Part shown: in pieces, positions 1 to 64,000 of the stretch
Layout: the number at the start of each line of letters is the position of its first letter
Position numbering within the stretch: position 1 is the first letter of the stretch
Assembly: GCA_016190145.1 (NCBI GenBank)
Contig: JACPRD010000173.1
Location: 1 to 64,000 of the forward strand
Direction of reading: 5' to 3'
DNA length: 64,000 nucleotides
From: Planctomycetota bacterium
GTDB taxonomy: Bacteria; Planctomycetota; MHYJ01; WSZJ01
The notes under the pieces: model-generated
What the model saw: only the letters and a program-made list of their open reading frames with translations
What the model was told of the DNA's origin: nothing
Databases searched by the model: none
Program-made: the position numbers and the translations under genes

Positions 1-1
1 G

Positions 2-337
2 GACGCCGGCGTCCCCGTCGAAACCGCTCGCGCCGCCGAACACTTCCGCTTCGAACTCCTCCTCACCCCCGCGCTCGCCTTGCCGGACCTCGTCGATCGC
101 GTCTCCCGCGCCTTCGAAGTCCCCCTCGCCCCCCTGCAGGGCGGCGAAGCCGGAACCTTCTTCGGTAACGGCGGCGGCCTCCAGATCGCCCTCCAGGCCG
201 GCGACGAGTCCCGCCGCGTCATCGTCGGCGGCGAGCGGGAACTCGACCCCGGCCCCGGCGATGAGAACGACCGCGCCGCGGCATGGGCCCTGCAGAAACT
301 TCTGGTCGCCGGCGTCGCCGCGCGAAAGCCGGAATGA
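2..337 (+). CDS. Partial CDS (5' end outside window), hypothetical protein
   Basis: Open frame continuous from the window edge (DAGVPVETARAAEHFRFELLLTPALALPDLVDRVSRAFEV...) to a stop at 337. Confidence 0.55.
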   Translation, partial: DAGVPVETARAAEHFRFELLLTPALALPDLVDRVSRAFEVPLAPLQGGEAGTFFGNGGGLQIALQAGDESRRVIVGGERELDPGPGDENDRAAAWALQKLLVAGVAARKPE

Positions 338-362
338 CATCCGCCTCAGTTGCCCGCACGGC

Positions 363-770
363 CTACTCGAACCAATTCTCCACTTTCAGTGCGGCGATCC
401 GGGAAAAGTCCTTCAGGTTCCTGGAGACCAGGATCAGATCGTTGGAGAGGGCCGTCGCCGCAATGAGCAGGTCCGCGGCCGGAGGCTTGAGGCCCCGGGC
501 GAGGAGGTCAGCCATGACATCGCCGGCGACGAGGGCTTCCTGTGAAGTGATGTCCAGGACGGTGACGTTCTGGAGAATGGCGTTCTCGACCCGGTTCCAT
601 GCCTGGCCCGGATCGGGCCTGAGCCGGGTGCCGGCCCGCAGTTCGGCAACGACGATGATGCTGGTGGCGCAGTCCTCGGCGGGAGCCGAAGAGAGGCGGC
701 GGATCACCCCTCGATTCCCGCGAGGCCTGAGGAGTTCCTGCAGGACATTGGTATCGAATAGGTACTTCAT
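363..770 (-). CDS. PIN-domain ribonuclease toxin (VapC-like)
   Basis: MKYLFDTNVLQELLRP... with acidic PIN residues (DTN, E, D); start overlaps the upstream antitoxin stop as ATGA at 767-770. Confidence 0.85.
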   Translation of the reverse strand: MKYLFDTNVLQELLRPRGNRGVIRRLSSAPAEDCATSIIVVAELRAGTRLRPDPGQAWNRVENAILQNVTVLDITSQEALVAGDVMADLLARGLKPPAADLLIAATALSNDLILVSRNLKDFSRIAALKVENWFE

Positions 771-1060
771 TCCCCGGACCGTCCGGACCACGACCCGCGC
801 CATGAGGCAGACTTCCTCCACTCGGAAATCCGGCGCATGGCGTCCCAGAAAGGAGAATCGTCGGGAATCGTGAATTCCTTACGCCACCGGGGACCCAGCC
901 GTTTTGGAGCCGGGACGATCTGCGCGACCGGCGTGCCGTGTCTGGAAATCGTGATGGGACGCTGGGAACGGTTGACTTGCCGGATCAGGGCAATCAGGTC
1001 CCGTTTCGCGTCCGCTACACCGACGGTGTTCTGCGGCAATTTCATGGGTTTTCGTTTCAT
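767..1060 (-). CDS. Phd/YefM-type antitoxin
   Basis: MKRKPMKLPQNTVGVADAKRDLIALIRQVNRSQRPITISRHGTPVAQIVP; directly upstream of and overlapping the PIN toxin. Confidence 0.8.
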   Translation of the reverse strand: MKRKPMKLPQNTVGVADAKRDLIALIRQVNRSQRPITISRHGTPVAQIVPAPKRLGPRWRKEFTIPDDSPFWDAMRRISEWRKSASWRGSWSGRSGE

Positions 1061-1077
1061 ATGGTCATTATGACCAT
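1061..1077. promoter_or_regulatory. Perfect palindrome ATGGTCAT-T-ATGACCAT abutting the antitoxin start codon (candidate operator)
   Basis: 8-bp perfect inverted repeat with a 1-nt centre, immediately 5' of the ATG at 1060. Confidence 0.65.
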
Positions 1078-1091
1078 CTGAATGGACCGCC

Positions 1092-2144
1092 TCAAGCCCT
1101 AACATACGCTTCTCCCTCCAGCTTCGCCCTCCCCCGCGCCGCCAGCCGCTCCAGCGCTTCCTCCACCTCCCCCGCCGAAAGCCCGGTGTCCTCCCCCAGC
1201 TCCGCCGCCGAACGGCAGCCGCCGGCGAGCGCCTGAAAGACGCGGTCCTCGGCGTCGGACATGGGGCAGGCGGCGCGCGGCATGCCGAGTTCCTCGAGAA
1301 CATGGTCGGCCGAAGCGACGAGTGCGGCGCCCTGCCGGATGAGCTTGTGGCAGCCGGCGGAAACGGGGGAGGTGACGGGTCCGGGCACGGCCAGGACTTC
1401 CTTTCCCTGCTCCACGGCCCAGTCGGCGGTGATGAGCGCGCCCGAGGACTCGCCGGATTCGACGACGACCGTACCGAGCCCGAGGCCGGCGATGAGGCGG
1501 TTCCGGCGCGGAAAGTGGACGGCCGAGGGCTCGCTCCGAAGCGGAAATTCGGAGACCAGTGCGCCGCGCGCCGCGATGCGCCGCGCCAGCGGCTCGTTCT
1601 CCTCCGGATAGACGCGCAGCACGCCGCTGCCGAGGACGGCGATCGTGCGACCCGTCCGAAGCGCCCCGCGGTGAGCGGCGGTGTCGATGCCGCGCGCGAG
1701 GCCGGAGACGACGGTGAGGCCATAGGAGGCGAGGTCGGCGGAGAGGCGTTCTGCGGTGGCGACGCCGTAGGGTGTGGGCCGGCGGGTGCCGACGACGGAG
1801 ACGGCGGCCGCGTCGTCCGGCGAGAGGGCGCCGCGCACGTAGAGGAGGAGGGGCGCGTCGAACAGGACGTGGAGTCCGCGTGGGAAGTCGGGGGCGTCGC
1901 AGGGGACGACCCGGACCCCGTGGCGCGCCGCGTCCTCGAGTTCGCGCGCCCCGCGGTTGTCGGCGAGCGCCTTCCGGATGGCGGCCGCCGCGGCCGGGCC
2001 GCATCCCTCGACGTCCGCAAGGGAGGATTCCGTCGCCGCGGCGATGCCGGCGAGTGAAGCGAAGCGGTCGAGGAGGCGGCGCAGGAGGACGCAGCCGACT
2101 TTCTCGCTCGCGTTGAGGGCGACGAGGGTTTCGATGTCATTCAT
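1092..2144 (-). CDS. dprA: DNA-processing protein DprA
   Basis: SVVGTRRPTPYG...VVSGLARGIDTAAHRGAL...TIAVLGSGV...YPEEN...SEFPL...FPRRNRLIAGLGLGTVVVE signature Rossmann motifs. Confidence 0.95.
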   Translation of the reverse strand: MNDIETLVALNASEKVGCVLLRRLLDRFASLAGIAAATESSLADVEGCGPAAAAAIRKALADNRGARELEDAARHGVRVVPCDAPDFPRGLHVLFDAPLLLYVRGALSPDDAAAVSVVGTRRPTPYGVATAERLSADLASYGLTVVSGLARGIDTAAHRGALRTGRTIAVLGSGVLRVYPEENEPLARRIAARGALVSEFPLRSEPSAVHFPRRNRLIAGLGLGTVVVESGESSGALITADWAVEQGKEVLAVPGPVTSPVSAGCHKLIRQGAALVASADHVLEELGMPRAACPMSDAEDRVFQALAGGCRSAAELGEDTGLSAGEVEEALERLAARGRAKLEGEAYVRA

Positions 2145-2246
2145 GGTGGGTATCTTCTATATATCTTATACACAGTAAATGTCAAGCGTCGCACTTGAAA
2201 AATATCAGAAACTCCGGCAATCCCGGGTGCGTGCCCCCCCCTGCAC

Positions 2247-2280
2247 GGAGCGAGTAATGAGGAACGAGTAACGAGGAACG
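2247..2280. repeat. Tandem 14-mer word repeat just after the aroB stop
   Basis: On the - strand: TTCCTCGTTACTCG TTCCTCATTACTCG CTCC, starting ~4 nt after the stop codon. Confidence 0.6.
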
Positions 2281-2284
2281 CCCC

Positions 2285-3370
2285 TCAGCGCACGACCGCT
2301 TCCCAGGCCGCCCGGATCGCCCTCTCCGGCAGCCCCGCCCGCACCTCCGCCCGCCCGACGCGCGAACACACCACATACCGCATCGCCCCCCCGCGCGCCT
2401 TCTTGTCCCCCGCCGCCAGCGCCCGCAGCGCCGCCGGATCGAGCCGCGCCGCCCGGCCCGGCAGCCCGCACGCCCGGACCAGCGCCCGCACCCGGGCCTC
2501 CAGCCCCGCGCGCGCCACCCCCGCCCGCTCAGACAGCACCGCCGCCGCGCAGAGCCCGATCGCCACCGCTTCCCCGTGCCGGTACCTCCGATACCCCGTT
2601 CCCGCCTCCACCGCGTGCCCGAACGTGTGCCCGAGATTCAGCAGCATCCGCTTCCCCCCCTCCCGCTCGTCCGCCGCCACCACCCGCGCCTTCTGCGCCG
2701 CGCACCGCGCCACGATCCGCCCGAGAATCCCCGCATCGCGCGCGAGAATCCCCTTCACGTTCCTCTCCAGCGCCCCGAACAGCGCCGCGTCGCCGATCAG
2801 GCCGTATTTCACGACCTCGGCGAGGCCGGCGCGGTACTCGCGGTCGGGAAGAGACCGGAGCGTGTCGAGGTCGGCGACGACGAGGCGGGGCTGGTGGAAG
2901 GCGCCGACGAGGTTTTTTCCCTGCGGCAGGTTGATCCCCGTCTTGCCGCCGATCGCAGCGTCCACCATGGCGAGAAGTGTGGTCGGGACCTGGACGACGT
3001 CCACGCCGCGGTTCCAGGTCGCGGCGGCGAATCCGGCGAGGTCTCCGACGACGCCGCCGCCGAGCGCCACCACGAGCGCGTCGCGGCCGGCGCGCATTTC
3101 GGCGAGTTCGGACCAGAGGTACTGGAGGGCGCCGGGGGACTTGGTGCGTTCGCCGGGCGGGAGCACGGCGAGGGTCCCGTGGAAACCGGCCGCGGAGAGC
3201 GAGGCCATGGCCGCCCGCCCATACAGTCGCGCGGTGTTTCCGTCGGCGACCACGAGCGTCGCGCGCGAGTTGCCGAGGGCGCGAACCCGCCGGCCGAGGC
3301 CTGCAAGCGCGCCCGCCTCGACGACGACGGGGTAGGAGCGGGCACCGAGGCGGACCGTGAGCGCGGTCAT
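2285..3370 (-). CDS. aroB: 3-dehydroquinate synthase
   Basis: ALGGGVVGDLAGFAAATWNRGVDVVQVPTTLLAMVDAAIGGKTGINLPQGKNLVGAFHQP; start chosen at MTALTV. Confidence 0.95.
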   Translation of the reverse strand: MTALTVRLGARSYPVVVEAGALAGLGRRVRALGNSRATLVVADGNTARLYGRAAMASLSAAGFHGTLAVLPPGERTKSPGALQYLWSELAEMRAGRDALVVALGGGVVGDLAGFAAATWNRGVDVVQVPTTLLAMVDAAIGGKTGINLPQGKNLVGAFHQPRLVVADLDTLRSLPDREYRAGLAEVVKYGLIGDAALFGALERNVKGILARDAGILGRIVARCAAQKARVVAADEREGGKRMLLNLGHTFGHAVEAGTGYRRYRHGEAVAIGLCAAAVLSERAGVARAGLEARVRALVRACGLPGRAARLDPAALRALAAGDKKARGGAMRYVVCSRVGRAEVRAGLPERAIRAAWEAVVR

Positions 3371-3415
3371 GTCGCCGATGGTGTGGGCCGCCGCCGCCCC
3401 TGTCAAGAAGCCACC

Positions 3416-3892
3416 CTACTGCGCCTCCTGCTCCGTCTCGTCCATCAACTCCGCCTTCTCGTGATGCAGGTACTTCTCGTACAGGCCCTTCCCGATCTGC
3501 CCGCGCAGGAATTCGTCGTTCATGAAGCCGAATTCCTCGAGGAAGCCCTTGAGGACGTCGATCCGCGCGTAGATCTCGCCTTCGCTCTTGGAGCCGAAGA
3601 CGCGGTCCACGTACTCTTTCACCTTGCGGCGGAAATCGGTATTCGTGGTTTCGTAGCCGGTGAGATTCTCGACTTCGTTCTGGAAGATCCGGTCCGACTC
3701 GCGCGTCCTGGCGAGGAAGGCCTTACGGCCCTCGTCGACGAGGCGCTGGAAGGCGCGCTCACTGAAGAGGCCGATTTCGAGCAGCTTCTTCTTGAGGAGC
3801 GGCGCCATGGCGAGTTTGCCTTTCCGGACTTCGTCCCGCAGGAAGAGGACCGCCGACACGGCTTCTTTCGGCGTATGGAGCTGGGCGTTCAT
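3416..3892 (-). CDS. Hypothetical helical protein
   Basis: ORF from MNAQLHTPKEAVSAVLFLRDEVRKGK; charged, alpha-helical composition. Confidence 0.6.
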   Translation of the reverse strand: MNAQLHTPKEAVSAVLFLRDEVRKGKLAMAPLLKKKLLEIGLFSERAFQRLVDEGRKAFLARTRESDRIFQNEVENLTGYETTNTDFRRKVKEYVDRVFGSKSEGEIYARIDVLKGFLEEFGFMNDEFLRGQIGKGLYEKYLHHEKAELMDETEQEAQ

Positions 3893-4229
3893 GGCTTTCC
3901 TCCTTCCCCCTCGGTCGGTGTCTGGACGGCGGATCTGACTCTCCAACCTGTTAGACGCTTGTCGGTTCGGTGTTGTTTGTTTTCTTTGGACAAAGGTAAC
4001 GGTGCAAGTGGAGTGCCCTGTTTACGCGATTCACGCCCGCGGCAGATGCATCCTCTAAGATATTGATAACAAGTGCTTTATGTATTCCTGTGGGTCATGG
4101 CTTTCAATTTGACCGAGCGCGCGGATGTCCACTTTGGTAAGAAACTGCACCAAAGGCGGTCCAACTGGGGCGGAATGGGATTACCGGAGCGTGAGATTCC
4201 GCGATTCCCGTCACTGAAACCGGTGGCTG

Positions 4230-4345
4230 GCTTGGCCTTGGCTCCTTGCCCCTGGCCCCTTGCACTTGGCCCTTGGTTACTGGCCCTCGGTCACTGGCCC
4301 CTGGCCACTGGTCACTGGCCCCTGGTCACTGGCCACTGGCCGCCG
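4230..4345 (+). repeat. Degenerate heptamer tandem repeat (consensus CTGGYCM, ~16 copies)
   Basis: ctggccc|tcggtca|ctggccc|ctggcca|ctggtca|ctggccc|ctggtca|ctggcca read at strict 7-nt period; boundaries approximate. Confidence 0.8.
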
Positions 4346-4360
4346 GCCCTTCCTCGCGTC

Positions 4361-4366
4361 TATAAT
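4361..4366 (+). promoter_or_regulatory. Candidate -10 hexamer TATAAT 6 nt upstream of clpS ATG
   Basis: TATAATGTGCCGATG; exact consensus hexamer; no clear -35. Confidence 0.4.
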
Positions 4367-4372
4367 GTGCCG

Positions 4373-4696
4373 ATGCCCCATCCGCACCCCGGCGCGCATC
4401 CATCGATCGAGCTGGATCGGGAGACGCAGCTTGCGCCGCTCTACCACGTCGTGCTCCTCGACGACCAGGAGCACACGTACGAGTACGTGATCGAGATGCT
4501 CGTGAAGCTGTTTCACAAGGCCACGGCGTGCGCATTCGAGCACGCGGTCGAAGTAGACAAGACGGGGAGAACGATCCTCGAGACGACGCACCTCGAGAAG
4601 GCCGAGCTAAAGCGCGACCAGATAAAGGGTTACGGCGGCGACTGGAGGCTGGGATCCGTGACCTCCATGCACTCCGTCATCGAACAGGCCGAATAG
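4373..4696 (+). CDS. clpS: ATP-dependent Clp protease adaptor ClpS
   Basis: LAPLYHVVLLDDQEHTYEYVIEMLVKLFHKATACAFEHAVEVDKTGRTILETTHLEKAELKRDQI. Confidence 0.9.
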   Translation: MPHPHPGAHPSIELDRETQLAPLYHVVLLDDQEHTYEYVIEMLVKLFHKATACAFEHAVEVDKTGRTILETTHLEKAELKRDQIKGYGGDWRLGSVTSMHSVIEQAE

Positions 4697-4743
4697 GCCC
4701 CGGCCCCCGCCCGCCTGCTCGTTTCAGACGCGCGTCTGCAACT

Positions 4744-5427
4744 TCATCCTCGGGAAGCCAGCCGCGCCGCTTCCCCCAGCACCCGATCGAACATCGCCGC
4801 CGTGAGCCGCCCGGTATTCGTGTTCTGGCGACTCACGTGGTACGAATCCACGAGGATCGGCCGCCCCGGCAGGCGGTGCACGGCGCCGTGCCGGAACGGG
4901 TGCGCGGCCAGCCGCTCGCCCCAGAGCCGCAGCACCGCGTCGTGCCCCGTCCGGCCGATCGCGAGGAACACCCGTACCTCCGGCAGCAACGCAAGCTCGC
5001 GCTCCAGCCAGGGACGGCACGCGTCGAGTTCGCGGGGAAGGGGCTTGTTCGCGGGCGGCGCGCACCGCGCCGCGGCGGTGATCCAGATGCCTCGCAGTTT
5101 CATGCCGTCGTTGCGCGCCGTGGCGTCGGGTCGGCTGGCAAGGCCGGCCCTGTGAAGCGCGGGGTAGAGGAAGTCGCCGCTCGCGTCGCCCGTGAACATC
5201 CGCCCCGTCCGGTTCGATCCGTGAGCGCCAGGGGCGAGCCCCACGAGCACGAGGCGCGCCCGCGCGTCCCCGAATCCCGGCACCGGCCGCGCCCAGTACT
5301 CCGCCCCCAGGTGCCGCCGCGGCGGCGACGCCGCCATCGCCTCGCGGTGCGCCACCAGCCGCGGGCACGCGGTGCACGCGCACAGCCGGCGGGCGAGCGC
5401 GGCAAGCGCGGCCCTACTTCTTCTCAT
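4744..5427 (-). CDS. Uracil-DNA glycosylase, family 5 (UdgB-like)
   Basis: Fe-S type Cys motif CACTACPRLV; LVGLAPGAHGSNRTGRMFTGDASG; SYHVSRQNTNTG. Confidence 0.9.
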   Translation of the reverse strand: MRRSRAALAALARRLCACTACPRLVAHREAMAASPPRRHLGAEYWARPVPGFGDARARLVLVGLAPGAHGSNRTGRMFTGDASGDFLYPALHRAGLASRPDATARNDGMKLRGIWITAAARCAPPANKPLPRELDACRPWLERELALLPEVRVFLAIGRTGHDAVLRLWGERLAAHPFRHGAVHRLPGRPILVDSYHVSRQNTNTGRLTAAMFDRVLGEAARLASRG

Positions 5428-7306
5428 CGTCGGGCGGCCGATTCGCCCCTTCCTTGTCGGTCCGCAGGATGTTCATGTCGTTGATCCGCGCCTTGAGCAA
5501 CCCGCGCGCGTCCTCGATCCAGTATTCCTCCCGCTTGCCGTTCTCCATGACCCCCGCGTACTTCCGGACCGGCGTCTTTGCGCCTCCGAAATCGATCTCT
5601 TCCTCCCCGGCGAAACGGAAACTCTTCGCGTCCACCTTGAACCGGCCGGCTCCTTTCCGGCTCAGGACCTCCACGACACGCAGATCCAGCCGCGGAAAGC
5701 GGGCCAGCGAAGCGCGCTCGAGGAGGCGGGACACGTCCTGGGCGTTCGTCCAGGGGCGGCCCTCCGACAGCGCGACTTCTTTCAGTTCCAACCTCGCGTC
5801 GTCGTCGACGGGTTTCCTGCCGTCGATCTCCAGAAGCGTCATTTCGATCCAGTCGGGATCGAGCCGCAGCCGGATGCGGAAATCCCGGCCCCGCTCTTTG
5901 AACGAGATCTTCATGTCCGCGGGAGTCATCAGCCCGTCGCGCAGCGTGCGGGATTCAATCGTGAACTTCTTCGGAATCCTCGGATCCTCCGGCAGGCGCA
6001 CGGTCGACTCGACCTTCCAGCCCTGCCGTCCTCTGACGCGGCTCGCCCTCGCCGCCACATGCTCCGAACCTCCCCAGAATCCCTCGTCGTCCTTCGCCAC
6101 GTACCAGGCGTCCTTCCACATCGCCTCGAGCTCTGCGAGCTTGAAGTCCGGATCGAGCCACGCGCAGACCCTTCCGAGCCGCGCCTTTACATCCTCGTCC
6201 GATGCCGCGGCCAGGGCCTCGCGGCACTTCGCGAGCGCTTTCCCGTCGAGCTGGAGCAGCCGCTGCTCCGCCTCATCGCGCCCGTCCGCGGGACCGGCGA
6301 TCCCCTCCAGCGCCGCCTCGAAGCGCGCGCGCGCGGCCGCTCCGGCATCCGGTCTCATCGGTCCCACGGTCTTCTCGTCGGACAGCGTGATGACGAAGCC
6401 CTCCACCGTCATCCTCACCACACCCCTGGTGTCGTCGATCCAGTACTCCTCGCGCCCGCGGCCCGAACCGGCCTCGTGCAGGTACCGCCGGGCCCTGAAT
6501 TTCCTCCCGCCAACCTCCACTTCCTCTTCCCCGGCGAAGGCCACCGCGTACGTGAAGCACTTCGCCTCGGGGTTCGTCACGAAGCCGTAGTACTCCCATG
6601 AGGCCTGGGAAAGGCGCGCGAGGGAAGCGCGTTCCACGAGGGCGGTCAGGTTGAGTTCGAACGCGAGGGGGCCCTGGCCGGCGCGATTGAAAGGGAACTT
6701 CCCGGGTTTCCTTCCCGTGTCGAGCCGGTCCTGCGGCCGTCCTTTGACGAGCTCGACGTCGACCTCGTCCGTCCCGAAGGTGAATCGCAGCGCGTACTTC
6801 TCATGGGGCCGCGCCGCCTCGAACGTGCAGCGGATCGGCGTCATGGCGGGATCGTGCAGAGACGTCCAGGTCGTCGTCCAGTGCGACTTCGCGTCCGGCG
6901 CCTCCTGGAGCGACACCTCGCTCGCGAATTTCCACGCGGGACGTCCCTTGTGGGTGCTTCGCTCGGAGGTCACGTACTCCCACCCCACGACCTCGCCGTC
7001 GAGCGTCGTCAGGAACCACCGCTCCCTCCAGGCCGCCTCGAGGGCTTCGGTTTTCGACTCGATGGCGAGCCACTCCACGACCCGCCCGAGCCGCATCTTC
7101 GTTTCTTCGTCGGTCGCCTTTTCGAGCGCCCTGCGGCAGGGCTCGTAACCCTCCGCGCCGGAGCCCATCAGCGCGCGCTCGGCCGCCTCCCGTTTCGCGA
7201 AATCGTCGGAGTCGAGGTCGGCGAGCGCCTTTTCGACGGCCTCGCCCGCGAACGCGGCGGCTGCAAGAGTCAGGAACAGGACGGCAATCCCGGCGAGTCG
7301 AGCCAC
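5414..7306 (-). CDS. Secreted HEAT-like/duplicated-module protein, copy 1
   Basis: Signal peptide MARLAGIAVLFLTLAAAAFAG; LADLDSDDFAKREAAERALMGSGAEGYEPCRRALEKATDEETKMRLGRVV; N- and C-halves are homologous. Confidence 0.8.
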   Translation of the reverse strand: MARLAGIAVLFLTLAAAAFAGEAVEKALADLDSDDFAKREAAERALMGSGAEGYEPCRRALEKATDEETKMRLGRVVEWLAIESKTEALEAAWRERWFLTTLDGEVVGWEYVTSERSTHKGRPAWKFASEVSLQEAPDAKSHWTTTWTSLHDPAMTPIRCTFEAARPHEKYALRFTFGTDEVDVELVKGRPQDRLDTGRKPGKFPFNRAGQGPLAFELNLTALVERASLARLSQASWEYYGFVTNPEAKCFTYAVAFAGEEEVEVGGRKFRARRYLHEAGSGRGREEYWIDDTRGVVRMTVEGFVITLSDEKTVGPMRPDAGAAARARFEAALEGIAGPADGRDEAEQRLLQLDGKALAKCREALAAASDEDVKARLGRVCAWLDPDFKLAELEAMWKDAWYVAKDDEGFWGGSEHVAARASRVRGRQGWKVESTVRLPEDPRIPKKFTIESRTLRDGLMTPADMKISFKERGRDFRIRLRLDPDWIEMTLLEIDGRKPVDDDARLELKEVALSEGRPWTNAQDVSRLLERASLARFPRLDLRVVEVLSRKGAGRFKVDAKSFRFAGEEEIDFGGAKTPVRKYAGVMENGKREEYWIEDARGLLKARINDMNILRTDKEGANRPPDDEKK

Positions 7307-7374
7307 CGCAGGCGCTCCTTGATTCTGATCCGTGGACAGTCTCTCAGCCCCTTCCCGACCCCGCCGGCGCGGCG

Positions 7375-9333
7375 TTACTTCTTCTCATCTCCGGGCGGCC
7401 TCTTCGCGCCGTCCTTGTCCGTCCTCACGATGTTCAGGTCCTTCACCTGCGCGCGCAGCACGCCGCGGGCGTCCTCGATCAGGTACTCCTCGCGCCGCGC
7501 GGAATCGGCAACGCGCGCGTATTTCCGGACCGCAACCGGCTTGCCTTCGAAGTCCGTCTCGGTGTCGCCCGTGAACAGGAAACTCTTCTCCTCGGCCTTG
7601 AATTTTCCCCGAGCGCCATCGCGGCTCAACACCTCCACCACATGCAGGTCCAGGCGCGGGAGGCGTGCGAGGGAAGCGCGCTCGAGGAGACGCGTCACGT
7701 CCTGGGAAGCCGTCCAGGGCAGGCCCTTCGCGCCCGCGACCTCCAGGACTTCCGACATCTGCTCGTCGCGTCCCGGTTTCCGGCCGTTGACTTCGAGGAG
7801 GGTCATTTCGATGCATTCGGGATCGAATCGGAGGATGAGGCGGTACTTCGTGGCCCCCTCGGTGATCGACAGCTCCATGTCGACCGGCGACATCGGCCCG
7901 TCGCGCAGCGTGCGGGTTTCGAACTTCACTCTCGGAGGAATCCTTCCTTCCTTCGGAAGCCGCACGATCGATTCGACCTTCCAGCCCGGCTTTCCCCGCA
8001 CGCGGCACGCCGTGGCGTTGACGTGCTCCGAGCCCTCCCAGTAATCTTCCTCCTTCGCGACGTACCACGCGTCTTTCCACATCGCCTCGAGTTCGGCCAG
8101 CTTGAATTCCGGGTCCAGCCAGTCGCAGACGCGCGCGAGCCTCAGCTTCGCGTCCTCGTCCGGGGCCGCGGCGAGGGCCTCGCGGCACCGGCCCAGCGCG
8201 CGGTCGTCGAGGCCCAGCAGGCGCTGCTCCGCGATGTCCCGCCCGTCCGCCGGCCCCGCGATTCCTTTCAGCGCCCCGTCGAGCCGGACGCGGGCGGCCG
8301 CCTCGGGATCCGGCCGCATCGGCGCCACGGTCTTCTCGTCGGAGAGCAGGATGATCACGCCCTCCGCCTCCAGCTTGACGAGGCCCCGCACGTCGTCGAT
8401 CCAGTAGTCCTCCCGCTCCCGGTCTCCCCCGGCCTCGTGCACGTAGTGCCGCGCCCGGAACGTCGCGCCCGCCGCCTCGACGCTCTCCTCGCCCGCGAAC
8501 GCGACCTCGTACGGGAAACACCGGGGCCGCTGGTACCCCATGAGGCGGAAGACGTCCCAGGAGGCCGCCGGCTGACGGACGAGGGAAGCGCGCTCGACGA
8601 GCGCAATGAGATTCAGGTCGAGTGCCAGCGGGCCTGATCCCTCCCTCCCGTAACCGGCCCTGCCGGGATTCGGACTTTCGTCGAAGTACTTCTGCGGTCT
8701 CCCCCGCAGGTTCCTGACGGCAAGGTCGTCGCTTCCAAACGTCAGCTTGATCGCGTTCCGCCCCTCGGGTTTCGCGAGTTCGAGCGTACACGTCACGGGC
8801 GTCAGGGGAATGTCGTGGAGGGACGTCCAGGCCGCCTTCCAGGAGGAGGTGAGGCCGAGCGCCAGCTCGAGCGACGCTTCGCTCTCGAATTTCCATGCGC
8901 GCCTCCCCTTGACCGTCGCGCGCTCGCCGGTCGCGTGTCCCCAGCCGATGGTCTTGCCTTCCCGGCTGACGAGGAACCACCGTTCTTTCCAGGCCGCCTC
9001 CAGCCCGCCGGTTTTCGTCTCGATGGCGAGCCATTCGACGACGCGAGCGAGCCGCATCTTCATTTCTTCGTCGGTCGCCTTCTCGAGCGCCTTCCGGCAG
9101 GGTTCGTACGCCTCGGGGCCGGAGTCCATGAGCGCCTGCTCGGCGGCCTGCCGTTTCGCGATGTCGTCCGATTCGAGATCGGCGAGGGCGCGGTCGAAGG
9201 CCTCGTCCGCGAATGCGGAGGTGGCGAGTAAGAAGGTGACCATTGCGGCCAGTCGGCTCACGGGTTCAGCTCCTGAAAAACTGGATCCGCACAGTCTATC
9301 AGTCCGCCAACCGATCCCGCATCGGCCGTTCAA
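7375..9333 (-). CDS. Secreted HEAT-like/duplicated-module protein, copy 2 (tandem paralogue)
   Basis: LADLESDDIAKRQAAEQALMDSGPEAYEPCRKALEKATDEEMKMRLARVVEWLAIETKTGGLEAAWKERWFLV aligns along its length with the 5414..7306 product; start codon uncertain. Confidence 0.8.
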   Translation of the reverse strand: MNGRCGIGWRTDRLCGSSFSGAEPVSRLAAMVTFLLATSAFADEAFDRALADLESDDIAKRQAAEQALMDSGPEAYEPCRKALEKATDEEMKMRLARVVEWLAIETKTGGLEAAWKERWFLVSREGKTIGWGHATGERATVKGRRAWKFESEASLELALGLTSSWKAAWTSLHDIPLTPVTCTLELAKPEGRNAIKLTFGSDDLAVRNLRGRPQKYFDESPNPGRAGYGREGSGPLALDLNLIALVERASLVRQPAASWDVFRLMGYQRPRCFPYEVAFAGEESVEAAGATFRARHYVHEAGGDREREDYWIDDVRGLVKLEAEGVIILLSDEKTVAPMRPDPEAAARVRLDGALKGIAGPADGRDIAEQRLLGLDDRALGRCREALAAAPDEDAKLRLARVCDWLDPEFKLAELEAMWKDAWYVAKEEDYWEGSEHVNATACRVRGKPGWKVESIVRLPKEGRIPPRVKFETRTLRDGPMSPVDMELSITEGATKYRLILRFDPECIEMTLLEVNGRKPGRDEQMSEVLEVAGAKGLPWTASQDVTRLLERASLARLPRLDLHVVEVLSRDGARGKFKAEEKSFLFTGDTETDFEGKPVAVRKYARVADSARREEYLIEDARGVLRAQVKDLNIVRTDKDGAKRPPGDEKK

Positions 9334-9410
9334 CGCCGAACGCCGAACTCCCGACGCCGAACCCCGAACGCGCGCTTGCCGCCCCGCAACCGTTCCAGTA
9401 GAACTCGCGC

Positions 9411-10028
9411 ATGCCCCCCGCCCTCCGCCTCCTCCCGTCCGTCACCGCGGCCATCGCCCGCGGCGACGAACCCGGAACGGCGCGCGCGGCGCGAAAGGCG
9501 CGGGCGGGCGGCGTGAGCGCGGAGGCGATCTACGAAGCCGCGCTTCAGACCTACCTGTTCGCCGGCTACCCGCGCGGCATCTCCGGCCTCGCGGCCGTCG
9601 CGCGCGCGGTCGGGCCGGCCGCCAAGCCCCAGTCGACGGGCGGCCTCCGCCGCTGGGAAAAACGCGGCCTGCGCCTCTGCCGCCGCATCTACGAGGACGC
9701 CACCGACCGCATGCTCGCCAACATGAAGGCCCTTCACCCGGCCATCGCAACGTGGATCATCCAGGAAGGTTATGGCAAAGTCCTGTCGCGGCCGGGGCTG
9801 GAAGCGGCCGTGCGGGAAGCGTGCGCGGTGTCGTCGCTGGCGGCGCTCGGCGCGTGGCGTCAGCTGGAGAGCCACGCGCGCGGGGCGTTGCGGGTGGGAG
9901 TGCCGCTGGCGGACCTGCGCCGGGCCGCCGGGGGAACCCGGGAGGCGCGGCGGATCGTGATGGAGGCCGCGCGGGAGATTCTTCCCAACCCCGCGCGGAA
10001 ACGGTCGTTAAATCGGAAACCCCGGTGA
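9411..10028 (+). CDS. Carboxymuconolactone decarboxylase/AhpD-like family protein
   Basis: AGGVSAEAIYEAALQTYLFAGYPRGISGLAAVARAVG. Confidence 0.65.
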   Translation: MPPALRLLPSVTAAIARGDEPGTARAARKARAGGVSAEAIYEAALQTYLFAGYPRGISGLAAVARAVGPAAKPQSTGGLRRWEKRGLRLCRRIYEDATDRMLANMKALHPAIATWIIQEGYGKVLSRPGLEAAVREACAVSSLAALGAWRQLESHARGALRVGVPLADLRRAAGGTREARRIVMEAAREILPNPARKRSLNRKPR

Positions 10029-10040
10029 GTGGAGGGCTCG

Positions 10041-10418
10041 ATGCGAGCGTTCCTGTTCGGTGCCATCTTCTGCCTCGCGGCCGTGCCCTGCATGGCCCAG
10101 ACCAGCACCACCACCACCGTGGACGACGAGCCCCCGCACCTCGGGCCGACGGAAACCGAGAGCGTCCTCACGAAAATGATGACGAAGCTCGGGCGCGGGA
10201 TCGTGAACATCATCACGTTCATCGGCGAACTGCCGAAGCAGATGGTGCTGACGGGGAGGGACAAGGGATTCACGGCGGCGATCACGCTCGGGTTTCTGAA
10301 GGGACTCGGGATGTCGGTGGTGCGGTTTGGGGCGGGGATATGGGAGGTCGCGCTGTTCCTGTCGCCGTGGCCTGACGATTACAAGCCGGTGCTGGAGCCG
10401 GAGTACGTGTGGGAGTGA
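10041..10418 (+). CDS. TIGR04073-like exosortase-system-associated protein
   Basis: Signal peptide then MTKLGRGIVNIITFIGELPKQMVLTGRDKGFTAAITLGFLKGLGMSVVRFGAGIWEVALFLSPWPDDYKPVLEPEYVWE. Confidence 0.7.
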   Translation: MRAFLFGAIFCLAAVPCMAQTSTTTTVDDEPPHLGPTETESVLTKMMTKLGRGIVNIITFIGELPKQMVLTGRDKGFTAAITLGFLKGLGMSVVRFGAGIWEVALFLSPWPDDYKPVLEPEYVWE

Positions 10419-10448
10419 GAGGGAGAAGGAAGGACAATTATGAATTAT

Positions 10449-10516
10449 GAATTTTGAATTATTAATTGTGAGGCATTCGGGCGCGGATCAAATTCACAAT
10501 TCATGATTCAAAATTG
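10449..10516. repeat. AT-rich intergenic inverted repeat (23-bp arms)
   Basis: gaattttgaattattaattgtga (10449-10471) versus tcacaattcatgattcaaaattg (10494-10516); 4 mismatches. Confidence 0.75.
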
Positions 10517-10575
10517 CCTTTCCTCCCCTGTAGACTCCCCCAGGGGGGATCGCCGCCCACCACCAGGAAACCGCC

Positions 10576-13197
10576 ATGACCCGCCTCGCGCCCATTCTCT
10601 TCCTCCTCCTCTGCGCCCTCCCCTCCCTCGCCGACCGCGCCGCCGCCGAGGCCGCGATGCGCGACGGACAGGCCGCAATGCAGCGGAAGGACATGCAGAC
10701 GGCGATCGAAGCCTTCACGCGCGCCGTCGACGCCGACCCGGCATGGGGGACGGCGTGGGGCAACCGCGGACTCGCCCGCTACCGCGTCACGAACTTCAAC
10801 GGCGCCATCGAAGACTTCAGCCACGCCATCGAACTCGAACCCCAGACCCCCGACTGGCATTTCCACCGCGTCCAGACCTACCTCTACCTCGACCGTATCG
10901 CCGAAGCCGTCGAAGAATCCGAATCGATGATGAAACGCTTCCCCGGCAACGCCATGGCCGCGAGCCTCCACGGGCGCGCGCTCGTGCGCTCGGGCGAGGT
11001 GGACCGCGGGCTCGCGGTGCAGGAGAAGGCGTTCGTGGACGGCGGGCGGGACGTGCAGCTGCCGCCGCGAAGCGACGCCTGGGTGCGGAAGGCGGACTGG
11101 GAGGCGCTGCGTGCGGGCGCGGAGCAGGCGATCGCGGGCGGCGCGCCCAGCACGATCTTCCATTTCCACCGCGTCATGGCGCTGGTCGAGCTGGGACAAT
11201 TCGACGCGGCCGACGCGGCCGCGCGCGAGCTCGAGGCGAAGACCGGCATGACGGTGACGACCACGCTCTGCCGCGTGACGCTCGCCGCTTCGCCGCGCGC
11301 GGGCGCCCATTTCAAAGCGGCGTTCGCGCGCGACGGCGCCGACGCGCTTCTCAAGGCCAGCGCCAACCCCGAGTCCATCAACGCCGCCGCGCGCGCATTC
11401 CTCTTGTGCGGCGACCCGCAGCGCTGCCTCGACACGCTCGTCACGCGCGCGCGTCACACGAACTTCGAGACGCTGTTCTGGCTGGGCGCGGCGTACTGGA
11501 AGCTGGGGAAGCTGCCGGAGGCGCGCGTCGTGCTGTCGGACGCGCGACGGCTGAATCCCTATCTGTTGAAGCACGCGCCGCGGGTCGAGGGGATCGGGGA
11601 CTTCCTCGCGTCGCTCGACCGCGAAATCGGAAAGGAAGGCGACGGACAGGACCGCGGCCGGCTCGGACACGAGCTGGCGACGCACCTCATGACGGTGGCG
11701 GAGATCGAGGCTCTGGTGAAGAGGTACCGGTTCGCGCAGGCCGCGGCGGAGTACGGGAAGCTGCAGGGCGCGCTCAAGAGCGACGTGCGGAAGGCGGAGG
11801 TCGCGGCGCGGCTGCCTGAGGTGAAGGCGATGGCGGGGGCGCTCGCGAAAATCGTGACGGGCGTGAACTCCGGGAAGCTGAAGCTCTCGACCTCCGTCGC
11901 GGGGATCCCGCTCGCGATCCGCAAGGCCGACGACGCCGTCTTCGAGTTCACGATCCCCAAAGGCGAGGGGAAAGTCCCGTGGGCGTTCCTGGGCGCCGCC
12001 GCGTTCTGCGAGCTCGCCGTGCAGGCGGCCCTGACGCCCGACGAGCTGTTCGGGCTCGGCTGCCTCGCGTGGGAGGCGGACGAACGCGCGGTCGCGATCA
12101 AGCTCTTCGAGGAAGCGCTGAAGAAGAAGTCCGACCTGCGCAAGTCGCTCGACGCGTTCGTCGCGCGCCGCCGCGGCGTCGCGGCACCCGGCGGCGGGTT
12201 CGTGCTGTTCCGCGGGCAGTACGTGACGGCGGAGGAGAAAGCGAACCTCGAGAAGGGTCTGGTGTTCTACGGGGGCGAGTGGGTGACGGCGGCGGACAAG
12301 GACCAGCTCTCGAAGGGGCTGATCAAGGTCGAGGGCAAGTGGGTCCCGGGCGAGGAGGCCGAGCTGCTCCGGCGCGGCTACCGGCGGCACGAGGGAAAGT
12401 GGATGAGCCGCGAGGAGTACGAGTCGCTGCGGGGCGAGTGGGCGAACGCATGGACCGAGGACACGCCTCACTGGCTCATCCGCACGAACGAAGGCGAATC
12501 GTTCGCGAAGGATCTCGTGGAACTGGCCGAGGCGGCCTACGGCGCGTTCGAGAAATTCCACGGTGCGGAGGCGAAACTCCCCGGCAAGGACAAGATGACG
12601 CTTTACGCGTTCCGCGACTACGAGGGCTACCGGAAGCACTGCGTGGAGATGAAGGCCGAGGAGTTCCTGGGGGCAGCCGGCTTCGCGCGCTCCGACTCCA
12701 TCATCGCCGCCGGCTGGAACAAAACGCATAACCGCCAGCAGTTCCTCCAGACGATGGTCCACGAGGCCGCGCACCTCTTCTACTCGAAGTGCGCCCCCGC
12801 CGCGCAGCCGCCCTCCTGGTATTCCGAAGCCATGGCCACGTACTTCGAAGGTTTCGAGTGGGACGGCAAGACCTGGAAGTTTGGCGGCGCGAGCGAAAGC
12901 CGCCTGCCCTTCGTCCGCGACGCCATGAAAGGCGGCCGCCACATCCCCCTCGCCGACCTCCTGGGCGGCGAAGCCATCAAGATCATCAACAGCGACGCGC
13001 AGAAGGCGCTGCTGTTCTACGCGGAGTGCTGGTCGATCAATTTCTTCCTCGTCTCGACGGAGAACAAGGCGCGCCGCGAGGCGTACGCGGAGTACCGGAA
13101 GGCGATCGCCGCGGGGAAGACCGACCCGCTGACGAAGTTCTTCCCTGACGCGGCGCAGCTTGAGAAGGACTGGGTCAAATTCGTGAGCGGACTTTAA
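10576..13197 (+). CDS. Secreted TPR protein with C-terminal gluzincin-like metallopeptidase domain (HExxH)
   Basis: Signal peptide; TPR units (AIEAFTRAVDADPAWGTAWGNRGLARYR); QTMVHEAAHLFYSK...WYSEAMATYFEG. Confidence 0.85.
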   Translation: MTRLAPILFLLLCALPSLADRAAAEAAMRDGQAAMQRKDMQTAIEAFTRAVDADPAWGTAWGNRGLARYRVTNFNGAIEDFSHAIELEPQTPDWHFHRVQTYLYLDRIAEAVEESESMMKRFPGNAMAASLHGRALVRSGEVDRGLAVQEKAFVDGGRDVQLPPRSDAWVRKADWEALRAGAEQAIAGGAPSTIFHFHRVMALVELGQFDAADAAARELEAKTGMTVTTTLCRVTLAASPRAGAHFKAAFARDGADALLKASANPESINAAARAFLLCGDPQRCLDTLVTRARHTNFETLFWLGAAYWKLGKLPEARVVLSDARRLNPYLLKHAPRVEGIGDFLASLDREIGKEGDGQDRGRLGHELATHLMTVAEIEALVKRYRFAQAAAEYGKLQGALKSDVRKAEVAARLPEVKAMAGALAKIVTGVNSGKLKLSTSVAGIPLAIRKADDAVFEFTIPKGEGKVPWAFLGAAAFCELAVQAALTPDELFGLGCLAWEADERAVAIKLFEEALKKKSDLRKSLDAFVARRRGVAAPGGGFVLFRGQYVTAEEKANLEKGLVFYGGEWVTAADKDQLSKGLIKVEGKWVPGEEAELLRRGYRRHEGKWMSREEYESLRGEWANAWTEDTPHWLIRTNEGESFAKDLVELAEAAYGAFEKFHGAEAKLPGKDKMTLYAFRDYEGYRKHCVEMKAEEFLGAAGFARSDSIIAAGWNKTHNRQQFLQTMVHEAAHLFYSKCAPAAQPPSWYSEAMATYFEGFEWDGKTWKFGGASESRLPFVRDAMKGGRHIPLADLLGGEAIKIINSDAQKALLFYAECWSINFFLVSTENKARREAYAEYRKAIAAGKTDPLTKFFPDAAQLEKDWVKFVSGL

Positions 13198-13401
13198 GAG
13201 GAGGCCGTCAATGAACCAAATCCGCCGGCGTTTGCTCCCGAGATGGTCAGCAGCCTGAAGTAGATCACTCGCACGGTGTGTGCAGGACTGCGCGGCCGCA
13301 GACAGGCGCGACACGGAGACAATTTGGCACGATGTTTGCAATTTCAGAATCCGAATCGGAGGTGAATTGATTCCCCAGTCCCCGAAAATGAGGCCACTTC
13401 C

Positions 13402-13983
13402 ATGCTCGCCGTGAACCCGCTCGTCCACTCCTTCCTCCACGCCGTCCACCCGCTTTTCTTCATCGGCATCGTCGCCGCGGGCGTGGGCGCGTACGGCCTC
13501 TTCAAACTCATCCGCACGGGTGACCGCCGAACCCGCGCCCCGGAGCTGTTCTTCCTTGCCACGGGCGTTTTCCTCATCATCTTCACCGGCAAGGACCTCG
13601 TCTTCGGCTCCCCCGCCGAGGTTGCCGCCTTCCGCGAAGCCGACCCCGCGCGCGTCCAGGGGTTCGCAATCGCACCCGTGATGTTCGGCGGCCAGCCGTC
13701 GTCCACGTCGCTGACCAGCCGCACCGTGATCGTCACGGATCGCCCCCGCGTCGAACGGCTCGTCGCGCTCCTCCGCTCCTCCACCCATGCTGCCCCGAAT
13801 CACCCCGAAGGCCGCTGGATGACGGAACTCTGGCTCTACGACGACCAGGGAAGGCATGACGCCATCGTTTCGTACACGAGCGACGGGATCATCCTGCGCC
13901 TCGGCGGAAGCGGAGTGGGCCACGACTTCCGGCAGGAGGAATTGAAGGCGTTCCTGGAGGAGGTGGCGCGGGAGAAGCCGTGA
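13402..13983 (+). CDS. Hypothetical membrane protein
   Basis: Two N-terminal hydrophobic helices (LFFIGIVAAGVGAYGLF; LFFLATGVFLIIFTG). Confidence 0.6.
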   Translation: MLAVNPLVHSFLHAVHPLFFIGIVAAGVGAYGLFKLIRTGDRRTRAPELFFLATGVFLIIFTGKDLVFGSPAEVAAFREADPARVQGFAIAPVMFGGQPSSTSLTSRTVIVTDRPRVERLVALLRSSTHAAPNHPEGRWMTELWLYDDQGRHDAIVSYTSDGIILRLGGSGVGHDFRQEELKAFLEEVAREKP

Positions 13984-14032
13984 GAGTCACCCAGGGGCCC
14001 TCACTTCCCCTTTCTGGTGTAGACTCGACCTC

Positions 14033-16432
14033 ATGCGCCGGGCCTCACTTCTGCTGGTCCTCGCCCTCGCGGGCTGTCCGAGGCACAAGGAGGCTCCTCC
14101 GGCCGTTTCGCCCGCGCCGGCCGTGCCGGAAGCGGTTGCGCCCGGGCCGAAGGTCGTCGAAGAACTCGAGGCTCCGATCAAGGGATCGCAAGGCGGCCGC
14201 GTCGCGCTCGCGGGCGGCGCGCGGTTCGAGGCCGCCCCGGGGGCGTTCGGCGGGGACACGAAGATCCGGCTCGCGCGCGCCGAGGGCGGGCTCTACTCGC
14301 TCTCGTCTTCGGAACGGCCCCGCGTCCGCGGCGCGCTCACGCTGACGCTTCCGTATGATCCCGCGGCCCTCGCGCCCGGCGAGTCCGAGGACGGCCTCAT
14401 GGCCGCCGCCGTCGTGGACGGGACCCTCATGGCCCCGGCGCGATTCCGCCTCGACAAAGCGAACCGGGCCGTCGTCGTCCTGGACCCCGACATCTCGTGC
14501 CCCGGCCCCTCCTTCCGCCAGGGCGCCACATCACCCAGGAGAGGCCTGCGCGGCATCAACATCTGGTACATGATCATCCACATGCTGAAATACGGCACCG
14601 GCGTGAAACAGGTCGTCGAGCTCCCGGGCCACTGCTTCTGCATCGTCTGCAACGAGACCGTGCCGCGCGAACTCGCCGAGGACATCTCGACGACGCTCCA
14701 GAAGATCTACGACCTCTACACCCGCGAATACGCCGCCGTTGACGGAACGCCGGCGCTCGCGCGGTTCACGCCCCGCCACCGGATGTTCGTCTACGTCCGG
14801 AACAACCCCGGCGTCAATGGCGAGTACGAAGCGCGCTCGATCGACGGGTACATGGTCATCGACGCGAAGTCCGCGCAGGGAAAGCGCGACGAGCTCGTCG
14901 GCACGCTCTACCACGAGATGTTCCACGCGGTCCAGGACACGTACTGCGGGATGATCCTCGGAGCGATCGCCTCCATGTGGTGGTACGAGGCGACCGCGGA
15001 GTGGGCGGGGCTGAAAGGCCGGGGGCTGAAGTTCCCGGAAATGGTCCGCGAGGAGTTCGCCACGTACCCGTACGTCCTCAGCGTGCCGCCGCAGGAAAGC
15101 AGGTCCTACATGGAAGGGATGCTCTCGTACGGCGACGCGCTTCTGATCGAGCACGTGAACGCGCGGAAACCCGGACACCTCAAGGACACGCTTCAGAGCT
15201 GGGCCACGCGAAGCGGCGCCCTTTTCGACCGTCTCGTCGAGGACGGCCGGCTGGGCCAGACGTACGGCGATTATGCGCGGGACGTCCTCCTCGCGGTGCT
15301 TCCCGACAGGGCGCCGTGGATCGACGCCTCGCTGCACGTCGCCGCATCGGAGCTGCGGCAGTTCAAGCACGGCTCCACGGAGATCGGAGACCCGGCCACG
15401 CCGAACGTCGAACGGTTCCCGGACTTCGGCGAACGCCGGTTCGCGGTGGACGTCGCCCCGTTCACGACGCGGTTCTTCATGGTGCGGGCCGAGCCGCGAA
15501 AGGAGGGAGCTTCGCTCGAGGTCGGGCTGCTGCGCGACGGCAAGCCCTGGACGGACGCCTGGATGGTGACGGTGGCGAAGGGATCTCCGCGCGCGCTGCG
15601 TCCCGCGGCGGTCCGCGATCTCGGCGGGTCCGTGTCCGACGTCTGGCTCGCGGTCTACAACGCCGATCCGGAGGCGAACCACCGGTTCGACGTGTCGCTC
15701 ACGGTGCGTCCCGCGACGGCCCGGAAGTGGAAGATGTACGGCATCGAGCAAGAGGGTCACATGCTGTCCATCGTTCTCGACGCGGACCCTCCGCCGGCGA
15801 AGATCGGTCCGGCCCGCTGGACGCGCCTGAAACTGACCGTCAACGGCCGGACATACACGTCCTACGGCCGCATCGCGGAGAACGGCGCGGCCTTCGAATG
15901 GCCGGACCCCGCGCTCAAGCCGGGAAAGAACTCCTACACCGCCTCGGTGAACGCTTTCGGCGAAACCGTGACGCTCGACGGCGTCGTCGAATCCCGGACT
16001 TCCCGGGACTACGCGCTCGAACAGATCGCGCATCTCAAGAAAGACATCGCCGACAGGAAGAAGGGCGCGGAAGCCTGGATCGAGCTCGGAGACAACTATG
16101 CGTACCTCTGCGAACAGTCCGAGGCGAAGGCGGCCTACGAGAAGGCCCGCGCGCTCGAACCGCGCCGGGACGACGAAGTCCGCGTGAAACTCGCGATCCT
16201 GCGCATCTATGAGGCGGACCTCGACGGCTTCGTCGCCGCCCTCGGGGGCGAGGACCACCCCTACGCGAAATCCCGCCGCGCGGACCTGGCCCGGTGGTCC
16301 GTCTGGTGGAAAGACGACCTCGCCGGCTACCGCCGCTACAACGAGATGAACAAGGCCGAGCGCGCTCGCGAGGGCGTGAAGGTCGGCGACGTCGGCATTT
16401 TCCCGGGGCCGGACGATGAAATCCTGAAGTAA
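14033..16432 (+). CDS. Lipoprotein with HExxH metallopeptidase-like region and TPR-like C-terminus
   Basis: Lipobox LALAGC; LYHEMFHAVQDTYCG...WWYEATAEWAG; tail YAYLCEQSEAKAAYEKARALEPRR. Confidence 0.75.
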   Translation: MRRASLLLVLALAGCPRHKEAPPAVSPAPAVPEAVAPGPKVVEELEAPIKGSQGGRVALAGGARFEAAPGAFGGDTKIRLARAEGGLYSLSSSERPRVRGALTLTLPYDPAALAPGESEDGLMAAAVVDGTLMAPARFRLDKANRAVVVLDPDISCPGPSFRQGATSPRRGLRGINIWYMIIHMLKYGTGVKQVVELPGHCFCIVCNETVPRELAEDISTTLQKIYDLYTREYAAVDGTPALARFTPRHRMFVYVRNNPGVNGEYEARSIDGYMVIDAKSAQGKRDELVGTLYHEMFHAVQDTYCGMILGAIASMWWYEATAEWAGLKGRGLKFPEMVREEFATYPYVLSVPPQESRSYMEGMLSYGDALLIEHVNARKPGHLKDTLQSWATRSGALFDRLVEDGRLGQTYGDYARDVLLAVLPDRAPWIDASLHVAASELRQFKHGSTEIGDPATPNVERFPDFGERRFAVDVAPFTTRFFMVRAEPRKEGASLEVGLLRDGKPWTDAWMVTVAKGSPRALRPAAVRDLGGSVSDVWLAVYNADPEANHRFDVSLTVRPATARKWKMYGIEQEGHMLSIVLDADPPPAKIGPARWTRLKLTVNGRTYTSYGRIAENGAAFEWPDPALKPGKNSYTASVNAFGETVTLDGVVESRTSRDYALEQIAHLKKDIADRKKGAEAWIELGDNYAYLCEQSEAKAAYEKARALEPRRDDEVRVKLAILRIYEADLDGFVAALGGEDHPYAKSRRADLARWSVWWKDDLAGYRRYNEMNKAERAREGVKVGDVGIFPGPDDEILK

Positions 16433-16480
16433 CGCGGGCCTCCGCGCGGCGCCCCCGATCCCGGCTATACTCTTCCCCCC

Positions 16481-17338
16481 ATGCCTATCGCCCGCTTGTT
16501 CAGGCCCGGCCGCACCGTCCTCTCCTTCGAGGTATTTCCCCCGAAGCGCGACGGCGACGTGGAGAGCCTGTACCGGGCGTTCGACGAGCTGGCGCCGCTT
16601 CGGCCCGACTACATCTCCGTAACTTACGGAGCAGGCGGCACGAACGTCGGCCTCCACTACGAGATCAACGCCCGCCTCGTCCGCCTTGGGATCACGCCGC
16701 TCGCGCATTTCACCTGCGTGGGCCAGGGGCGCGACGCGATCCGGGGGCAGTTGGACCGGCTGTGGGAAGCGGGGGTGCGGAACATCCTGGCGTTGCGGGG
16801 GGATCCGCCGAAGGGGTCGGAGCGGTTCGAGCGGCATCCGGAGGGATTCGCGCACGCGAACGAGCTGGTGGCGTTCATCCGGGAGCACTACGGGTTCTGC
16901 ATCGGCGCGGCGTGCTATCCGGAGAAGCACCCGGAGGCGGGGACGGCGGAATCGGACCTCGCGCATCTGAAAAACAAGGTGCAGGCGGGCGCGGACTTCC
17001 TCGTGTCGCAGATGTTCTTCGACAACGAGGCCTATTTCCGGTTCGTCGCCGCGTGCCGCGCCGCGGGGATCGCGGCGCCGATCCAGCCCGGCGTGATGCC
17101 GGTGCTCACGCCGAAGTTCTTCGCGCGCGACTGGGGCGTCGCGGTCCCCGCCGCGCTGCGGACGGCGCTCGAGGGGACCGCCGACCACGACGAAGCCGCC
17201 GCCCGCGGGCTCGAGTTCGCTTCCGCCCAGTGCCGCGACCTGCTCGGCCGCGGGGCGCCGGGGCTGCACCTCTACATCATGAACAAGGTGCGGCCGGCGC
17301 GGGAGATTCTGCAAGGGCTGGGGAAGGCGAAGTCGTAG
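16481..17338 (+). CDS. metF: Methylenetetrahydrofolate reductase
   Basis: LSFEVFPPKRDGD...YISVTYGAGGTN...HFTCVGQ...NILALRGDPPKG...ACYPEKHPEA...DFLVSQMFFDNEAYFRF. Confidence 0.95.
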   Translation: MPIARLFRPGRTVLSFEVFPPKRDGDVESLYRAFDELAPLRPDYISVTYGAGGTNVGLHYEINARLVRLGITPLAHFTCVGQGRDAIRGQLDRLWEAGVRNILALRGDPPKGSERFERHPEGFAHANELVAFIREHYGFCIGAACYPEKHPEAGTAESDLAHLKNKVQAGADFLVSQMFFDNEAYFRFVAACRAAGIAAPIQPGVMPVLTPKFFARDWGVAVPAALRTALEGTADHDEAAARGLEFASAQCRDLLGRGAPGLHLYIMNKVRPAREILQGLGKAKS

Positions 17339-17374
17339 GGCCGGGGACGGCTGGCGGCGCCGGGCTGAAGCAGG

Positions 17375-17455
17375 TGGCCACGAAAAGGCACAGAAAGCAC
17401 AAAAGACATTCTTCCTCTGTCCTTATTTTGTGCCTTTTGTGCCTTTTCGTGGCCA
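17375..17455. repeat. 30-bp inverted repeat between convergent genes (GGCACARAA word repeat)
   Basis: TGGCCACGAAAAGGCACAGAAAGCACAAAA (17375-17404) versus TTTTGTGCCTTTTGTGCCTTTTCGTGGCCA (17426-17455); 28/30 pairs. Confidence 0.9.
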
Positions 17456-17472
17456 ATCCATAAACCCGTCCC

Positions 17473-18198
17473 CTACCACGCCCTCCGAAGCACCCAGTTC
17501 CACTCCCCGGGCGGGTAAAACCACGACGGACTCGGACCGGTGATGCGCAGCCCGGGCCGCTGCCGCGCCGTCTCCGCTCCGTTCGGCGTGTAGTCGATCG
17601 TCACGCCCACCACGTTCCACTGCCGCGGAGCGTCGGCCTTGCCGCTCGTGGAGGAACTGTGTCGCTCGGCGATGCCGCTCACGTCGTGTCCGTCGGGCGT
17701 GAGCGTCAGCGTCGCGCCCTCCAGCTTCCAGGTTCCCTGCTCCGCGGAATTCGAGGCCACCAGATCCGAGAGGTTATCGCCCCGGATCGCGCCGCCGCCG
17801 GCCGAGAGGTCGTAGCGGCCGCCCTCGCGAAGCCGGAGGATGACGTGGCGATGGTCTTCGCGCCATTCGCCGGCGAGGGCGACCTCGACTCCTTCCGCGG
17901 AGACGTGGTGGGGGGCGACGTACACCAGCCCGTTCGGAGAGTGGTAGACGAAGTCGTCGGGCCCGGCCGGGACCGGGAGAGCGACTGCCTTCGGACTTTC
18001 ACCCGGGGCGACGGTTTCGCCGCTGAAGCCCGCGAACACGCCGGCCACGAAAGTTCCGGCGACAAAGAGAACGCCGCACACGCCCAGGCACCCGCCGCCG
18101 ACCAGCAACCAGAATCCCGCGCCGCGCTTCCCGCCGGGCAGACTTCCCGGAAGAGGTCCGGGACCGACCTGCGGGGCTGGCGGTGGCGAAGTTGTCAC
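17473..18198 (-). CDS. Hypothetical membrane-anchored protein
   Basis: Proline-rich N-terminus then hydrophobic helix GFWLLVGGGCLGVCGVLFVAGTFVAGVFAG. Confidence 0.6.
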   Translation of the reverse strand: MTTSPPPAPQVGPGPLPGSLPGGKRGAGFWLLVGGGCLGVCGVLFVAGTFVAGVFAGFSGETVAPGESPKAVALPVPAGPDDFVYHSPNGLVYVAPHHVSAEGVEVALAGEWREDHRHVILRLREGGRYDLSAGGGAIRGDNLSDLVASNSAEQGTWKLEGATLTLTPDGHDVSGIAERHSSSTSGKADAPRQWNVVGVTIDYTPNGAETARQRPGLRITGPSPSWFYPPGEWNWVLRRAW

Positions 18199-18381
18199 AA
18201 CGGGCCACTCTGGACCCGGAAGCGTCGTCCCGTCAAGTACGTCCGGGCGGCAATCCCGTGCATCCGCGAGCCGGCGCGTGAGGGCCTGTACGGGCGCACC
18301 CCGGCAAGCCCCCTCCCGCCGGCAGACCGCCTGGCATGGACATTGCGTTGTGGTGTGGAATACACATCAAAGGAGCCGACC

Positions 18382-19560
18382 ATGCGCCCCCTCCTCCTGC
18401 CCCTCGCTCTCCTCGCCGGCTCCGCCGCGGCCCAGACCCCTTCCACATGGCTCGATGCCCACAACGCCGCCTACGCCTATGGCGACGCCGCATCGCGGAT
18501 GACCGTCTTCACCGACGGACAGCAGGCGATCGGCGAGCGGATTTCCCGGGGCGAGGCCGCCTGGGACGAAAAGGCCCTCGGGCCGCTGCTCGACGCGAAC
18601 CAGGAAGCCCTTTGCATCATGCGCGACGGCTCCCGCGAGGCCCTCTGCGACTTCCATCCGAACATCTCCGAGGGATTTTTCATGTCCCTGGGCTACCTCA
18701 CCCTCACGCGCAAGCTTGCGCGCCTGAACGCCTGGGACGCCGCGCGCAGCCTGGCGCTCGCGCGCGGTCCGGTGGCGGCCGACGCGTACATCGCCGGCTT
18801 CCGGATGGCCGCGCACGTCGGCTCGGACGGCCCGCTCATCCAGGGCCTGGTCGGGTGCGCGCTCTTTTCGATCACGGCCGAGGGCCTGCACCACGCGATC
18901 GCGCGCCGCCTTCTGGACGTGCCCACGCTGCGCCGGATCGAAACGGCGTTGCGGGAGCTTCCGCCGGACATCGTCGATTGGAAGCGGGTGATGGCGTGCG
19001 AGCGCGCGAGTTCGAGTGCCGGGCTGGACATCATGCTGAAGCCGAAGGACCCCGCGGAGTTCTTCGCCGCGCTCCGCGGCATGGGCGCGAGCGAGATTCC
19101 GGAGGACACGATCAAGAAGAAGTACACGGACGAGGAACTGGCGATCGCGAAACGTATGCTCAGAGGCTGGGCCGACGATTATCTGAAGTTCTTCGATCGC
19201 CAGACGCGCGCCTTCCTGCGGCCGTGGCCCGAGGCGGACTTCGCGGTTCGGAAACTCGACGAAGCGATGCAGAAGCAGAGTCCCCTGACGAGGCTGTTCG
19301 CGAGTGGCATGGAGGGGATCAACGGCTGCCGCGGCCGCACGGCCGCCGCGCGGGGCTGCCTGATCGCGCTGTGCGCCATAGCGCGCGTGGAGGAAACGAC
19401 GGGAGAGGATCCGGTTTCGCTGCGCGATCTCGACGTGCCGCCGGATCCGTTCACCGGCGAGAACTTCCGGCTGGACCTGACGACGGAGGGGTACGAAGTC
19501 TCGTCGGAAGGGAAATACAACGACGAGAAGCCGGTTGTTTATCGAATGAAGCCGCGGTAA
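18382..19560 (+). CDS. Hypothetical secreted protein
   Basis: AGGAG upstream of ATG; signal peptide MRPLLLPLALLAGSAAAQ. Confidence 0.7.
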   Translation: MRPLLLPLALLAGSAAAQTPSTWLDAHNAAYAYGDAASRMTVFTDGQQAIGERISRGEAAWDEKALGPLLDANQEALCIMRDGSREALCDFHPNISEGFFMSLGYLTLTRKLARLNAWDAARSLALARGPVAADAYIAGFRMAAHVGSDGPLIQGLVGCALFSITAEGLHHAIARRLLDVPTLRRIETALRELPPDIVDWKRVMACERASSSAGLDIMLKPKDPAEFFAALRGMGASEIPEDTIKKKYTDEELAIAKRMLRGWADDYLKFFDRQTRAFLRPWPEADFAVRKLDEAMQKQSPLTRLFASGMEGINGCRGRTAAARGCLIALCAIARVEETTGEDPVSLRDLDVPPDPFTGENFRLDLTTEGYEVSSEGKYNDEKPVVYRMKPR

Positions 19561-19567
19561 GAGGTGG

Positions 19568-19879
19568 AGCCATAAGCCATAGGCCATAAGCCATAAGCGG
19601 CGCGCTTCGCGCGCCACCTCGGGCGGGAGGGGCTTCAGCCTCCGAGAGTGGCGGTCGTTCCATCGCTGTTCATCGCCTTTCATCGCCGTTCCCAGTCCTT
19701 TCTTGCCGTCATTCGTCCAGATGATCCACGGATGAACGGCGAAAAGAAAGGACTGGGGAGAGCGATTAAGGGCGATGCACGGCGATGGAGCATCTCCGCA
19801 TCCACCGGCTGAAGTCCCTTTCGCCCCAGGTGGCGCGCGAAGCGCGCCGCTTATGGCTTCTAGCTTATGGCTTATGGCT
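19568..19879. repeat. 312-bp nested inverted repeat between convergent genes
   Basis: Outer 52-bp arms 19568-19619/19828-19879 (~49/52); inner 59-bp arms 19660-19718/19730-19788 (~80% paired); each outer arm holds mini-hairpin GGCGCGC-TTC-GCGCGCC. Confidence 0.9.
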
Positions 19880-19893
19880 GCCTCTTCCCGCGC

Positions 19894-21171
19894 TCACCAG
19901 TTCCCAATATCGTCCCCCGCCCCGCTGTCATTCCGCCCGTCGGGACCGCACGAGAACAGGTCGAACGCCGACCCGCCCCGGCCCGGCGAGTAGTACAGCA
20001 GCGGCCGGCCCCACGGATCGATCACCTCGCCCTTCTCGTTCACCTCGGACCGGTCGAACCGGTAGTGGCCGCCCCCGCGCTTCATCGAAAGCGCGTTCAC
20101 CAGCCCGCGGTTCACGGAGTGCGGATAGTAGCTGTAGTCGGCGTGGAACGCCTTGAGCGCGCGGGAAAGTTCGTCGATCTGCCGCTTCGCGCGCGCGCCC
20201 AGGTCGAGCACCGGCGCCTCGGGCCGCCGGAACCCCTTCCCGAAAGAATAGAGCACCACCATCCGGTCCGCGCCGCCGGAGGCCATGCGCTCGCCGTCCG
20301 GGGAGCAGGCGACGCTGGTCACGGCGCCGCGGTGTTCCTTGTAGCTGTAGAGGAGCTCGCCCGTCGAAATCTCCCACATGCCGATCGAGTCGTCCGTCCA
20401 CGGCGCCGCGAACATCGTCGCGTCCGTGTTGAACACCGCGTTGAACGCACGCTGCCCGCCGCCGTGAACGCTCCGAACCTTCTTCCCGGTCCCCGGCTCC
20501 CACAAACGGATCGAGCCGTCGAGCGCCGTCGTCAGGACGTACTCGCCCCCGCGGCTGAACGCCACGGACCGCACCTCGTCCGAGTGGCCGATGCACCTCA
20601 CCGCCTTCTTCGACGCCGTGACGTCGTACACCCGCGCGACCCCCGCGCCGTCCCCCACCGCGTAAAACTTCCCGTCCGCGCTCCAGGCGACGCTGCACGC
20701 CGGGTCGCCCAGGAGCATCGTGCGCGTCACCGTCCAGCCGGCCGTCTCGAATCGCTTCACGGCGCCGTCCGTGCTCGCCGTCAGCAGTTCCCGCCCGTCC
20801 GGCGAAAACGCGAGCCCCGCCACCTCGCCCTCGAAATCCGAGAGGTGCCGCACGCGCTTCCCGGAAGAGACGTTCCAGACGTTGACGCAGCAGTCCTTGC
20901 CGGCCGAGGCGAGGAGCGTGCCGTCCGGGCTGAACGCGATGGCCTGGATCGCCTTGTCGTGGCCGGTGAGCACCGAACGGTTCTTGCCGGTCATCGGATC
21001 CCAGAGGCGCACCGTCCCGTCCGCTCCCGCGGAGGCCAGCGACCTCCCGTCGCCGCTGAACGCCACGCAGTCGACCTGGTCGGTGTGCCCGGAGAGAGCC
21101 CGCACGGTGGGTTCCTGGGCGGAAGCGGTGAGGGCGAGGACGAAGAGGAGCAGGGGTGCGCGCGGGATCAT
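19894..21171 (-). CDS. Secreted WD40 beta-propeller protein with C-terminal GspG-like (T2SSG core) domain
   Basis: Repeats such as GHTDQVDCVAFSGDGRSLASAGADGTVRLWD; C-term DPWGRPLLYYSPGRGGSAFDLFSCGPDGRNDSGAGDDIGNW. Confidence 0.85.
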   Translation of the reverse strand: MIPRAPLLLFVLALTASAQEPTVRALSGHTDQVDCVAFSGDGRSLASAGADGTVRLWDPMTGKNRSVLTGHDKAIQAIAFSPDGTLLASAGKDCCVNVWNVSSGKRVRHLSDFEGEVAGLAFSPDGRELLTASTDGAVKRFETAGWTVTRTMLLGDPACSVAWSADGKFYAVGDGAGVARVYDVTASKKAVRCIGHSDEVRSVAFSRGGEYVLTTALDGSIRLWEPGTGKKVRSVHGGGQRAFNAVFNTDATMFAAPWTDDSIGMWEISTGELLYSYKEHRGAVTSVACSPDGERMASGGADRMVVLYSFGKGFRRPEAPVLDLGARAKRQIDELSRALKAFHADYSYYPHSVNRGLVNALSMKRGGGHYRFDRSEVNEKGEVIDPWGRPLLYYSPGRGGSAFDLFSCGPDGRNDSGAGDDIGNW

Positions 21172-21309
21172 GGGGGCCTCCGGTAGGGTCGTGCGGGAAG
21201 CCGTCAGTGTGTCGAATAGGCGCTGCTTCGTGAAGTGATTGCGGACAGGCCGTTCCTGGTGAGCCTCCGGATCGACGAGCGCCCCGGCGGGTGAAGACCG
21301 CTCCGCCCA

Positions 21310-21361
21310 AGGTGGCGCGCGAAGCGCGCCGCTTATGGCTTCCGGCTTATGGCGTATGGCT
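21310..21361. repeat. Second copy of the 52-bp AGCCATAAGC/GGCGCGC-hairpin module (single arm)
   Basis: aggtggcgcgcgaagcgcgccgcttatggcttccggcttatggcgtatggct; ~3 differences from 19828-19879. Confidence 0.9.
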
Positions 21362-21376
21362 GCCCTCGTCCGCTGC

Positions 21377-24223
21377 CTATCTCGGCGGCTTCCCGCCGGG
21401 CCCGGGTCCTCTCGGCGGCTTCCCCGGCGGCCGGTCCGGCGGCGGCTGTTCGGGCGGCTTCATTTCCGGCGGAGGTTCAGGCGCGGGCCGCCAGCGGACG
21501 CTCACGACGCGCGCCAGCGTGCCGTCGATGCCGATCTTCGCGCAGCCGGTCGTCGTCGGGTTCCACTTCACGGAAGTCATCCGGTGGCCGTCGAGGAACG
21601 CCTCGACGTTGTCGCCGGAGTTGTGCATGGAGAGGTGGTGCCGGCCCGGGGCGACGTCCTCGCGCGCGAACCAGGAGCCACGGAGTCCGGCTGAGAACTT
21701 GCCGGCGCCGTCGGTGGAGAAGTCGACGTCGATCTCGACGTGCTTCCACGACTTCGACGTGAGGAGGTCGGTCGAGTCCACGAGGAGCATTCCGTTCGCG
21801 ACGGAGATGCCGTCGCGCTTGAGGAAGTTCGCGAGCGAGTTGCCGTCGAACAGCTCTTCCCACCCCTCGGGCGTCGGCGGGCGGCCGGGGCCGCCGCCGG
21901 GAGGCGGCTCGGGGCGGCCTGGCCCGGGCTCTTCGCCGGGAAGCAGGCCCGGGAACGGGGCTTCGCGGGCGGCGCGCATCCCGTCGAGGAACGCCAGCAC
22001 CCGCGCGCGGGCGGGCTCCGCGCGGACCGACTCGCGCGCCGTCTTCTCGTTCTGCGCGCGCGCCTCGCCACGCTCGGCTTCGGTCTTGCCGAGGCGCGGG
22101 GAGTCCCAGAAGAACCAGAAGAGGGCGACGGACTCCTCGGAAGCGCCCGCCGCGAGGGCGACGCGGGCGAGTTCCTCGGGGCGGACGTCGGGAAGGGCGA
22201 CGATCGAGAGCGCGCCGCCGTCAGTGACGATGCGGACGCCGTGCTCGGACCAGCCGGTCGCGGTCACGGGTTTCTCGGTCGTCCAGGTCGAAATCTTCAG
22301 GTCCTTCGGGTCGGTGAAGGCGGCGCGCAGGGATTCGTGGAAGCGGTCGAGCGCGGAGAGGGCCCAGTCGAGCTCATTCGTCTCCGATTCCGGGACGGTC
22401 TTTCCCGCGGGGCCGTCGAGAAGGGCGCGCGCGGCGTCGTACTCGCGGGCGCGCGCCTGTGTGTCGAACGCGAGCCGCAGGCGGACGACTTCGGGCGATG
22501 GCAGGCCGCTCCCGGCGAGCGCCGGGTCCAGCCGGCTCGCCGCTTCCCGCGCCTTCCGCGCCAGCTCGGGGATCCCGATCCGTCCGAGCGCGCGCCAGAC
22601 GTCCGCGGCTTCCTTGAGCTTGCCCTGCTTCTCCAGCGCGTCGGCCTCGCGGCTCGCGGCCTCGAACCGCTTTCCCGCGGCCTCGCGCAGCTCGCGCGTT
22701 TTCGCGGTCCTGCGGTCCTCGTCGGCCGCGGTGGGCGCGGTCCAGGCCGCGACGGCCGCGAGCGCGGCGGCGTAGTCGTGTTTCGGGGGGGCGACGAGCG
22801 CGGCGATGCGCGCGGCGAGGCGGTCCCATTCGCCTTCCTCGGGGCCGCCCTTGAGGGCCGAGAGCTCCCGCCGGATCTTGTCCGCGTCCTCGGGCGTGGC
22901 CGCCGCCGCGAGCCGCGCCTCCAGGTCGCGCAGCCTGGTCTCCATCGCGGCCCGATCGCGATCCGCCTCTTCCTCGATCTCCCTCGCCTTGAGCGCCGCC
23001 GCCTTCTTCTCCGTTTCGCGCTCCTCGATGAGTCGCCGTTCCTTCGCGGCGGAGTTGCGCATGACGACGCCGATGAGGAGGAGGGCGACGAGCCCGGCCG
23101 CGGCGCCGATCGCGACCGCCGGGCGCCGCTTGAGCCATGTCGCGCCTCGCTCGAACGCACCCGAGCGCCGCGCCGAGATCGCTTCCCCGCGCAGCCAGCG
23201 CTCCAGGTCGTCGGCCATTTCCGCGCCGGTCTGGTAGCGGCGGTCGGGCTGCTTGGCGAGAGCCTTGAGGCAGATGGTCTCGACGTCCGCCGGCACGGCG
23301 GGCGAGATCCTCGAGGGCGGCACCGGGTCCTGCCGCGCGATCGCGTCGAGCAGCATCAGGAGGTCGCGCGCTTCGAACGGCGGCCGGCCCGCGAGGCCCT
23401 CGTAGAGCACGGCGCCCAGCGAGTAGATGTCCGTGCGCGAGTCGACCCGGCCGCCGCCCGACGCCTGCTCCGGCGACATGTAGGTCGGCGTCCCCATCAC
23501 CGCGCCGCTCATCGTGAGCCGCGTGTTGGACTCGACTTCGCGCGCGAGGCCGAAGTCCGTCAGGAACGGCGTCCGGTCCGGCGCCACGAGGATGTTCTGC
23601 GGCTTGATGTCGCGGTGGATCAGCCCCTGCGCGTGCGCGTAGTCGAGCGCGCGCGCGATCGTCGCCACGAGCTGCACGAGGTCGCGCGCGCCGAAGCCGG
23701 GCGTCCCGAACAGCCCGTCGAGCGGCCCGCCCTCGATGAAGTCCATCGTGAAGAACGCCTGGCCGTCCTGCTCGCCCAGCTCGTGCACCGCCACGATGTT
23801 CGCGTGCCGGAGCTTCGACACGACGCGCGCCTCGCGCAGGAACCTCTGGTGCAGCTTCTCGTCCCCGTTGCCCAGCAGCACCTTCACCGCCACCGTCCGC
23901 CGCAGCTCTTCGTCGCGCCCCATGTACACGACGCCCATCCCGCCGCGCCCCAGCTCCTTCAGGATCTGCACCTTGCCCAGCCGCTGCCCGCCCGGCTTCT
24001 TCGCTTTCTCCGGCTCGACCCTCGCCACCTCTCCCGGCTCCAGAATCGCAATCTCGCCGGGATCGCTCGGATGGACTTCGCGCGAGACGGGCCTGAGAAG
24101 CGCCTGGCACTTGCCGCAGCGGTACCGGCGGTCCGGCTGCCACGCGCCCATCGTGAACCGGGAGCCGCAGCCTTCGCATTCGGCGACGACGGAGTTGAAT
24201 CCGGCGCGTGTGGGGTCGGACAT
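21377..24223 (-). CDS. Ser/Thr protein kinase with zinc ribbon, TM helix and C-terminal DUF1080/3-keto-disaccharide hydrolase-like domain
   Basis: LGRGGMGVVYMGRDEELRRTVAVKVLL; LIHRDIKPQNILV; LTDFGLAREV; CEGCGSRFTM...CGKCQ; GWEELFDGNSLANFLKRDG. Confidence 0.9.
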   Translation of the reverse strand: MSDPTRAGFNSVVAECEGCGSRFTMGAWQPDRRYRCGKCQALLRPVSREVHPSDPGEIAILEPGEVARVEPEKAKKPGGQRLGKVQILKELGRGGMGVVYMGRDEELRRTVAVKVLLGNGDEKLHQRFLREARVVSKLRHANIVAVHELGEQDGQAFFTMDFIEGGPLDGLFGTPGFGARDLVQLVATIARALDYAHAQGLIHRDIKPQNILVAPDRTPFLTDFGLAREVESNTRLTMSGAVMGTPTYMSPEQASGGGRVDSRTDIYSLGAVLYEGLAGRPPFEARDLLMLLDAIARQDPVPPSRISPAVPADVETICLKALAKQPDRRYQTGAEMADDLERWLRGEAISARRSGAFERGATWLKRRPAVAIGAAAGLVALLLIGVVMRNSAAKERRLIEERETEKKAAALKAREIEEEADRDRAAMETRLRDLEARLAAAATPEDADKIRRELSALKGGPEEGEWDRLAARIAALVAPPKHDYAAALAAVAAWTAPTAADEDRRTAKTRELREAAGKRFEAASREADALEKQGKLKEAADVWRALGRIGIPELARKAREAASRLDPALAGSGLPSPEVVRLRLAFDTQARAREYDAARALLDGPAGKTVPESETNELDWALSALDRFHESLRAAFTDPKDLKISTWTTEKPVTATGWSEHGVRIVTDGGALSIVALPDVRPEELARVALAAGASEESVALFWFFWDSPRLGKTEAERGEARAQNEKTARESVRAEPARARVLAFLDGMRAAREAPFPGLLPGEEPGPGRPEPPPGGGPGRPPTPEGWEELFDGNSLANFLKRDGISVANGMLLVDSTDLLTSKSWKHVEIDVDFSTDGAGKFSAGLRGSWFAREDVAPGRHHLSMHNSGDNVEAFLDGHRMTSVKWNPTTTGCAKIGIDGTLARVVSVRWRPAPEPPPEMKPPEQPPPDRPPGKPPRGPGPGGKPPR

Positions 24224-24260
24224 GAAGCGCGAGTATAACGAAGCGGACCGGATTTCTCCG

Positions 24261-24689
24261 TTACCTCGTGGGTTCGACGACTCGCAACCCCCGCGCCCGG
24301 GCCGCTTCGGCCTGTTCGCGATCGGCGGTTGCGAAGCGGAACCCGCGGCGGCCGAGGTCGCGGGCGGCGAGGAGCGCGGAGGCGAGATGGAGGGCGTCGG
24401 CGGATCGGAGCGAGTGAGCCTTGATGAGATCGACGGCGAGATCGACCTGGGCCCCGTCCAGCAGCAGTATCAGGAACTGGCGCATCTGTCCGTTCATGAC
24501 CTCGAGAACGGCGTTCCGGCCGGCGCGATCCGTCCCGAAACTCCGGACGACCGCGCTCGTGATTTCAGGCCGGACCAGGACCGAGGCGGCATGGCGGTCG
24601 CGCGACATGAGCAGGTTCCGCGCATGCGCGTACCCAGGCTCCCGGGGCGCGTAGCACCGCGTGAGGGCGCTGCTGTCCCAGAAAATCAT
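24261..24689 (-). CDS. PIN-domain toxin (VapC-like)
   Basis: MIFWDSSALTRCYAPREPG...SADALHLASALLAARDLG...FATADREQAEAARARGL; ATGA overlap with antitoxin at 24686-24689. Confidence 0.85.
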   Translation of the reverse strand: MIFWDSSALTRCYAPREPGYAHARNLLMSRDRHAASVLVRPEITSAVVRSFGTDRAGRNAVLEVMNGQMRQFLILLLDGAQVDLAVDLIKAHSLRSADALHLASALLAARDLGRRGFRFATADREQAEAARARGLRVVEPTR

Positions 24690-24970
24690 CCCCGGTCGCG
24701 CAGAAGCTGATCGGTCAGTCCGTCCACCGCGGGAACGGTGTAGGCAGGAATCCGCCCGCCTTCGCCCTCGAGGAGACGGCCTTCCGCCGCAAGCCGGGTG
24801 ATCCTCCGGTCCAGAGCGCTCTGGCGCGGATGACCGGCCCCCGGCTGGGACAGAACGGCCACGGGCTTGCCGCGTGAAGTAATGACGACGCGGGCGCCCG
24901 CGCCGACGAAACGGAGCGCGTCGCCGATGTGGGCCTGGAATTCGCGGACACCGAAAGTGATCGTTTTCAT
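24686..24970 (-). CDS. Phd/YefM-type antitoxin
   Basis: MKTITFGVREFQAHIGDALRFVGAGARVVITSRGKPVAVLSQ. Confidence 0.85.
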   Translation of the reverse strand: MKTITFGVREFQAHIGDALRFVGAGARVVITSRGKPVAVLSQPGAGHPRQSALDRRITRLAAEGRLLEGEGGRIPAYTVPAVDGLTDQLLRDRG

Positions 24971-24989
24971 GCCTATGCAGCATAGGCAT
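24969..24989. promoter_or_regulatory. Perfect 21-bp palindrome ATGCCTATGC-A-GCATAGGCAT overlapping the antitoxin start codon (candidate operator)
   Basis: 10-bp perfect arms, 1-nt centre, read directly from sequence. Confidence 0.7.
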
Positions 24990-25054
24990 TTCAGAGGCTG
25001 AAATCAAGGGAAAGTCTTCCGCTCCGTGCCGCGCTTCCGCGAGAATGCGGCGCA

Positions 25055-25936
25055 ATGCCCCCTCCTCCCGCCCTCGTCCTCACAGGCCCCACCGCCTCCG
25101 GCAAGACCGCCGTCGCCCTGCTCGTCGCCGAAAGGACCGGCGCCGAAATCCTCGCGATGGATTCCGCGACCGTGTACCTCGGCATGGACGTCGGCACCGC
25201 AAAGCCCACCCCCGCCGAGCGCGCCCGCGTCCCGCACCACCTCCTCGACCTCGCCCCGCCCTCCGAGACCTTCTCCGTCGCCGCCTGGCTCCGCGCGGCG
25301 CACGCGGCGGAAGCGGAATTGACGCAGCGCGGCAAACGCGCGCTCTACTCGGGCGGGACGCCGCTCTACCTGAAGGCGCTTCTTGAAGGGCTCTTCGACG
25401 CTCCCGCGCAGGATCCGGACCTGCGCCGGCGGATCGAGGCGGCGGGGAACCTGCACGCCGAGCTCGCGAAGGTGGACCCCGAGGCCGCGCGGCGCCTGCA
25501 CCGGAACGACGCGAAACGGCTGGTGCGCGCGCTGGAGATCTTCCACCTGACGGGCCGCCCGATCAGCGCGCTGCAGGAGCAGTGGGGCCGCGAGAAACGC
25601 CCCGCGCGCATCGTGCTTCTCGACCCGCCGCGCGAGGTGCTGCGCGAGCGGATCGCGAAACGGGCGCGCGCGATGCTCGCGGGCGGGCTCGTGGAGGAGG
25701 CCGCGCGGCTCGAGTTCTCGGCGGAGACGCGGAAGTTCATCGGATACGCGGAGGCGCTGGAGGTGAAGGCCGGACGGATGACGGTCGAGGCCGCGGCCGC
25801 GCAGATGGCGGCGCGGACGTGGACGCTCGTGCGGCGGCAGGCGACGTGGTTCCGAAAGCTGGAAAAGCCGCTGAGGATCGAGGGGGGGACGGTGGAGGAG
25901 ATGGCGGAGAGGGCGGCGGAGTTCCTGGCCGGCTGA
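25055..25936 (+). CDS. miaA: tRNA dimethylallyltransferase
   Basis: LTGPTASGKTAVALLVAERTGAEILAMDSATVYLGMDVGTAKPTPAERARVPHHLLDL. Confidence 0.95.
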   Translation: MPPPPALVLTGPTASGKTAVALLVAERTGAEILAMDSATVYLGMDVGTAKPTPAERARVPHHLLDLAPPSETFSVAAWLRAAHAAEAELTQRGKRALYSGGTPLYLKALLEGLFDAPAQDPDLRRRIEAAGNLHAELAKVDPEAARRLHRNDAKRLVRALEIFHLTGRPISALQEQWGREKRPARIVLLDPPREVLRERIAKRARAMLAGGLVEEAARLEFSAETRKFIGYAEALEVKAGRMTVEAAAAQMAARTWTLVRRQATWFRKLEKPLRIEGGTVEEMAERAAEFLAG

Positions 25937-25987
25937 CGGGTCGTCCCAGTCGTCTTTATTCTCTATGATTCGCGTGCCCGCCGTTTC

Positions 25988-26183
25988 TATCGCCGTTGAT
26001 CCTCTTTTATCGCCTTTCCAAAGTCTTTCTTATCGCCGTTCATCGCCTTTCCAAATCTTTTCCTGACGCCATTCGTCTCCTTTCATTCTCCGACTCCCCT
26101 CAGACGAACGGCATGATGAACAGCATGATGAACGGCGATAAGAAAGACATTTGAAAGGCGATAAAAGAGGATCAACGGCGATA
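25988..26183. repeat. 196-bp intergenic inverted repeat with 56-bp arms (54/56 paired)
   Basis: TATCGCCGTTGATCCTCTTTTATCGCCTTTCCAAAGTCTTTCTTATCGCCGTTCAT (25988-26043) versus its reverse complement at 26128-26183. Confidence 0.95.
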
Positions 26184-26313
26184 GGAAAGGCCTGGAGTCA
26201 GGGATAAAAGCAGATGAAGGCCGATTCGCCGCTTCGGCGGCCGTTCGACAAATCCGGGGGAACTTCCCCGGCTCCCCCGCGTCCAACCCCCAGTCCCCAC
26301 CGGAGCCTCTTCC

Positions 26314-27411
26314 ATGCGCCCTCTCTACCCCGCCCTCCTCGCCGCCCTCCTCTCCTCCGCCGCCCTCGCCGACCGGATGGTCCCGGAGGCGAAGGAGCGC
26401 GCGCTGCGCGCCCCGGAACCGGGCAAGCCGGCAGCCCCGCCGATCGAGCGCGACCGGCCGGGCATCACCCAGATCGCCCCGCCGGAGATTACCACGGTGG
26501 CAGCGCCCGGCGGACGCGTCGCCGCATTCGGCACCGGGTTCCTCGTCCTCGAAGGCAACGTCTTCGTCGCGTACGACCGCGAAGGTAAAGAACGCCGGAG
26601 CGTCTTCACCGCCCCCGACGCCGTCAGCCGCTGGACCCTCAGCCCCGACCAGGCGCGCGTCGCCTTCGCCGCCGCCGAGAAAGTCCAGATCGCCAACCTC
26701 TCGACCAGCGAAGTCACCATCCTCGGCCCCGAAGCCGCCGGCCCCATCCGCTTCGACGCCGCCGGCCGCCGCCTCGCCTGGATCACCATCACCGGCCGCG
26801 CCGTCACCATCGCGGCCGATGGAACCGGCCGCCGCGACGTCCTCGCGGACGCCGGCATGGCCCTCGGCCCCGACGCCCTCCTCTCCTTCGACGGCAAACG
26901 CCTCTTCGCCACCGCCCGCCTCGGCGGCGCCGAATCCCCGAACGCCATCGTCGCCGCCACGCTCGAGTCGGACGCGCGCACCTTCGCGAAACTCTACGAG
27001 CCCGCCGCCGGCGTCATCACCGGCGGCCTCGACCTCACCCCCGGCGGCGCTTCCATCATCTTCGTCCAGCACACCCCGGGCGCGAAACCCGAGTCCGCCC
27101 TCCGCCTCCTCTCCGCCGACGGCGCCGACATGCGCACGCTCGCCCGCGCCCCCGCCATCGACGGCTTCTACGCCTCCCAGGACGGCACCCGCGTCAACTT
27201 CGCCGCGCGCGGCGCCGCCGGCCGCTTCCTCCTGTTCGAGTGCTCCCTCGCCCCCGACCCCGCCAGCGGCGAAATCGTCACGCGCCGCCTCGCAGAAATC
27301 GACGGCGCGGATTGTCTCGCGCCCGCCGCAGGTCCGGACTGGACGATGGTGTATCTTCTTGTGAAGCGGGGCGAAGCGCCCGCGACCGTGGCCCGAGTCA
27401 CCCACAAATAA
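26314..27411 (+). CDS. Secreted TolB-like beta-propeller protein, copy 1
   Basis: Signal peptide; repeats of SPDQARVAFAAAEKVQIANLSTSE type; paralogue of next gene. Confidence 0.75.
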   Translation: MRPLYPALLAALLSSAALADRMVPEAKERALRAPEPGKPAAPPIERDRPGITQIAPPEITTVAAPGGRVAAFGTGFLVLEGNVFVAYDREGKERRSVFTAPDAVSRWTLSPDQARVAFAAAEKVQIANLSTSEVTILGPEAAGPIRFDAAGRRLAWITITGRAVTIAADGTGRRDVLADAGMALGPDALLSFDGKRLFATARLGGAESPNAIVAATLESDARTFAKLYEPAAGVITGGLDLTPGGASIIFVQHTPGAKPESALRLLSADGADMRTLARAPAIDGFYASQDGTRVNFAARGAAGRFLLFECSLAPDPASGEIVTRRLAEIDGADCLAPAAGPDWTMVYLLVKRGEAPATVARVTHK

Positions 27412-27422
27412 GGGAGTTCACG

Positions 27423-28532
27423 ATGCGCCGCCTGATCGCCGCCGCCGGCCTGTCCGCACTGCTGGGCACCTCCGCCCTGGCCCAGGGCGACGAGGAAGGC
27501 CGGCGCAAGGATCGGGAAAACGGCGCGCGTGCTCCGCGCCCGCAGGAGCCGCGTCCGCCCGCCGACAGGGACAGCAAGCTTGTCGACGCTCCGCCGGCGG
27601 TCGTCCCCCCCGACCTCCTCCCGACGATGCCCCCCGACGGCCGCATCGCGGCGCGCGGCGAGGGATTCATCGCCGTCGCCGGCGATCGCTTCGTGTCATA
27701 CGATCGCGAGGGCAGGAACGAGACGGAACTCGCCGACGCCGGCGGCAAGGTCGACCGCTGGTGGCTGTCCGCGGACGGAAAACGGCTCGCATGGACTTCC
27801 GGCGGCAAGCTGAACGTCGCCGAGATCGGCGGCGCGAAGTCGACCGTCGACGCCGCGCCCGCGACCGCCCCCGCGTTCTCCCCCGACGGCGCCCGCCTCG
27901 CGTACGTCGCGGACGGCAAGCTCGTCATCGCCACGGCCGACGGCAAGGAACGCCGCGCCCTCTCCCCCGCCGACTCCCTCCTCCTTGCCGGCCCCGCCGT
28001 CTTCTCCGGCGACGGCCGCCGCCTCTTCTGCCTCGTCGCCTCTTCCAATGCCGCCGAACCCGACGGCGTCGGCACCGCCGACCTCGCCGGCGACGCACCC
28101 CTCGTGACGCGCCTCTACCAGGCCACCAACGCGAAGCTCTCGCACCTCTCCCTCGCCCCCAACGGCCGCTGGCTCCTCCTCATCCAGACCCCGAAAACCG
28201 ACCCCGCCCAGGACGCCCTCCGCCTCCTCTCCCCCGACGGCTCCGAGTTCCGCACCCTCGCCCGCGCCGCGAAAATCGCCGACCCCGTCTTCTCCGCCGA
28301 AGGCAGCAAGGTTTTCTTCTCGGGCGTCGGCGCGAACCGGCAGTGGGGGGTCTGGGAAGCGGGCCTCGAGCCGGACGTGAGGTCCGGCGAAATCCCGACT
28401 CGTCGCGTGGCCGAGATGGACGGAAAGCAGTTCCTCCGCCCCTCCCCCGCCGCCGACGGAATCGTCCTCTGGCTCATCGGTCAGAACGCGGACGGCAGCG
28501 CCGGGCAGGTCGGCCGCGTGAAGCTCAAGTAG
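27423..28532 (+). CDS. Secreted TolB-like beta-propeller protein, copy 2
   Basis: Signal peptide; FSPDGARLAYVADGKLVIATADGKERRALS; same domain order as 26314..27411. Confidence 0.8.
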   Translation: MRRLIAAAGLSALLGTSALAQGDEEGRRKDRENGARAPRPQEPRPPADRDSKLVDAPPAVVPPDLLPTMPPDGRIAARGEGFIAVAGDRFVSYDREGRNETELADAGGKVDRWWLSADGKRLAWTSGGKLNVAEIGGAKSTVDAAPATAPAFSPDGARLAYVADGKLVIATADGKERRALSPADSLLLAGPAVFSGDGRRLFCLVASSNAAEPDGVGTADLAGDAPLVTRLYQATNAKLSHLSLAPNGRWLLLIQTPKTDPAQDALRLLSPDGSEFRTLARAAKIADPVFSAEGSKVFFSGVGANRQWGVWEAGLEPDVRSGEIPTRRVAEMDGKQFLRPSPAADGIVLWLIGQNADGSAGQVGRVKLK

Positions 28533-28578
28533 GGCGCAGCGCCCGGTGCGCGATTGATCTTCACCGCAGGAGATCGGC

Positions 28579-29688
28579 ATGAGAGACGGCGCGGGCCTGG
28601 GAATGCTTGCGGCGGCCTTTTGCCTCGCGTCCGCCGCTTCCGGCCGGGGCGAGGAGCCGCCCGTGCCCGAGGGCCGCCGTCTCCGGGAGATCGTCCGCGC
28701 GAACTACAGGGAAGGCTCCGTCCTCGTCGGCGCGACGATCGGCGCGCAGGATCTCGCGCGGGAGCCGGGGGTTGTGCTCGACCGCGAGTTTTCGTACGTC
28801 ACGCCGGAGAACGACTACAAGCAGCAGGTCGTGCGGGCCGATCCCAAGGCGTGGAACTGGGCGCCCGCCGACGCGTGGGTGAAACCCGTCGCCGACCGCG
28901 GAAAGGTGCTCCGGATGCACTGCCCCATCGGCCCCCAGTGCTCCACGTGGGTGAAGGACGACGCCCGCACCGCCGCCGAACTCGAGGCCGAACTCAGTCT
29001 CTTCCTCGAGACGATCTGCCGGCGCTACAACGGAAAGGCCGGCTATCGGTACATGGACGTCGTCAACGAGACCGTGTCCAACGGCGCCTGGCACCGGGAC
29101 GGTCCCGGAACTGCGAAATGGGAGTGCCCCTGGTTCCGGATCGGCCAGGACACGGACCGCAACCGCACGCCGCTGTTCATCCGCATGGCGTTCGAGACGG
29201 CGCAGAAGCACGCGCCGGACGTGAGGTTCGTTTTCAACCACCATGAGGACCCGTCGCGCGCCGACTCGTGGAAGCTCGTGAAGGAAACGGTTGCGTACCT
29301 CCAGGAACGCAAGCTCCGCGTGGACGCCGTCGGCTGGCAGGCGCACGTGGACGCCGGTTGGGACACGCCGCAGAACCTCGCGAAACTCGGCGAGTTGATC
29401 GACTGGGCCCACGAGCGGAAGCTCGAATTCCACGTCACCGAGGCCAGCGTCTGGCTCAAGAAGGGCCAGGCCGAGGAAGACCTCGCCGCGCAGGCGCGGA
29501 CCTACCGCGCCGTCCTCAAGGCGCTCCTCGACCGCCGCAAAACCGGCGTCGTCGCCTGGAATACCTGGCACGTCACCGACGCCCGCGGCTGGCACGTCGA
29601 GTGGCTCCCCTCCCTGTTCGACGCGAACTACCGGGCGAAACCCGCGTATTTCGCGGTCCAGGCTGAGCTGGAAGCGCACAAGGACTGA
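28579..29688 (+). CDS. Glycoside hydrolase family 10 (endo-1,4-beta-xylanase-like)
   Basis: FSYVTPENDYKQQ; YRYMDVVNETVSNG (acid/base Glu); LEFHVTEASVW (nucleophile Glu); secreted. Confidence 0.9.
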   Translation: MRDGAGLGMLAAAFCLASAASGRGEEPPVPEGRRLREIVRANYREGSVLVGATIGAQDLAREPGVVLDREFSYVTPENDYKQQVVRADPKAWNWAPADAWVKPVADRGKVLRMHCPIGPQCSTWVKDDARTAAELEAELSLFLETICRRYNGKAGYRYMDVVNETVSNGAWHRDGPGTAKWECPWFRIGQDTDRNRTPLFIRMAFETAQKHAPDVRFVFNHHEDPSRADSWKLVKETVAYLQERKLRVDAVGWQAHVDAGWDTPQNLAKLGELIDWAHERKLEFHVTEASVWLKKGQAEEDLAAQARTYRAVLKALLDRRKTGVVAWNTWHVTDARGWHVEWLPSLFDANYRAKPAYFAVQAELEAHKD

Positions 29689-29694
29689 AAGTCA

Positions 29695-29779
29695 CCGAGA
29701 ATCGGGTATCATTCTCGGGGATGAAAGAGGAGGAGCAGGAGGAGATCGTCCCACAGGGGCCGTTCCTCCTCCTGCTCCT
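29695..29779. repeat. Two consecutive hairpins between convergent genes
   Basis: CCGAGAAT...ATTCTCGG (29695-29718) and AGGAGCAGGAGGAG...CTCCTCCTGCTCCT (29731-29744/29766-29779), both perfect. Confidence 0.75.
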
Positions 29780-29875
29780 TCCCCTCCGCCGCTGTGGCGG
29801 CGAGATTCGGGCATGGCGTCGGATTGTTGCACGACAGGGAGCCCGGGCCAACTTCTCGATCCGACCGGTGCCCCG

Positions 29876-30649
29876 TCAGGCGGCGGGCCCATCCGCGGGC
29901 TGCAGCTCCCAGATCCCGATGGGGTTGTGATTAGGATGCCCCGCTTCATAGAGCGTGCACGGGACGGCCCGGATCAGGAATTGCCGGAGATTCGGGGAGA
30001 GCCTGGTCCTGTCCCCATCCCGGATCGTCGGGCGATCGGTGGCCTGGTACCAGTTGAACCGCGCGAGCAGCTCAAGCGCCTCCGCGGCCTCGATCCCCTT
30101 CACCCTCGCATCGCGAAGTCCCAGGTTGTGCATTCCGCAGCTGCACGTGACGCGCTCCGCCTCGTCATGCACCATGGTCACGAAGGCCTGCACGTATGCG
30201 ACAGGGCTGGGGTTCGTGAGGAGCTCGGCCCACTCCTTCGCCGAGTGGGCCTTCCCGGCCGACTCCACCATCACGGCGGCGCCCCCCAGGCGGAGGTAGC
30301 GCAGGCTGAGTTCGACCAGGGGACGGAGGCGATCCAGGGAGCCTCCATCGCCGAAGAGAACGAGGACCGAGGCATGCCGCTGGATCCGCTCGAGGTCTTC
30401 ATCCGCGAGCAGCCCGCCCGACAGGGTGCGGAAGGCCTCGGTCATTCGCGCGTCCGGAGGCAGGAGATCGAACTGAACGCCCTCCCCGGTCGTCCGGTCG
30501 CGGAGGTGCGGATACCGGACGACGATTCCCTCCGAGTCGCTGGCGTTCTCGAACGGCTCGACATGAGGCCAGGGCCCCGGGATGCAGAGGGTGGCCTTGA
30601 TCTCAGGGGCCGGCGAGGCCGGCCCTCCCAGCGTTCCTTCGTCGCCCAT
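29876..30649 (-). CDS. Hypothetical protein, possibly DUF4261-like
   Basis: AAVMVESAGKAHSAKEWAELL...YVQAFVTMVHDEAERVTCSCGMHNLGLRDARV; family call from memory. Confidence 0.55.
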   Translation of the reverse strand: MGDEGTLGGPASPAPEIKATLCIPGPWPHVEPFENASDSEGIVVRYPHLRDRTTGEGVQFDLLPPDARMTEAFRTLSGGLLADEDLERIQRHASVLVLFGDGGSLDRLRPLVELSLRYLRLGGAAVMVESAGKAHSAKEWAELLTNPSPVAYVQAFVTMVHDEAERVTCSCGMHNLGLRDARVKGIEAAEALELLARFNWYQATDRPTIRDGDRTRLSPNLRQFLIRAVPCTLYEAGHPNHNPIGIWELQPADGPAA

Positions 30650-30860
30650 GACCGGGCAATCCCTCACGAACGCTGACGACGCCTGTTTCCGGAGCCACCG
30701 AGGGGCGGAGATTATCAAACCCGGTCCGTCGACCGCAAGCGTCGAAACCCTGCTGAACGCGCCCTCCCCTCGCGAGGAGGGCTTTGAAGTTCCTGGATTT
30801 TTCCGCGAGGGATTCCGCGGAGCACGTCGTCTCTAAAACGATACTCTGGGAGACGCCCCC

Positions 30861-33800
30861 ATGCCCGATTTCCGCGAGCTGGTCCGCGAATACCACGCGA
30901 TCGTCTATCGCGTCGCGCTCGGCGTGCTCCGCGACGAAGCGGCTGCCGAGGATGTCGCGCAGGACGTGTTCCTCGCGTTCCTGCAGGACCCGGCCGCCCT
31001 GGCGCGCGCTTCCAGCCTCAAATCCTTCGTCTGTCGCACCGCCCTGAACCGCGCGCTCGACGCGCTGAAGGCGGGAAGGCGGAGAGCTGCCCGGGAAGCG
31101 CAAGTCGCGGAGAGGAGCGGGGTCATGGATCCATCGGAGGCGGCGTTCCGGCGCGAATTGCGCGAGAGGGTCGCCGAACTGCCGGAGGACCAGCGCGCGG
31201 CGGTGGATCTGCACTATTTCCAGGGGTTGACGCTTCCTGAGTGCGCGGCGGCGCTGGCGGTTCCCGAAGGAACGGTGTCAAGCCGGGTTTCCGCGGCGCT
31301 GTCGAAGCTGCGCGCCGTCCTTGCGGGCGCGGCGACGGCGGGTCTGCTGCTGGCACTCGAGGGGAATCTCCGCGCGTGCGAACCCGCCGCGGTGCCGGAG
31401 GGGCTGGAGGGGCGCCTGCAGCGGCTCGGTCGCGGCGCGCCAGGCGTTCCGACGGCGTCCGGTCGCGGAGCGCGGCTCATTCTGGCGGGTACGACGGTCC
31501 TGACGATCGTCCTCGTGGCGATCATCGGGTCGGTCACGTACCGGGCAATGCGCGGCGGGCCCGCACGGACGTCTTCGGTCGTTTCGCAGGGCGCCACGGC
31601 CCACGCCGGCGTGCCCGAAACGGCCGCCACCGCGACCGCCCCGGATGATGCCGGCATCGATTTCGCCTCCGTCGATCGCGACCTCGACCTTCATGGCATC
31701 GTCGTTTCGGAAGCGCAGGCGCCGATTGCGGGCGCGGAGCTCCGGACGCTCACCGAGCCCTGGCGGCGCGCCACGTTGCGGAAGGCAAGGGGGGAAGAGG
31801 AACGCGTCGGTGGTCCGGCCGCGCGTTCGGCGCGCGACGGAACGTTCCGCATCCGGTTGCGCCGCGGAGAGGAGGTCGCGCTGCGGGCGAGCGCCGCAGG
31901 ATTCGCGGCGATCGAGGTCAAGCGTTGCCTCGCGGGCGGCCGGGTCCGCATCGTGATGAAGCCGGGGGTGACGGTCGAGGTGCGCGCGAGGGATCCCGAG
32001 GGGCAGCCGCTTGCCAGGGCGCAGATCCGGATCGGAGGCGACGCCGGCGAGGAAAACGTCGCGTTCGCGGCGAAGGGCGACACGGACGAGGCGGGTCTGT
32101 GTCTCCTCGCTGGATTGCCCTCGGGGTGCGTTGCGGAACTCAGCGGCGTGCACCTCGCAACGGGAGGCGCCGGCAAGGCGACCCTCCGCCTTCCCGCGAG
32201 GGGAAACGTCGTCGCGGACTTGACGCTGCCCCGGCTCGGGACCGTGCGCGGCCGGGTTTTCGACGGAGTCACTCATCGGTCGATTCCGGGAGCCTCCATC
32301 CGCGCTCATTTCAACCCGGCGTTTTCCGCCCTCGCGGACGCAGACGGCCGCTTCGAGATCCGGGGCGTAGAAACCGGGTGGCTGTGGGTCGACGTGGCCG
32401 CGGAGGGATACGCGCCCGAGGCGGTCACGCCGGAATCAACGGACGACGTCGAAGTCATGCTCTTCCCCGCGTTCGCCGTAGCCGGTCGCGCCGTGGACGA
32501 TTCGGGGAGTCCCGTGAGAGACGCCCGGTTCGCCGCGTTCGGCGGCGTCAACAGCGGCGGCGGCTGCGAAATCGTGGCCCGCGACCGCGCCGGAGACGAC
32601 GGCCGCTTCCGGATCGGCGGCCTGGATGCGCGGGCGTCGTACACATTGAGCTGCGAGGCGCCCGGCCGTGGCCGGATCCTTCTCGATTTCGATTTCAGGG
32701 AACCGACCGCCGGGATTCGCGACCTCGGGGACATCGTCCTGCCCGCGTCGCGGTCGATCGAGGGCGTCGTCCTGACCGCGGAGGGCGCGCCGCTCGACGG
32801 CGTGACGGTCACCATCGAAGGCGGAAACATCGACCGCGCCCGGCTGCGAAACGGCGTCGAGAACTGGGACTGGCCGATTCGAAGGGCCGATTCGAGACGA
32901 ACCGACGACCTGGGGAGATTCCGATTTCCCGACCTCTCTCCGGGTCTGTACAACCTGATCGCGAATAAGGGCCGGTCGCGCGCCGGGGCGGAAATGCTGG
33001 TGGAGCTGAAGCCGGAGTCGAATCGCTCGGGGCTGGAGATCCGGATGCCGGCCGGGCGAGACGTCTCGGTGGTGGTCGTCGACGAGGCCGGCCAGCCGGT
33101 TGAGGGAGTCATGGTCCTTGTCGACCTCGAGGGAAAACTGGGCCTTGGCGGCGACACCGACGTCTCCGGGGTCGCGCGATTCACGCTCGGCGGCCCTGCG
33201 AGAGTGACGATCCTGGTCTCCAGAACCATCGGCACCGGCCCCTGGGTGGAGCCCGAGCCCAGGACTCTCGACGGCGACGCCGCGGAGATCCGTTTCGTGC
33301 TTGAAACCGGAAAAACGATCACGGGACGCGTCCTCGCGCCCGGTGGAAAACCGCTTCCGAAAGCGGGGCTCAGGGCGCTGATCGGCGAGAAGGTGGTCGC
33401 GGCGGGCAACGCCCGGGACGATGGCTCGTTCCGGCTCGTCGTCCGTTCGGCTGCGGTCGTCGATGTCGAACTCACGGGAGACTACTGGCTGAAGGACGGA
33501 GGTGCCTTCGAGGGGCGAGTCACCGGAGTGCGAGCCGGCGCCGACGACATCGTGGTCCACGCCGTTCCCATGGAAGCGAACCGCTCGCTTCGCGTCAGGA
33601 TCGAGTTCGCGGACGGCCGACCCGCCGCCGGCGCCTGGATCATCCTGAACTCCCGGGGAGACGCGCAAAAGGCGACCGCCGACGAGAATGGATCCGCCGT
33701 CTTCGACGGACTCGTCCCGAAAGGGGCGGAGATTCAGGCGGGCGTGCAGGACCCGGGCGACGGCGTCGCGTGGCAGGACGCGATCGAAGATCACATCATT

Positions 33801-34103
33801 CCATCGGGCCAGGAAGTCGTCATCCGGCTGGAGGTAGGCGTTCGAGTCGCGGGCGTCGTCCTCGGGCCTTCGGGCGAGCCGATTGCCGGCGCCCACATCG
33901 TGATCAGGGCGGCCGGGTTCTGGGAGAAGGAGCTGGACTCCGGGTCGAAGGGGCGGTTTACCGCCATTCTCGAAGCGGGCGCGCGGGGCGGATTCACGCT
34001 TCAGGCCACGCATCCCGGCGAGGCCGGAACGCTGCTGACCGGAGTCGCGGAAGGAGTCGTCGGCGGGGGCGACGTGACGGTGCGTCTGGAACCTGCGAAG
34101 TAG
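30861..34103 (+). CDS. ECF sigma factor fused through a TM helix to carboxypeptidase-regulatory-like repeats
   Basis: FRELVREYHAIVYRVALGVLRDEAAAEDVAQDVFLAFL; LPEDQRAAVDLHYFQGLTLPECAAALAVPEGTVSSRVSAALSKL; TM LILAGTTVLTIVLVAIIGSVTY; repeated GxVxxxxGxPxxxAxV units. Confidence 0.85.
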   Translation: MPDFRELVREYHAIVYRVALGVLRDEAAAEDVAQDVFLAFLQDPAALARASSLKSFVCRTALNRALDALKAGRRRAAREAQVAERSGVMDPSEAAFRRELRERVAELPEDQRAAVDLHYFQGLTLPECAAALAVPEGTVSSRVSAALSKLRAVLAGAATAGLLLALEGNLRACEPAAVPEGLEGRLQRLGRGAPGVPTASGRGARLILAGTTVLTIVLVAIIGSVTYRAMRGGPARTSSVVSQGATAHAGVPETAATATAPDDAGIDFASVDRDLDLHGIVVSEAQAPIAGAELRTLTEPWRRATLRKARGEEERVGGPAARSARDGTFRIRLRRGEEVALRASAAGFAAIEVKRCLAGGRVRIVMKPGVTVEVRARDPEGQPLARAQIRIGGDAGEENVAFAAKGDTDEAGLCLLAGLPSGCVAELSGVHLATGGAGKATLRLPARGNVVADLTLPRLGTVRGRVFDGVTHRSIPGASIRAHFNPAFSALADADGRFEIRGVETGWLWVDVAAEGYAPEAVTPESTDDVEVMLFPAFAVAGRAVDDSGSPVRDARFAAFGGVNSGGGCEIVARDRAGDDGRFRIGGLDARASYTLSCEAPGRGRILLDFDFREPTAGIRDLGDIVLPASRSIEGVVLTAEGAPLDGVTVTIEGGNIDRARLRNGVENWDWPIRRADSRRTDDLGRFRFPDLSPGLYNLIANKGRSRAGAEMLVELKPESNRSGLEIRMPAGRDVSVVVVDEAGQPVEGVMVLVDLEGKLGLGGDTDVSGVARFTLGGPARVTILVSRTIGTGPWVEPEPRTLDGDAAEIRFVLETGKTITGRVLAPGGKPLPKAGLRALIGEKVVAAGNARDDGSFRLVVRSAAVVDVELTGDYWLKDGGAFEGRVTGVRAGADDIVVHAVPMEANRSLRVRIEFADGRPAAGAWIILNSRGDAQKATADENGSAVFDGLVPKGAEIQAGVQDPGDGVAWQDAIEDHIIPSGQEVVIRLEVGVRVAGVVLGPSGEPIAGAHIVIRAAGFWEKELDSGSKGRFTAILEAGARGGFTLQATHPGEAGTLLTGVAEGVVGGGDVTVRLEPAK

Positions 34104-34209
34104 TGACCCCTTTTTCCACGCCGCGCACGCCGGCAGCCCCCACGCCTGAAAGCGAAGCCCCGCGAACCTTCCCGCGCGCCGCCCGATCAAGTATCGTCTC
34201 CCCCCGCAC

Positions 34210-36291
34210 ATGATCCAGGCCCCCCTCGGCTTCGAAGACCACCTCCCCGATCGCATGCCCGTCTGGCGGCGCATCGAGGAGGCCGCGCGCCGCATCTCCG
34301 AAACGTACGGCTACCGCGAGATGCGCACGCCCATCATGGAATCCACGGAGCTGTTCGTGCGCTCGGTCGGCGAAGTCACCGACATCGTCGAGAAGGAAAT
34401 GTTCACGTTCGACAAAGGCGACAAGGACTCCCTCACCCTCCGCCCCGAACTCACCGCCTCCTTCGTCCGCGCCTGCGTCGAACACGGCCTCTTCAAGAAG
34501 AAAGCCTTCCAGAAACTTTTCTACGTCGGCCCCAACTTCCGCAAGGAACGCCCCCAGAAAGGCCGCCTCCGCCAGTTCCACCAGTTCGGCGTGGAAGCCC
34601 TCGGCGCGACCGACGCCCTCCTCGACGCCGAAACCATCCTCCTCGCCCTCGAGTTCTTCACCGCCCTCGGCGTCCCCGGCGTCCGCACCCGCGTGAACTC
34701 CATCGGCTGCCCTACCTGCCGCCCGAAATACCGCGACGCCCTCAAGGCCCACTTCGAACCCAAACTCTCGAGCTTCTGCGAAAACTGCCGCCGCCGCTTC
34801 GACCGCAACGTCTTCCGCGTCCTCGACTGCAAAAACGAGGGCTGCATCTCCCTCTCCTCCGACGCCCCGCGCATCCAGGACCACCTCTGCGACCCCTGCA
34901 AGGCCCACGACGCCCAGCTCATGGCCGCCCTCGCCGCGGCCGGCGTCGCCTTCGCCCCCGACCCCCGCCTCGTCCGCGGCTTCGATTACTACACCCGCAC
35001 CGTCTACGAGTTCACCGCCCCCGGCCTCGGCGCCCAGGACGCCATCGGCGGCGGCGGCCGCTACGACAACCTCATCGCCGAAATGGGCGGCGACCCCGCC
35101 GGCGCCGTCGGCTTCGCCATCGGCCTCGAACGCGTCGTCATCGCCCTCGAAGCCGCCGGCAAGGCCCCCGAAGAAGAGTGGTACCCGACCCGGGTGTTCG
35201 TGACGCACATCGGCCCCACGACGCGGCTGCCGGCGTTCGACCTCGTGCGGACTCTTCGCGCCGCCGGAATCTCGGCCGATATGGACTTCGAGGGCCGATC
35301 GCTGAAGGCGCAGATGCGAAGCGCGAATCAGGTGCGATCTCTGTGGGCAGTAATTCTAGGTCCGGACGAGTTGGCGTCCGGTGAATGCAAGCTCGTCGAT
35401 CTATCGAGCCAGAGCGAACAGAAGGTCCAGCTTGCGGGCCTGGAGCAGCGCCTTATGGGATCGCCGACCAGTGCGCCAGAGGAGACGGTTGAAGGAGCCC
35501 AGTCGCGCGGGAAGCGGACCGTCTCTTCCTCCGAAACACTCGACATGACTGTTCCCGAACAGGTGGGAGATGAATTCCGCCGCTGGATTTCGTTTCCCGA
35601 CCCGGAGAACCCGGTCTTCCTGCTTCAAGCCTGGCCGGAAGAGGCGGACGATTCCGCCTTGGAAATCCCGGGCGTCTTCGACGTCGGCGGCCTCCAGGAG
35701 CGCGTCCGAAGGTTTGGGCCCACACGACCGAATGGTTTCAGCATGCTCTTCGAGGCCAGCACTCCGCAGCCGGTCGAAGGTGGCGGATTCAGCATCGCTT
35801 TCGCAGCCCGCAGGATGCTCTGCATTCGCCCTTCCGGAGTGAGCACGTTCGCTGCGTCGGGCGGACCTGCATGGCTTTCATGGGCGAGCTCCCGCTTTTC
35901 AAAGGAGCCTGTTCTGAATCCGTGGGTCCTGTTCGACTCCATCATCGACTTTTGTCGCCTTGAAATCGAAACGGTCTTCCGGTCCCTGCCTCCCAGGCCG
36001 TCGGGCTGGACCTTTGGGTTTGGGGTTTTCATTTCGCAGGCTCAGTCGAAGTTCCCCCTGCGAATGGCACGCGGCGCGTTCACGGAATTCCTCGTTCCGG
36101 ACACCAAACAGGCGCCCGGACGCCGGGTGCTCGCAGAAGTACGCCACAGGAGCGGAACGGACCTCGCGAAGGCCGTCGCATTCGACTTAATCCGGAAGGT
36201 GTACGACGGCTTTGGACTCGGAAGGCAGGACATGCCCTTCCTCAATCCGCAACGTGACGCCATCGACCTCACCTCATTTCTCCGCTCCTGA
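34210..36291 (+). CDS. hisS: Histidyl-tRNA synthetase with ~280-aa unrecognised C-terminal extension
   Basis: LRPELTASFVRACVEHG; FDYYTRTVYEFTAPGLGAQDAIGGGGRYDNL; ABD to DMDFEGRSLKAQMRSAN...ILGPDELASGE; frame stays open to 36291. Confidence 0.9.
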   Translation: MIQAPLGFEDHLPDRMPVWRRIEEAARRISETYGYREMRTPIMESTELFVRSVGEVTDIVEKEMFTFDKGDKDSLTLRPELTASFVRACVEHGLFKKKAFQKLFYVGPNFRKERPQKGRLRQFHQFGVEALGATDALLDAETILLALEFFTALGVPGVRTRVNSIGCPTCRPKYRDALKAHFEPKLSSFCENCRRRFDRNVFRVLDCKNEGCISLSSDAPRIQDHLCDPCKAHDAQLMAALAAAGVAFAPDPRLVRGFDYYTRTVYEFTAPGLGAQDAIGGGGRYDNLIAEMGGDPAGAVGFAIGLERVVIALEAAGKAPEEEWYPTRVFVTHIGPTTRLPAFDLVRTLRAAGISADMDFEGRSLKAQMRSANQVRSLWAVILGPDELASGECKLVDLSSQSEQKVQLAGLEQRLMGSPTSAPEETVEGAQSRGKRTVSSSETLDMTVPEQVGDEFRRWISFPDPENPVFLLQAWPEEADDSALEIPGVFDVGGLQERVRRFGPTRPNGFSMLFEASTPQPVEGGGFSIAFAARRMLCIRPSGVSTFAASGGPAWLSWASSRFSKEPVLNPWVLFDSIIDFCRLEIETVFRSLPPRPSGWTFGFGVFISQAQSKFPLRMARGAFTEFLVPDTKQAPGRRVLAEVRHRSGTDLAKAVAFDLIRKVYDGFGLGRQDMPFLNPQRDAIDLTSFLRS

Positions 36292-36307
36292 GAAACACGC
36301 ATCCGCC

Positions 36308-36618
36308 ATGGGACGCGTCAACGCTCGATACACCGCGGAGCAGTTCAATCAGTTGAGAAAGCTCCGGTCCCAAGGCGTCACAATTCGCGAGGCCATCGTC
36401 CGGGTCGGTGTCAAGTTGGGTACCGCGATGAGTTGGATGTACCGGGGAAATCGGCCGTTCTGCATTGCGAATCGAAACAACCAGTTCCGTATCCCCACGT
36501 CCGCAAGGCGGATGACCTGTGACAAGGCCTATGTTCTGGGAGTTCTCTGCGGAGACGGCTACCTCGGGGGAAGGTCACGGAATCAGATCCAGGTCGCAGC
36601 AGTCGACGAAGAATTTGT
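36308..36618 (+). pseudogene. 5' half of LAGLIDADG homing endonuclease gene, interrupted by IS66-type element
   Basis: N-term HTH-like YTAEQFNQLRKLRSQGVTIREAIVRVGVKLGTAMSWMYRG; LAGLIDADG motif 1 YVLGVLCGDGYLGG; frame continues at 38137. Confidence 0.85.
36611..36618. repeat. 8-bp target-site duplication GAATTTGT, left copy
   Basis: Identical to 38129-38136, flanking the IS ends. Confidence 0.95.
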
Positions 36619-38128
36619 GTAATTGTTTAGCGCCTTGCGCCGCATGAGCGACCAGCGCCACGGCTTTCGCAGCCCTCTACGTCGGCGACGTCATTGCCGG
36701 GATCTCCGGCACGGCGTCAGGCGGCGCCCGGAGGGCCCGGCTCAGGTAGTCTACCGCGTCGACCGCGCGTTTCACGCAGGTCTGAAGGATCGTGAGGAGG
36801 CGGCCTTGGGCTTCGGCGCCGTTCTGGGTTCTGCTTCCGCCCCAGACCTTGCGGTTGACGACGGCGGGGCGCATCGCCTGTTCGCCGAGGCGGTTGGTGG
36901 GCTCGATGGCCGGCTGCTTGAGAAACGTGAAGATCTCGTCGCCATGTTTTTCGAGGTGCTTGGCGAAGCGTTCGTTGTCCGGGTTGGTCTTGATGGGCCC
37001 GACCAACCTGTCCAGCCGGGCCTGAAGACGGCCGGTCGCGACGGCCAAGCCGTGGGGAGAGACCTTGCCCTCGTCGCGCCGATCCCGAAGGTCGATGGAG
37101 TCGAGCAGCAGCGTCTTGATGGAGCGCGGAAAGAGGACGGCGGCGCCGCGCGCCGTCTCCAGAAGTTCGCGGCAGCGGACGAGGAAATGAAACAGGCACT
37201 GCTGGTGCCGCGCTTTCTTGAAGCTGTCGTAAGGGCCCCATCCGTCGTGGCCCAGCAGGCCGTCGTAGTCGGGCCCGAGGACCTCGGCGGGGACGTCGAA
37301 CCCCCTGCTCGGACGGATGACGTACGCGATCGCCGTTCGGGTGACAAAGCCCCAGAGCCACTGGAGGATGCCACCGACCTTCCATCCCGTCTCGTCGACG
37401 TTGTTCTCCCGGCTCTTCCGGACATCAACCAGCACCCGCCGGTATGGTTTCTCGACCCGATCGGCCGCCCGGAGCATCACCTGCGCCGACCCGCCGCGAG
37501 ACAGCGGGATGCCGCAGATCTCGCTGAAGAAACGCGCCACCTTGCCGTGAGACAGCCCCAGATCCTTGTTCAGGTGAACCGCCACCGCCTGCGCGTCGGG
37601 TCCCAGCTGGCTCGCCGCTGCTCCCACCGCATCCGACGTCTGCAGCGGATGCCGTCCCTGAACTCGACGGCCGCACTTCCGGCACCGCCCCACCCCGATG
37701 TTGAACTTCCGCCGGATCGGCTTCCGCGGCATCTCCGTCTGGTACTGCTCGCAGACACCCTCCGCGTCCAGCGGCCCTCCGCAGTCGGGGCAGCAGCCCG
37801 GCAGCGGCGCGTCGTACGTCTCGTCCACCTCCGGCGGCACCTCACGGTGCGCTTTCACTCCGTAGTCCGCGCCGGCTTTGCGCCCTGGTGTCTTCGGCTT
37901 CGCCTTCGGGGGACCCTTTGAAAACGGCGCCGCCTGCCTCTTGTTCCCGCGCCGCGACTCCTCCAGCAACTCGCGGAGCTTCTTCAACTCCGCATCATGC
38001 TCGGCGAGACGACGCTCGAGACCGGCGCAGTTCGGGCACGGCTGTGACGGCGGTTGGAGACCCCTCTCCATTGATTTCTATATCGACCGCCGCCCATTCC
38101 CCTCTGGAGAAAGGCGCTAAACAATTAC
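36619..38128. mobile_element. IS66-family insertion sequence, single-ORF (ISBst12-like) type, 1510 bp
   Basis: Ends GTAATTGTTTAGCGCC / GGCGCTAAACAATTAC (perfect 16-bp IR beginning GTAA), 8-bp TSD, tnpC-like ORF. Confidence 0.95.
36677..38071 (-). CDS. IS66-family transposase (TnpC-like)
   Basis: Coiled-coil N-term; Zn-finger CCPDCGG...CRKCG; VDETGW, LLGHDGWGPYD, EPTNRLGEQAMRP. Confidence 0.95.
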   Translation of the reverse strand: MERGLQPPSQPCPNCAGLERRLAEHDAELKKLRELLEESRRGNKRQAAPFSKGPPKAKPKTPGRKAGADYGVKAHREVPPEVDETYDAPLPGCCPDCGGPLDAEGVCEQYQTEMPRKPIRRKFNIGVGRCRKCGRRVQGRHPLQTSDAVGAAASQLGPDAQAVAVHLNKDLGLSHGKVARFFSEICGIPLSRGGSAQVMLRAADRVEKPYRRVLVDVRKSRENNVDETGWKVGGILQWLWGFVTRTAIAYVIRPSRGFDVPAEVLGPDYDGLLGHDGWGPYDSFKKARHQQCLFHFLVRCRELLETARGAAVLFPRSIKTLLLDSIDLRDRRDEGKVSPHGLAVATGRLQARLDRLVGPIKTNPDNERFAKHLEKHGDEIFTFLKQPAIEPTNRLGEQAMRPAVVNRKVWGGSRTQNGAEAQGRLLTILQTCVKRAVDAVDYLSRALRAPPDAVPEIPAMTSPT

Positions 38129-38136
38129 GAATTTGT
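38129..38136. repeat. 8-bp target-site duplication GAATTTGT, right copy
   Basis: Identical to 36611-36618. Confidence 0.95.
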
Positions 38137-38626
38137 GCAGGCGTTTCAAGAGGCGATTTTCCGGCTGTACGGCAAGAAGGCAATTCTGGGGTACAGAGCG
38201 AAAACCAAGGCCTTCACGTTTCAGATAAAGAGCCGAGAGATTTACGACGACTTGCTGCGGTGCTTCGAGGGGGCATTGCCCAGAACCTTCTCGTGGCGGG
38301 TGCCAGGATGCGTCAGCGCGGCGAGGGATTCTGTACGCTGCGCCTTCTTGAGAGGATTCGTGGATTCCGAGGGGTGCCTGGTCGCCGGGCGCGGCACGAT
38401 CAACATATCTTCTTCGAACTTGCCTGGGATCGAGGACATCCAGGAATTGCTTGAAGACCTCGGGTTCGCGACGAAGCTCTACTCGACGTTGAATCGCCAA
38501 CGAGGAACTACTTCCTACCACGTCCAAGTACGCAGGCGCAGCCTTCGGCGATTCTTGCGCATGATTGGGCTGACCATTCGCAGGAAGGCCGAAGCAGCGG
38601 AGGCTTGCCTGACTCCTCGCAAGTAG
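38137..38626 (+). pseudogene. 3' half of LAGLIDADG homing endonuclease gene
   Basis: VQAFQEAIFRLYGKKAILGY...; LAGLIDADG motif 2 AFLRGFVDSEGCLV; joins 36308..36618 in frame (801 nt total). Confidence 0.85.
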
Positions 38627-38845
38627 GCGCTCGGCGCTCTCAAGCCACCCGCCAGGCAAGTTACTTTCACCACGCCTGCATCATCGCCCCCGCCGTAAGC
38701 GTCCGGTCTCTCTTTCGATTACCTGTACCTGGCGGCGGAAACAGGTGAATCACGACCGGAAATCCCCTGACAACTCCGGGGCTTGGGCCACGCCTCCCTG
38801 TGCAGCGCCCATCCGGGCCGTTTCCGTCGTGTTATGATTCTGCCA

Positions 38846-39201
38846 TGATTCAGGCGCTTCCCCCTCCGAGAGACGCCCGCGGGCAGGCGATCGCTCTCGA
38901 GCCGATCTCGGGGCTGCTGGATCTCATCTCGCGCGCCTGGCGCCCCACGGCCGTGTGGCTGTTCGGCAGCCGCGCGAAGGGCCTGGCCAAACCGGAGAGC
39001 GACTGGGACCTCCTCGTTGTGGTCCCCGACGACGAACCGGCAGTCGACGATCTCATGGCCGTGCACCAGGTGTGCAAGCCGTCCGGGGTGCCGGCGGACG
39101 TCATCCTCTGCAGGGCGACGGACTTCGAAGAGGCTCGGGAGGTACCGAACACGCTTGCGTACGAAGCGGCGCACTTTGGGTTACGGATCCATGGGCGCTG
39201 A
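38846..39201 (+). CDS. Minimal nucleotidyltransferase (MNT-type)
   Basis: VWLFGSRAKGLAKPESDWDLLVVV. Confidence 0.85.
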
Positions 39202-39261
39202 AAAGGTCATCGCCCATCTGGCGGGCTGCCTGCCCTGTTAAGATGCCCTCGGAGCGCACGG

Positions 39262-39495
39262 ATGACCTCGCGAGATTTCGGAATGCCCGATGACCCCCGC
39301 CGCACGGCCGCGGACGAGGTGAAACCGTACCTGCGGCTGACGCCGGCGGAGCGGTACGCGCGCTTCCTGGACCTCATGGCGTTCCTCGAGGGAATCTGGA
39401 CGTCGCTGCCGGCGGCCCGGCGGGAGCGGTACTCGAAGGCGAACGACCGCCTCGACGATCCGGGGCGCTGGTGGGACCGGGTTCCCGCGCGATGA
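39262..39495 (+). CDS. Small protein translationally coupled to a nucleotidyltransferase
   Basis: LTPAERYARFLDLMAFLEGIWTSLPAARRERY; stop overlaps next start as ATGA. Confidence 0.65.
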   Translation: MTSRDFGMPDDPRRTAADEVKPYLRLTPAERYARFLDLMAFLEGIWTSLPAARRERYSKANDRLDDPGRWWDRVPAR

Positions 39496-40082
39496 GCCTC
39501 CCGGCGCAACTGGGCGACGCCGTGCGGCAAACGGTGTCGGTCTTCGACGGCCTCGGCCTGCCGTATGCCATCGGCGGCGCGGTGGCCATGGCCTTCGGCG
39601 GCTATCCCCGAGGCACCCGGGACGTCGACGTGCTGGTTCTCCTGCCGGCGCTGCGATCGCAGGAGTTGGCGGACGCCTTCAATGCTGCCGGTTTCCGCAT
39701 GCACGACGAGTCGGACCGATCCATGCCCGTCGACGTCGCGCAGATGTCCCGGTGGTCGCGTGAGATCGGCCATTTCCGTGTGTGGTGGAAGGACGTCAAG
39801 GTCGAGGTCTTCACGCCCCGCGTTCCGCTTCAGGACGCCGTTCTGAAGCGTCGAATCCAGATCCAGCTGGAAGGCGGGCTGCTGTGGATCACGTCAGTCG
39901 AAGATCTCATTCTGCTCAAGATGATCTTCCATCGACCGAAGGACATCGAAGACGTGCGCCGGCTCCTTGCGGCCAACCAGGGATCGCTCGACCTCGCCTA
40001 CATTGAATCCTGGATCCCAAAGACCCTTCCGGACTCCGTCGGCGCCGAGCTTCGCGACATGATGCGGCCGACGGGAGATTAG
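39492..40082 (+). CDS. AbiEii/NTP_transf-like nucleotidyltransferase
   Basis: LGLPYAIGGAVAMAFGGYPRGTRDVDVLVLL...SVEDLILLKMIFHRPKDIEDVRRLL. Confidence 0.8.
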   Translation: MSLPAQLGDAVRQTVSVFDGLGLPYAIGGAVAMAFGGYPRGTRDVDVLVLLPALRSQELADAFNAAGFRMHDESDRSMPVDVAQMSRWSREIGHFRVWWKDVKVEVFTPRVPLQDAVLKRRIQIQLEGGLLWITSVEDLILLKMIFHRPKDIEDVRRLLAANQGSLDLAYIESWIPKTLPDSVGAELRDMMRPTGD

Positions 40083-40125
40083 GGGCGGAATGTCGAGATC
40101 GTCGATAACCACGGAAGGACTGCCC

Positions 40126-40456
40126 ATGAAGTCCACCGCAACCGTCCTCCTTCAAGCCCTCATTCGTGCTCCTGAGCATCGGCGCGCTCGTCTTCCTGCT
40201 CTGGGAGCCCCACGTCGAGGGACGGAATGCGCGCGCCACGCTGTTCCAGATCTACTTCAACGATCCGCTCCTGGCGTACGACTACATCGGGTCGATCCCT
40301 TTCTTCATGGCGCTCTACCAGGCCTTCCAGGCGCTGGCTGCCGTCAGGCGGAACGGGACAAGTTCGCCGGCGACGGTGAATCGTCTGCGGACGATCAGGC
40401 ACTGCGCGCTGCGGCATGCGGTCGCCACTTCCGGGAAGGACGTGTCGGCGCCTTGA
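40126..40456 (+). pseudogene. Frameshifted DUF2975-like membrane protein remnant
   Basis: Frame 1 MKSTATVLLQAL then shifted frame MLLSIGALVFLLWEPHVEGRNARATLFQIYFNDPLLAYDYIGSIPFFMALYQAFQAL, truncated. Confidence 0.6.
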
Positions 40457-40566
40457 GAAGCAGTGCTCCATGTTCTGCCAGGGCCGCGCCATGCCGAATC
40501 CGGGACGGTGGACCGATCCGCGGCGAGGTGTTGCGGTCGGGCCCTCCCGAAGAGGATAATCCGTTC

Positions 40567-40785
40567 ATGAAGCTCACGGTTGTCATCCGCAAGGACCCCG
40601 AGGAAAAGAGCGTCTACAACGCCTCTGTTCCGGCGTTTCCGGGATGCCACACCTGGGGCCGGTCTCGTGCCGAGGCGTTGAAACGCGCGAAAGAGGCGAT
40701 GCTGGTCTATATCGAGTCGCTCGAGGCCCGCGGCGAGCCTATCCCGAAGGACGTGGACTGCACGCAGGTCGAGGTCGCCGGTTGA
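40567..40785 (+). CDS. HicB-family antitoxin
   Basis: MKLTVVIRKDPEEKSVYNASVPAFPGCHTWGRSRAEALKRAKEAMLVYIESL. Confidence 0.8.
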   Translation: MKLTVVIRKDPEEKSVYNASVPAFPGCHTWGRSRAEALKRAKEAMLVYIESLEARGEPIPKDVDCTQVEVAG

Positions 40786-41003
40786 GGCCGGTCGCCTCCC
40801 GCCCTCGAGAGGTCGAACGCATTGCTCTTCGGCTCGGCTTCGTCTTTGATCGAGGCAGGGGCTCGCATCGGGTCTACGTTCGGCCGGATGGACGGAGAGT
40901 CGTGATCCCGTTCCACGGCGGAAGAACGATCCCGGCCGGAACGCTGCGGAGCATCATCGAAGACTTGGGAATCTCGGTCGAGCAGTTCAACCGCAGCGTC
41001 TAA
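40782..41003 (+). CDS. HicA-family mRNA interferase toxin
   Basis: TTG start overlapping the hicB stop (TTGA); SRPREVERIALRLGFVFDRGRGSHRVYVRPDGRRVVIPFHGGRTIPAGTLRSIIEDLGIS. Confidence 0.85.
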   Translation: MRPVASRPREVERIALRLGFVFDRGRGSHRVYVRPDGRRVVIPFHGGRTIPAGTLRSIIEDLGISVEQFNRSV

Positions 41004-41154
41004 GCCGGGTCGAGGAAGTCCGTTCGGACTGGCGGAGGCCTTCGCCGGCCCGTCCTACCCTGAGCGAGCCCGTGGGGCGAGTCGAAGGGTGCCATGGTCG
41101 GTGTCAACACAGGTCGGAAGGAGATTACTCAAGTCCGCTCAGGAACCCTGCTCA

Positions 41155-41577
41155 TCACGCGCTTTTCGTGCGCTTGAAGAGAACCGTCGACGGCCGCCGG
41201 GCTCGCCGGTAGCCGATTCTGAGGAAGGCTTCTTCGTGGTCCGCGAAGGGGTTCACGTACACGGGCACGCCGTTGGCGTAGGTTTCGACAGCCTGCAGGA
41301 GCTGCCGGCCGATGCCCTGGCGCTGCCGGTCGGGATGGACGGCGATTTCGCCGACGAACGTCGAGAAGGCGCCGTCGCAGAAGGCGCTGACGTAGCCGAC
41401 GAGCCGGCCGGCGGCGTCGCGAGCGTGGGCGACGAAGGGGTAGGCGGCGAGGGAGCGCTCGATTGCGGGGATCGAGTAGTCCTCGGCCTTTCCGGCCCCG
41501 ACGGCGGCCATGAGGGTCGCGAATTCGGCGGGAGTGACTGACTTGTCGAGGACGATCCGGATGGCGGGGGCGGGCAT
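41155..41577 (-). CDS. GNAT-family N-acetyltransferase
   Basis: VGYVSAFCDGAFSTFVGEIAVHPDRQRQGIGRQLLQAVETYA. Confidence 0.85.
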   Translation of the reverse strand: MPAPAIRIVLDKSVTPAEFATLMAAVGAGKAEDYSIPAIERSLAAYPFVAHARDAAGRLVGYVSAFCDGAFSTFVGEIAVHPDRQRQGIGRQLLQAVETYANGVPVYVNPFADHEEAFLRIGYRRARRPSTVLFKRTKSA

Positions 41578-41730
41578 GGCGGGTCTCCTGGGAAACGTCG
41601 AGGTCGAGCGTGGGCGCGGTGACATTCGGCGTGGCCCAGTGTCTCACACTCCCGGCGACGACAGAATCGCAACGGCACAGAGCGTCCTCACTTCGAACGC
41701 GACACACGACGGCGCGGATGCCAGAATCGG

Positions 41731-43179
41731 ATGGTGATCACGGCCGAGAACGCGTACTTCTTCCGCCACGCCGTCCTCCGCGACGCCGCGTATCAGCTCC
41801 AGATGCCGGGCGAGCGCTCGCAGCTGCACCGGCTTGCGCTCGAGGCGATTGAAGCGCTCTGCGGCGGGCGCCCGCCGGAGTTGCCCCTGGCCGCGGAGCC
41901 GGGCGGCTGCGAGGCCGTCGCACACGCATCGGACCCCTTCGCCGAGGAGCTCGCCGAGCACGGTCGTCGAGCAGAGGCGCCGGGCGCGGAGGCAGGACCC
42001 GTTCGCGCCGCGCGCCGGATCTACCTGAAGCGGGCTGCGGAGCTCGCGGAGCGCTCCTTCCGGCTGGAGCCGGCCTTCCGGGCGTGGGGCGAGGTTGCGG
42101 AGATCCTCGATGAAACGGAGAAGGCACACGCGCTCGGGAAGGCGGGGGTGCAGGCGCACTTCGCCGCGAAACCTCAGGTGGCCCTTCAATTCTGGGAATG
42201 AGCCCTCGAGATCTATCGGCGGCTCGGCGACCGGCGCAGCGCGGCCATCATGGTGGGAAACCTGGCGAATCTCAAAGGCGACCTGGGCCGGATCGCCGAG
42301 GCGGAGCCGCTGTTCCGCGAAGCGCTGGCGCTTCATCGCGACGTCGGCGACGAGCGGTCGGAGGTGCTCACTTCCGTGAAACTGGCCGGCCTGTACCACG
42401 ACACCGGCCGACTCGACCTCGCGGAGCGGGCGTTCCAGGCCGCGCTGGAGCACCGGGGTCGGCCGGGCCTCCGCGACTTCCTGGGCCTCGCCCTGGGAAG
42501 TCTCGGAAGCCTCTTCAAGGAAACGGGTCGGATCGAGCCCGCCGAGAAGGCGTACGCGGAGGCGCTGGCGATTCACCGCGAGTCCGGCGACCGGCGGTCT
42601 GAAGGGATCGTGCTGGGGAACCTGGCCAACCTGCACGGCGACACCGGCCGCGTCGAGGTCGCGGAGCGCGAGTACCTGGAAGCGCTCGCGATTCACCGGC
42701 AGACCGGCAATCGCCGGTCGGAGGGAATCGTGCAGGCCAATCTCGCCGGGCTGTACGGCGCCACCGGCCGCGCGTCGGAGGCCGAGCGCGGCTTCAGGCG
42801 CGCGCTCGACATCGACCGCGAGATCGGCAACCGGTGGGCTGAAGGGGTTGCGCTCGGCGGGCTCGCGGGGCTGCTTCGCCTCCAGGGCCGCGCGGCTCCC
42901 GCGATTCGCGCCTTCGACGAAGCGCTCGCCATCCACCGCGAGCTGGGGAACCGCCGTTTCGAAGCGGCCCATTCCTGCGATCGCGCGCTCGCGCTGTTGG
43001 CGGCCGGCGATCCCTCGGCGGCGGACGCCTGGCGCACGGGAGCGGCGATCCTGCGTTCGCTGGGCGACACGGTCGAGGCCGAACAGAAATCGGTCGAGAT
43101 GTGCGCGGCGTGCGGGAAGGCGGGGATCGCGCCGTTCGATGGGAGACCGGGATGTTCGACCGGAGGTACACTCGCGTGA
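41731..43179 (+). pseudogene. Truncated STAND/AAA-type ATPase tail plus TPR array with in-frame TGA at 42199-42201
   Basis: ENAYFFRHAVLRDAAYQLQMPGERSQLHRLAL...QFWE*ALEIYRRLGDRRSAAIMVGNLANLKGDLGRIAEAEPLFREALALHRDVGD; same frame on both sides of the stop. Confidence 0.7.
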
Positions 43180-43739
43180 TGCGACCCCTTCGGTTTTCGA
43201 TCAACGTCACTCTGGACGGGTGCTGCGATCATCGCGGCATCGTCCCGGACGAAGAACTGCATCATCACCATGCCGGGAACCTCGCCCGGGCCGATGCCCT
43301 GCTCATTGGCCGGGTGACGTACGAAATGATGGAGGCGGCGTGGCGGGCGCCGGCGCGGACGGGGGCCAGGCCTGACTGGATGCAGCCGTGGATGGAGCCC
43401 TTCGCCCGGACGATCGACGCGGCGAAGAAGTACGTCGTGTCGAGCACGCTGGACCGGGTCGACTGGAACGCGGAGCTCGTGCGCGGCGACCTGGGGACGG
43501 CCGTTCGGCAGCTCAAGCAGGCCTCGGGACGGGGACTGTTCGTGGCCGGCATCAAGCTCGCGCGGGCGCTGACGGAGCTGGGATTGATCGACGAGTACGA
43601 GTTCGTGGTGCACCCCAGGCTGGCGGGCCACGGGCCGACGCTGTTCGCAGGGCTCTCGAAGCCTGTCGACCTGAAGCTCGTGAGCCGGCTGGAGTTCGGC
43701 TCGGGCGCGGTGGCGATGCGGTACGAACCGAGGAGGTAG
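43179..43739 (+). CDS. Dihydrofolate reductase family protein (RibD C-terminal-like)
   Basis: RFSINVTLDGCCDHRGI...ADALLIGRVTYEMM...KYVVSSTLDRVDWNAEL...FVAGIKLARALTELGLIDEYEFVVHP. Confidence 0.85.
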   Translation: MRPLRFSINVTLDGCCDHRGIVPDEELHHHHAGNLARADALLIGRVTYEMMEAAWRAPARTGARPDWMQPWMEPFARTIDAAKKYVVSSTLDRVDWNAELVRGDLGTAVRQLKQASGRGLFVAGIKLARALTELGLIDEYEFVVHPRLAGHGPTLFAGLSKPVDLKLVSRLEFGSGAVAMRYEPRR

Positions 43740-43800
43740 GGGTGGTCGGGCTCTTCGGCTGCAAAGTCGAAAGGGAGGTCGCCCTCACCGCCGGCGCCCC

Positions 43801-43863
43801 GCGCTCCACGCCGAGGACGTCGCCACCGACATGGACTACGAGGGTCGGTGGATCAAGGCCCAA
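43801..43863 (+). pseudogene. Relic of a histidyl-tRNA synthetase 3' end
   Basis: ALHAEDVATDMDYEGRWIKAQ resembles the HisRS signature LRAxGVxADMDYEGRSLKAQ; compare LRAAGISADMDFEGRSLKAQ in the hisS of this window. Confidence 0.55.
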
Positions 43864-43991
43864 ATTCCAGGCACCAACGGTGTGAAGGCGCCGCCAGAAG
43901 GCTCGCGTTGGGCAAGAGTTTACAGTCTCCAGGCGAAATGACCTGCCCAAGGTCTTGCAGCTCACACTGCCGACGCTAGACTCGACAGCGA

Positions 43992-44648
43992 ATGTCACCG
44001 CAACCCCAGTTCGGCTGGCTCACGCCCTCTGCCGGCTGGATCTTCCGCATCACCCACCTCCAGAATGTTCCCTTCATCCTCGATCACGGTCTCCACTGCG
44101 CGAGCTCAGAAGTTCAGGACCCGAACTTTCTTCCGATCGGCAACCCGGATCTGATCGGGAAGCGCTCGGCCAGACCAGTCCCGATCCCGCCGGGCGGCAC
44201 TCTGGCCGACTACGTCCCGTTCTACTTCACGCCGCTCTCGCCGATGCTCTACAACATCCTGACCGGACACGGCGTGGAGCAGGTGGATCGAGGCGACATC
44301 GTCGTTCTCGCCTCGAAGATCGGCTCGATTCGGACGTCGGGCGCCCAGGTCGTCTTCACGGATCGGCACGCCTACCTCCAGACCGCAACCTACTTCCCAG
44401 ACGAAGCGGGACTGCAGGGTCTCGCGTGGGATCGCTGGCAGAACCGCGATTTCAAACGTCGAACTGCGGACGACGTCGAGATGGAACGATACCAGGCGGA
44501 AGCGCTCGTTCACGCTCGCGTGCCGATCGACGCCGTCCTCGGCCTCGCCTGTTATGATGAGCGCGGCAAGGACACGCTCGCTGCCGAGATCGCATCGCGC
44601 GGACTTCCCCTCAAAGTCCAGATAAAGCCGGAGTGGCTTTTCGCATGA
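43992..44648 (+). CDS. darT: DarT-like DNA ADP-ribosyltransferase toxin (DUF4433)
   Basis: IFRITHLQNVPFILDHGLHCA...DYVPFYFTPLSPMLYNI...DIVVLASKIGSI...EALVHARVPIDAVLGLACYD; adjacent macrodomain gene. Confidence 0.9.
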   Translation: MSPQPQFGWLTPSAGWIFRITHLQNVPFILDHGLHCASSEVQDPNFLPIGNPDLIGKRSARPVPIPPGGTLADYVPFYFTPLSPMLYNILTGHGVEQVDRGDIVVLASKIGSIRTSGAQVVFTDRHAYLQTATYFPDEAGLQGLAWDRWQNRDFKRRTADDVEMERYQAEALVHARVPIDAVLGLACYDERGKDTLAAEIASRGLPLKVQIKPEWLFA

Positions 44649-45727
44649 TCCAGTACACCGCCGGAAACCTGCTCGACTCCCGCGCCGAGGCCGTCGTCAA
44701 CACCGTGAACGAAGTCGGGGTCATGGGCAAGGGCATCGCGCTTATGATCCACGACGCCTTCCCGGCCAACGCGAAGGCCTACCAGGCCGCGTGCCGCCGG
44801 GGCGACGTGCAGGTCGGGCGGATGCTGGTTTTCGAAAATGCCCCTGGAAGCGCGCCTCGATGGATCGTCAACTTTCCCACCAAGAAGCACTGGCGCCACT
44901 CGTCGAAGCTCGAATGGATCGAGGCGGGCCTTCAGGATCTCGTGCGCGTCGTTCGCGACCGCGGAATCCGCTCGATCGCACTTCCTCCTCTGGGCTGCGG
45001 AAACGGCGGTCTCGAGTGGAGCCAGGTGAAGTCCGCGATCGACGCGGCGCTGGAACCCCTCGACGACGTGAAGATCGAAGTCTTCCAGCCGACGGACGCT
45101 TACCTGAACGCCCCCAAACGGAACGGCGTCGAGTCTCTCACTCCCGCCCGCGCCCTGATCGTCGAGCTCGTCCGCCGCTACGCCGTCCTCGGCCTCGACT
45201 GCACCAACCTCGAGATCCACAAGCTCGCCTGGTTTCTGAGCCGCGCCATCGCCCTAGAGTCGCTGCCCGATCCGCTCAAGCTGAGCTTCGAGCCCAACAA
45301 GTACGGCCCCTACGCCGACGCCCTGAGGCACGTGCTCGACGCCCTGGACGGCAGCTATCTGCACTGCGAGAAGCGCCTCGCCGACGCGGGACCGCTCGAG
45401 CCCATCTGGTTCGAGCCTTCCCGGCGTTCGACCCTGGAGGAGTACCTGCAGGGAGACGCAACGAAGCCCCTCCTGCCGGCCCTGGACCGCACCGCCACCC
45501 TGGTCGACGGTTTCGAATCGCCCCTGGGACTCGAACTGCTGTCAACCGTGGACTGGCTCCTGCACGAGAAGGGCTGTGAGCCCACCGTCGACGCCGTTCG
45601 CTCCGCCCTGCGTCGTTGGCCCGGTGGCCAGAGCGCGGCCCGACGGAAGTCGGCTCTGTTCTCGGACCGCCTCCTGACCCTTGCCCTCGGCCGCCTGCAG
45701 GCGGCGATGCCGACGGCGGCGAGGTAG
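44645..45727 (+). CDS. darG: DarG-like macrodomain antitoxin
   Basis: IQYTAGNLLDSRAEAVVNTVNEVGVMGKGIALMIHDAFP...IALPPLGCGNGGLEW; ATGA overlap with darT. Confidence 0.9.
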   Translation: MIQYTAGNLLDSRAEAVVNTVNEVGVMGKGIALMIHDAFPANAKAYQAACRRGDVQVGRMLVFENAPGSAPRWIVNFPTKKHWRHSSKLEWIEAGLQDLVRVVRDRGIRSIALPPLGCGNGGLEWSQVKSAIDAALEPLDDVKIEVFQPTDAYLNAPKRNGVESLTPARALIVELVRRYAVLGLDCTNLEIHKLAWFLSRAIALESLPDPLKLSFEPNKYGPYADALRHVLDALDGSYLHCEKRLADAGPLEPIWFEPSRRSTLEEYLQGDATKPLLPALDRTATLVDGFESPLGLELLSTVDWLLHEKGCEPTVDAVRSALRRWPGGQSAARRKSALFSDRLLTLALGRLQAAMPTAAR

Positions 45728-45730
45728 GCG

Positions 45731-46120
45731 ATGTTCGACAACAACGTGCGCTTCAGCGCCGACGCCGGGGGAGCTACGGTGACCGAGCCTGTCTTCCTGT
45801 TCGAGGAGCGTCGAGCGTTCATCCGCACGCGCACGCACCTCGTCATCACCAATCGGCAGCCCGGGTTCTTTGAGTTCGCGGCAACCGGCGATGGTGTCGT
45901 CGCCCGGCTCGTCAGGGTGTGGGTCGGGCGCATCGAGGGCCGCGAAACGATCCCCAGCGCCTACCTCGGCAGCGTTGTCCTGTGCCCGTCGAGCACCTTG
46001 GGGCCGCAGGTCGCGCGCCTCCTCCGCCGGGCGTCCGCCTCGCTCGCCGGGCGCTCCGAATTCCCCCGGGCGACCCTGCACCGCCTCGTGCTCCTCCTGC
46101 GCCGCTTTGCTGCGGCGTAG
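45731..46120 (+). CDS. Hypothetical protein, third ORF of the darTG operon
   Basis: Starts 3 nt after the darG stop; MFDNNVRFSADAGGATVTEPVFLFEERRAFIRTRTHLVITNRQPG. Confidence 0.55.
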   Translation: MFDNNVRFSADAGGATVTEPVFLFEERRAFIRTRTHLVITNRQPGFFEFAATGDGVVARLVRVWVGRIEGRETIPSAYLGSVVLCPSSTLGPQVARLLRRASASLAGRSEFPRATLHRLVLLLRRFAAA

Positions 46121-46356
46121 CAGAAGTCCCCGGAGAGCAGTCCTCTCCGCACACCGCGCCGGCAATACACGCTTCCGCAAAACCATCGCGCCGCCCGGGC
46201 TGCCGTTCCCCTGCGACCGGTAGCTCCGGTGTTCCTTGTGACCGGGTCTTCCATGGCGATATAGTTCATCGCATTCACCATATGTCGGGCACGCCGTGGG
46301 AAGCCGTCCCGGCGTCATCCGACGCTCCCGCAGGAATCCCGAAAGGAAGGCTTCTT

Positions 46357-49300
46357 TTGCGAAATCACCTGCGGACCCTTGCCCCGCTGATGGCCCTGCT
46401 CTCTCTCGCGGCGGTTGCGCGCGCGGAGACGCCGCGGGTCGCCCCGGGCCCGTTCGTGGTAAACCTGGCCTCCGAGGCGGACGGCAAGCCCGTTGCGATG
46501 GTCGCGGTCCGGCTCGGCGGCCGGATGGCGACGAGCGACCACACCGGCGCCGCGGTCTTCGACGGCGTTCCTGCGGGGGATTACGTCCTCGAAATCGCGC
46601 ACCCCGGATTCGACCGCGAGAAACGCGGCGTACGGCTCCCCGCGGGCGCCCGCGACCCGCTCGGTGTCCGCCTGACGCCGACCGTGCTGGCGCCCGTGAA
46701 GGGTCAGGCCGTGCTCGATGGGGACGGAAGGGCTGTCGCCGGCGTCCGGCTGTTGCTCGAACCTCTCGCCGTCCGCGCCGCCGTGCAGGGGCCTTGCGCG
46801 TTCGCGTCCGGGTGGGATGGCCAGTTCAGCGTCCCGGCGCTTCCGGCGGGCAAGTACCGGCTTCGCGCGACCGCTTGGGGCTGCCGCCCGCGCGAGATCG
46901 AGGTGGAGATCAAGACCGGCATGGAAGCGCTGACGGTGGCGATGATGCGCGCCGCGAAGGCAGAGGATCTCGATGTGACGGTGCTGGATGCCGAATCCGG
47001 CGCTCCCCTGAACGGAGCGCGCGTCGTTCTCGCGGAGGCCTGGCCGCGCGGGATCATCGCGGAAGGCCGGACGGACGGTGCCGGGAAGTTCGTCGCCGCG
47101 GGAACGCCGGTGGGGCAGCTGAACTGGGAGACGGAGTTGCCCGCTCCCGCCGACGGAAGCCTGCCTCCGTCCAAGGTCGCGGTGACGCGCGGGGCGTGGA
47201 CCGCCCAGGCGGAGATCGAGGGATACGAGCCGCGCGAGGTCGCGTGGCGGCCCGGCGAGGAACGGGTCGTGCGCCTCCATCGCGTCCGCCGGGTCGTGGA
47301 ACAGGAGCCCAACGACGACGCCGCGACCGCCCGGATCGTCACTCCCGGCGCCACCATGGAGTGCAAGTTCGGCAAGGCGGGCGACCACGACTGCTTCCGG
47401 TTCCGGATGCCCTTCCCGGGGAAAATCCGCCTCCAGGCCACTCGCCCCGCCGACGTCTGGATGCGCGTGATCCTCCAGGCGGTGGACGGTACGAAGCTGG
47501 CCGAATGGGGAGTCTCGGCAGCGGACGCGACCCCGCTTGAAAGCGACTGGGTCGACGATGGCGAGTACGTCCTCCTCATCCGCCAGTGGGACGACAATCT
47601 CGCGAGCACCGGGAGCGCGCTCATCCGTCTCTCGTGCGCGCCCGCGCCGGATCCCGGCGAACCCAACGATGCGCCGTCGGTCGCGAGACTGCTGTTGCCC
47701 GGCCAGGAGGCCCGAGGCTGGGTGTGCCCGGCAGGAGACGACGATCTGTGGCGGTTCGAAATGAAGCGACCCGGGCACGTCCGCTTCATCACTCCCGCGC
47801 ACCCTCTCTGGAAGCGCATGGCGATCCTGGATTCGAATGGCAAGCAGGTGGCTGAGAGAGGAGTGGCCGGGAATGTCGCGGACCTGACGGCCTGCCTGAT
47901 GCCAGGCGAGTACTTCCTGCGGATCATCCAGTGGGACGACAACGCGGCCAGTCTCGCGCCCTGGTCCGCGCGAATGGAGATGATCGAGGACGACGGCGTG
48001 GATGACACGGAAAACGGCCTCAGGGCCGCGCGGCCCCTCGAGCTCGGCGCCCTCGCGGGCACCACGATCTTCCCGGAGGGCGACCGGGACACCTGGGTCG
48101 TCTCCGTTCCCGGCCCGGGTCGCCTGCACGTCGGGCTGTCGCGGTCCCTCGATATCTGGATGCGGCTCAGCGTGCTCGACTCCCGCGGCAATGCCCGGGC
48201 GGAAACCGGCGTCGCCGCGGCGGCCGGAGAGCTCACCGCGGACACCCAGGGTCCCGAGACCCTCTTCATCCAGATCCGCCAGTGGGACGACGATAAGGGC
48301 TCAACCAACCCCTTCCTGGTCAGCACCTGGTTCGAACCCTCCGACGAGATGGAAGCGCTCGGACGCAACGACGCCGCGGACGCCGCAACTCCCGTGGAAC
48401 TCGGCGAGGTCCTCAGGGGGACTCTTCACCCCGACGGAGATGAGGACTGGTTTCTCGTCGTCGCAGACCACGCGGGAGCGCTTCGGCTTCACGGAATCCG
48501 TCAGGACGGACCCTGGAGCCGTCTTCAGCTCTTCGACGCCCGCCTGCGGCAAGTGGGAGAGACGGGGCTCACGCAGGGGCCGCAGCCGTTCGACTGGGCG
48601 GTGCCCGTGTTGGCCGGACAGTACTATGTGCGGGTCGTGGAGTGGGACGACCGCAAGGGCGTTCCGTTTCCATACGAGCTGCGCGTGGATCTCGACCGCG
48701 TCGAGCCGGGAGAGACGGAGCCTCTGGCGTCCGACCCGGTCCGAGCGCTGAAAAAAGGCGAGGCGCAGTCGTATTTCATCGACCAGTCCGGCGATCGCGA
48801 CACGTTCGTATTCGACATCGGGGAAGCGGGGAAATTCCGTGTCCGGGTACGGAGGCCGGAGGCAGTCTGGGTTCGCGCGCTGCTGACGGACGACCGCACC
48901 GGAGAGCAGATCTCCGAATGGGGGGTGACGGTCGGCGAGATGGTGTCGCAGGAGGCGGAGGCGAAGGGGCCGACGCGGTACCGGCTCGTCCTGCGCCAGT
49001 GGGATGACGACAAGGCCGCGCCGGGGCCCGGGTACCTCGTCGTGGACACGGAGGATCGGGCGGTCGCGGGCGAAACCGTCTCCGGCGCCGCGGATCCGTG
49101 CGACCCAACGCTCGTCACGTTTGCCCGCCGCGCCGTGCCGGGCATGGCGCGCGCCGCGCGCGTGGACCTCGACGCGGACGGGAACGGGACCCTGGACGCG
49201 CAGGTCCCGCCTGAGGGCGGCGCGACGTTCCGGTACTCCTCGGAAGGGCTCCATCGCGCGACCGCCTTCCTCCAGGCGGAAAACGGCTGCGTGACCCGCG

Positions 49301-52300
49301 TGTCCTTCTGGGTCGAGGCCATCGGACCCGCCGAACGGCGGGGCATCCGCATCGTCGTGGACCGGCCGGGCGAGGGTCAGGTCGTGGAATCCGAAGCGCC
49401 GGTCAGCGTCCGCGCGATCAGCTTCAGCGGAACCCGGATCGCCGGCGTCTCCGCCACGGTGGACGGGAAGGCTCTTCCTGCGAACTACACCGCCCCGTAC
49501 CGCATCGAGGTTCCTTGGCGGACGCTCGGCGGCGGGGAGCATGTCCTGACCGTCACCGCCACCGACACGGCCGGGGAGAAGGCCACCGTCCGGCGCACGT
49601 TCCGCCTATCCGAGTACTTCGGGCTCCTCCCGCTGGACGGCGCTGCGCTCTCGGGAAATTCCGTGCGCGTGACCTGGACCGGCGGCAGTTTCGGACCGGC
49701 GATCGTGCGCTTCAGGCCGCGAGGGACGGCGGACTGGAAGCAGGTGACGGGCGAAAGCGGCCGGGACCGCGCGGTTTCGATCCCGGATCTCGAGGCCGGA
49801 GTCCCCTTCGAAATCCAGCCGCTCGGCGGCGCCGAGCCCGGCCCGGTGCGCACCGTGACCCGCGTCAAGGGCCTCGCGTTCGGCCGCGCGCGCTACGGCG
49901 CCAACATCCGCCGGGACTACGACCAGAAGGTGATGGTCTCGGTCCGCAACCATGCCGACAAGCCGCTTCAAGTCACCCTCGTCTGCGGAAAACCCTCGAC
50001 GGCGGACCTGCTCGTCAGCTTCGTCGGCGAAGGGTCCGAGGACCGGCCGGTGGAGCTCGGCTCCGGGGAAGAGCGGGAGTTCACGCTCGTCTTCAGCGCC
50101 CAGGACGCCGTCCACCCGCTTTTCCGTGTTCCGCTGCGCATTTCTTCCGGCGACGCCTTCTCCGACGAGACCGAGATCGAGGTCAACGTCCACCTCCCCG
50201 AGGTGAAGCTGGAGTGGGAAGGGGCCGGCCTCTCCGAGCGCGGGTACGGCCTGCGCCTCCGCCTCACGAACAAGGGAGACGGCCTGACGGACCTGGCCGT
50301 CCGCTGCGACGGGGACGACCTGACCGTGTCGCCGGCGGTCGAGCACGGCATTTTTCCCGCGGGCGCCGCCATGGAATTCGTGGTCCTTCCGCATCTGCGC
50401 GAGGGTTTCCGGCGCGCCGAGGGGACCGTGACGGCGGGGGCGGTGGGCAAGGAAGCGTCGCACAAGGTGAGCGTGGCGCTGAAGGACGGCGAGCAGGTCT
50501 ACCGGGTCTGGGTGACGCCGGGCGGCGCCGGCATGGACCCCGACCAGGCCGACCTGATGCGGGCGCGCCTGATGTCGGCGGCGTACCTGAGCCCCGCGTA
50601 CGTGGACTGGTCCAAAGGAAGCGACCCCGCCGACACGAACGGCGACGGCAGCCCGGACCGCTGGACCGTCGTGGACCGGCTCGAACGCATCCGCTGGGTC
50701 GGCGACGACACGGACGGAGACGGCAAGGTGGACCAGGCGCGGGGCGACGTCGGCCTCGACGGGCAGTTCGACTGGGCCGGAATCCGCGGGGAAAAAGGCT
50801 GGGAGGAGACGAACCTCGCCGACGCCTGGCTGGAAATGGGCTTCCAGCTCCGCGGCCCGGTCGAGTCCTACAAGCCCCACGACGTGGACCTCGTCCTGAA
50901 CGACAAGCTCGTCGGCAGCCTCAAGAACACCCTCCCGCAGGGCAATTTCCGCTTCCGCATCCCCGCCTCCGCGTTCACATGGGGCGCGGATGGCAGCCCG
51001 GAGGGGAACGCGATCGGGATCCGGTCCCGGCACCTGCCGGGCGGACATTACGCGGTGACCAGCGACTTCCGGATGAAGATTCAGCTCACGGGGACCATGG
51101 CGTACGTGGTGGCAGGGTCGCCGGAGGAAGCGCAGAAGAAGATCGGGGAGACGCCGGGGCTTTCGACGGAAGGGGCGGACTTCAGCCTGGCGTCGCAGGA
51201 AATCGTTCTCGTGGGGCCGTCGCCGCTCAAGGCGGGCGACGTCGTGCGGGTGACGGTGCCGGTCCGCAACCTGGGGGCGCTGGCCGGACACGCGGTGCCC
51301 GTCGCGGTCTTCCGCGAGGATCCGGGCTCGCGGCCGATCGAGCTGTCGCGCGCGGTCGTGGACGAAGTGCCGGCAGGGGCCGCCGCGACGGCCGAGATTC
51401 CCGTCCGGATGGGCGCGGGGACGTGGAATCTGAAGGTCGTCGTGGACCCCGAGCGCGTGCTTCCCGACCTCGACCGCGACAACGACTCCGGGACGATTCT
51501 GGTGAATGTGGCGGGAGCAGTGACGAAGCCCGAGGTGAAGGTGCTGGAGCCGGCGGAAGGGGCGCGGCTCGAGGACACGGTAGCGAAGGTGCGTGCCGAA
51601 GTCTCTGGGAGCCGGGCGGACATCCGCGCGGACCGGGGTCCGTGGAAGCCGCTGGTGGTCGCGGGCGGCGCCTGCTCGACGGCGATCCTGCTGCAGCCGG
51701 GGCCGCACGCGCTGTCCGTCAGGGTCCTCGATGCGGCGGGCAATCCGGCGGAGGCGACCGTGAACGTGACGGTCGCGGTGGCGACGCCCGAGGCGCGGAT
51801 CGTCGAACCCGCCGACGGCGCGACGATCGACGCGCGCGCGGTCGAGGTCCGGATCGCCTTTCCCGAAGGCACGGCGCTCGCGTCGGTCCGGGTCAACGGA
51901 GGCCCCTGGAAGCGCGCATTTCCGAACGACGGCGTCGCGGCGGCGGAGGTGGAGCTGACCTTCGGCCCGTGCCTGATCGAGGCGATGATCGTGAACGCCC
52001 GCGGCGTCCGCGCGATGGCCTCCTGCCGTGTGACGTGCACCAAACAGCGCGAGGAAGGGGACGGTCCGTCCGGCCCCGGGACGGGGACCGGCGACGGGGA
52101 CGTCGATGTCGACGGCTTCGGGCCCGTGGACGAATTCGGGAACGACGGCGCCCCCACCGCCGACGGCGAAGGCGGGGACGACGAGCCGGAGCCTCCTGCC
52201 GACGAGCTCCCTCCGGACGAGGGTCCGCAGCCCCTCGACGACGAAGCGATGAAGGGGCTCGACGAAGAAGAGCAGGCGGAGGACACCGACGACGAGACGC

Positions 52301-54432
52301 TCGATCCCGAGGACTGGCTGACCGGGGACGGAGCGGAGGATCCCGAAGACGAGGAGCCCGAGGACTTCTCCGACGACGAGGATGACAGCGAACTCCCCGG
52401 AGACGTGGACGAATTCGAGCACCCGGACGGAGATCTCGCCCCGGAGGAAGCTGAAGCTCCTCCCGAAGAGGCCGGCGAATCTCCCTCGTCTTCCGGACCT
52501 CCCGCGGGCGGCAACTCCGTCGCCGTCCAGCAGCGCCAGACCGACTGGTACTGCACGAACCGTCCCAACATCAACGCGCGGTTCCAGCTCCCGGCCTGGC
52601 TCAAGAAGCTGAAACTCGACAAGCCCGGCACCCCCGAATACGACGCGGCCGTGAAAAACCTGCTCGAGAAATACCGGAAATCGGGAATCGACACTTCCGC
52701 GCTGGAGAAGTTCCAGCAGGCCCTGCGGCGCAGGGCCGGATCCCTGCAGATGCCCGACGAGCTGCCGGGCTTCTTCGAGTCGCTCGGCCTTGCCGGCCCC
52801 AAACCGAAGAACGAGGCCGAACTCAAAGAGATGCGTGAGAAGGTGCTCGCAGGCGTGGACTCGTGGTACCTCCGCCTGCTCTCCTCCGGAGACCCCAAAC
52901 TCATCGCCGAGGGCCTGAAAGCCCGCGGCGAGGCCATCGGCCAGTTCGACAGGGCCATGCAGGATTCCGCCGAGGCCGCCATCTCCGAGATCAAGGGCAA
53001 CCAGAAGCTCGTCGAAGACGTGCTGTCGGCCGTGCCCCACACGAACCTCGCCATGTTCGTCGCCACGTGGAACGAAAAGGAAAGCCTGTCGGGCGAGGAA
53101 ATCACAAAGGTCGGCCGCTTCGTGAACGGCGTCTTCGCCCTGGGCTGGGGCGTCGGGAAACTCTTCCAGAACCCGCTCGTCCGCGGCGGACTCAGCTCGA
53201 TCGGAAACAAGTCCCTCGTCATGGGCCAGCGGGCCCTCTCACGTCTGGCGGCGCGGCTGAAACTGCCCGAGGGGAAACTCCGGGACAGCCTCACCTTGCT
53301 GAGAAAAGGGCTCGAGAACCTCCGGGGCCGCATCAACGGCGGACTCGAGGGACGCCTCGCGAAGGCGGCCAGCGGTTTCGCGAAGTCGCCCGCCGGGCAG
53401 GCGGCGAAGCGCGCGGCGCAGCAGGACGCGGCCCACGCGGAGCGACTCCTTCACCGCATCGCGCAGGCGAACGCGGCCGGCGACAAGCGCCTCTACCGCC
53501 AGCTCGTCCTCCAGCTCCAGACGAACAAGACCGCGCAGGCCCTTCTCAATTCGGCCAAGTACGCGCCGAGATTCCGCTCGATGCTCGACAAGACTCACCG
53601 GGCGTTCGGGCGGCTGACGGACCGCGAGGTCACGCGCCAGGTGCTGGTCGCGGCGCGGAACGGCCAGGGGGAAGCGGGGGCCGCGTTGCAGCGCATCCTG
53701 AGGCGAAACCCGGGGATGAAGGCCGGGGACGTGATGCTCCGGGCGCGCACGGTGACGGGCGTCAAGGCCGGCATGTACGGGCGCGACCGCGACGTCGTGT
53801 ACCAGTGGGTGACCCGCGACGGACGGGTGCTCGGGGACGTGCACCACGGGATCACGGGCCCGGTCTACGACGCGTCGCTCCGCAGGCTGACCGGGCGCAC
53901 CGCCCAGGAGCTCGACCACCTCGTGACCAGCCGCTGGCACCCCGAGGCGTATAACCCGGGCCGCTTCCGCGACCCCCGCAACGCCGAGAAGGTCATCTCG
54001 GAGATCATCAGCGGCAAGCGCGCGGGTCACCTCGCGCGGCCGCAGGACCTCCGGGACACCGTGATTCACAAGGGCCGGCACTGGTTCGGGCAGGCGGCGG
54101 CCGGCGGGGCTCAGGGGAACCGGGCGATGGGCGAGGGAATGCGCCAGGCGATCAAGGACTACGAGCGCCACGTCGCCGGCTACCTGAAAAACCGCGGCCT
54201 CGACGCCGCAAAGGCACTTCCTCCGCGCCTCAAAAACGGCCTCGACGTCTTCCGGAAGGTCCAGGACGGGCTTCTCGACGGATCCTGCACGGTGGAGCAG
54301 GCGCAGGTGATGCTCAGGGCGCTGGGCCGCGCCGGGCGCTCGAAGACCCCCGTGACGCCGCAGACGATCGTGGACGACCTGGGACACTACGTTGAATTCA
54401 TCAACAAGTGGGGGCTTCACGCCGGAAACTAA
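46357..54432 (+). CDS. ~2.7k-aa secreted multidomain surface protein (carboxypeptidase-regulatory-like, five PPC-like repeats, Ig/CARDB-like, acidic linker, novel C-terminal region)
   Basis: AAGGAAGG then TTG start and signal peptide LRNHLRTLAPLMALLSLAAVARAET; repeats ending in [RV][QE]WDD[NDR]; Asp/Glu-rich linker ~52090-52480; ATG at 46282 is an alternative start. Confidence 0.85.
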   Translation: MRNHLRTLAPLMALLSLAAVARAETPRVAPGPFVVNLASEADGKPVAMVAVRLGGRMATSDHTGAAVFDGVPAGDYVLEIAHPGFDREKRGVRLPAGARDPLGVRLTPTVLAPVKGQAVLDGDGRAVAGVRLLLEPLAVRAAVQGPCAFASGWDGQFSVPALPAGKYRLRATAWGCRPREIEVEIKTGMEALTVAMMRAAKAEDLDVTVLDAESGAPLNGARVVLAEAWPRGIIAEGRTDGAGKFVAAGTPVGQLNWETELPAPADGSLPPSKVAVTRGAWTAQAEIEGYEPREVAWRPGEERVVRLHRVRRVVEQEPNDDAATARIVTPGATMECKFGKAGDHDCFRFRMPFPGKIRLQATRPADVWMRVILQAVDGTKLAEWGVSAADATPLESDWVDDGEYVLLIRQWDDNLASTGSALIRLSCAPAPDPGEPNDAPSVARLLLPGQEARGWVCPAGDDDLWRFEMKRPGHVRFITPAHPLWKRMAILDSNGKQVAERGVAGNVADLTACLMPGEYFLRIIQWDDNAASLAPWSARMEMIEDDGVDDTENGLRAARPLELGALAGTTIFPEGDRDTWVVSVPGPGRLHVGLSRSLDIWMRLSVLDSRGNARAETGVAAAAGELTADTQGPETLFIQIRQWDDDKGSTNPFLVSTWFEPSDEMEALGRNDAADAATPVELGEVLRGTLHPDGDEDWFLVVADHAGALRLHGIRQDGPWSRLQLFDARLRQVGETGLTQGPQPFDWAVPVLAGQYYVRVVEWDDRKGVPFPYELRVDLDRVEPGETEPLASDPVRALKKGEAQSYFIDQSGDRDTFVFDIGEAGKFRVRVRRPEAVWVRALLTDDRTGEQISEWGVTVGEMVSQEAEAKGPTRYRLVLRQWDDDKAAPGPGYLVVDTEDRAVAGETVSGAADPCDPTLVTFARRAVPGMARAARVDLDADGNGTLDAQVPPEGGATFRYSSEGLHRATAFLQAENGCVTRVSFWVEAIGPAERRGIRIVVDRPGEGQVVESEAPVSVRAISFSGTRIAGVSATVDGKALPANYTAPYRIEVPWRTLGGGEHVLTVTATDTAGEKATVRRTFRLSEYFGLLPLDGAALSGNSVRVTWTGGSFGPAIVRFRPRGTADWKQVTGESGRDRAVSIPDLEAGVPFEIQPLGGAEPGPVRTVTRVKGLAFGRARYGANIRRDYDQKVMVSVRNHADKPLQVTLVCGKPSTADLLVSFVGEGSEDRPVELGSGEEREFTLVFSAQDAVHPLFRVPLRISSGDAFSDETEIEVNVHLPEVKLEWEGAGLSERGYGLRLRLTNKGDGLTDLAVRCDGDDLTVSPAVEHGIFPAGAAMEFVVLPHLREGFRRAEGTVTAGAVGKEASHKVSVALKDGEQVYRVWVTPGGAGMDPDQADLMRARLMSAAYLSPAYVDWSKGSDPADTNGDGSPDRWTVVDRLERIRWVGDDTDGDGKVDQARGDVGLDGQFDWAGIRGEKGWEETNLADAWLEMGFQLRGPVESYKPHDVDLVLNDKLVGSLKNTLPQGNFRFRIPASAFTWGADGSPEGNAIGIRSRHLPGGHYAVTSDFRMKIQLTGTMAYVVAGSPEEAQKKIGETPGLSTEGADFSLASQEIVLVGPSPLKAGDVVRVTVPVRNLGALAGHAVPVAVFREDPGSRPIELSRAVVDEVPAGAAATAEIPVRMGAGTWNLKVVVDPERVLPDLDRDNDSGTILVNVAGAVTKPEVKVLEPAEGARLEDTVAKVRAEVSGSRADIRADRGPWKPLVVAGGACSTAILLQPGPHALSVRVLDAAGNPAEATVNVTVAVATPEARIVEPADGATIDARAVEVRIAFPEGTALASVRVNGGPWKRAFPNDGVAAAEVELTFGPCLIEAMIVNARGVRAMASCRVTCTKQREEGDGPSGPGTGTGDGDVDVDGFGPVDEFGNDGAPTADGEGGDDEPEPPADELPPDEGPQPLDDEAMKGLDEEEQAEDTDDETLDPEDWLTGDGAEDPEDEEPEDFSDDEDDSELPGDVDEFEHPDGDLAPEEAEAPPEEAGESPSSSGPPAGGNSVAVQQRQTDWYCTNRPNINARFQLPAWLKKLKLDKPGTPEYDAAVKNLLEKYRKSGIDTSALEKFQQALRRRAGSLQMPDELPGFFESLGLAGPKPKNEAELKEMREKVLAGVDSWYLRLLSSGDPKLIAEGLKARGEAIGQFDRAMQDSAEAAISEIKGNQKLVEDVLSAVPHTNLAMFVATWNEKESLSGEEITKVGRFVNGVFALGWGVGKLFQNPLVRGGLSSIGNKSLVMGQRALSRLAARLKLPEGKLRDSLTLLRKGLENLRGRINGGLEGRLAKAASGFAKSPAGQAAKRAAQQDAAHAERLLHRIAQANAAGDKRLYRQLVLQLQTNKTAQALLNSAKYAPRFRSMLDKTHRAFGRLTDREVTRQVLVAARNGQGEAGAALQRILRRNPGMKAGDVMLRARTVTGVKAGMYGRDRDVVYQWVTRDGRVLGDVHHGITGPVYDASLRRLTGRTAQELDHLVTSRWHPEAYNPGRFRDPRNAEKVISEIISGKRAGHLARPQDLRDTVIHKGRHWFGQAAAGGAQGNRAMGEGMRQAIKDYERHVAGYLKNRGLDAAKALPPRLKNGLDVFRKVQDGLLDGSCTVEQAQVMLRALGRAGRSKTPVTPQTIVDDLGHYVEFINKWGLHAGN

Positions 54433-54779
54433 GCGGGTCCGGCTCCTCCGGCGTGCCGGCTCCGAAGAAGGTCGCCAGCCCTTCCGCCAGCCACGCGGCT
54501 CTGGATTCGCCGCCGGTACCGGCGCTGGACATCGAGCCGCAGGCGAGAAAGGAAGGACCGCGGAACGCCGGCTGGAACGCGCTCGTCGTGCTTCCGCCGC
54601 ACACCGAGCAACTGAAGACGGGCAAGGCGGCCGTGGGGCTTCCGGTTTGGCACCTTCCGGAGTGCGTTGCACGCTCCCTGGAGGCGTCGATCCTCGGCAC
54701 GATGGAAAAAATGCCGCTGAACATGAAGACCGCCGACGTGTGGACGGGATGGTTCGACGGGCTGGCGGGGCTGAAATAG
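54408..54779 (+). CDS. Hypothetical protein directly downstream of the giant surface protein
   Basis: ORF ending GWNALVVLPPHTEQLKTGKAAVGLPVWHLPECVARSLEASILGTMEKMPLNMKTADVWTGWFDGLAGLK; start uncertain. Confidence 0.5.
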   Translation: MGASRRKLSGSGSSGVPAPKKVASPSASHAALDSPPVPALDIEPQARKEGPRNAGWNALVVLPPHTEQLKTGKAAVGLPVWHLPECVARSLEASILGTMEKMPLNMKTADVWTGWFDGLAGLK

Positions 54780-54788
54780 GTAATCGTC

Positions 54789-55058
54789 GTGAAGGCGCTC
54801 GCCTGGACGCCGCCCCGTGCGTCCGGCAAAACGCTCTCGCCGGGCTCGTTCGGCGGCGAGGCCCGCGTCTATCGGCTTTCGGACACGGCGTACCTCGGAG
54901 GATTCGCGTTTTCCGCGCAGCAGGACAGCAATGCCGTGACCGCATTCGCCGGCCGGGAACAGTCGTACGTCGAGATGGACTTCGACAATTGCGTGCGCGC
55001 CGCGTTCGCCGCGGAGATCCGAAAGCCCTTCCCCGACGCCCAGACCGAAATCCGGTGA
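54789..55058 (+). CDS. Hypothetical small protein
   Basis: GTG start 9 nt after the previous stop; GGEARVYRLSDTAYLGGFAFSAQQDSNAVTAFAGREQSYVEMDFDNCVRAAFAAEIRKPFPD. Confidence 0.5.
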   Translation: MKALAWTPPRASGKTLSPGSFGGEARVYRLSDTAYLGGFAFSAQQDSNAVTAFAGREQSYVEMDFDNCVRAAFAAEIRKPFPDAQTEIR

Positions 55059-55217
55059 CCCACCCGATCGACTTCCACGATATCGGCGGAGCCGCGATTC
55101 CCGCGAGCAAAGATGGGCGGCTCCCTCCTGGGCGAACTTCGCGAGTGGGAAGGGGGGCGAGCTGTATGATCACCGCATCCGATGCCCCGCAAGCCCCGCC
55201 GTCCTGAGTGAGCCGCA

Positions 55218-55702
55218 TGTTCGCAGAATCCGCGTACATCTTCCGCCACGCCTTGCTCCGCGACGCCGCGTATCAGCTTCAACTTCCCCGTGACCGCGCG
55301 CGGCTGCACCGGATCGCGTTTGCGCTGATCGAAGGAGCGGCGGGAGATCGCGCGCCGGCGCCGCCGGCCTTCGACGAACCCTGGGCGCCAATTCCGCCCC
55401 ACGGAACCGACGCGGTCGCCGAGGAACTGGCCGGACACGCGGCCCACGCGGGCATGGCCTCTGAACGGAAGCTGTACATGGGCCGCGCGGCAATCCGGGC
55501 AGGTCTGCAGTTCCGGAACCTGGCCGCGGAGAGCCTCTGGCGGGACCATGCCGCCGCCTCGACCGGCGCCGAGCGGGGCGAATCTCTCCGGCGCGCCGGC
55601 CTCGCGGCCCTCGTCGCAGGCCGCACCTCCGCGGCCGAACCTCTTCTCGACGCCGCGACGGCGCGGCGATCCTGCGCGAGCTCCGCGACGTTCCGGCGCT
55701 GA
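55218..55702 (+). pseudogene. Second truncated STAND/AAA-type ATPase tail fragment
   Basis: ESAYIFRHALLRDAAYQLQLPRDRARLHRIAFALIEG, homologous to 41740 onwards; no N-terminal ATPase. Confidence 0.6.
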
Positions 55703-55914
55703 GGCAGGTGACGGCCCGGGTGAAGAAAACGTGTGAGCAGGCCGGGGTGGCGGCGGAGGAGATCTTGTTGTGAACCCCGCGGCGGCTCGCCACGGTCGCG
55801 GCTCCCCATGTCTCCGCGTCGACGCCCTTGTTCGCGCTTGCTTGAGCCCTTCCAAAGGTCCAGAGTGGCCGTTCGTGAGACGCTCCCACCCCGCAGGCCC
55901 CGTCGACCCGCGCG

Positions 55915-55979
55915 GATCGCCCCCCGGTGGACGATCCGGGCAGGTGCATGGCGAAGGCCCGGCGACCGGCGGCATCGAG
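55915..55979. repeat. ~65-bp direct repeat, copy A
   Basis: ATCGCCCCCCGGTGGACGATCCGGGCAGGTGCATGGCGAAGGCCCGGCGACCGGCGG; similar to copy B at 56818. Confidence 0.7.
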
Positions 55980-55981
55980 GC

Positions 55982-56803
55982 ATGAAGCACGTCCCCCTGA
56001 TCCTGTCCCTCGCTTCGCTGGCGGTCTGCGCCGCGCTGTTCATCCAGGTGCGCGCGCTCCGGAATGAGCAGGCGAGCCGGCCGGCCGCGGAGCCGCGCGC
56101 GCGGGAAGAGGCCGCGGCGGACGCGCCGCGGAAGGACGCACCGGAAGACCGCGCGCTGGAGGACAAGCTCGACGCGCAGGCGGCGTCGATCCGCGCGATG
56201 CAGGAGGAGTTCGCTTCCCTCCAGGAGAAACTCAAGGGACTGAAGGTCTCGCGGAAGCCCGCGGGGATGCCGGCCGGAGGCGAAGAGGCGCGCCGGCGCG
56301 AGCCGCTCCAGGTCGGCCAGGAGCCCTCGAAGGAGATGCTGGAGGCGCTGGGGCTGGACGCGCTGGGCGAGGCGGCGCTCAGGCAGGCGCTGAAGGACGA
56401 AGAGGCGCGGATCATCGACGGTCTGCGCAAGTGCTACCTGGAGATGGTCGATCCCGCGGACCACCGGCTCGAAGACCGCTCCGGGCAGGAGATGATCATG
56501 GCGCTTGCCAACAAGCTGAAGCCCGAGATGGCCGAGGTCGATAACCTGCCCGACGAGTCCAGGGAGAGGCTCAACCGCCAGGAGATCTCCATCGAGGAGC
56601 TTCTCGGCGAGGCCAACCGCATTTCCCGCGTCGCGCGCATGCTCCACGCCGCGCGCGTCGCAACGTACGACGATCTCGCCCGGCGTCTCACGCCGGAGCA
56701 GATCGCAGCCCTCAGGAAGAACGACCTCCCCGAGGGGACGTTCAAGTGGCCCAACGACGTGGACCTCGAAATCGGGCCCGCGCCGCCGGATTTGAAGAGG
56801 TAA
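55982..56803 (+). CDS. Hypothetical coiled-coil protein with N-terminal TM anchor
   Basis: MKHVPLILSLASLAVCAALFIQVRALRNEQ then heptad-like charged region. Confidence 0.7.
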   Translation: MKHVPLILSLASLAVCAALFIQVRALRNEQASRPAAEPRAREEAAADAPRKDAPEDRALEDKLDAQAASIRAMQEEFASLQEKLKGLKVSRKPAGMPAGGEEARRREPLQVGQEPSKEMLEALGLDALGEAALRQALKDEEARIIDGLRKCYLEMVDPADHRLEDRSGQEMIMALANKLKPEMAEVDNLPDESRERLNRQEISIEELLGEANRISRVARMLHAARVATYDDLARRLTPEQIAALRKNDLPEGTFKWPNDVDLEIGPAPPDLKR

Positions 56804-56817
56804 GCCCGCTCCGCATC

Positions 56818-56883
56818 GCCCCCCCGGAGGGCGATCCGGGCAGGTCCAGGGCGAAAACCGCGCGGCCGGCGGTGCGGAGGGCG
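56818..56883. repeat. ~65-bp direct repeat, copy B
   Basis: ATCGCCCCCCCGGAGGGCGATCCGGGCAGGTCCAGGGCGAAAACCGCGCGGCCGGCGG. Confidence 0.7.
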
Positions 56884-56921
56884 GTGTTGAAGTTACCATT
56901 GTTTGGCGAAGGGGAGATGGC

Positions 56922-57335
56922 ATGCAGGACAGCGGGACAGGGAATGAGAAGTCGGTGGCCGATCGCCTCGCGGACGCCTTCCATCGCCGGGACATGGAGG
57001 CGATGGCGGCTCTCCTCGCGGAATCCGCCACGGCGCAGGTCCTCGGCTCCCCATTCCCGGAAGAATCGGGCGCCGCTTCCATCGCGAAGACGTCGTTTCC
57101 TTACCTGCTTGACGACGCGCACGAGCCGCTCTTCGCGGAAGCACGGAGCCTGAAAAACGAGGAATGCGTCCTGCTCCGTCGAAAACGGGATGGCGCCCTG
57201 GATGTCCTTCTCCGGCTCCGGCTCGACGCGGGGCGGATCGCGCGAATCGAGTACCTGGTCACGGGATTCCGCCGCGAGGACATGCTCGCGCTCGTGGAAT
57301 CGCTGGGAATCCTGGTCGCCGCACCGCAACCATGA
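56922..57335 (+). CDS. SnoaL/NTF2-fold-like hypothetical protein
   Basis: VADRLADAFHRRDMEAMAALLAESATAQVLGSPFPEESG. Confidence 0.55.
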   Translation: MQDSGTGNEKSVADRLADAFHRRDMEAMAALLAESATAQVLGSPFPEESGAASIAKTSFPYLLDDAHEPLFAEARSLKNEECVLLRRKRDGALDVLLRLRLDAGRIARIEYLVTGFRREDMLALVESLGILVAAPQP

Positions 57336-57352
57336 ACCGGTAGAATCCCTGC

Positions 57353-60238
57353 ATGAGATTCCCCGCCGCTCTTCTCCTCGCCCTCGCTCTCTCCGCCTGC
57401 GACTCCAGGACCCCCGGCGGTTCTTCCGCGACGGGTGGAAGCCCCTCCCCCTCCCCGGCCATGGAGGCCACCCTGGAAATCCCGGAGGGGGCCTTCGACG
57501 GGCCGGCGGCCGTGACCGCGACGTCGAGCGAGCCCGTGAAAATCCCGGGGCGCGTCGCGGTCGGCCGCCTGTGGGACGTGCGCGTGAACGGCGCGGAGCA
57601 CGCGGAATTCCGGCAGCCGGTCCTGATCCGCGTGCCGTACGACGTTTCAAAGGTCCCCCCGGGCATGCGCGTCCTCCTCATGACGGACGTCGGGGGCCGC
57701 TGGAGACCGCTGGCTTCTTCGCGCACCGACGCGGCGGCGGGATGCGTGACGGCGGCGGTGACGCACCTGTCGGGTCACCAGCCCGTCCTGATGGACGAGG
57801 ACATCCGGCTCGTGGCGCGCTGGTACGGACAGCACACCAATACGCTCGATCGATTCCCGGGAATCTTCGGCCCGCCCAACGGAACCGACAGCGGTTCCCA
57901 GATCCGCCGGACCCTGTTCATCGTGGCGCGCGAGGATGTCCTCCTGTACCCGACGGGCGGCGAGGCGAGACGCTTCGTTGTCGAGAGCGCGGGCGTGAGC
58001 ATCAAACTCAACAAGGTGACCGGCATCACCAAGGACAAGCGCAAGCTGATCTTCCGCGACGCGATGAACGAGTCCGTGTCGATGTCGGAGGAAGAGCTGA
58101 CCCGGCACGACGCGGAGTTCGACGGGAAGATCGATGCGGAGGCCGCGAAGCTGGAAGAGCTGGAACTGGAGCTCGCGCGGGCTGTCGCGGCGCAGGCGGG
58201 GGCCGCGGACCCGAAGGAGGCGGCGGCGCTCGTGAAGGACCTGCAGGAGCGGGTGTCGGCCCAGAAAATGCAGGTGCGGACGATGGAATTCAACAGCGTT
58301 TTCTCCGATTGCAGGCTGACCGCGAGCCTCCAGAACGGTACCTGGTACGTCTCGGCGAACGTCGCCGACGACCGCTTCAAGTACACGCATCGCGCCTACG
58401 AAGTCGGCTTCAATCTCCAGGGCGGGGGCATGCCGTGGGAGCAGGGAGGCCCCCGGGTCGAGGACATCTCGCTGGGGCAGAGTTTCGACGCGGAGGGCAA
58501 TGCGGGGGGACGGATTCAGAAGAACGCGGAGTACAGCGGCTCCCATGGGAACAGCGTCGAAACCACGACGTTCACGCGCGTGATGGCGGACTCGCCGGGC
58601 CCCGCGCGGGAGATTCGCATCGCGGGAAACGTGCTCCACAGGATCCACGTGCCGAAGGACGCCGACAACGACAACTGGATCGGCGCTTCCCCCGGCCAGA
58701 CCTGGCAGGACCTGGGCGCGCTGGCGATCCCGGTCGCCGGAAAGTGCCTGCTGGAGGCGTTCCTGGTCGATCCCGGCGACGGACTCGAGACGCCGGTGAA
58801 CTCGTGCGTGACGGCGGACGACGGGACATTCGACTTCAAGGTGCCGCTGGCGCCGCTCAAGACGCTGCGCCTCCGTCTCACCTGGGAAAACCGCGACGCG
58901 CAGATCAAGGAGCGGTGCGATCTCGACGTCTCGCTCGGACAGGCGGTCACGGCGGCGGAGTCGATTCCGGGGACGGGAAGCGCCCCGGTCGGCGGCATCC
59001 CGCGAAAGACGAAGGCCTGGCTCCGCTACCGGAAGGCGCCGCTCGAGTTCGATCTCGGCGCGGAGGACCGCGGCGCCTCCGTGACGAAGGACCCGCACGG
59101 CGCCGTGACGCTCGAATTCCGCGAACTCAATTCGCTTCTCGTCAACTCCTTCGTGCGCAAGGCGAACCACCTGAACCAGAATCAGAACACGTTCTTCGTG
59201 CGAGTGAACCCGCGCATCGACGAGGCCCTCGCCCGGTGCCCCGCGACGCTTCGGGAGGAAGTGAATGCGCGCCTCGCGATGGACGTGACCGACGGGACGA
59301 CCGCGGCGACGTTCGCTGGGAATGAAGTCTGCTATCCCTCCAGCACGCTGATGGCGCTCGACTCACTGGGCCTCGAGACGATCGTCCTGGACGCCGCGGG
59401 GAAAACCGACCAGCTGGGCGACCTGGCGCAGGCCGTCTACGACAAGGCGGTGGAGCTGCTCGAGAGCACGAACGCGGATCTGAAGGTCACCTGGATCGAC
59501 GTGCCGGTGACGCAGGCGGATGCGGACCGGCTCGATCGACTGGTGGCGACGGGCCAGACGGCGGAAGCGAAACGGCTCCGGGACCAGATTCAGAAAACAT
59601 GGCCGTACGGGCCGGACGAGGGACGCAGCAAGCACTGGCTGCTGACGGTGCAGGCGCCTTCAGGCAACCGGCCGTGGCAGGTTGCGAAGTGGATGAACGC
59701 CGCGCTCCGGGACCGGTATCCGGGAATCTCTTCGGAGATGGCCGTAAACGGGGCGCTGGATCCCTTTTCGGATCGCGGCGCGGGCGACCAACTGATCTCG
59801 AATCTCGGCAAGGGCGGCTCCGGCGTGGTCAGCATCTCGCACCTGAGCGGCAGGCACGACGATCCGGACAAGGATGGTATCAGGCAGTTCATCTCGGAGA
59901 CGGGCGGCCACCTCCTCTGTCACCTTGGCGTCGTGATGAGGTCCGACGGAACGATCGCGCGCGTCGTCGTACACGATCCGTACGGCGATCTCACCCGCAA
60001 TCCGGACTACAACGGCTACTACGACACGCGCGACTGGAACCCGGGCCCGCCCGACGACGTCCAGGACGTCGACAAGACCGGCCACTTCGGCGGATGGGCG
60101 CCCTACGGCCCGGCGCCCAATCCCGTCTGCGCGTTCGGCGACACGATCGCCGGTAAGTACATCGTCTTCATGCGCGCCTCCTCGGCCGCCCCGACGCCCG
60201 CATCGGTCCGCGAGAGGCTCGTGCCGGGCGTCAGGTGA
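57353..60238 (+). CDS. Large lipoprotein with C-terminal peptidase C39-like region
   Basis: Lipobox LALSAC; C-term GGHLLCHLGVVMRSDGTIARVVVHDPYGDLTRNPDYNGYYDTRDW. Confidence 0.7.
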   Translation: MRFPAALLLALALSACDSRTPGGSSATGGSPSPSPAMEATLEIPEGAFDGPAAVTATSSEPVKIPGRVAVGRLWDVRVNGAEHAEFRQPVLIRVPYDVSKVPPGMRVLLMTDVGGRWRPLASSRTDAAAGCVTAAVTHLSGHQPVLMDEDIRLVARWYGQHTNTLDRFPGIFGPPNGTDSGSQIRRTLFIVAREDVLLYPTGGEARRFVVESAGVSIKLNKVTGITKDKRKLIFRDAMNESVSMSEEELTRHDAEFDGKIDAEAAKLEELELELARAVAAQAGAADPKEAAALVKDLQERVSAQKMQVRTMEFNSVFSDCRLTASLQNGTWYVSANVADDRFKYTHRAYEVGFNLQGGGMPWEQGGPRVEDISLGQSFDAEGNAGGRIQKNAEYSGSHGNSVETTTFTRVMADSPGPAREIRIAGNVLHRIHVPKDADNDNWIGASPGQTWQDLGALAIPVAGKCLLEAFLVDPGDGLETPVNSCVTADDGTFDFKVPLAPLKTLRLRLTWENRDAQIKERCDLDVSLGQAVTAAESIPGTGSAPVGGIPRKTKAWLRYRKAPLEFDLGAEDRGASVTKDPHGAVTLEFRELNSLLVNSFVRKANHLNQNQNTFFVRVNPRIDEALARCPATLREEVNARLAMDVTDGTTAATFAGNEVCYPSSTLMALDSLGLETIVLDAAGKTDQLGDLAQAVYDKAVELLESTNADLKVTWIDVPVTQADADRLDRLVATGQTAEAKRLRDQIQKTWPYGPDEGRSKHWLLTVQAPSGNRPWQVAKWMNAALRDRYPGISSEMAVNGALDPFSDRGAGDQLISNLGKGGSGVVSISHLSGRHDDPDKDGIRQFISETGGHLLCHLGVVMRSDGTIARVVVHDPYGDLTRNPDYNGYYDTRDWNPGPPDDVQDVDKTGHFGGWAPYGPAPNPVCAFGDTIAGKYIVFMRASSAAPTPASVRERLVPGVR

Positions 60239-60395
60239 CGCCGGGCACGACGATGCGCCTCATGAACGGCCGAAGGAGATCTCCCGCGATGAGACGTTGC
60301 CTCCTCCCCAGCTGCAGTCCAACGTCAACGCCTTCGTCGGGATTTCCGTGAAATCCGGGTTTTTCCCGATCACGCGGGCGCCCGGCGGCATCAGT

Positions 60396-60644
60396 ATGAT
60401 GATGAACACGATGACGCTCCCCAAGGCCGACCTGCGCGCAGTCCTCCGCGACCACGCCGCAAACGTCTACCACGCCGCCCTTGCCGTTCTCCGGGACCCC
60501 GGCGCCGCCGAGGGTGCCGCCCAGGACGTCTTCATACGCCTGTTCGAACACCCCCGCCTCCTCGACGGCGAAGCGGGCATCGAGCGCCTCCGGTTCCGGA
60601 TCCTGCGGAACGGCGAGCTGCTGACGCTCGAGATGACGCCCTGA
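60396..60644 (+). pseudogene. ECF sigma factor region-2-only fragment
   Basis: LPKADLRAVLRDHAANVYHAALAVLRDPGAAEGAAQDVFIRLFEHPRLLDGE; no region 4. Confidence 0.6.
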
Positions 60645-60693
60645 TCGTTCGACCTTTCCGTGCCGCACCGCGACTCTTCCCTCCCGGCCCGGT

Positions 60694-63573
60694 CTATCGC
60701 CGCCCCGTCTCGTTCTCGAACGACAGCAGGATGAGGGGCGACGTCGAGACTCCGACCTGGATGGCGCTGGCGTAGAAGGTCAGGGTCTTCACGCCCGCGG
60801 GGCCCATGTCGACGTCGAGGCGGAGGCCGTCGAAGGAAGCGCCCTGGGTGAGGGTGCGGAGGAGGGCGTCGCGGAGGGCGGGGATTTCGGTCGGGAACAG
60901 GTCGAAGACGAGCCTGCCGATGAGGGCGGGGACGGTGGTGCCGAGGAACTGCGCGAGGGAGCGGTTGGCATTCCGGATGCGCAGGCTCGAGTCGAGGAAC
61001 AGGATCGGCTGGCGGACGGTTTCGGCCATGGTCTCGGCGTAGTCGCGGGCGAGCTGGACTTCGGCCAGGCTCTTCTTCATCGTGTCGATGTCGAAGAACA
61101 CCATCACGACGCCGTCGATCCTGTTGCCGCGCGTCCTGTAGGGGCGGACGGTCATCTGGTACCACCGGCCGCCGTGGTCCCTGATTTCGCGCTCGACGGT
61201 CGCGACGCGCTCGATCGCGTCGGTGAGCATGTGGTCGAGGTCGGGGAGTTCGATCTTCGGCCGGATGTCGAGAATCGAACGGCCGACGTCCGTCGGAACG
61301 ACGTTGAAGATACGGTCGACCACGGGAGTGAAGCGCCGGATGCGGAGGTCGCCGGCGAGGAGGAGGATCGGGACGTTGACGGAGCTGAGGACGTTGGTGA
61401 TGTCGTCGTTGACCTGCGTCAGCTCCTGGTTGCGGACCTGGAGCTCCTCGTTGAGCGTCGTGAGCTCCTCGTTGGCGGACTGGAGCTCCTCCTTCGCCGT
61501 CTCGAGCTCCTCGTTCGTGCTCTGGAGTTCTTCGTTGCTCGAGAGAATCTCCTCGTGGGCGCTCTTGTACTCCTCGTTCGCCGCGTCGTGCTCCTCGACC
61601 GTGAGCTGCAGGCTCTCGCGCGTCGCGGCGAGCTCCTGCTGCAGCTTCGCCACCAGCTTCTCGAGCGACCTCGCGTTCCGCGGCGCGCGCTTTCCACCCG
61701 CCGCCGCCGGCGCCGGGCGCTCGAAAAGAACGAGGTACGCGGTCTCGGCGCCGATTCCCTGCGCGATCGGCACGACTTCGATCTCGATGTCGGTCACGTG
61801 GTCGCCGTGGCGGAAATGGACGCGGCCGGAGCGGACGCTTTCGCGGGTCTTCTTCGATTCGTGAAGGGCGAGGCGGACGTCCTGGGCGATGCTTTCGTGG
61901 CACATCTTGAGGAGACTCAGGGTGGCCTTGCCGGGCGCCGGCGCGACGAAAGGGGCGACCTGGCCGCGGAACTGCAGGATCTCGAAGTCGGCGTCGACGA
62001 GGACGGCGGGGGGCGAGAAGCGCGCGAGGATGACCCTGTCGACGTCCTGGAGGACGAGGTCCGGCGACCTGCCGATCGGGGGCTTCGGAGACTCGGGCGC
62101 CTGAATCTCGACCCGGACGCGCGGCTCGTGCCGCGCCGGGACGGTGACGGCCGCCTCTTTCCGGACATAGACACGGCAGTGCTTGTCCAGCGTCGAAAAG
62201 AGGTGCGTGCCGGCGCCGATGGACTCCGACGACCCGAGTATCAGGAAGCCCGACGGCTTGAGCGCGTAGTGGAACATCGGGATCACGCGCTTCTGAAGCG
62301 GCGGCGCCAGGTAGATGAGGAGGTTGCGGCAGCTGATCAGGTCGAGGCGCGAGAAGGGCGGGTCGCGGGTGATGTCGTGGCGCGCCAGCACGCAGAGATC
62401 GCGGATGGACTTGGAGATCTGGAAGGAGCCGTCGACGGTCGTGAAGAACGAGCGGAGGCGCGCGGCGGAGACGTCGTTGGCGATGGTGGCCGGGTAGATG
62501 CCGGAGCGCGCGCGGACGATCGCCCGCTCGCTCAGGTCGGTGCCGAAGATCTGGATGCGGCCCGCGGCGCCCTCTTCGCCCAGGGCCTCCACGAAGCAGA
62601 TCGCCACGGAGTACATCTCCTCGCCCGTCGCGCAGCCGGGGACCCAGATGCGAAGGGGTTCGTTTCCCTTGCGGCGCTTGAGCAGCGCCGGGACGACCCG
62701 CCTGCGCAGGAACTCGAACGAATCGGGCTCGCGGAAGAAGCTCGTGACGTTGATCAGCAGGTCCTCGTACAGCGCATCGGCCTCGCCGCGGTCCTTCTCG
62801 AGGATCGCCAGGTAGTCCTTTCCCTCGGTCAGGCGGTGAACCGCCATCCGCCGCGCGGTGCGCCGCCGGATCGTCGGCAGCTTGTAGCCGCGGAAGTCGA
62901 CCCCCGTCCGCTTATGGAGAATCGCGAGGATCGGCTCGAGCGAGCCGTCGGCAGGACCGGCCTCCTCGGCGTCCGTCTGTTCGAGCGAACAGCCCCACAG
63001 CGGTCCGGAAATCCGGGCGATGCGCTCGAGCTCCTCCGCGATCCGCGCCGGCGGCAGGATGAAATCCACGCATCCCGAACCCGCGGCGGCGTGCGGCATC
63101 CCCGGGAACTTCGCCGTCGCCTCTTCCTGCGCAAACGTCATCCCCCCCGCCGCCTTGATCGCCTGGAGACCGTGCGTCCCGTCGGTCGCCGTGCCGGACA
63201 GGATCACGCCCACCGCCCGGTCGCCCCGGTCCCGGGCGAGGCTGGTCAGGAAATGGTCGATCGGCATGTGCGGCCCGCGCCGCCGCGGCTGGATCTTCAG
63301 CACGCCCTTCGAGATCGTCATCGCCGCCCCCGGCGGGATCACGTAGACGCGGTCCGGCCGCACCCGCACCCCGTCGCGCGCCTCCACGACCGGCGGCCGC
63401 GACGAATTCGCCAGGATCTCCGACAGCAGGCTCCCATGCGTCGGGTCCAGGTGCTGAATCAGCACGCACGCAAACCCCGGGTGGCTCGGCAGGTGGCCGA
63501 GAAGCGCCCTGAAGGCTTCGAGCCCGCCGGCGGAGGCGCCGATGCCGACGATGGGGAAATCCAGGCGCACCCT
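60694..63573 (-). CDS. CheB-CheR hybrid with coiled coil and PAS domain(s), no kinase
   Basis: FPIVGIGASAGGLEAFRALLGHLP; GVILSGTATDGTHGLQAIKAAGG; CheR core VTSFFREPDSFEFLRRRVVPALL...WVPGCATGEEMYSVAICF; PAS-like tail; start approximate (ORF open to 63723). Confidence 0.9.
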   Translation of the reverse strand, partial: RVRLDFPIVGIGASAGGLEAFRALLGHLPSHPGFACVLIQHLDPTHGSLLSEILANSSRPPVVEARDGVRVRPDRVYVIPPGAAMTISKGVLKIQPRRRGPHMPIDHFLTSLARDRGDRAVGVILSGTATDGTHGLQAIKAAGGMTFAQEEATAKFPGMPHAAAGSGCVDFILPPARIAEELERIARISGPLWGCSLEQTDAEEAGPADGSLEPILAILHKRTGVDFRGYKLPTIRRRTARRMAVHRLTEGKDYLAILEKDRGEADALYEDLLINVTSFFREPDSFEFLRRRVVPALLKRRKGNEPLRIWVPGCATGEEMYSVAICFVEALGEEGAAGRIQIFGTDLSERAIVRARSGIYPATIANDVSAARLRSFFTTVDGSFQISKSIRDLCVLARHDITRDPPFSRLDLISCRNLLIYLAPPLQKRVIPMFHYALKPSGFLILGSSESIGAGTHLFSTLDKHCRVYVRKEAAVTVPARHEPRVRVEIQAPESPKPPIGRSPDLVLQDVDRVILARFSPPAVLVDADFEILQFRGQVAPFVAPAPGKATLSLLKMCHESIAQDVRLALHESKKTRESVRSGRVHFRHGDHVTDIEIEVVPIAQGIGAETAYLVLFERPAPAAAGGKRAPRNARSLEKLVAKLQQELAATRESLQLTVEEHDAANEEYKSAHEEILSSNEELQSTNEELETAKEELQSANEELTTLNEELQVRNQELTQVNDDITNVLSSVNVPILLLAGDLRIRRFTPVVDRIFNVVPTDVGRSILDIRPKIELPDLDHMLTDAIERVATVEREIRDHGGRWYQMTVRPYRTRGNRIDGVVMVFFDIDTMKKSLAEVQLARDYAETMAETVRQPILFLDSSLRIRNANRSLAQFLGTTVPALIGRLVFDLFPTEIPALRDALLRTLTQGASFDGLRLDVDMGPAGVKTLTFYASAIQVGVSTSPLILLSFENETGRR

Positions 63574-63761
63574 GTTTTTGATGCCAATTCTCCTGCAATT
63601 CTTGAACCGTCCCCGGGCGCGCGGTGGACGGGACGGAATGCGGTGGCCCAGCGGACGAGGCGGAGCCACAACAAGATTGTCACTGCGCGCCCGTCGCCGC
63701 CAGAACTTTTCACTGCGCCCCACGCACGCATCAGGAGTTCCCCGATGGCGGAGGAGCGTGG

Positions 63762-64000
63762 TCAGGGAGCGCAGGAGATTCTCCCTGGAGGGCAGCCGAA
63801 GTCGTGGATCCGCGACTTCGCGGGCAGCTTGCGGACGGTCTCGGTCTCCAGGGTCGCCCCTTCCAGAATCCTGATTTCAATCGCGCCCTCCTCGCGGTGC
63901 GGGAACGCGACGCGCTTGCCCGCGGGGTCCGGCACCAGCCAGAACGCGAGCCTCACGCCCTCCACCGCCGCGGGCGCGTCTTTCGTCCTGGCGAAGAGCG
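63762..64000 (-). CDS. Partial hypothetical CDS running off the window end
   Basis: Open frame VRLAFWLVPDPAGKRVAFPHREEGAIEIRILEGATLETETVRKLPAKSRIHDFGCPPG. Confidence 0.45.
   Translation of the reverse strand, partial: LFARTKDAPAAVEGVRLAFWLVPDPAGKRVAFPHREEGAIEIRILEGATLETETVRKLPAKSRIHDFGCPPGRISCAP

What the first reader, a model, noticed from the sequence alone, without database searches (positions are those of the whole stretch)
35178..43863. Candidate genomic island inserted in the 3' end of hisS, with the displaced hisS end left ~8.5 kb away
Seen: hisS coding style changes near 35178 (C-ending codons before, mixed/G-ending after) and its frame runs on into a ~280-aa unrecognised tail. Then come a homing endonuclease, an IS, nucleotidyltransferase pairs, HicBA and broken genes. 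At 43801-43863 a short segment encodes ALHAEDVATDMDYEGRWIKAQ, matching the conserved HisRS anticodon-domain signature. Inference: an element replaced the hisS 3' end and displaced the original, as known for integration into tRNA/tmRNA gene ends, but here in an aminoacyl-tRNA synthetase CDS.
Basis: partly seen in the sequence, partly recalled or inferred. Interest (0 to 1): 0.85.

Follow-up and report, generated by a model that had tools for sequence, protein, structure and literature searches.

The report
hisS gene with swapped 3' end
In an uncultured bacterium the end of the essential histidyl-tRNA synthetase gene has been swapped for a foreign end that is followed directly by a DNA-cutting "homing" enzyme gene, and a decayed second copy of the gene lies 8.5 kb away, which resembles a selfish element so far described only in yeast.

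Summary
Partly confirmed. The hisS frame (34210-36291) encodes a complete HisRS (TIGR00442 positions 1-405 of 406), then an unrecognised ~280-aa tail not found in congeners. The real junction is 35325 (support 35322-35330), where identity to congener hisS falls from 90% to 49%; GC3 falls from 0.91 to 0.66. Foreign 3' end, tail and a LAGLIDADG endonuclease gene (later split by an IS66 element) share low GC3. At 43752-43893 lies a real hisS pseudogene: two collinear blocks, closer to congener hisS than to the intact gene, ending sharply about 18 bp from the point equivalent to the junction. One block comes from upstream of the junction and native sequence beyond nt ~1137 is missing, so it is a second-copy relic, not simply a displaced 3' end. 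Congener G002 has a hisS relic over the same site; 78 unrelated loci and 14 from the class and phylum have none. Best reading (0.4): a decayed, bacterial WHO-like homing locus (replaced 3' end, endonuclease, host-gene relic). Main rival: hisS duplication by homologous recombination with the endonuclease a passenger. Cleavage is untested.

The parts
34210..35325 (+). hisS, native (genus-type) part of the coding sequence
   Evidence: 79-84% DNA identity to congener hisS; full-length TIGR00442 match
35326..35451 (+). hisS, foreign 3' end (last ~42 codons of HisRS)
   Evidence: identity to G002 drops 0.90 to 0.49 at 35325; GC3 0.66-0.67 against 0.89-0.98 in congeners
35452..36291 (+). in-frame C-terminal tail of ~280 residues, function unknown, with stop codon
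   Evidence: open frame; no family match; no relatives found
36308..36618 (+). LAGLIDADG endonuclease gene, 5' half (first motif VLGVLCGDG), starting 16 nt after the hisS stop
   Evidence: translation; weak match to a phage endonuclease family
36619..38128 (-). IS66-family element inserted in the endonuclease gene; transposase 36677-38071 (-); terminal repeats 36620-36636 and 38111-38127; target duplication GAATTTGT 36611-36618 and 38129-38136
   Evidence: NF033517 E 9.9e-64; repeats
38137..38626 (+). LAGLIDADG endonuclease gene, 3' half (second motif FLRGFVDSEG)
   Evidence: PF14528 E 1.4e-15
38800..41003 (+). accessory genes: MntA-like nucleotidyltransferase (38800-39201), second nucleotidyltransferase (39471-40082), HicB (about 40567-40785) and HicA (domain about 40806-40973)
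   Evidence: Pfam and NCBIfam; probably passengers
43752..43808 (+). hisS relic, block 1 (hisS CDS nt about 614-672)
   Evidence: 88% to G003 hisS over 58 bp; score 74 against shuffle maximum 35
43803..43893 (+). hisS relic, block 2 (hisS CDS nt about 1046-1137), ending sharply at 43893
   Evidence: 82% to G002 hisS over 91 bp; score 102 against shuffle maximum 38; differences 6/5/5 over codon positions
43992..45727 (+). DarT-DarG pair directly after the relic
   Evidence: PF14487 E 1e-51; NF048014 E 4.9e-123

Best explanation
This is a decayed homing locus at hisS that works like the yeast WHO elements. Inferred mechanism: a free-standing LAGLIDADG endonuclease cuts hisS near CDS nt 1116-1137, in the anticodon-domain stretch that follows the conserved DMDFEGRSLKAQMR motif. 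Repair from a donor replaces everything 3' of the cut with the donor's own cleavage-resistant hisS 3' end plus the endonuclease gene, so the essential HisRS stays functional without any splicing. A native-like hisS copy remains to the right, decays, and is itself broken at about the same site. Shown: the full-length chimeric HisRS, the sharp junction, the shared low GC3 of foreign end, tail and endonuclease, the endonuclease gene 16 nt after the stop, the hisS pseudogene, and a second relic over the same site in a congener. Inferred: that this endonuclease cuts hisS, that the foreign end is resistant, and that homing caused the replacement. The IS66 insertion suggests that the endonuclease is now dead. 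The tail and the genes between endonuclease and relic are probably passengers.
For: Junction at 35325 seen against three congeners, with no break there between G002 and G004. HisRS remains full length. GC3 0.91 before, then 0.66, 0.71, 0.68, 0.72 in 3' end, tail and both endonuclease halves. Both LAGLIDADG motifs present. Relic closer to congener hisS than to the intact gene, pseudogene-like substitutions. Relic ends about 18 bp beyond the equivalent of the junction. G002 relic spans the same site. 0 of 78 and 0 of 14 other hisS loci have a relic. The same layout and a tested mechanism in yeast (PMC7282813).
Against: Relic block 1 lies upstream of the presumed cut, which the simple WHO model does not predict. 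The native end beyond nt ~1137 is missing. Five kb of other genes separate endonuclease and relic. No endonuclease was found in G002, although it has a relic. No relative of this endonuclease at another hisS locus. Detection of relics is biased to conserved stretches, which weakens the coincidence of break sites.
Confidence: 0.4

Rival explanations
1. Homologous recombination with incoming DNA that carried another hisS (single-crossover or tandem acquisition) gave two hisS copies flanking accessory genes. One copy became a chimera with the incoming 3' end; the redundant copy decayed. The endonuclease is a passenger.
For: The relic has a block from upstream of the junction. hisS copies come and go in this genus: G003 carries a truncated hisS 5' fragment on another contig, closest to G004. 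G002 has a relic but no endonuclease hit. The region 3' of hisS is variable in G002 and G003.
Against: After a single crossover the upstream block of the right copy should come from the same foreign donor as the 3' end of the left copy, but it is congener-like at 88%. Does not explain why the foreign 3' end, tail and endonuclease share composition or why breakpoints cluster near nt 1116-1137.
Confidence: 0.35
2. Site-specific integration of an island into the hisS coding end by an integrase now lost, with the foreign end as attL side and the relic as attR side (as e14 in icd; known from general knowledge).
For: Replaced coding end plus host-gene sequence at the far side; the two hisS copies overlap over the conserved motif.
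Against: No integrase recognised among the scanned proteins. The far side should continue into the native 3' end, but similarity stops at nt ~1137, and the relic contains upstream sequence. GC3 of most cargo resembles the host.
Confidence: 0.1
3. Unconnected events or an assembly chimera: a hisS scrap captured at an island border, and a separate 3' recombination or a misjoined contig.
For: The genome is a 217-contig assembly, 85% complete. Short gene scraps at island borders are common (general knowledge).
Against: The frame stays open through the junction and gives a full-length HisRS. The relic lies on the same contig and strand, and a comparable relic exists in G002. No relic in 92 control loci.
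Confidence: 0.15

Closest known systems
WHO homing elements at FBA1 in Torulaspora and Lachancea yeasts (PMC7282813)
   Same: Essential host gene with native 5' and foreign 3' part; free-standing LAGLIDADG gene directly downstream; host-gene fragments further downstream; endonuclease of intein ancestry; no splicing.
   Different: Bacterial; host gene hisS; no zinc-finger match; C-terminal tail on the host protein; relic lacks the gene end and includes an upstream block; 5 kb of other genes in between; endonuclease split by an IS; cleavage untested.
Inteins and intron-borne LAGLIDADG endonucleases
   Same: Same endonuclease superfamily (PF14528; best PDB sequence match 1dq3; phage matches are RNR inteins).
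   Different: No splicing domains found and no intron RNA match; hisS is not interrupted.
Islands and prophages that replace the end of a protein gene on integration (e14 in icd; from general knowledge)
   Same: Element supplies a substitute coding end and host-gene sequence is found on the far side.
   Different: No integrase recognised; no native gene end on the far side; relic includes upstream sequence.
Phage intronless homing by free-standing endonucleases (T4-type; from general knowledge)
   Same: Free-standing endonuclease next to a host gene that may be resistant.
   Different: Here a cellular gene, with replaced coding end and a pseudogene copy of the host gene.

Membership tests
WHO-type homing element | Full-length host gene with native 5' part and diverged, foreign 3' part | tested here: met
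   Change-point at 35325, identity 0.90 to 0.49; HisRS full length
WHO-type homing element | Free-standing LAGLIDADG endonuclease gene downstream of the host gene | tested here: met
   Gene starts 16 nt after the hisS stop, two motifs, no splicing domains found; later split by IS66
WHO-type homing element | Fragment of the host gene's former 3' end downstream of the endonuclease | tested here: inconclusive
   hisS relic present, but it holds nt ~614-672 and ~1046-1137 and lacks the end
WHO-type homing element | Endonuclease related to HO/WHO with zinc finger | tested here: not met
   No zinc-finger family above cut-off in the 5' half; only general LAGLIDADG_3 similarity. It is therefore not filed as a WHO member, only as working like one
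WHO-type homing element | Allele-specific cleavage of the host gene | not testable with these tools
   Needs a biochemical assay
Intein or self-splicing intron | Splicing domains or intron RNA interrupting the host gene | tested here: not met
   No Rfam match at E 0.1 in 34000-46000; no intein domain in the hisS product
Integrase-driven element in a coding end | Integrase gene in the element | tested here: not met
   None recognised among scanned proteins
Integrase-driven element in a coding end | Native gene end intact at the far border | tested here: not met
   Similarity stops at 43893, hisS nt ~1137
IS66 family | IS66 transposase, terminal inverted repeats, 8-bp target duplication | tested here: met
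   NF033517 above cut-off; perfect 17-bp repeats; GAATTTGT duplicated

The most novel reading that the evidence does not exclude
A natural bacterial cut-and-rescue element: an endonuclease that cleaves an essential aminoacyl-tRNA synthetase gene and spreads by supplying a resistant 3' end together with its own gene. It would extend the WHO class of homing elements to bacteria and to tRNA synthetases.
Probability: 0.3. Interest if true: 0.8.

Novelty: new variant of a known kind. Interest (0 to 1): 0.6.

Why it matters
If right, a class of homing element described only in two yeast genera (host gene with replaced end, no splicing) also exists in bacteria and uses an aminoacyl-tRNA synthetase gene as its anchor. 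That would be a natural precedent for cut-and-rescue selfish DNA in bacteria and a mechanism for the chimeric evolution of essential genes. Even on the rival reading it records a swap of the coding end of HisRS with a relic of another copy left behind.

Tried and rejected
Breakpoint at 35178: rejected, a congener shares the codon shift. Truncated HisRS: rejected. Intron or intein with the 43.8-kb segment as 3' exon: rejected; no Rfam match, no splicing domains, and the relic lacks the end of the gene. Foreign middle segment (34750-34951): not supported, since G002 and G004 differ about as much there. Structure prediction of the tail: mean pLDDT 35, not usable. Donor of the foreign 3' end: none among 392 genomes; best matches are the congeners at 54-57% over about 54 residues. 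Endonuclease homologues: none in genome contigs, viral contigs or plasmids; one weak match in the phylum, in a long frame; phages give weak matches, mostly RNR inteins. Other free-standing LAGLIDADG_3 genes in the phylum (L192, L193): no duplicated host gene beside them. Literature searches for hisS as integration site, HisRS with homing endonuclease, and bacterial WHO-like elements gave nothing relevant in the held library. Gene order around hisS in the genus is too poorly conserved to show an empty site.

Full report
What is there. The window is part of contig C155 (74 kb) of a 217-contig genome assembly; four congeners (G001-G004) and further class and phylum members are held. hisS starts at 34210. 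Its product matches TIGR00442 from position 1 to 405 of 406 at 34216-35430 and keeps the anticodon-binding domain, so HisRS is whole. The frame then runs on for about 280 residues to the stop at 36291. This tail matches no family, and no relative was found in the class, in 392 genomes of the phylum, in viral contigs, plasmids or phages. Its codon-position GC pattern is coding-like.

The junction. A change-point in C-ending codons at 35170 exists, but congener G003 shows the same shift at nearly the same codon without this island, so it is a property of the gene. What is peculiar to this genome is a loss of similarity at 35325 (support 35322-35330): identity to G002 drops from 0.90 to 0.49, log-likelihood ratio 45 against at most 6 in shuffles. 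G003 and G004 give 35328 and 35319, while G002 and G004 compared with each other show no break there. The last 50 residues of HisRS are 48-50% identical to congeners, which are 65-96% identical to each other there; the preceding 44 residues are 77-84% identical. GC3 falls from 0.91 to 0.66 and stays low through the tail (0.71) and the endonuclease (0.68, 0.72), against 0.78-0.87 in most genes beyond, HicBA excepted. rpoB shows that this genome is an ordinary member of the genus (82-85% to the others). The 3' end, tail and endonuclease therefore look like one foreign unit; that they arrived together is inference.

The endonuclease. The next gene starts 16 nt after the hisS stop and encodes a LAGLIDADG protein with both motifs (VLGVLCGDG and FLRGFVDSEG). 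It is split by an IS66-family element of about 1510 bp with perfect 17-bp terminal repeats and an 8-bp target duplication. In this phylum nearly all other LAGLIDADG_3 matches lie in long open frames, and most of those inspected look like inteins. Its weak relatives are intein endonucleases.

The relic. At 43803-43893 there is 82% identity with G002 hisS (CDS nt about 1046-1137), and at 43752-43808 there is 88% identity with G003 hisS (nt about 614-672), in order and on the same strand. Scores of 102 and 74 compare with maxima of 38 and 35 in 1000 shuffles. Block 2 is only 62% identical to this genome's own hisS, and its differences from G002 are spread evenly over codon positions (6/5/5), whereas functional congeners differ mainly at third positions. 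It is thus a pseudogene of a congener-type hisS. It ends abruptly after nt 1137, about 18 bp beyond the position equivalent to the junction in the intact gene, and DarTG follows. Two facts do not fit a simple displaced 3' end: block 1 comes from upstream of the junction, and the native end beyond nt 1137 is absent.

Recurrence and controls. Congener G002 has its own hisS relic (nt about 1076-1164, 81% to its own gene) 0.65 kb downstream of an intact hisS. The stretch 3' of hisS differs completely between G002 and G003, which otherwise keep collinear traces; it holds an nSTAND3/Mrr-type protein in G003 and a SEC-C protein in G002. By contrast 78 hisS loci from other bacteria (678 kb of downstream DNA) and 14 from the class and phylum have no such relic. 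G001 cannot be judged because its contig ends inside hisS. G003 also has a truncated hisS 5' fragment on another contig, closest to G004, so hisS copies have come and gone in this genus.

Interpretation. The arrangement of chimeric host gene, endonuclease and downstream host-gene relic is that of the yeast WHO elements, which home into FBA1, replace its 3' end at each integration and push older fragments downstream (PMC7282813, read). I take a decayed WHO-like homing locus as the best single explanation (0.4). The swap, its sharp border, the compositional unity with the endonuclease, and the relic are shown; cleavage, resistance and homing are inferred. The main rival (0.35) is a hisS duplication by homologous recombination followed by decay of one copy. 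It accounts better for the upstream block, but not for the congener-like character of that block beside a foreign 3' end, nor for the clustering of breakpoints. A lost-integrase element (0.1) fails two tests. The remainder (0.15) is unconnected events or an assembly chimera. The WHO comparison is about how it works; membership in that family is not claimed, since the zinc finger is not found and cleavage is untested.

Noticed in passing
L050 11587-11824 (- strand), genome G003 contig C108: Truncated hisS 5' fragment (about 62 codons plus upstream sequence), 84% identical to G004 hisS but only 76% to G003's own hisS: evidence that hisS copies have been replaced or moved within this genus.
   Followed up: partly
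L035 (G002 contig C12) and L036 4060-6477 (G003): The stretch just 3' of hisS holds unrelated accessory genes in two congeners (SEC-C protein with a possible NERD domain; nSTAND3/Mrr-type protein matching candidate defence family PDC-S73): a possible insertion hotspot.
   Followed up: partly
window 43992-45727: Complete-looking DarT-DarG DNA ADP-ribosylation toxin-antitoxin pair directly after the hisS relic.
   Followed up: no
window 41046-41090: A 45-bp intergenic sequence occurs twice, 89 bp apart, in congener G004 (91% identity), suggesting a small dispersed repeat.
   Followed up: no
window 30861-34103: Long protein with an N-terminal ECF-type sigma factor (regions 2 and 4) fused to several carboxypeptidase-regulatory-like domains, directly upstream of hisS.
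   Followed up: no
L192 1640-2803 (reverse-complemented coordinates) and L193 5057-6175: Two related free-standing LAGLIDADG proteins with a cysteine-rich N-terminal segment and a helix-turn-helix-like stretch in distant members of the phylum; no duplicated host gene beside them.
   Followed up: partly
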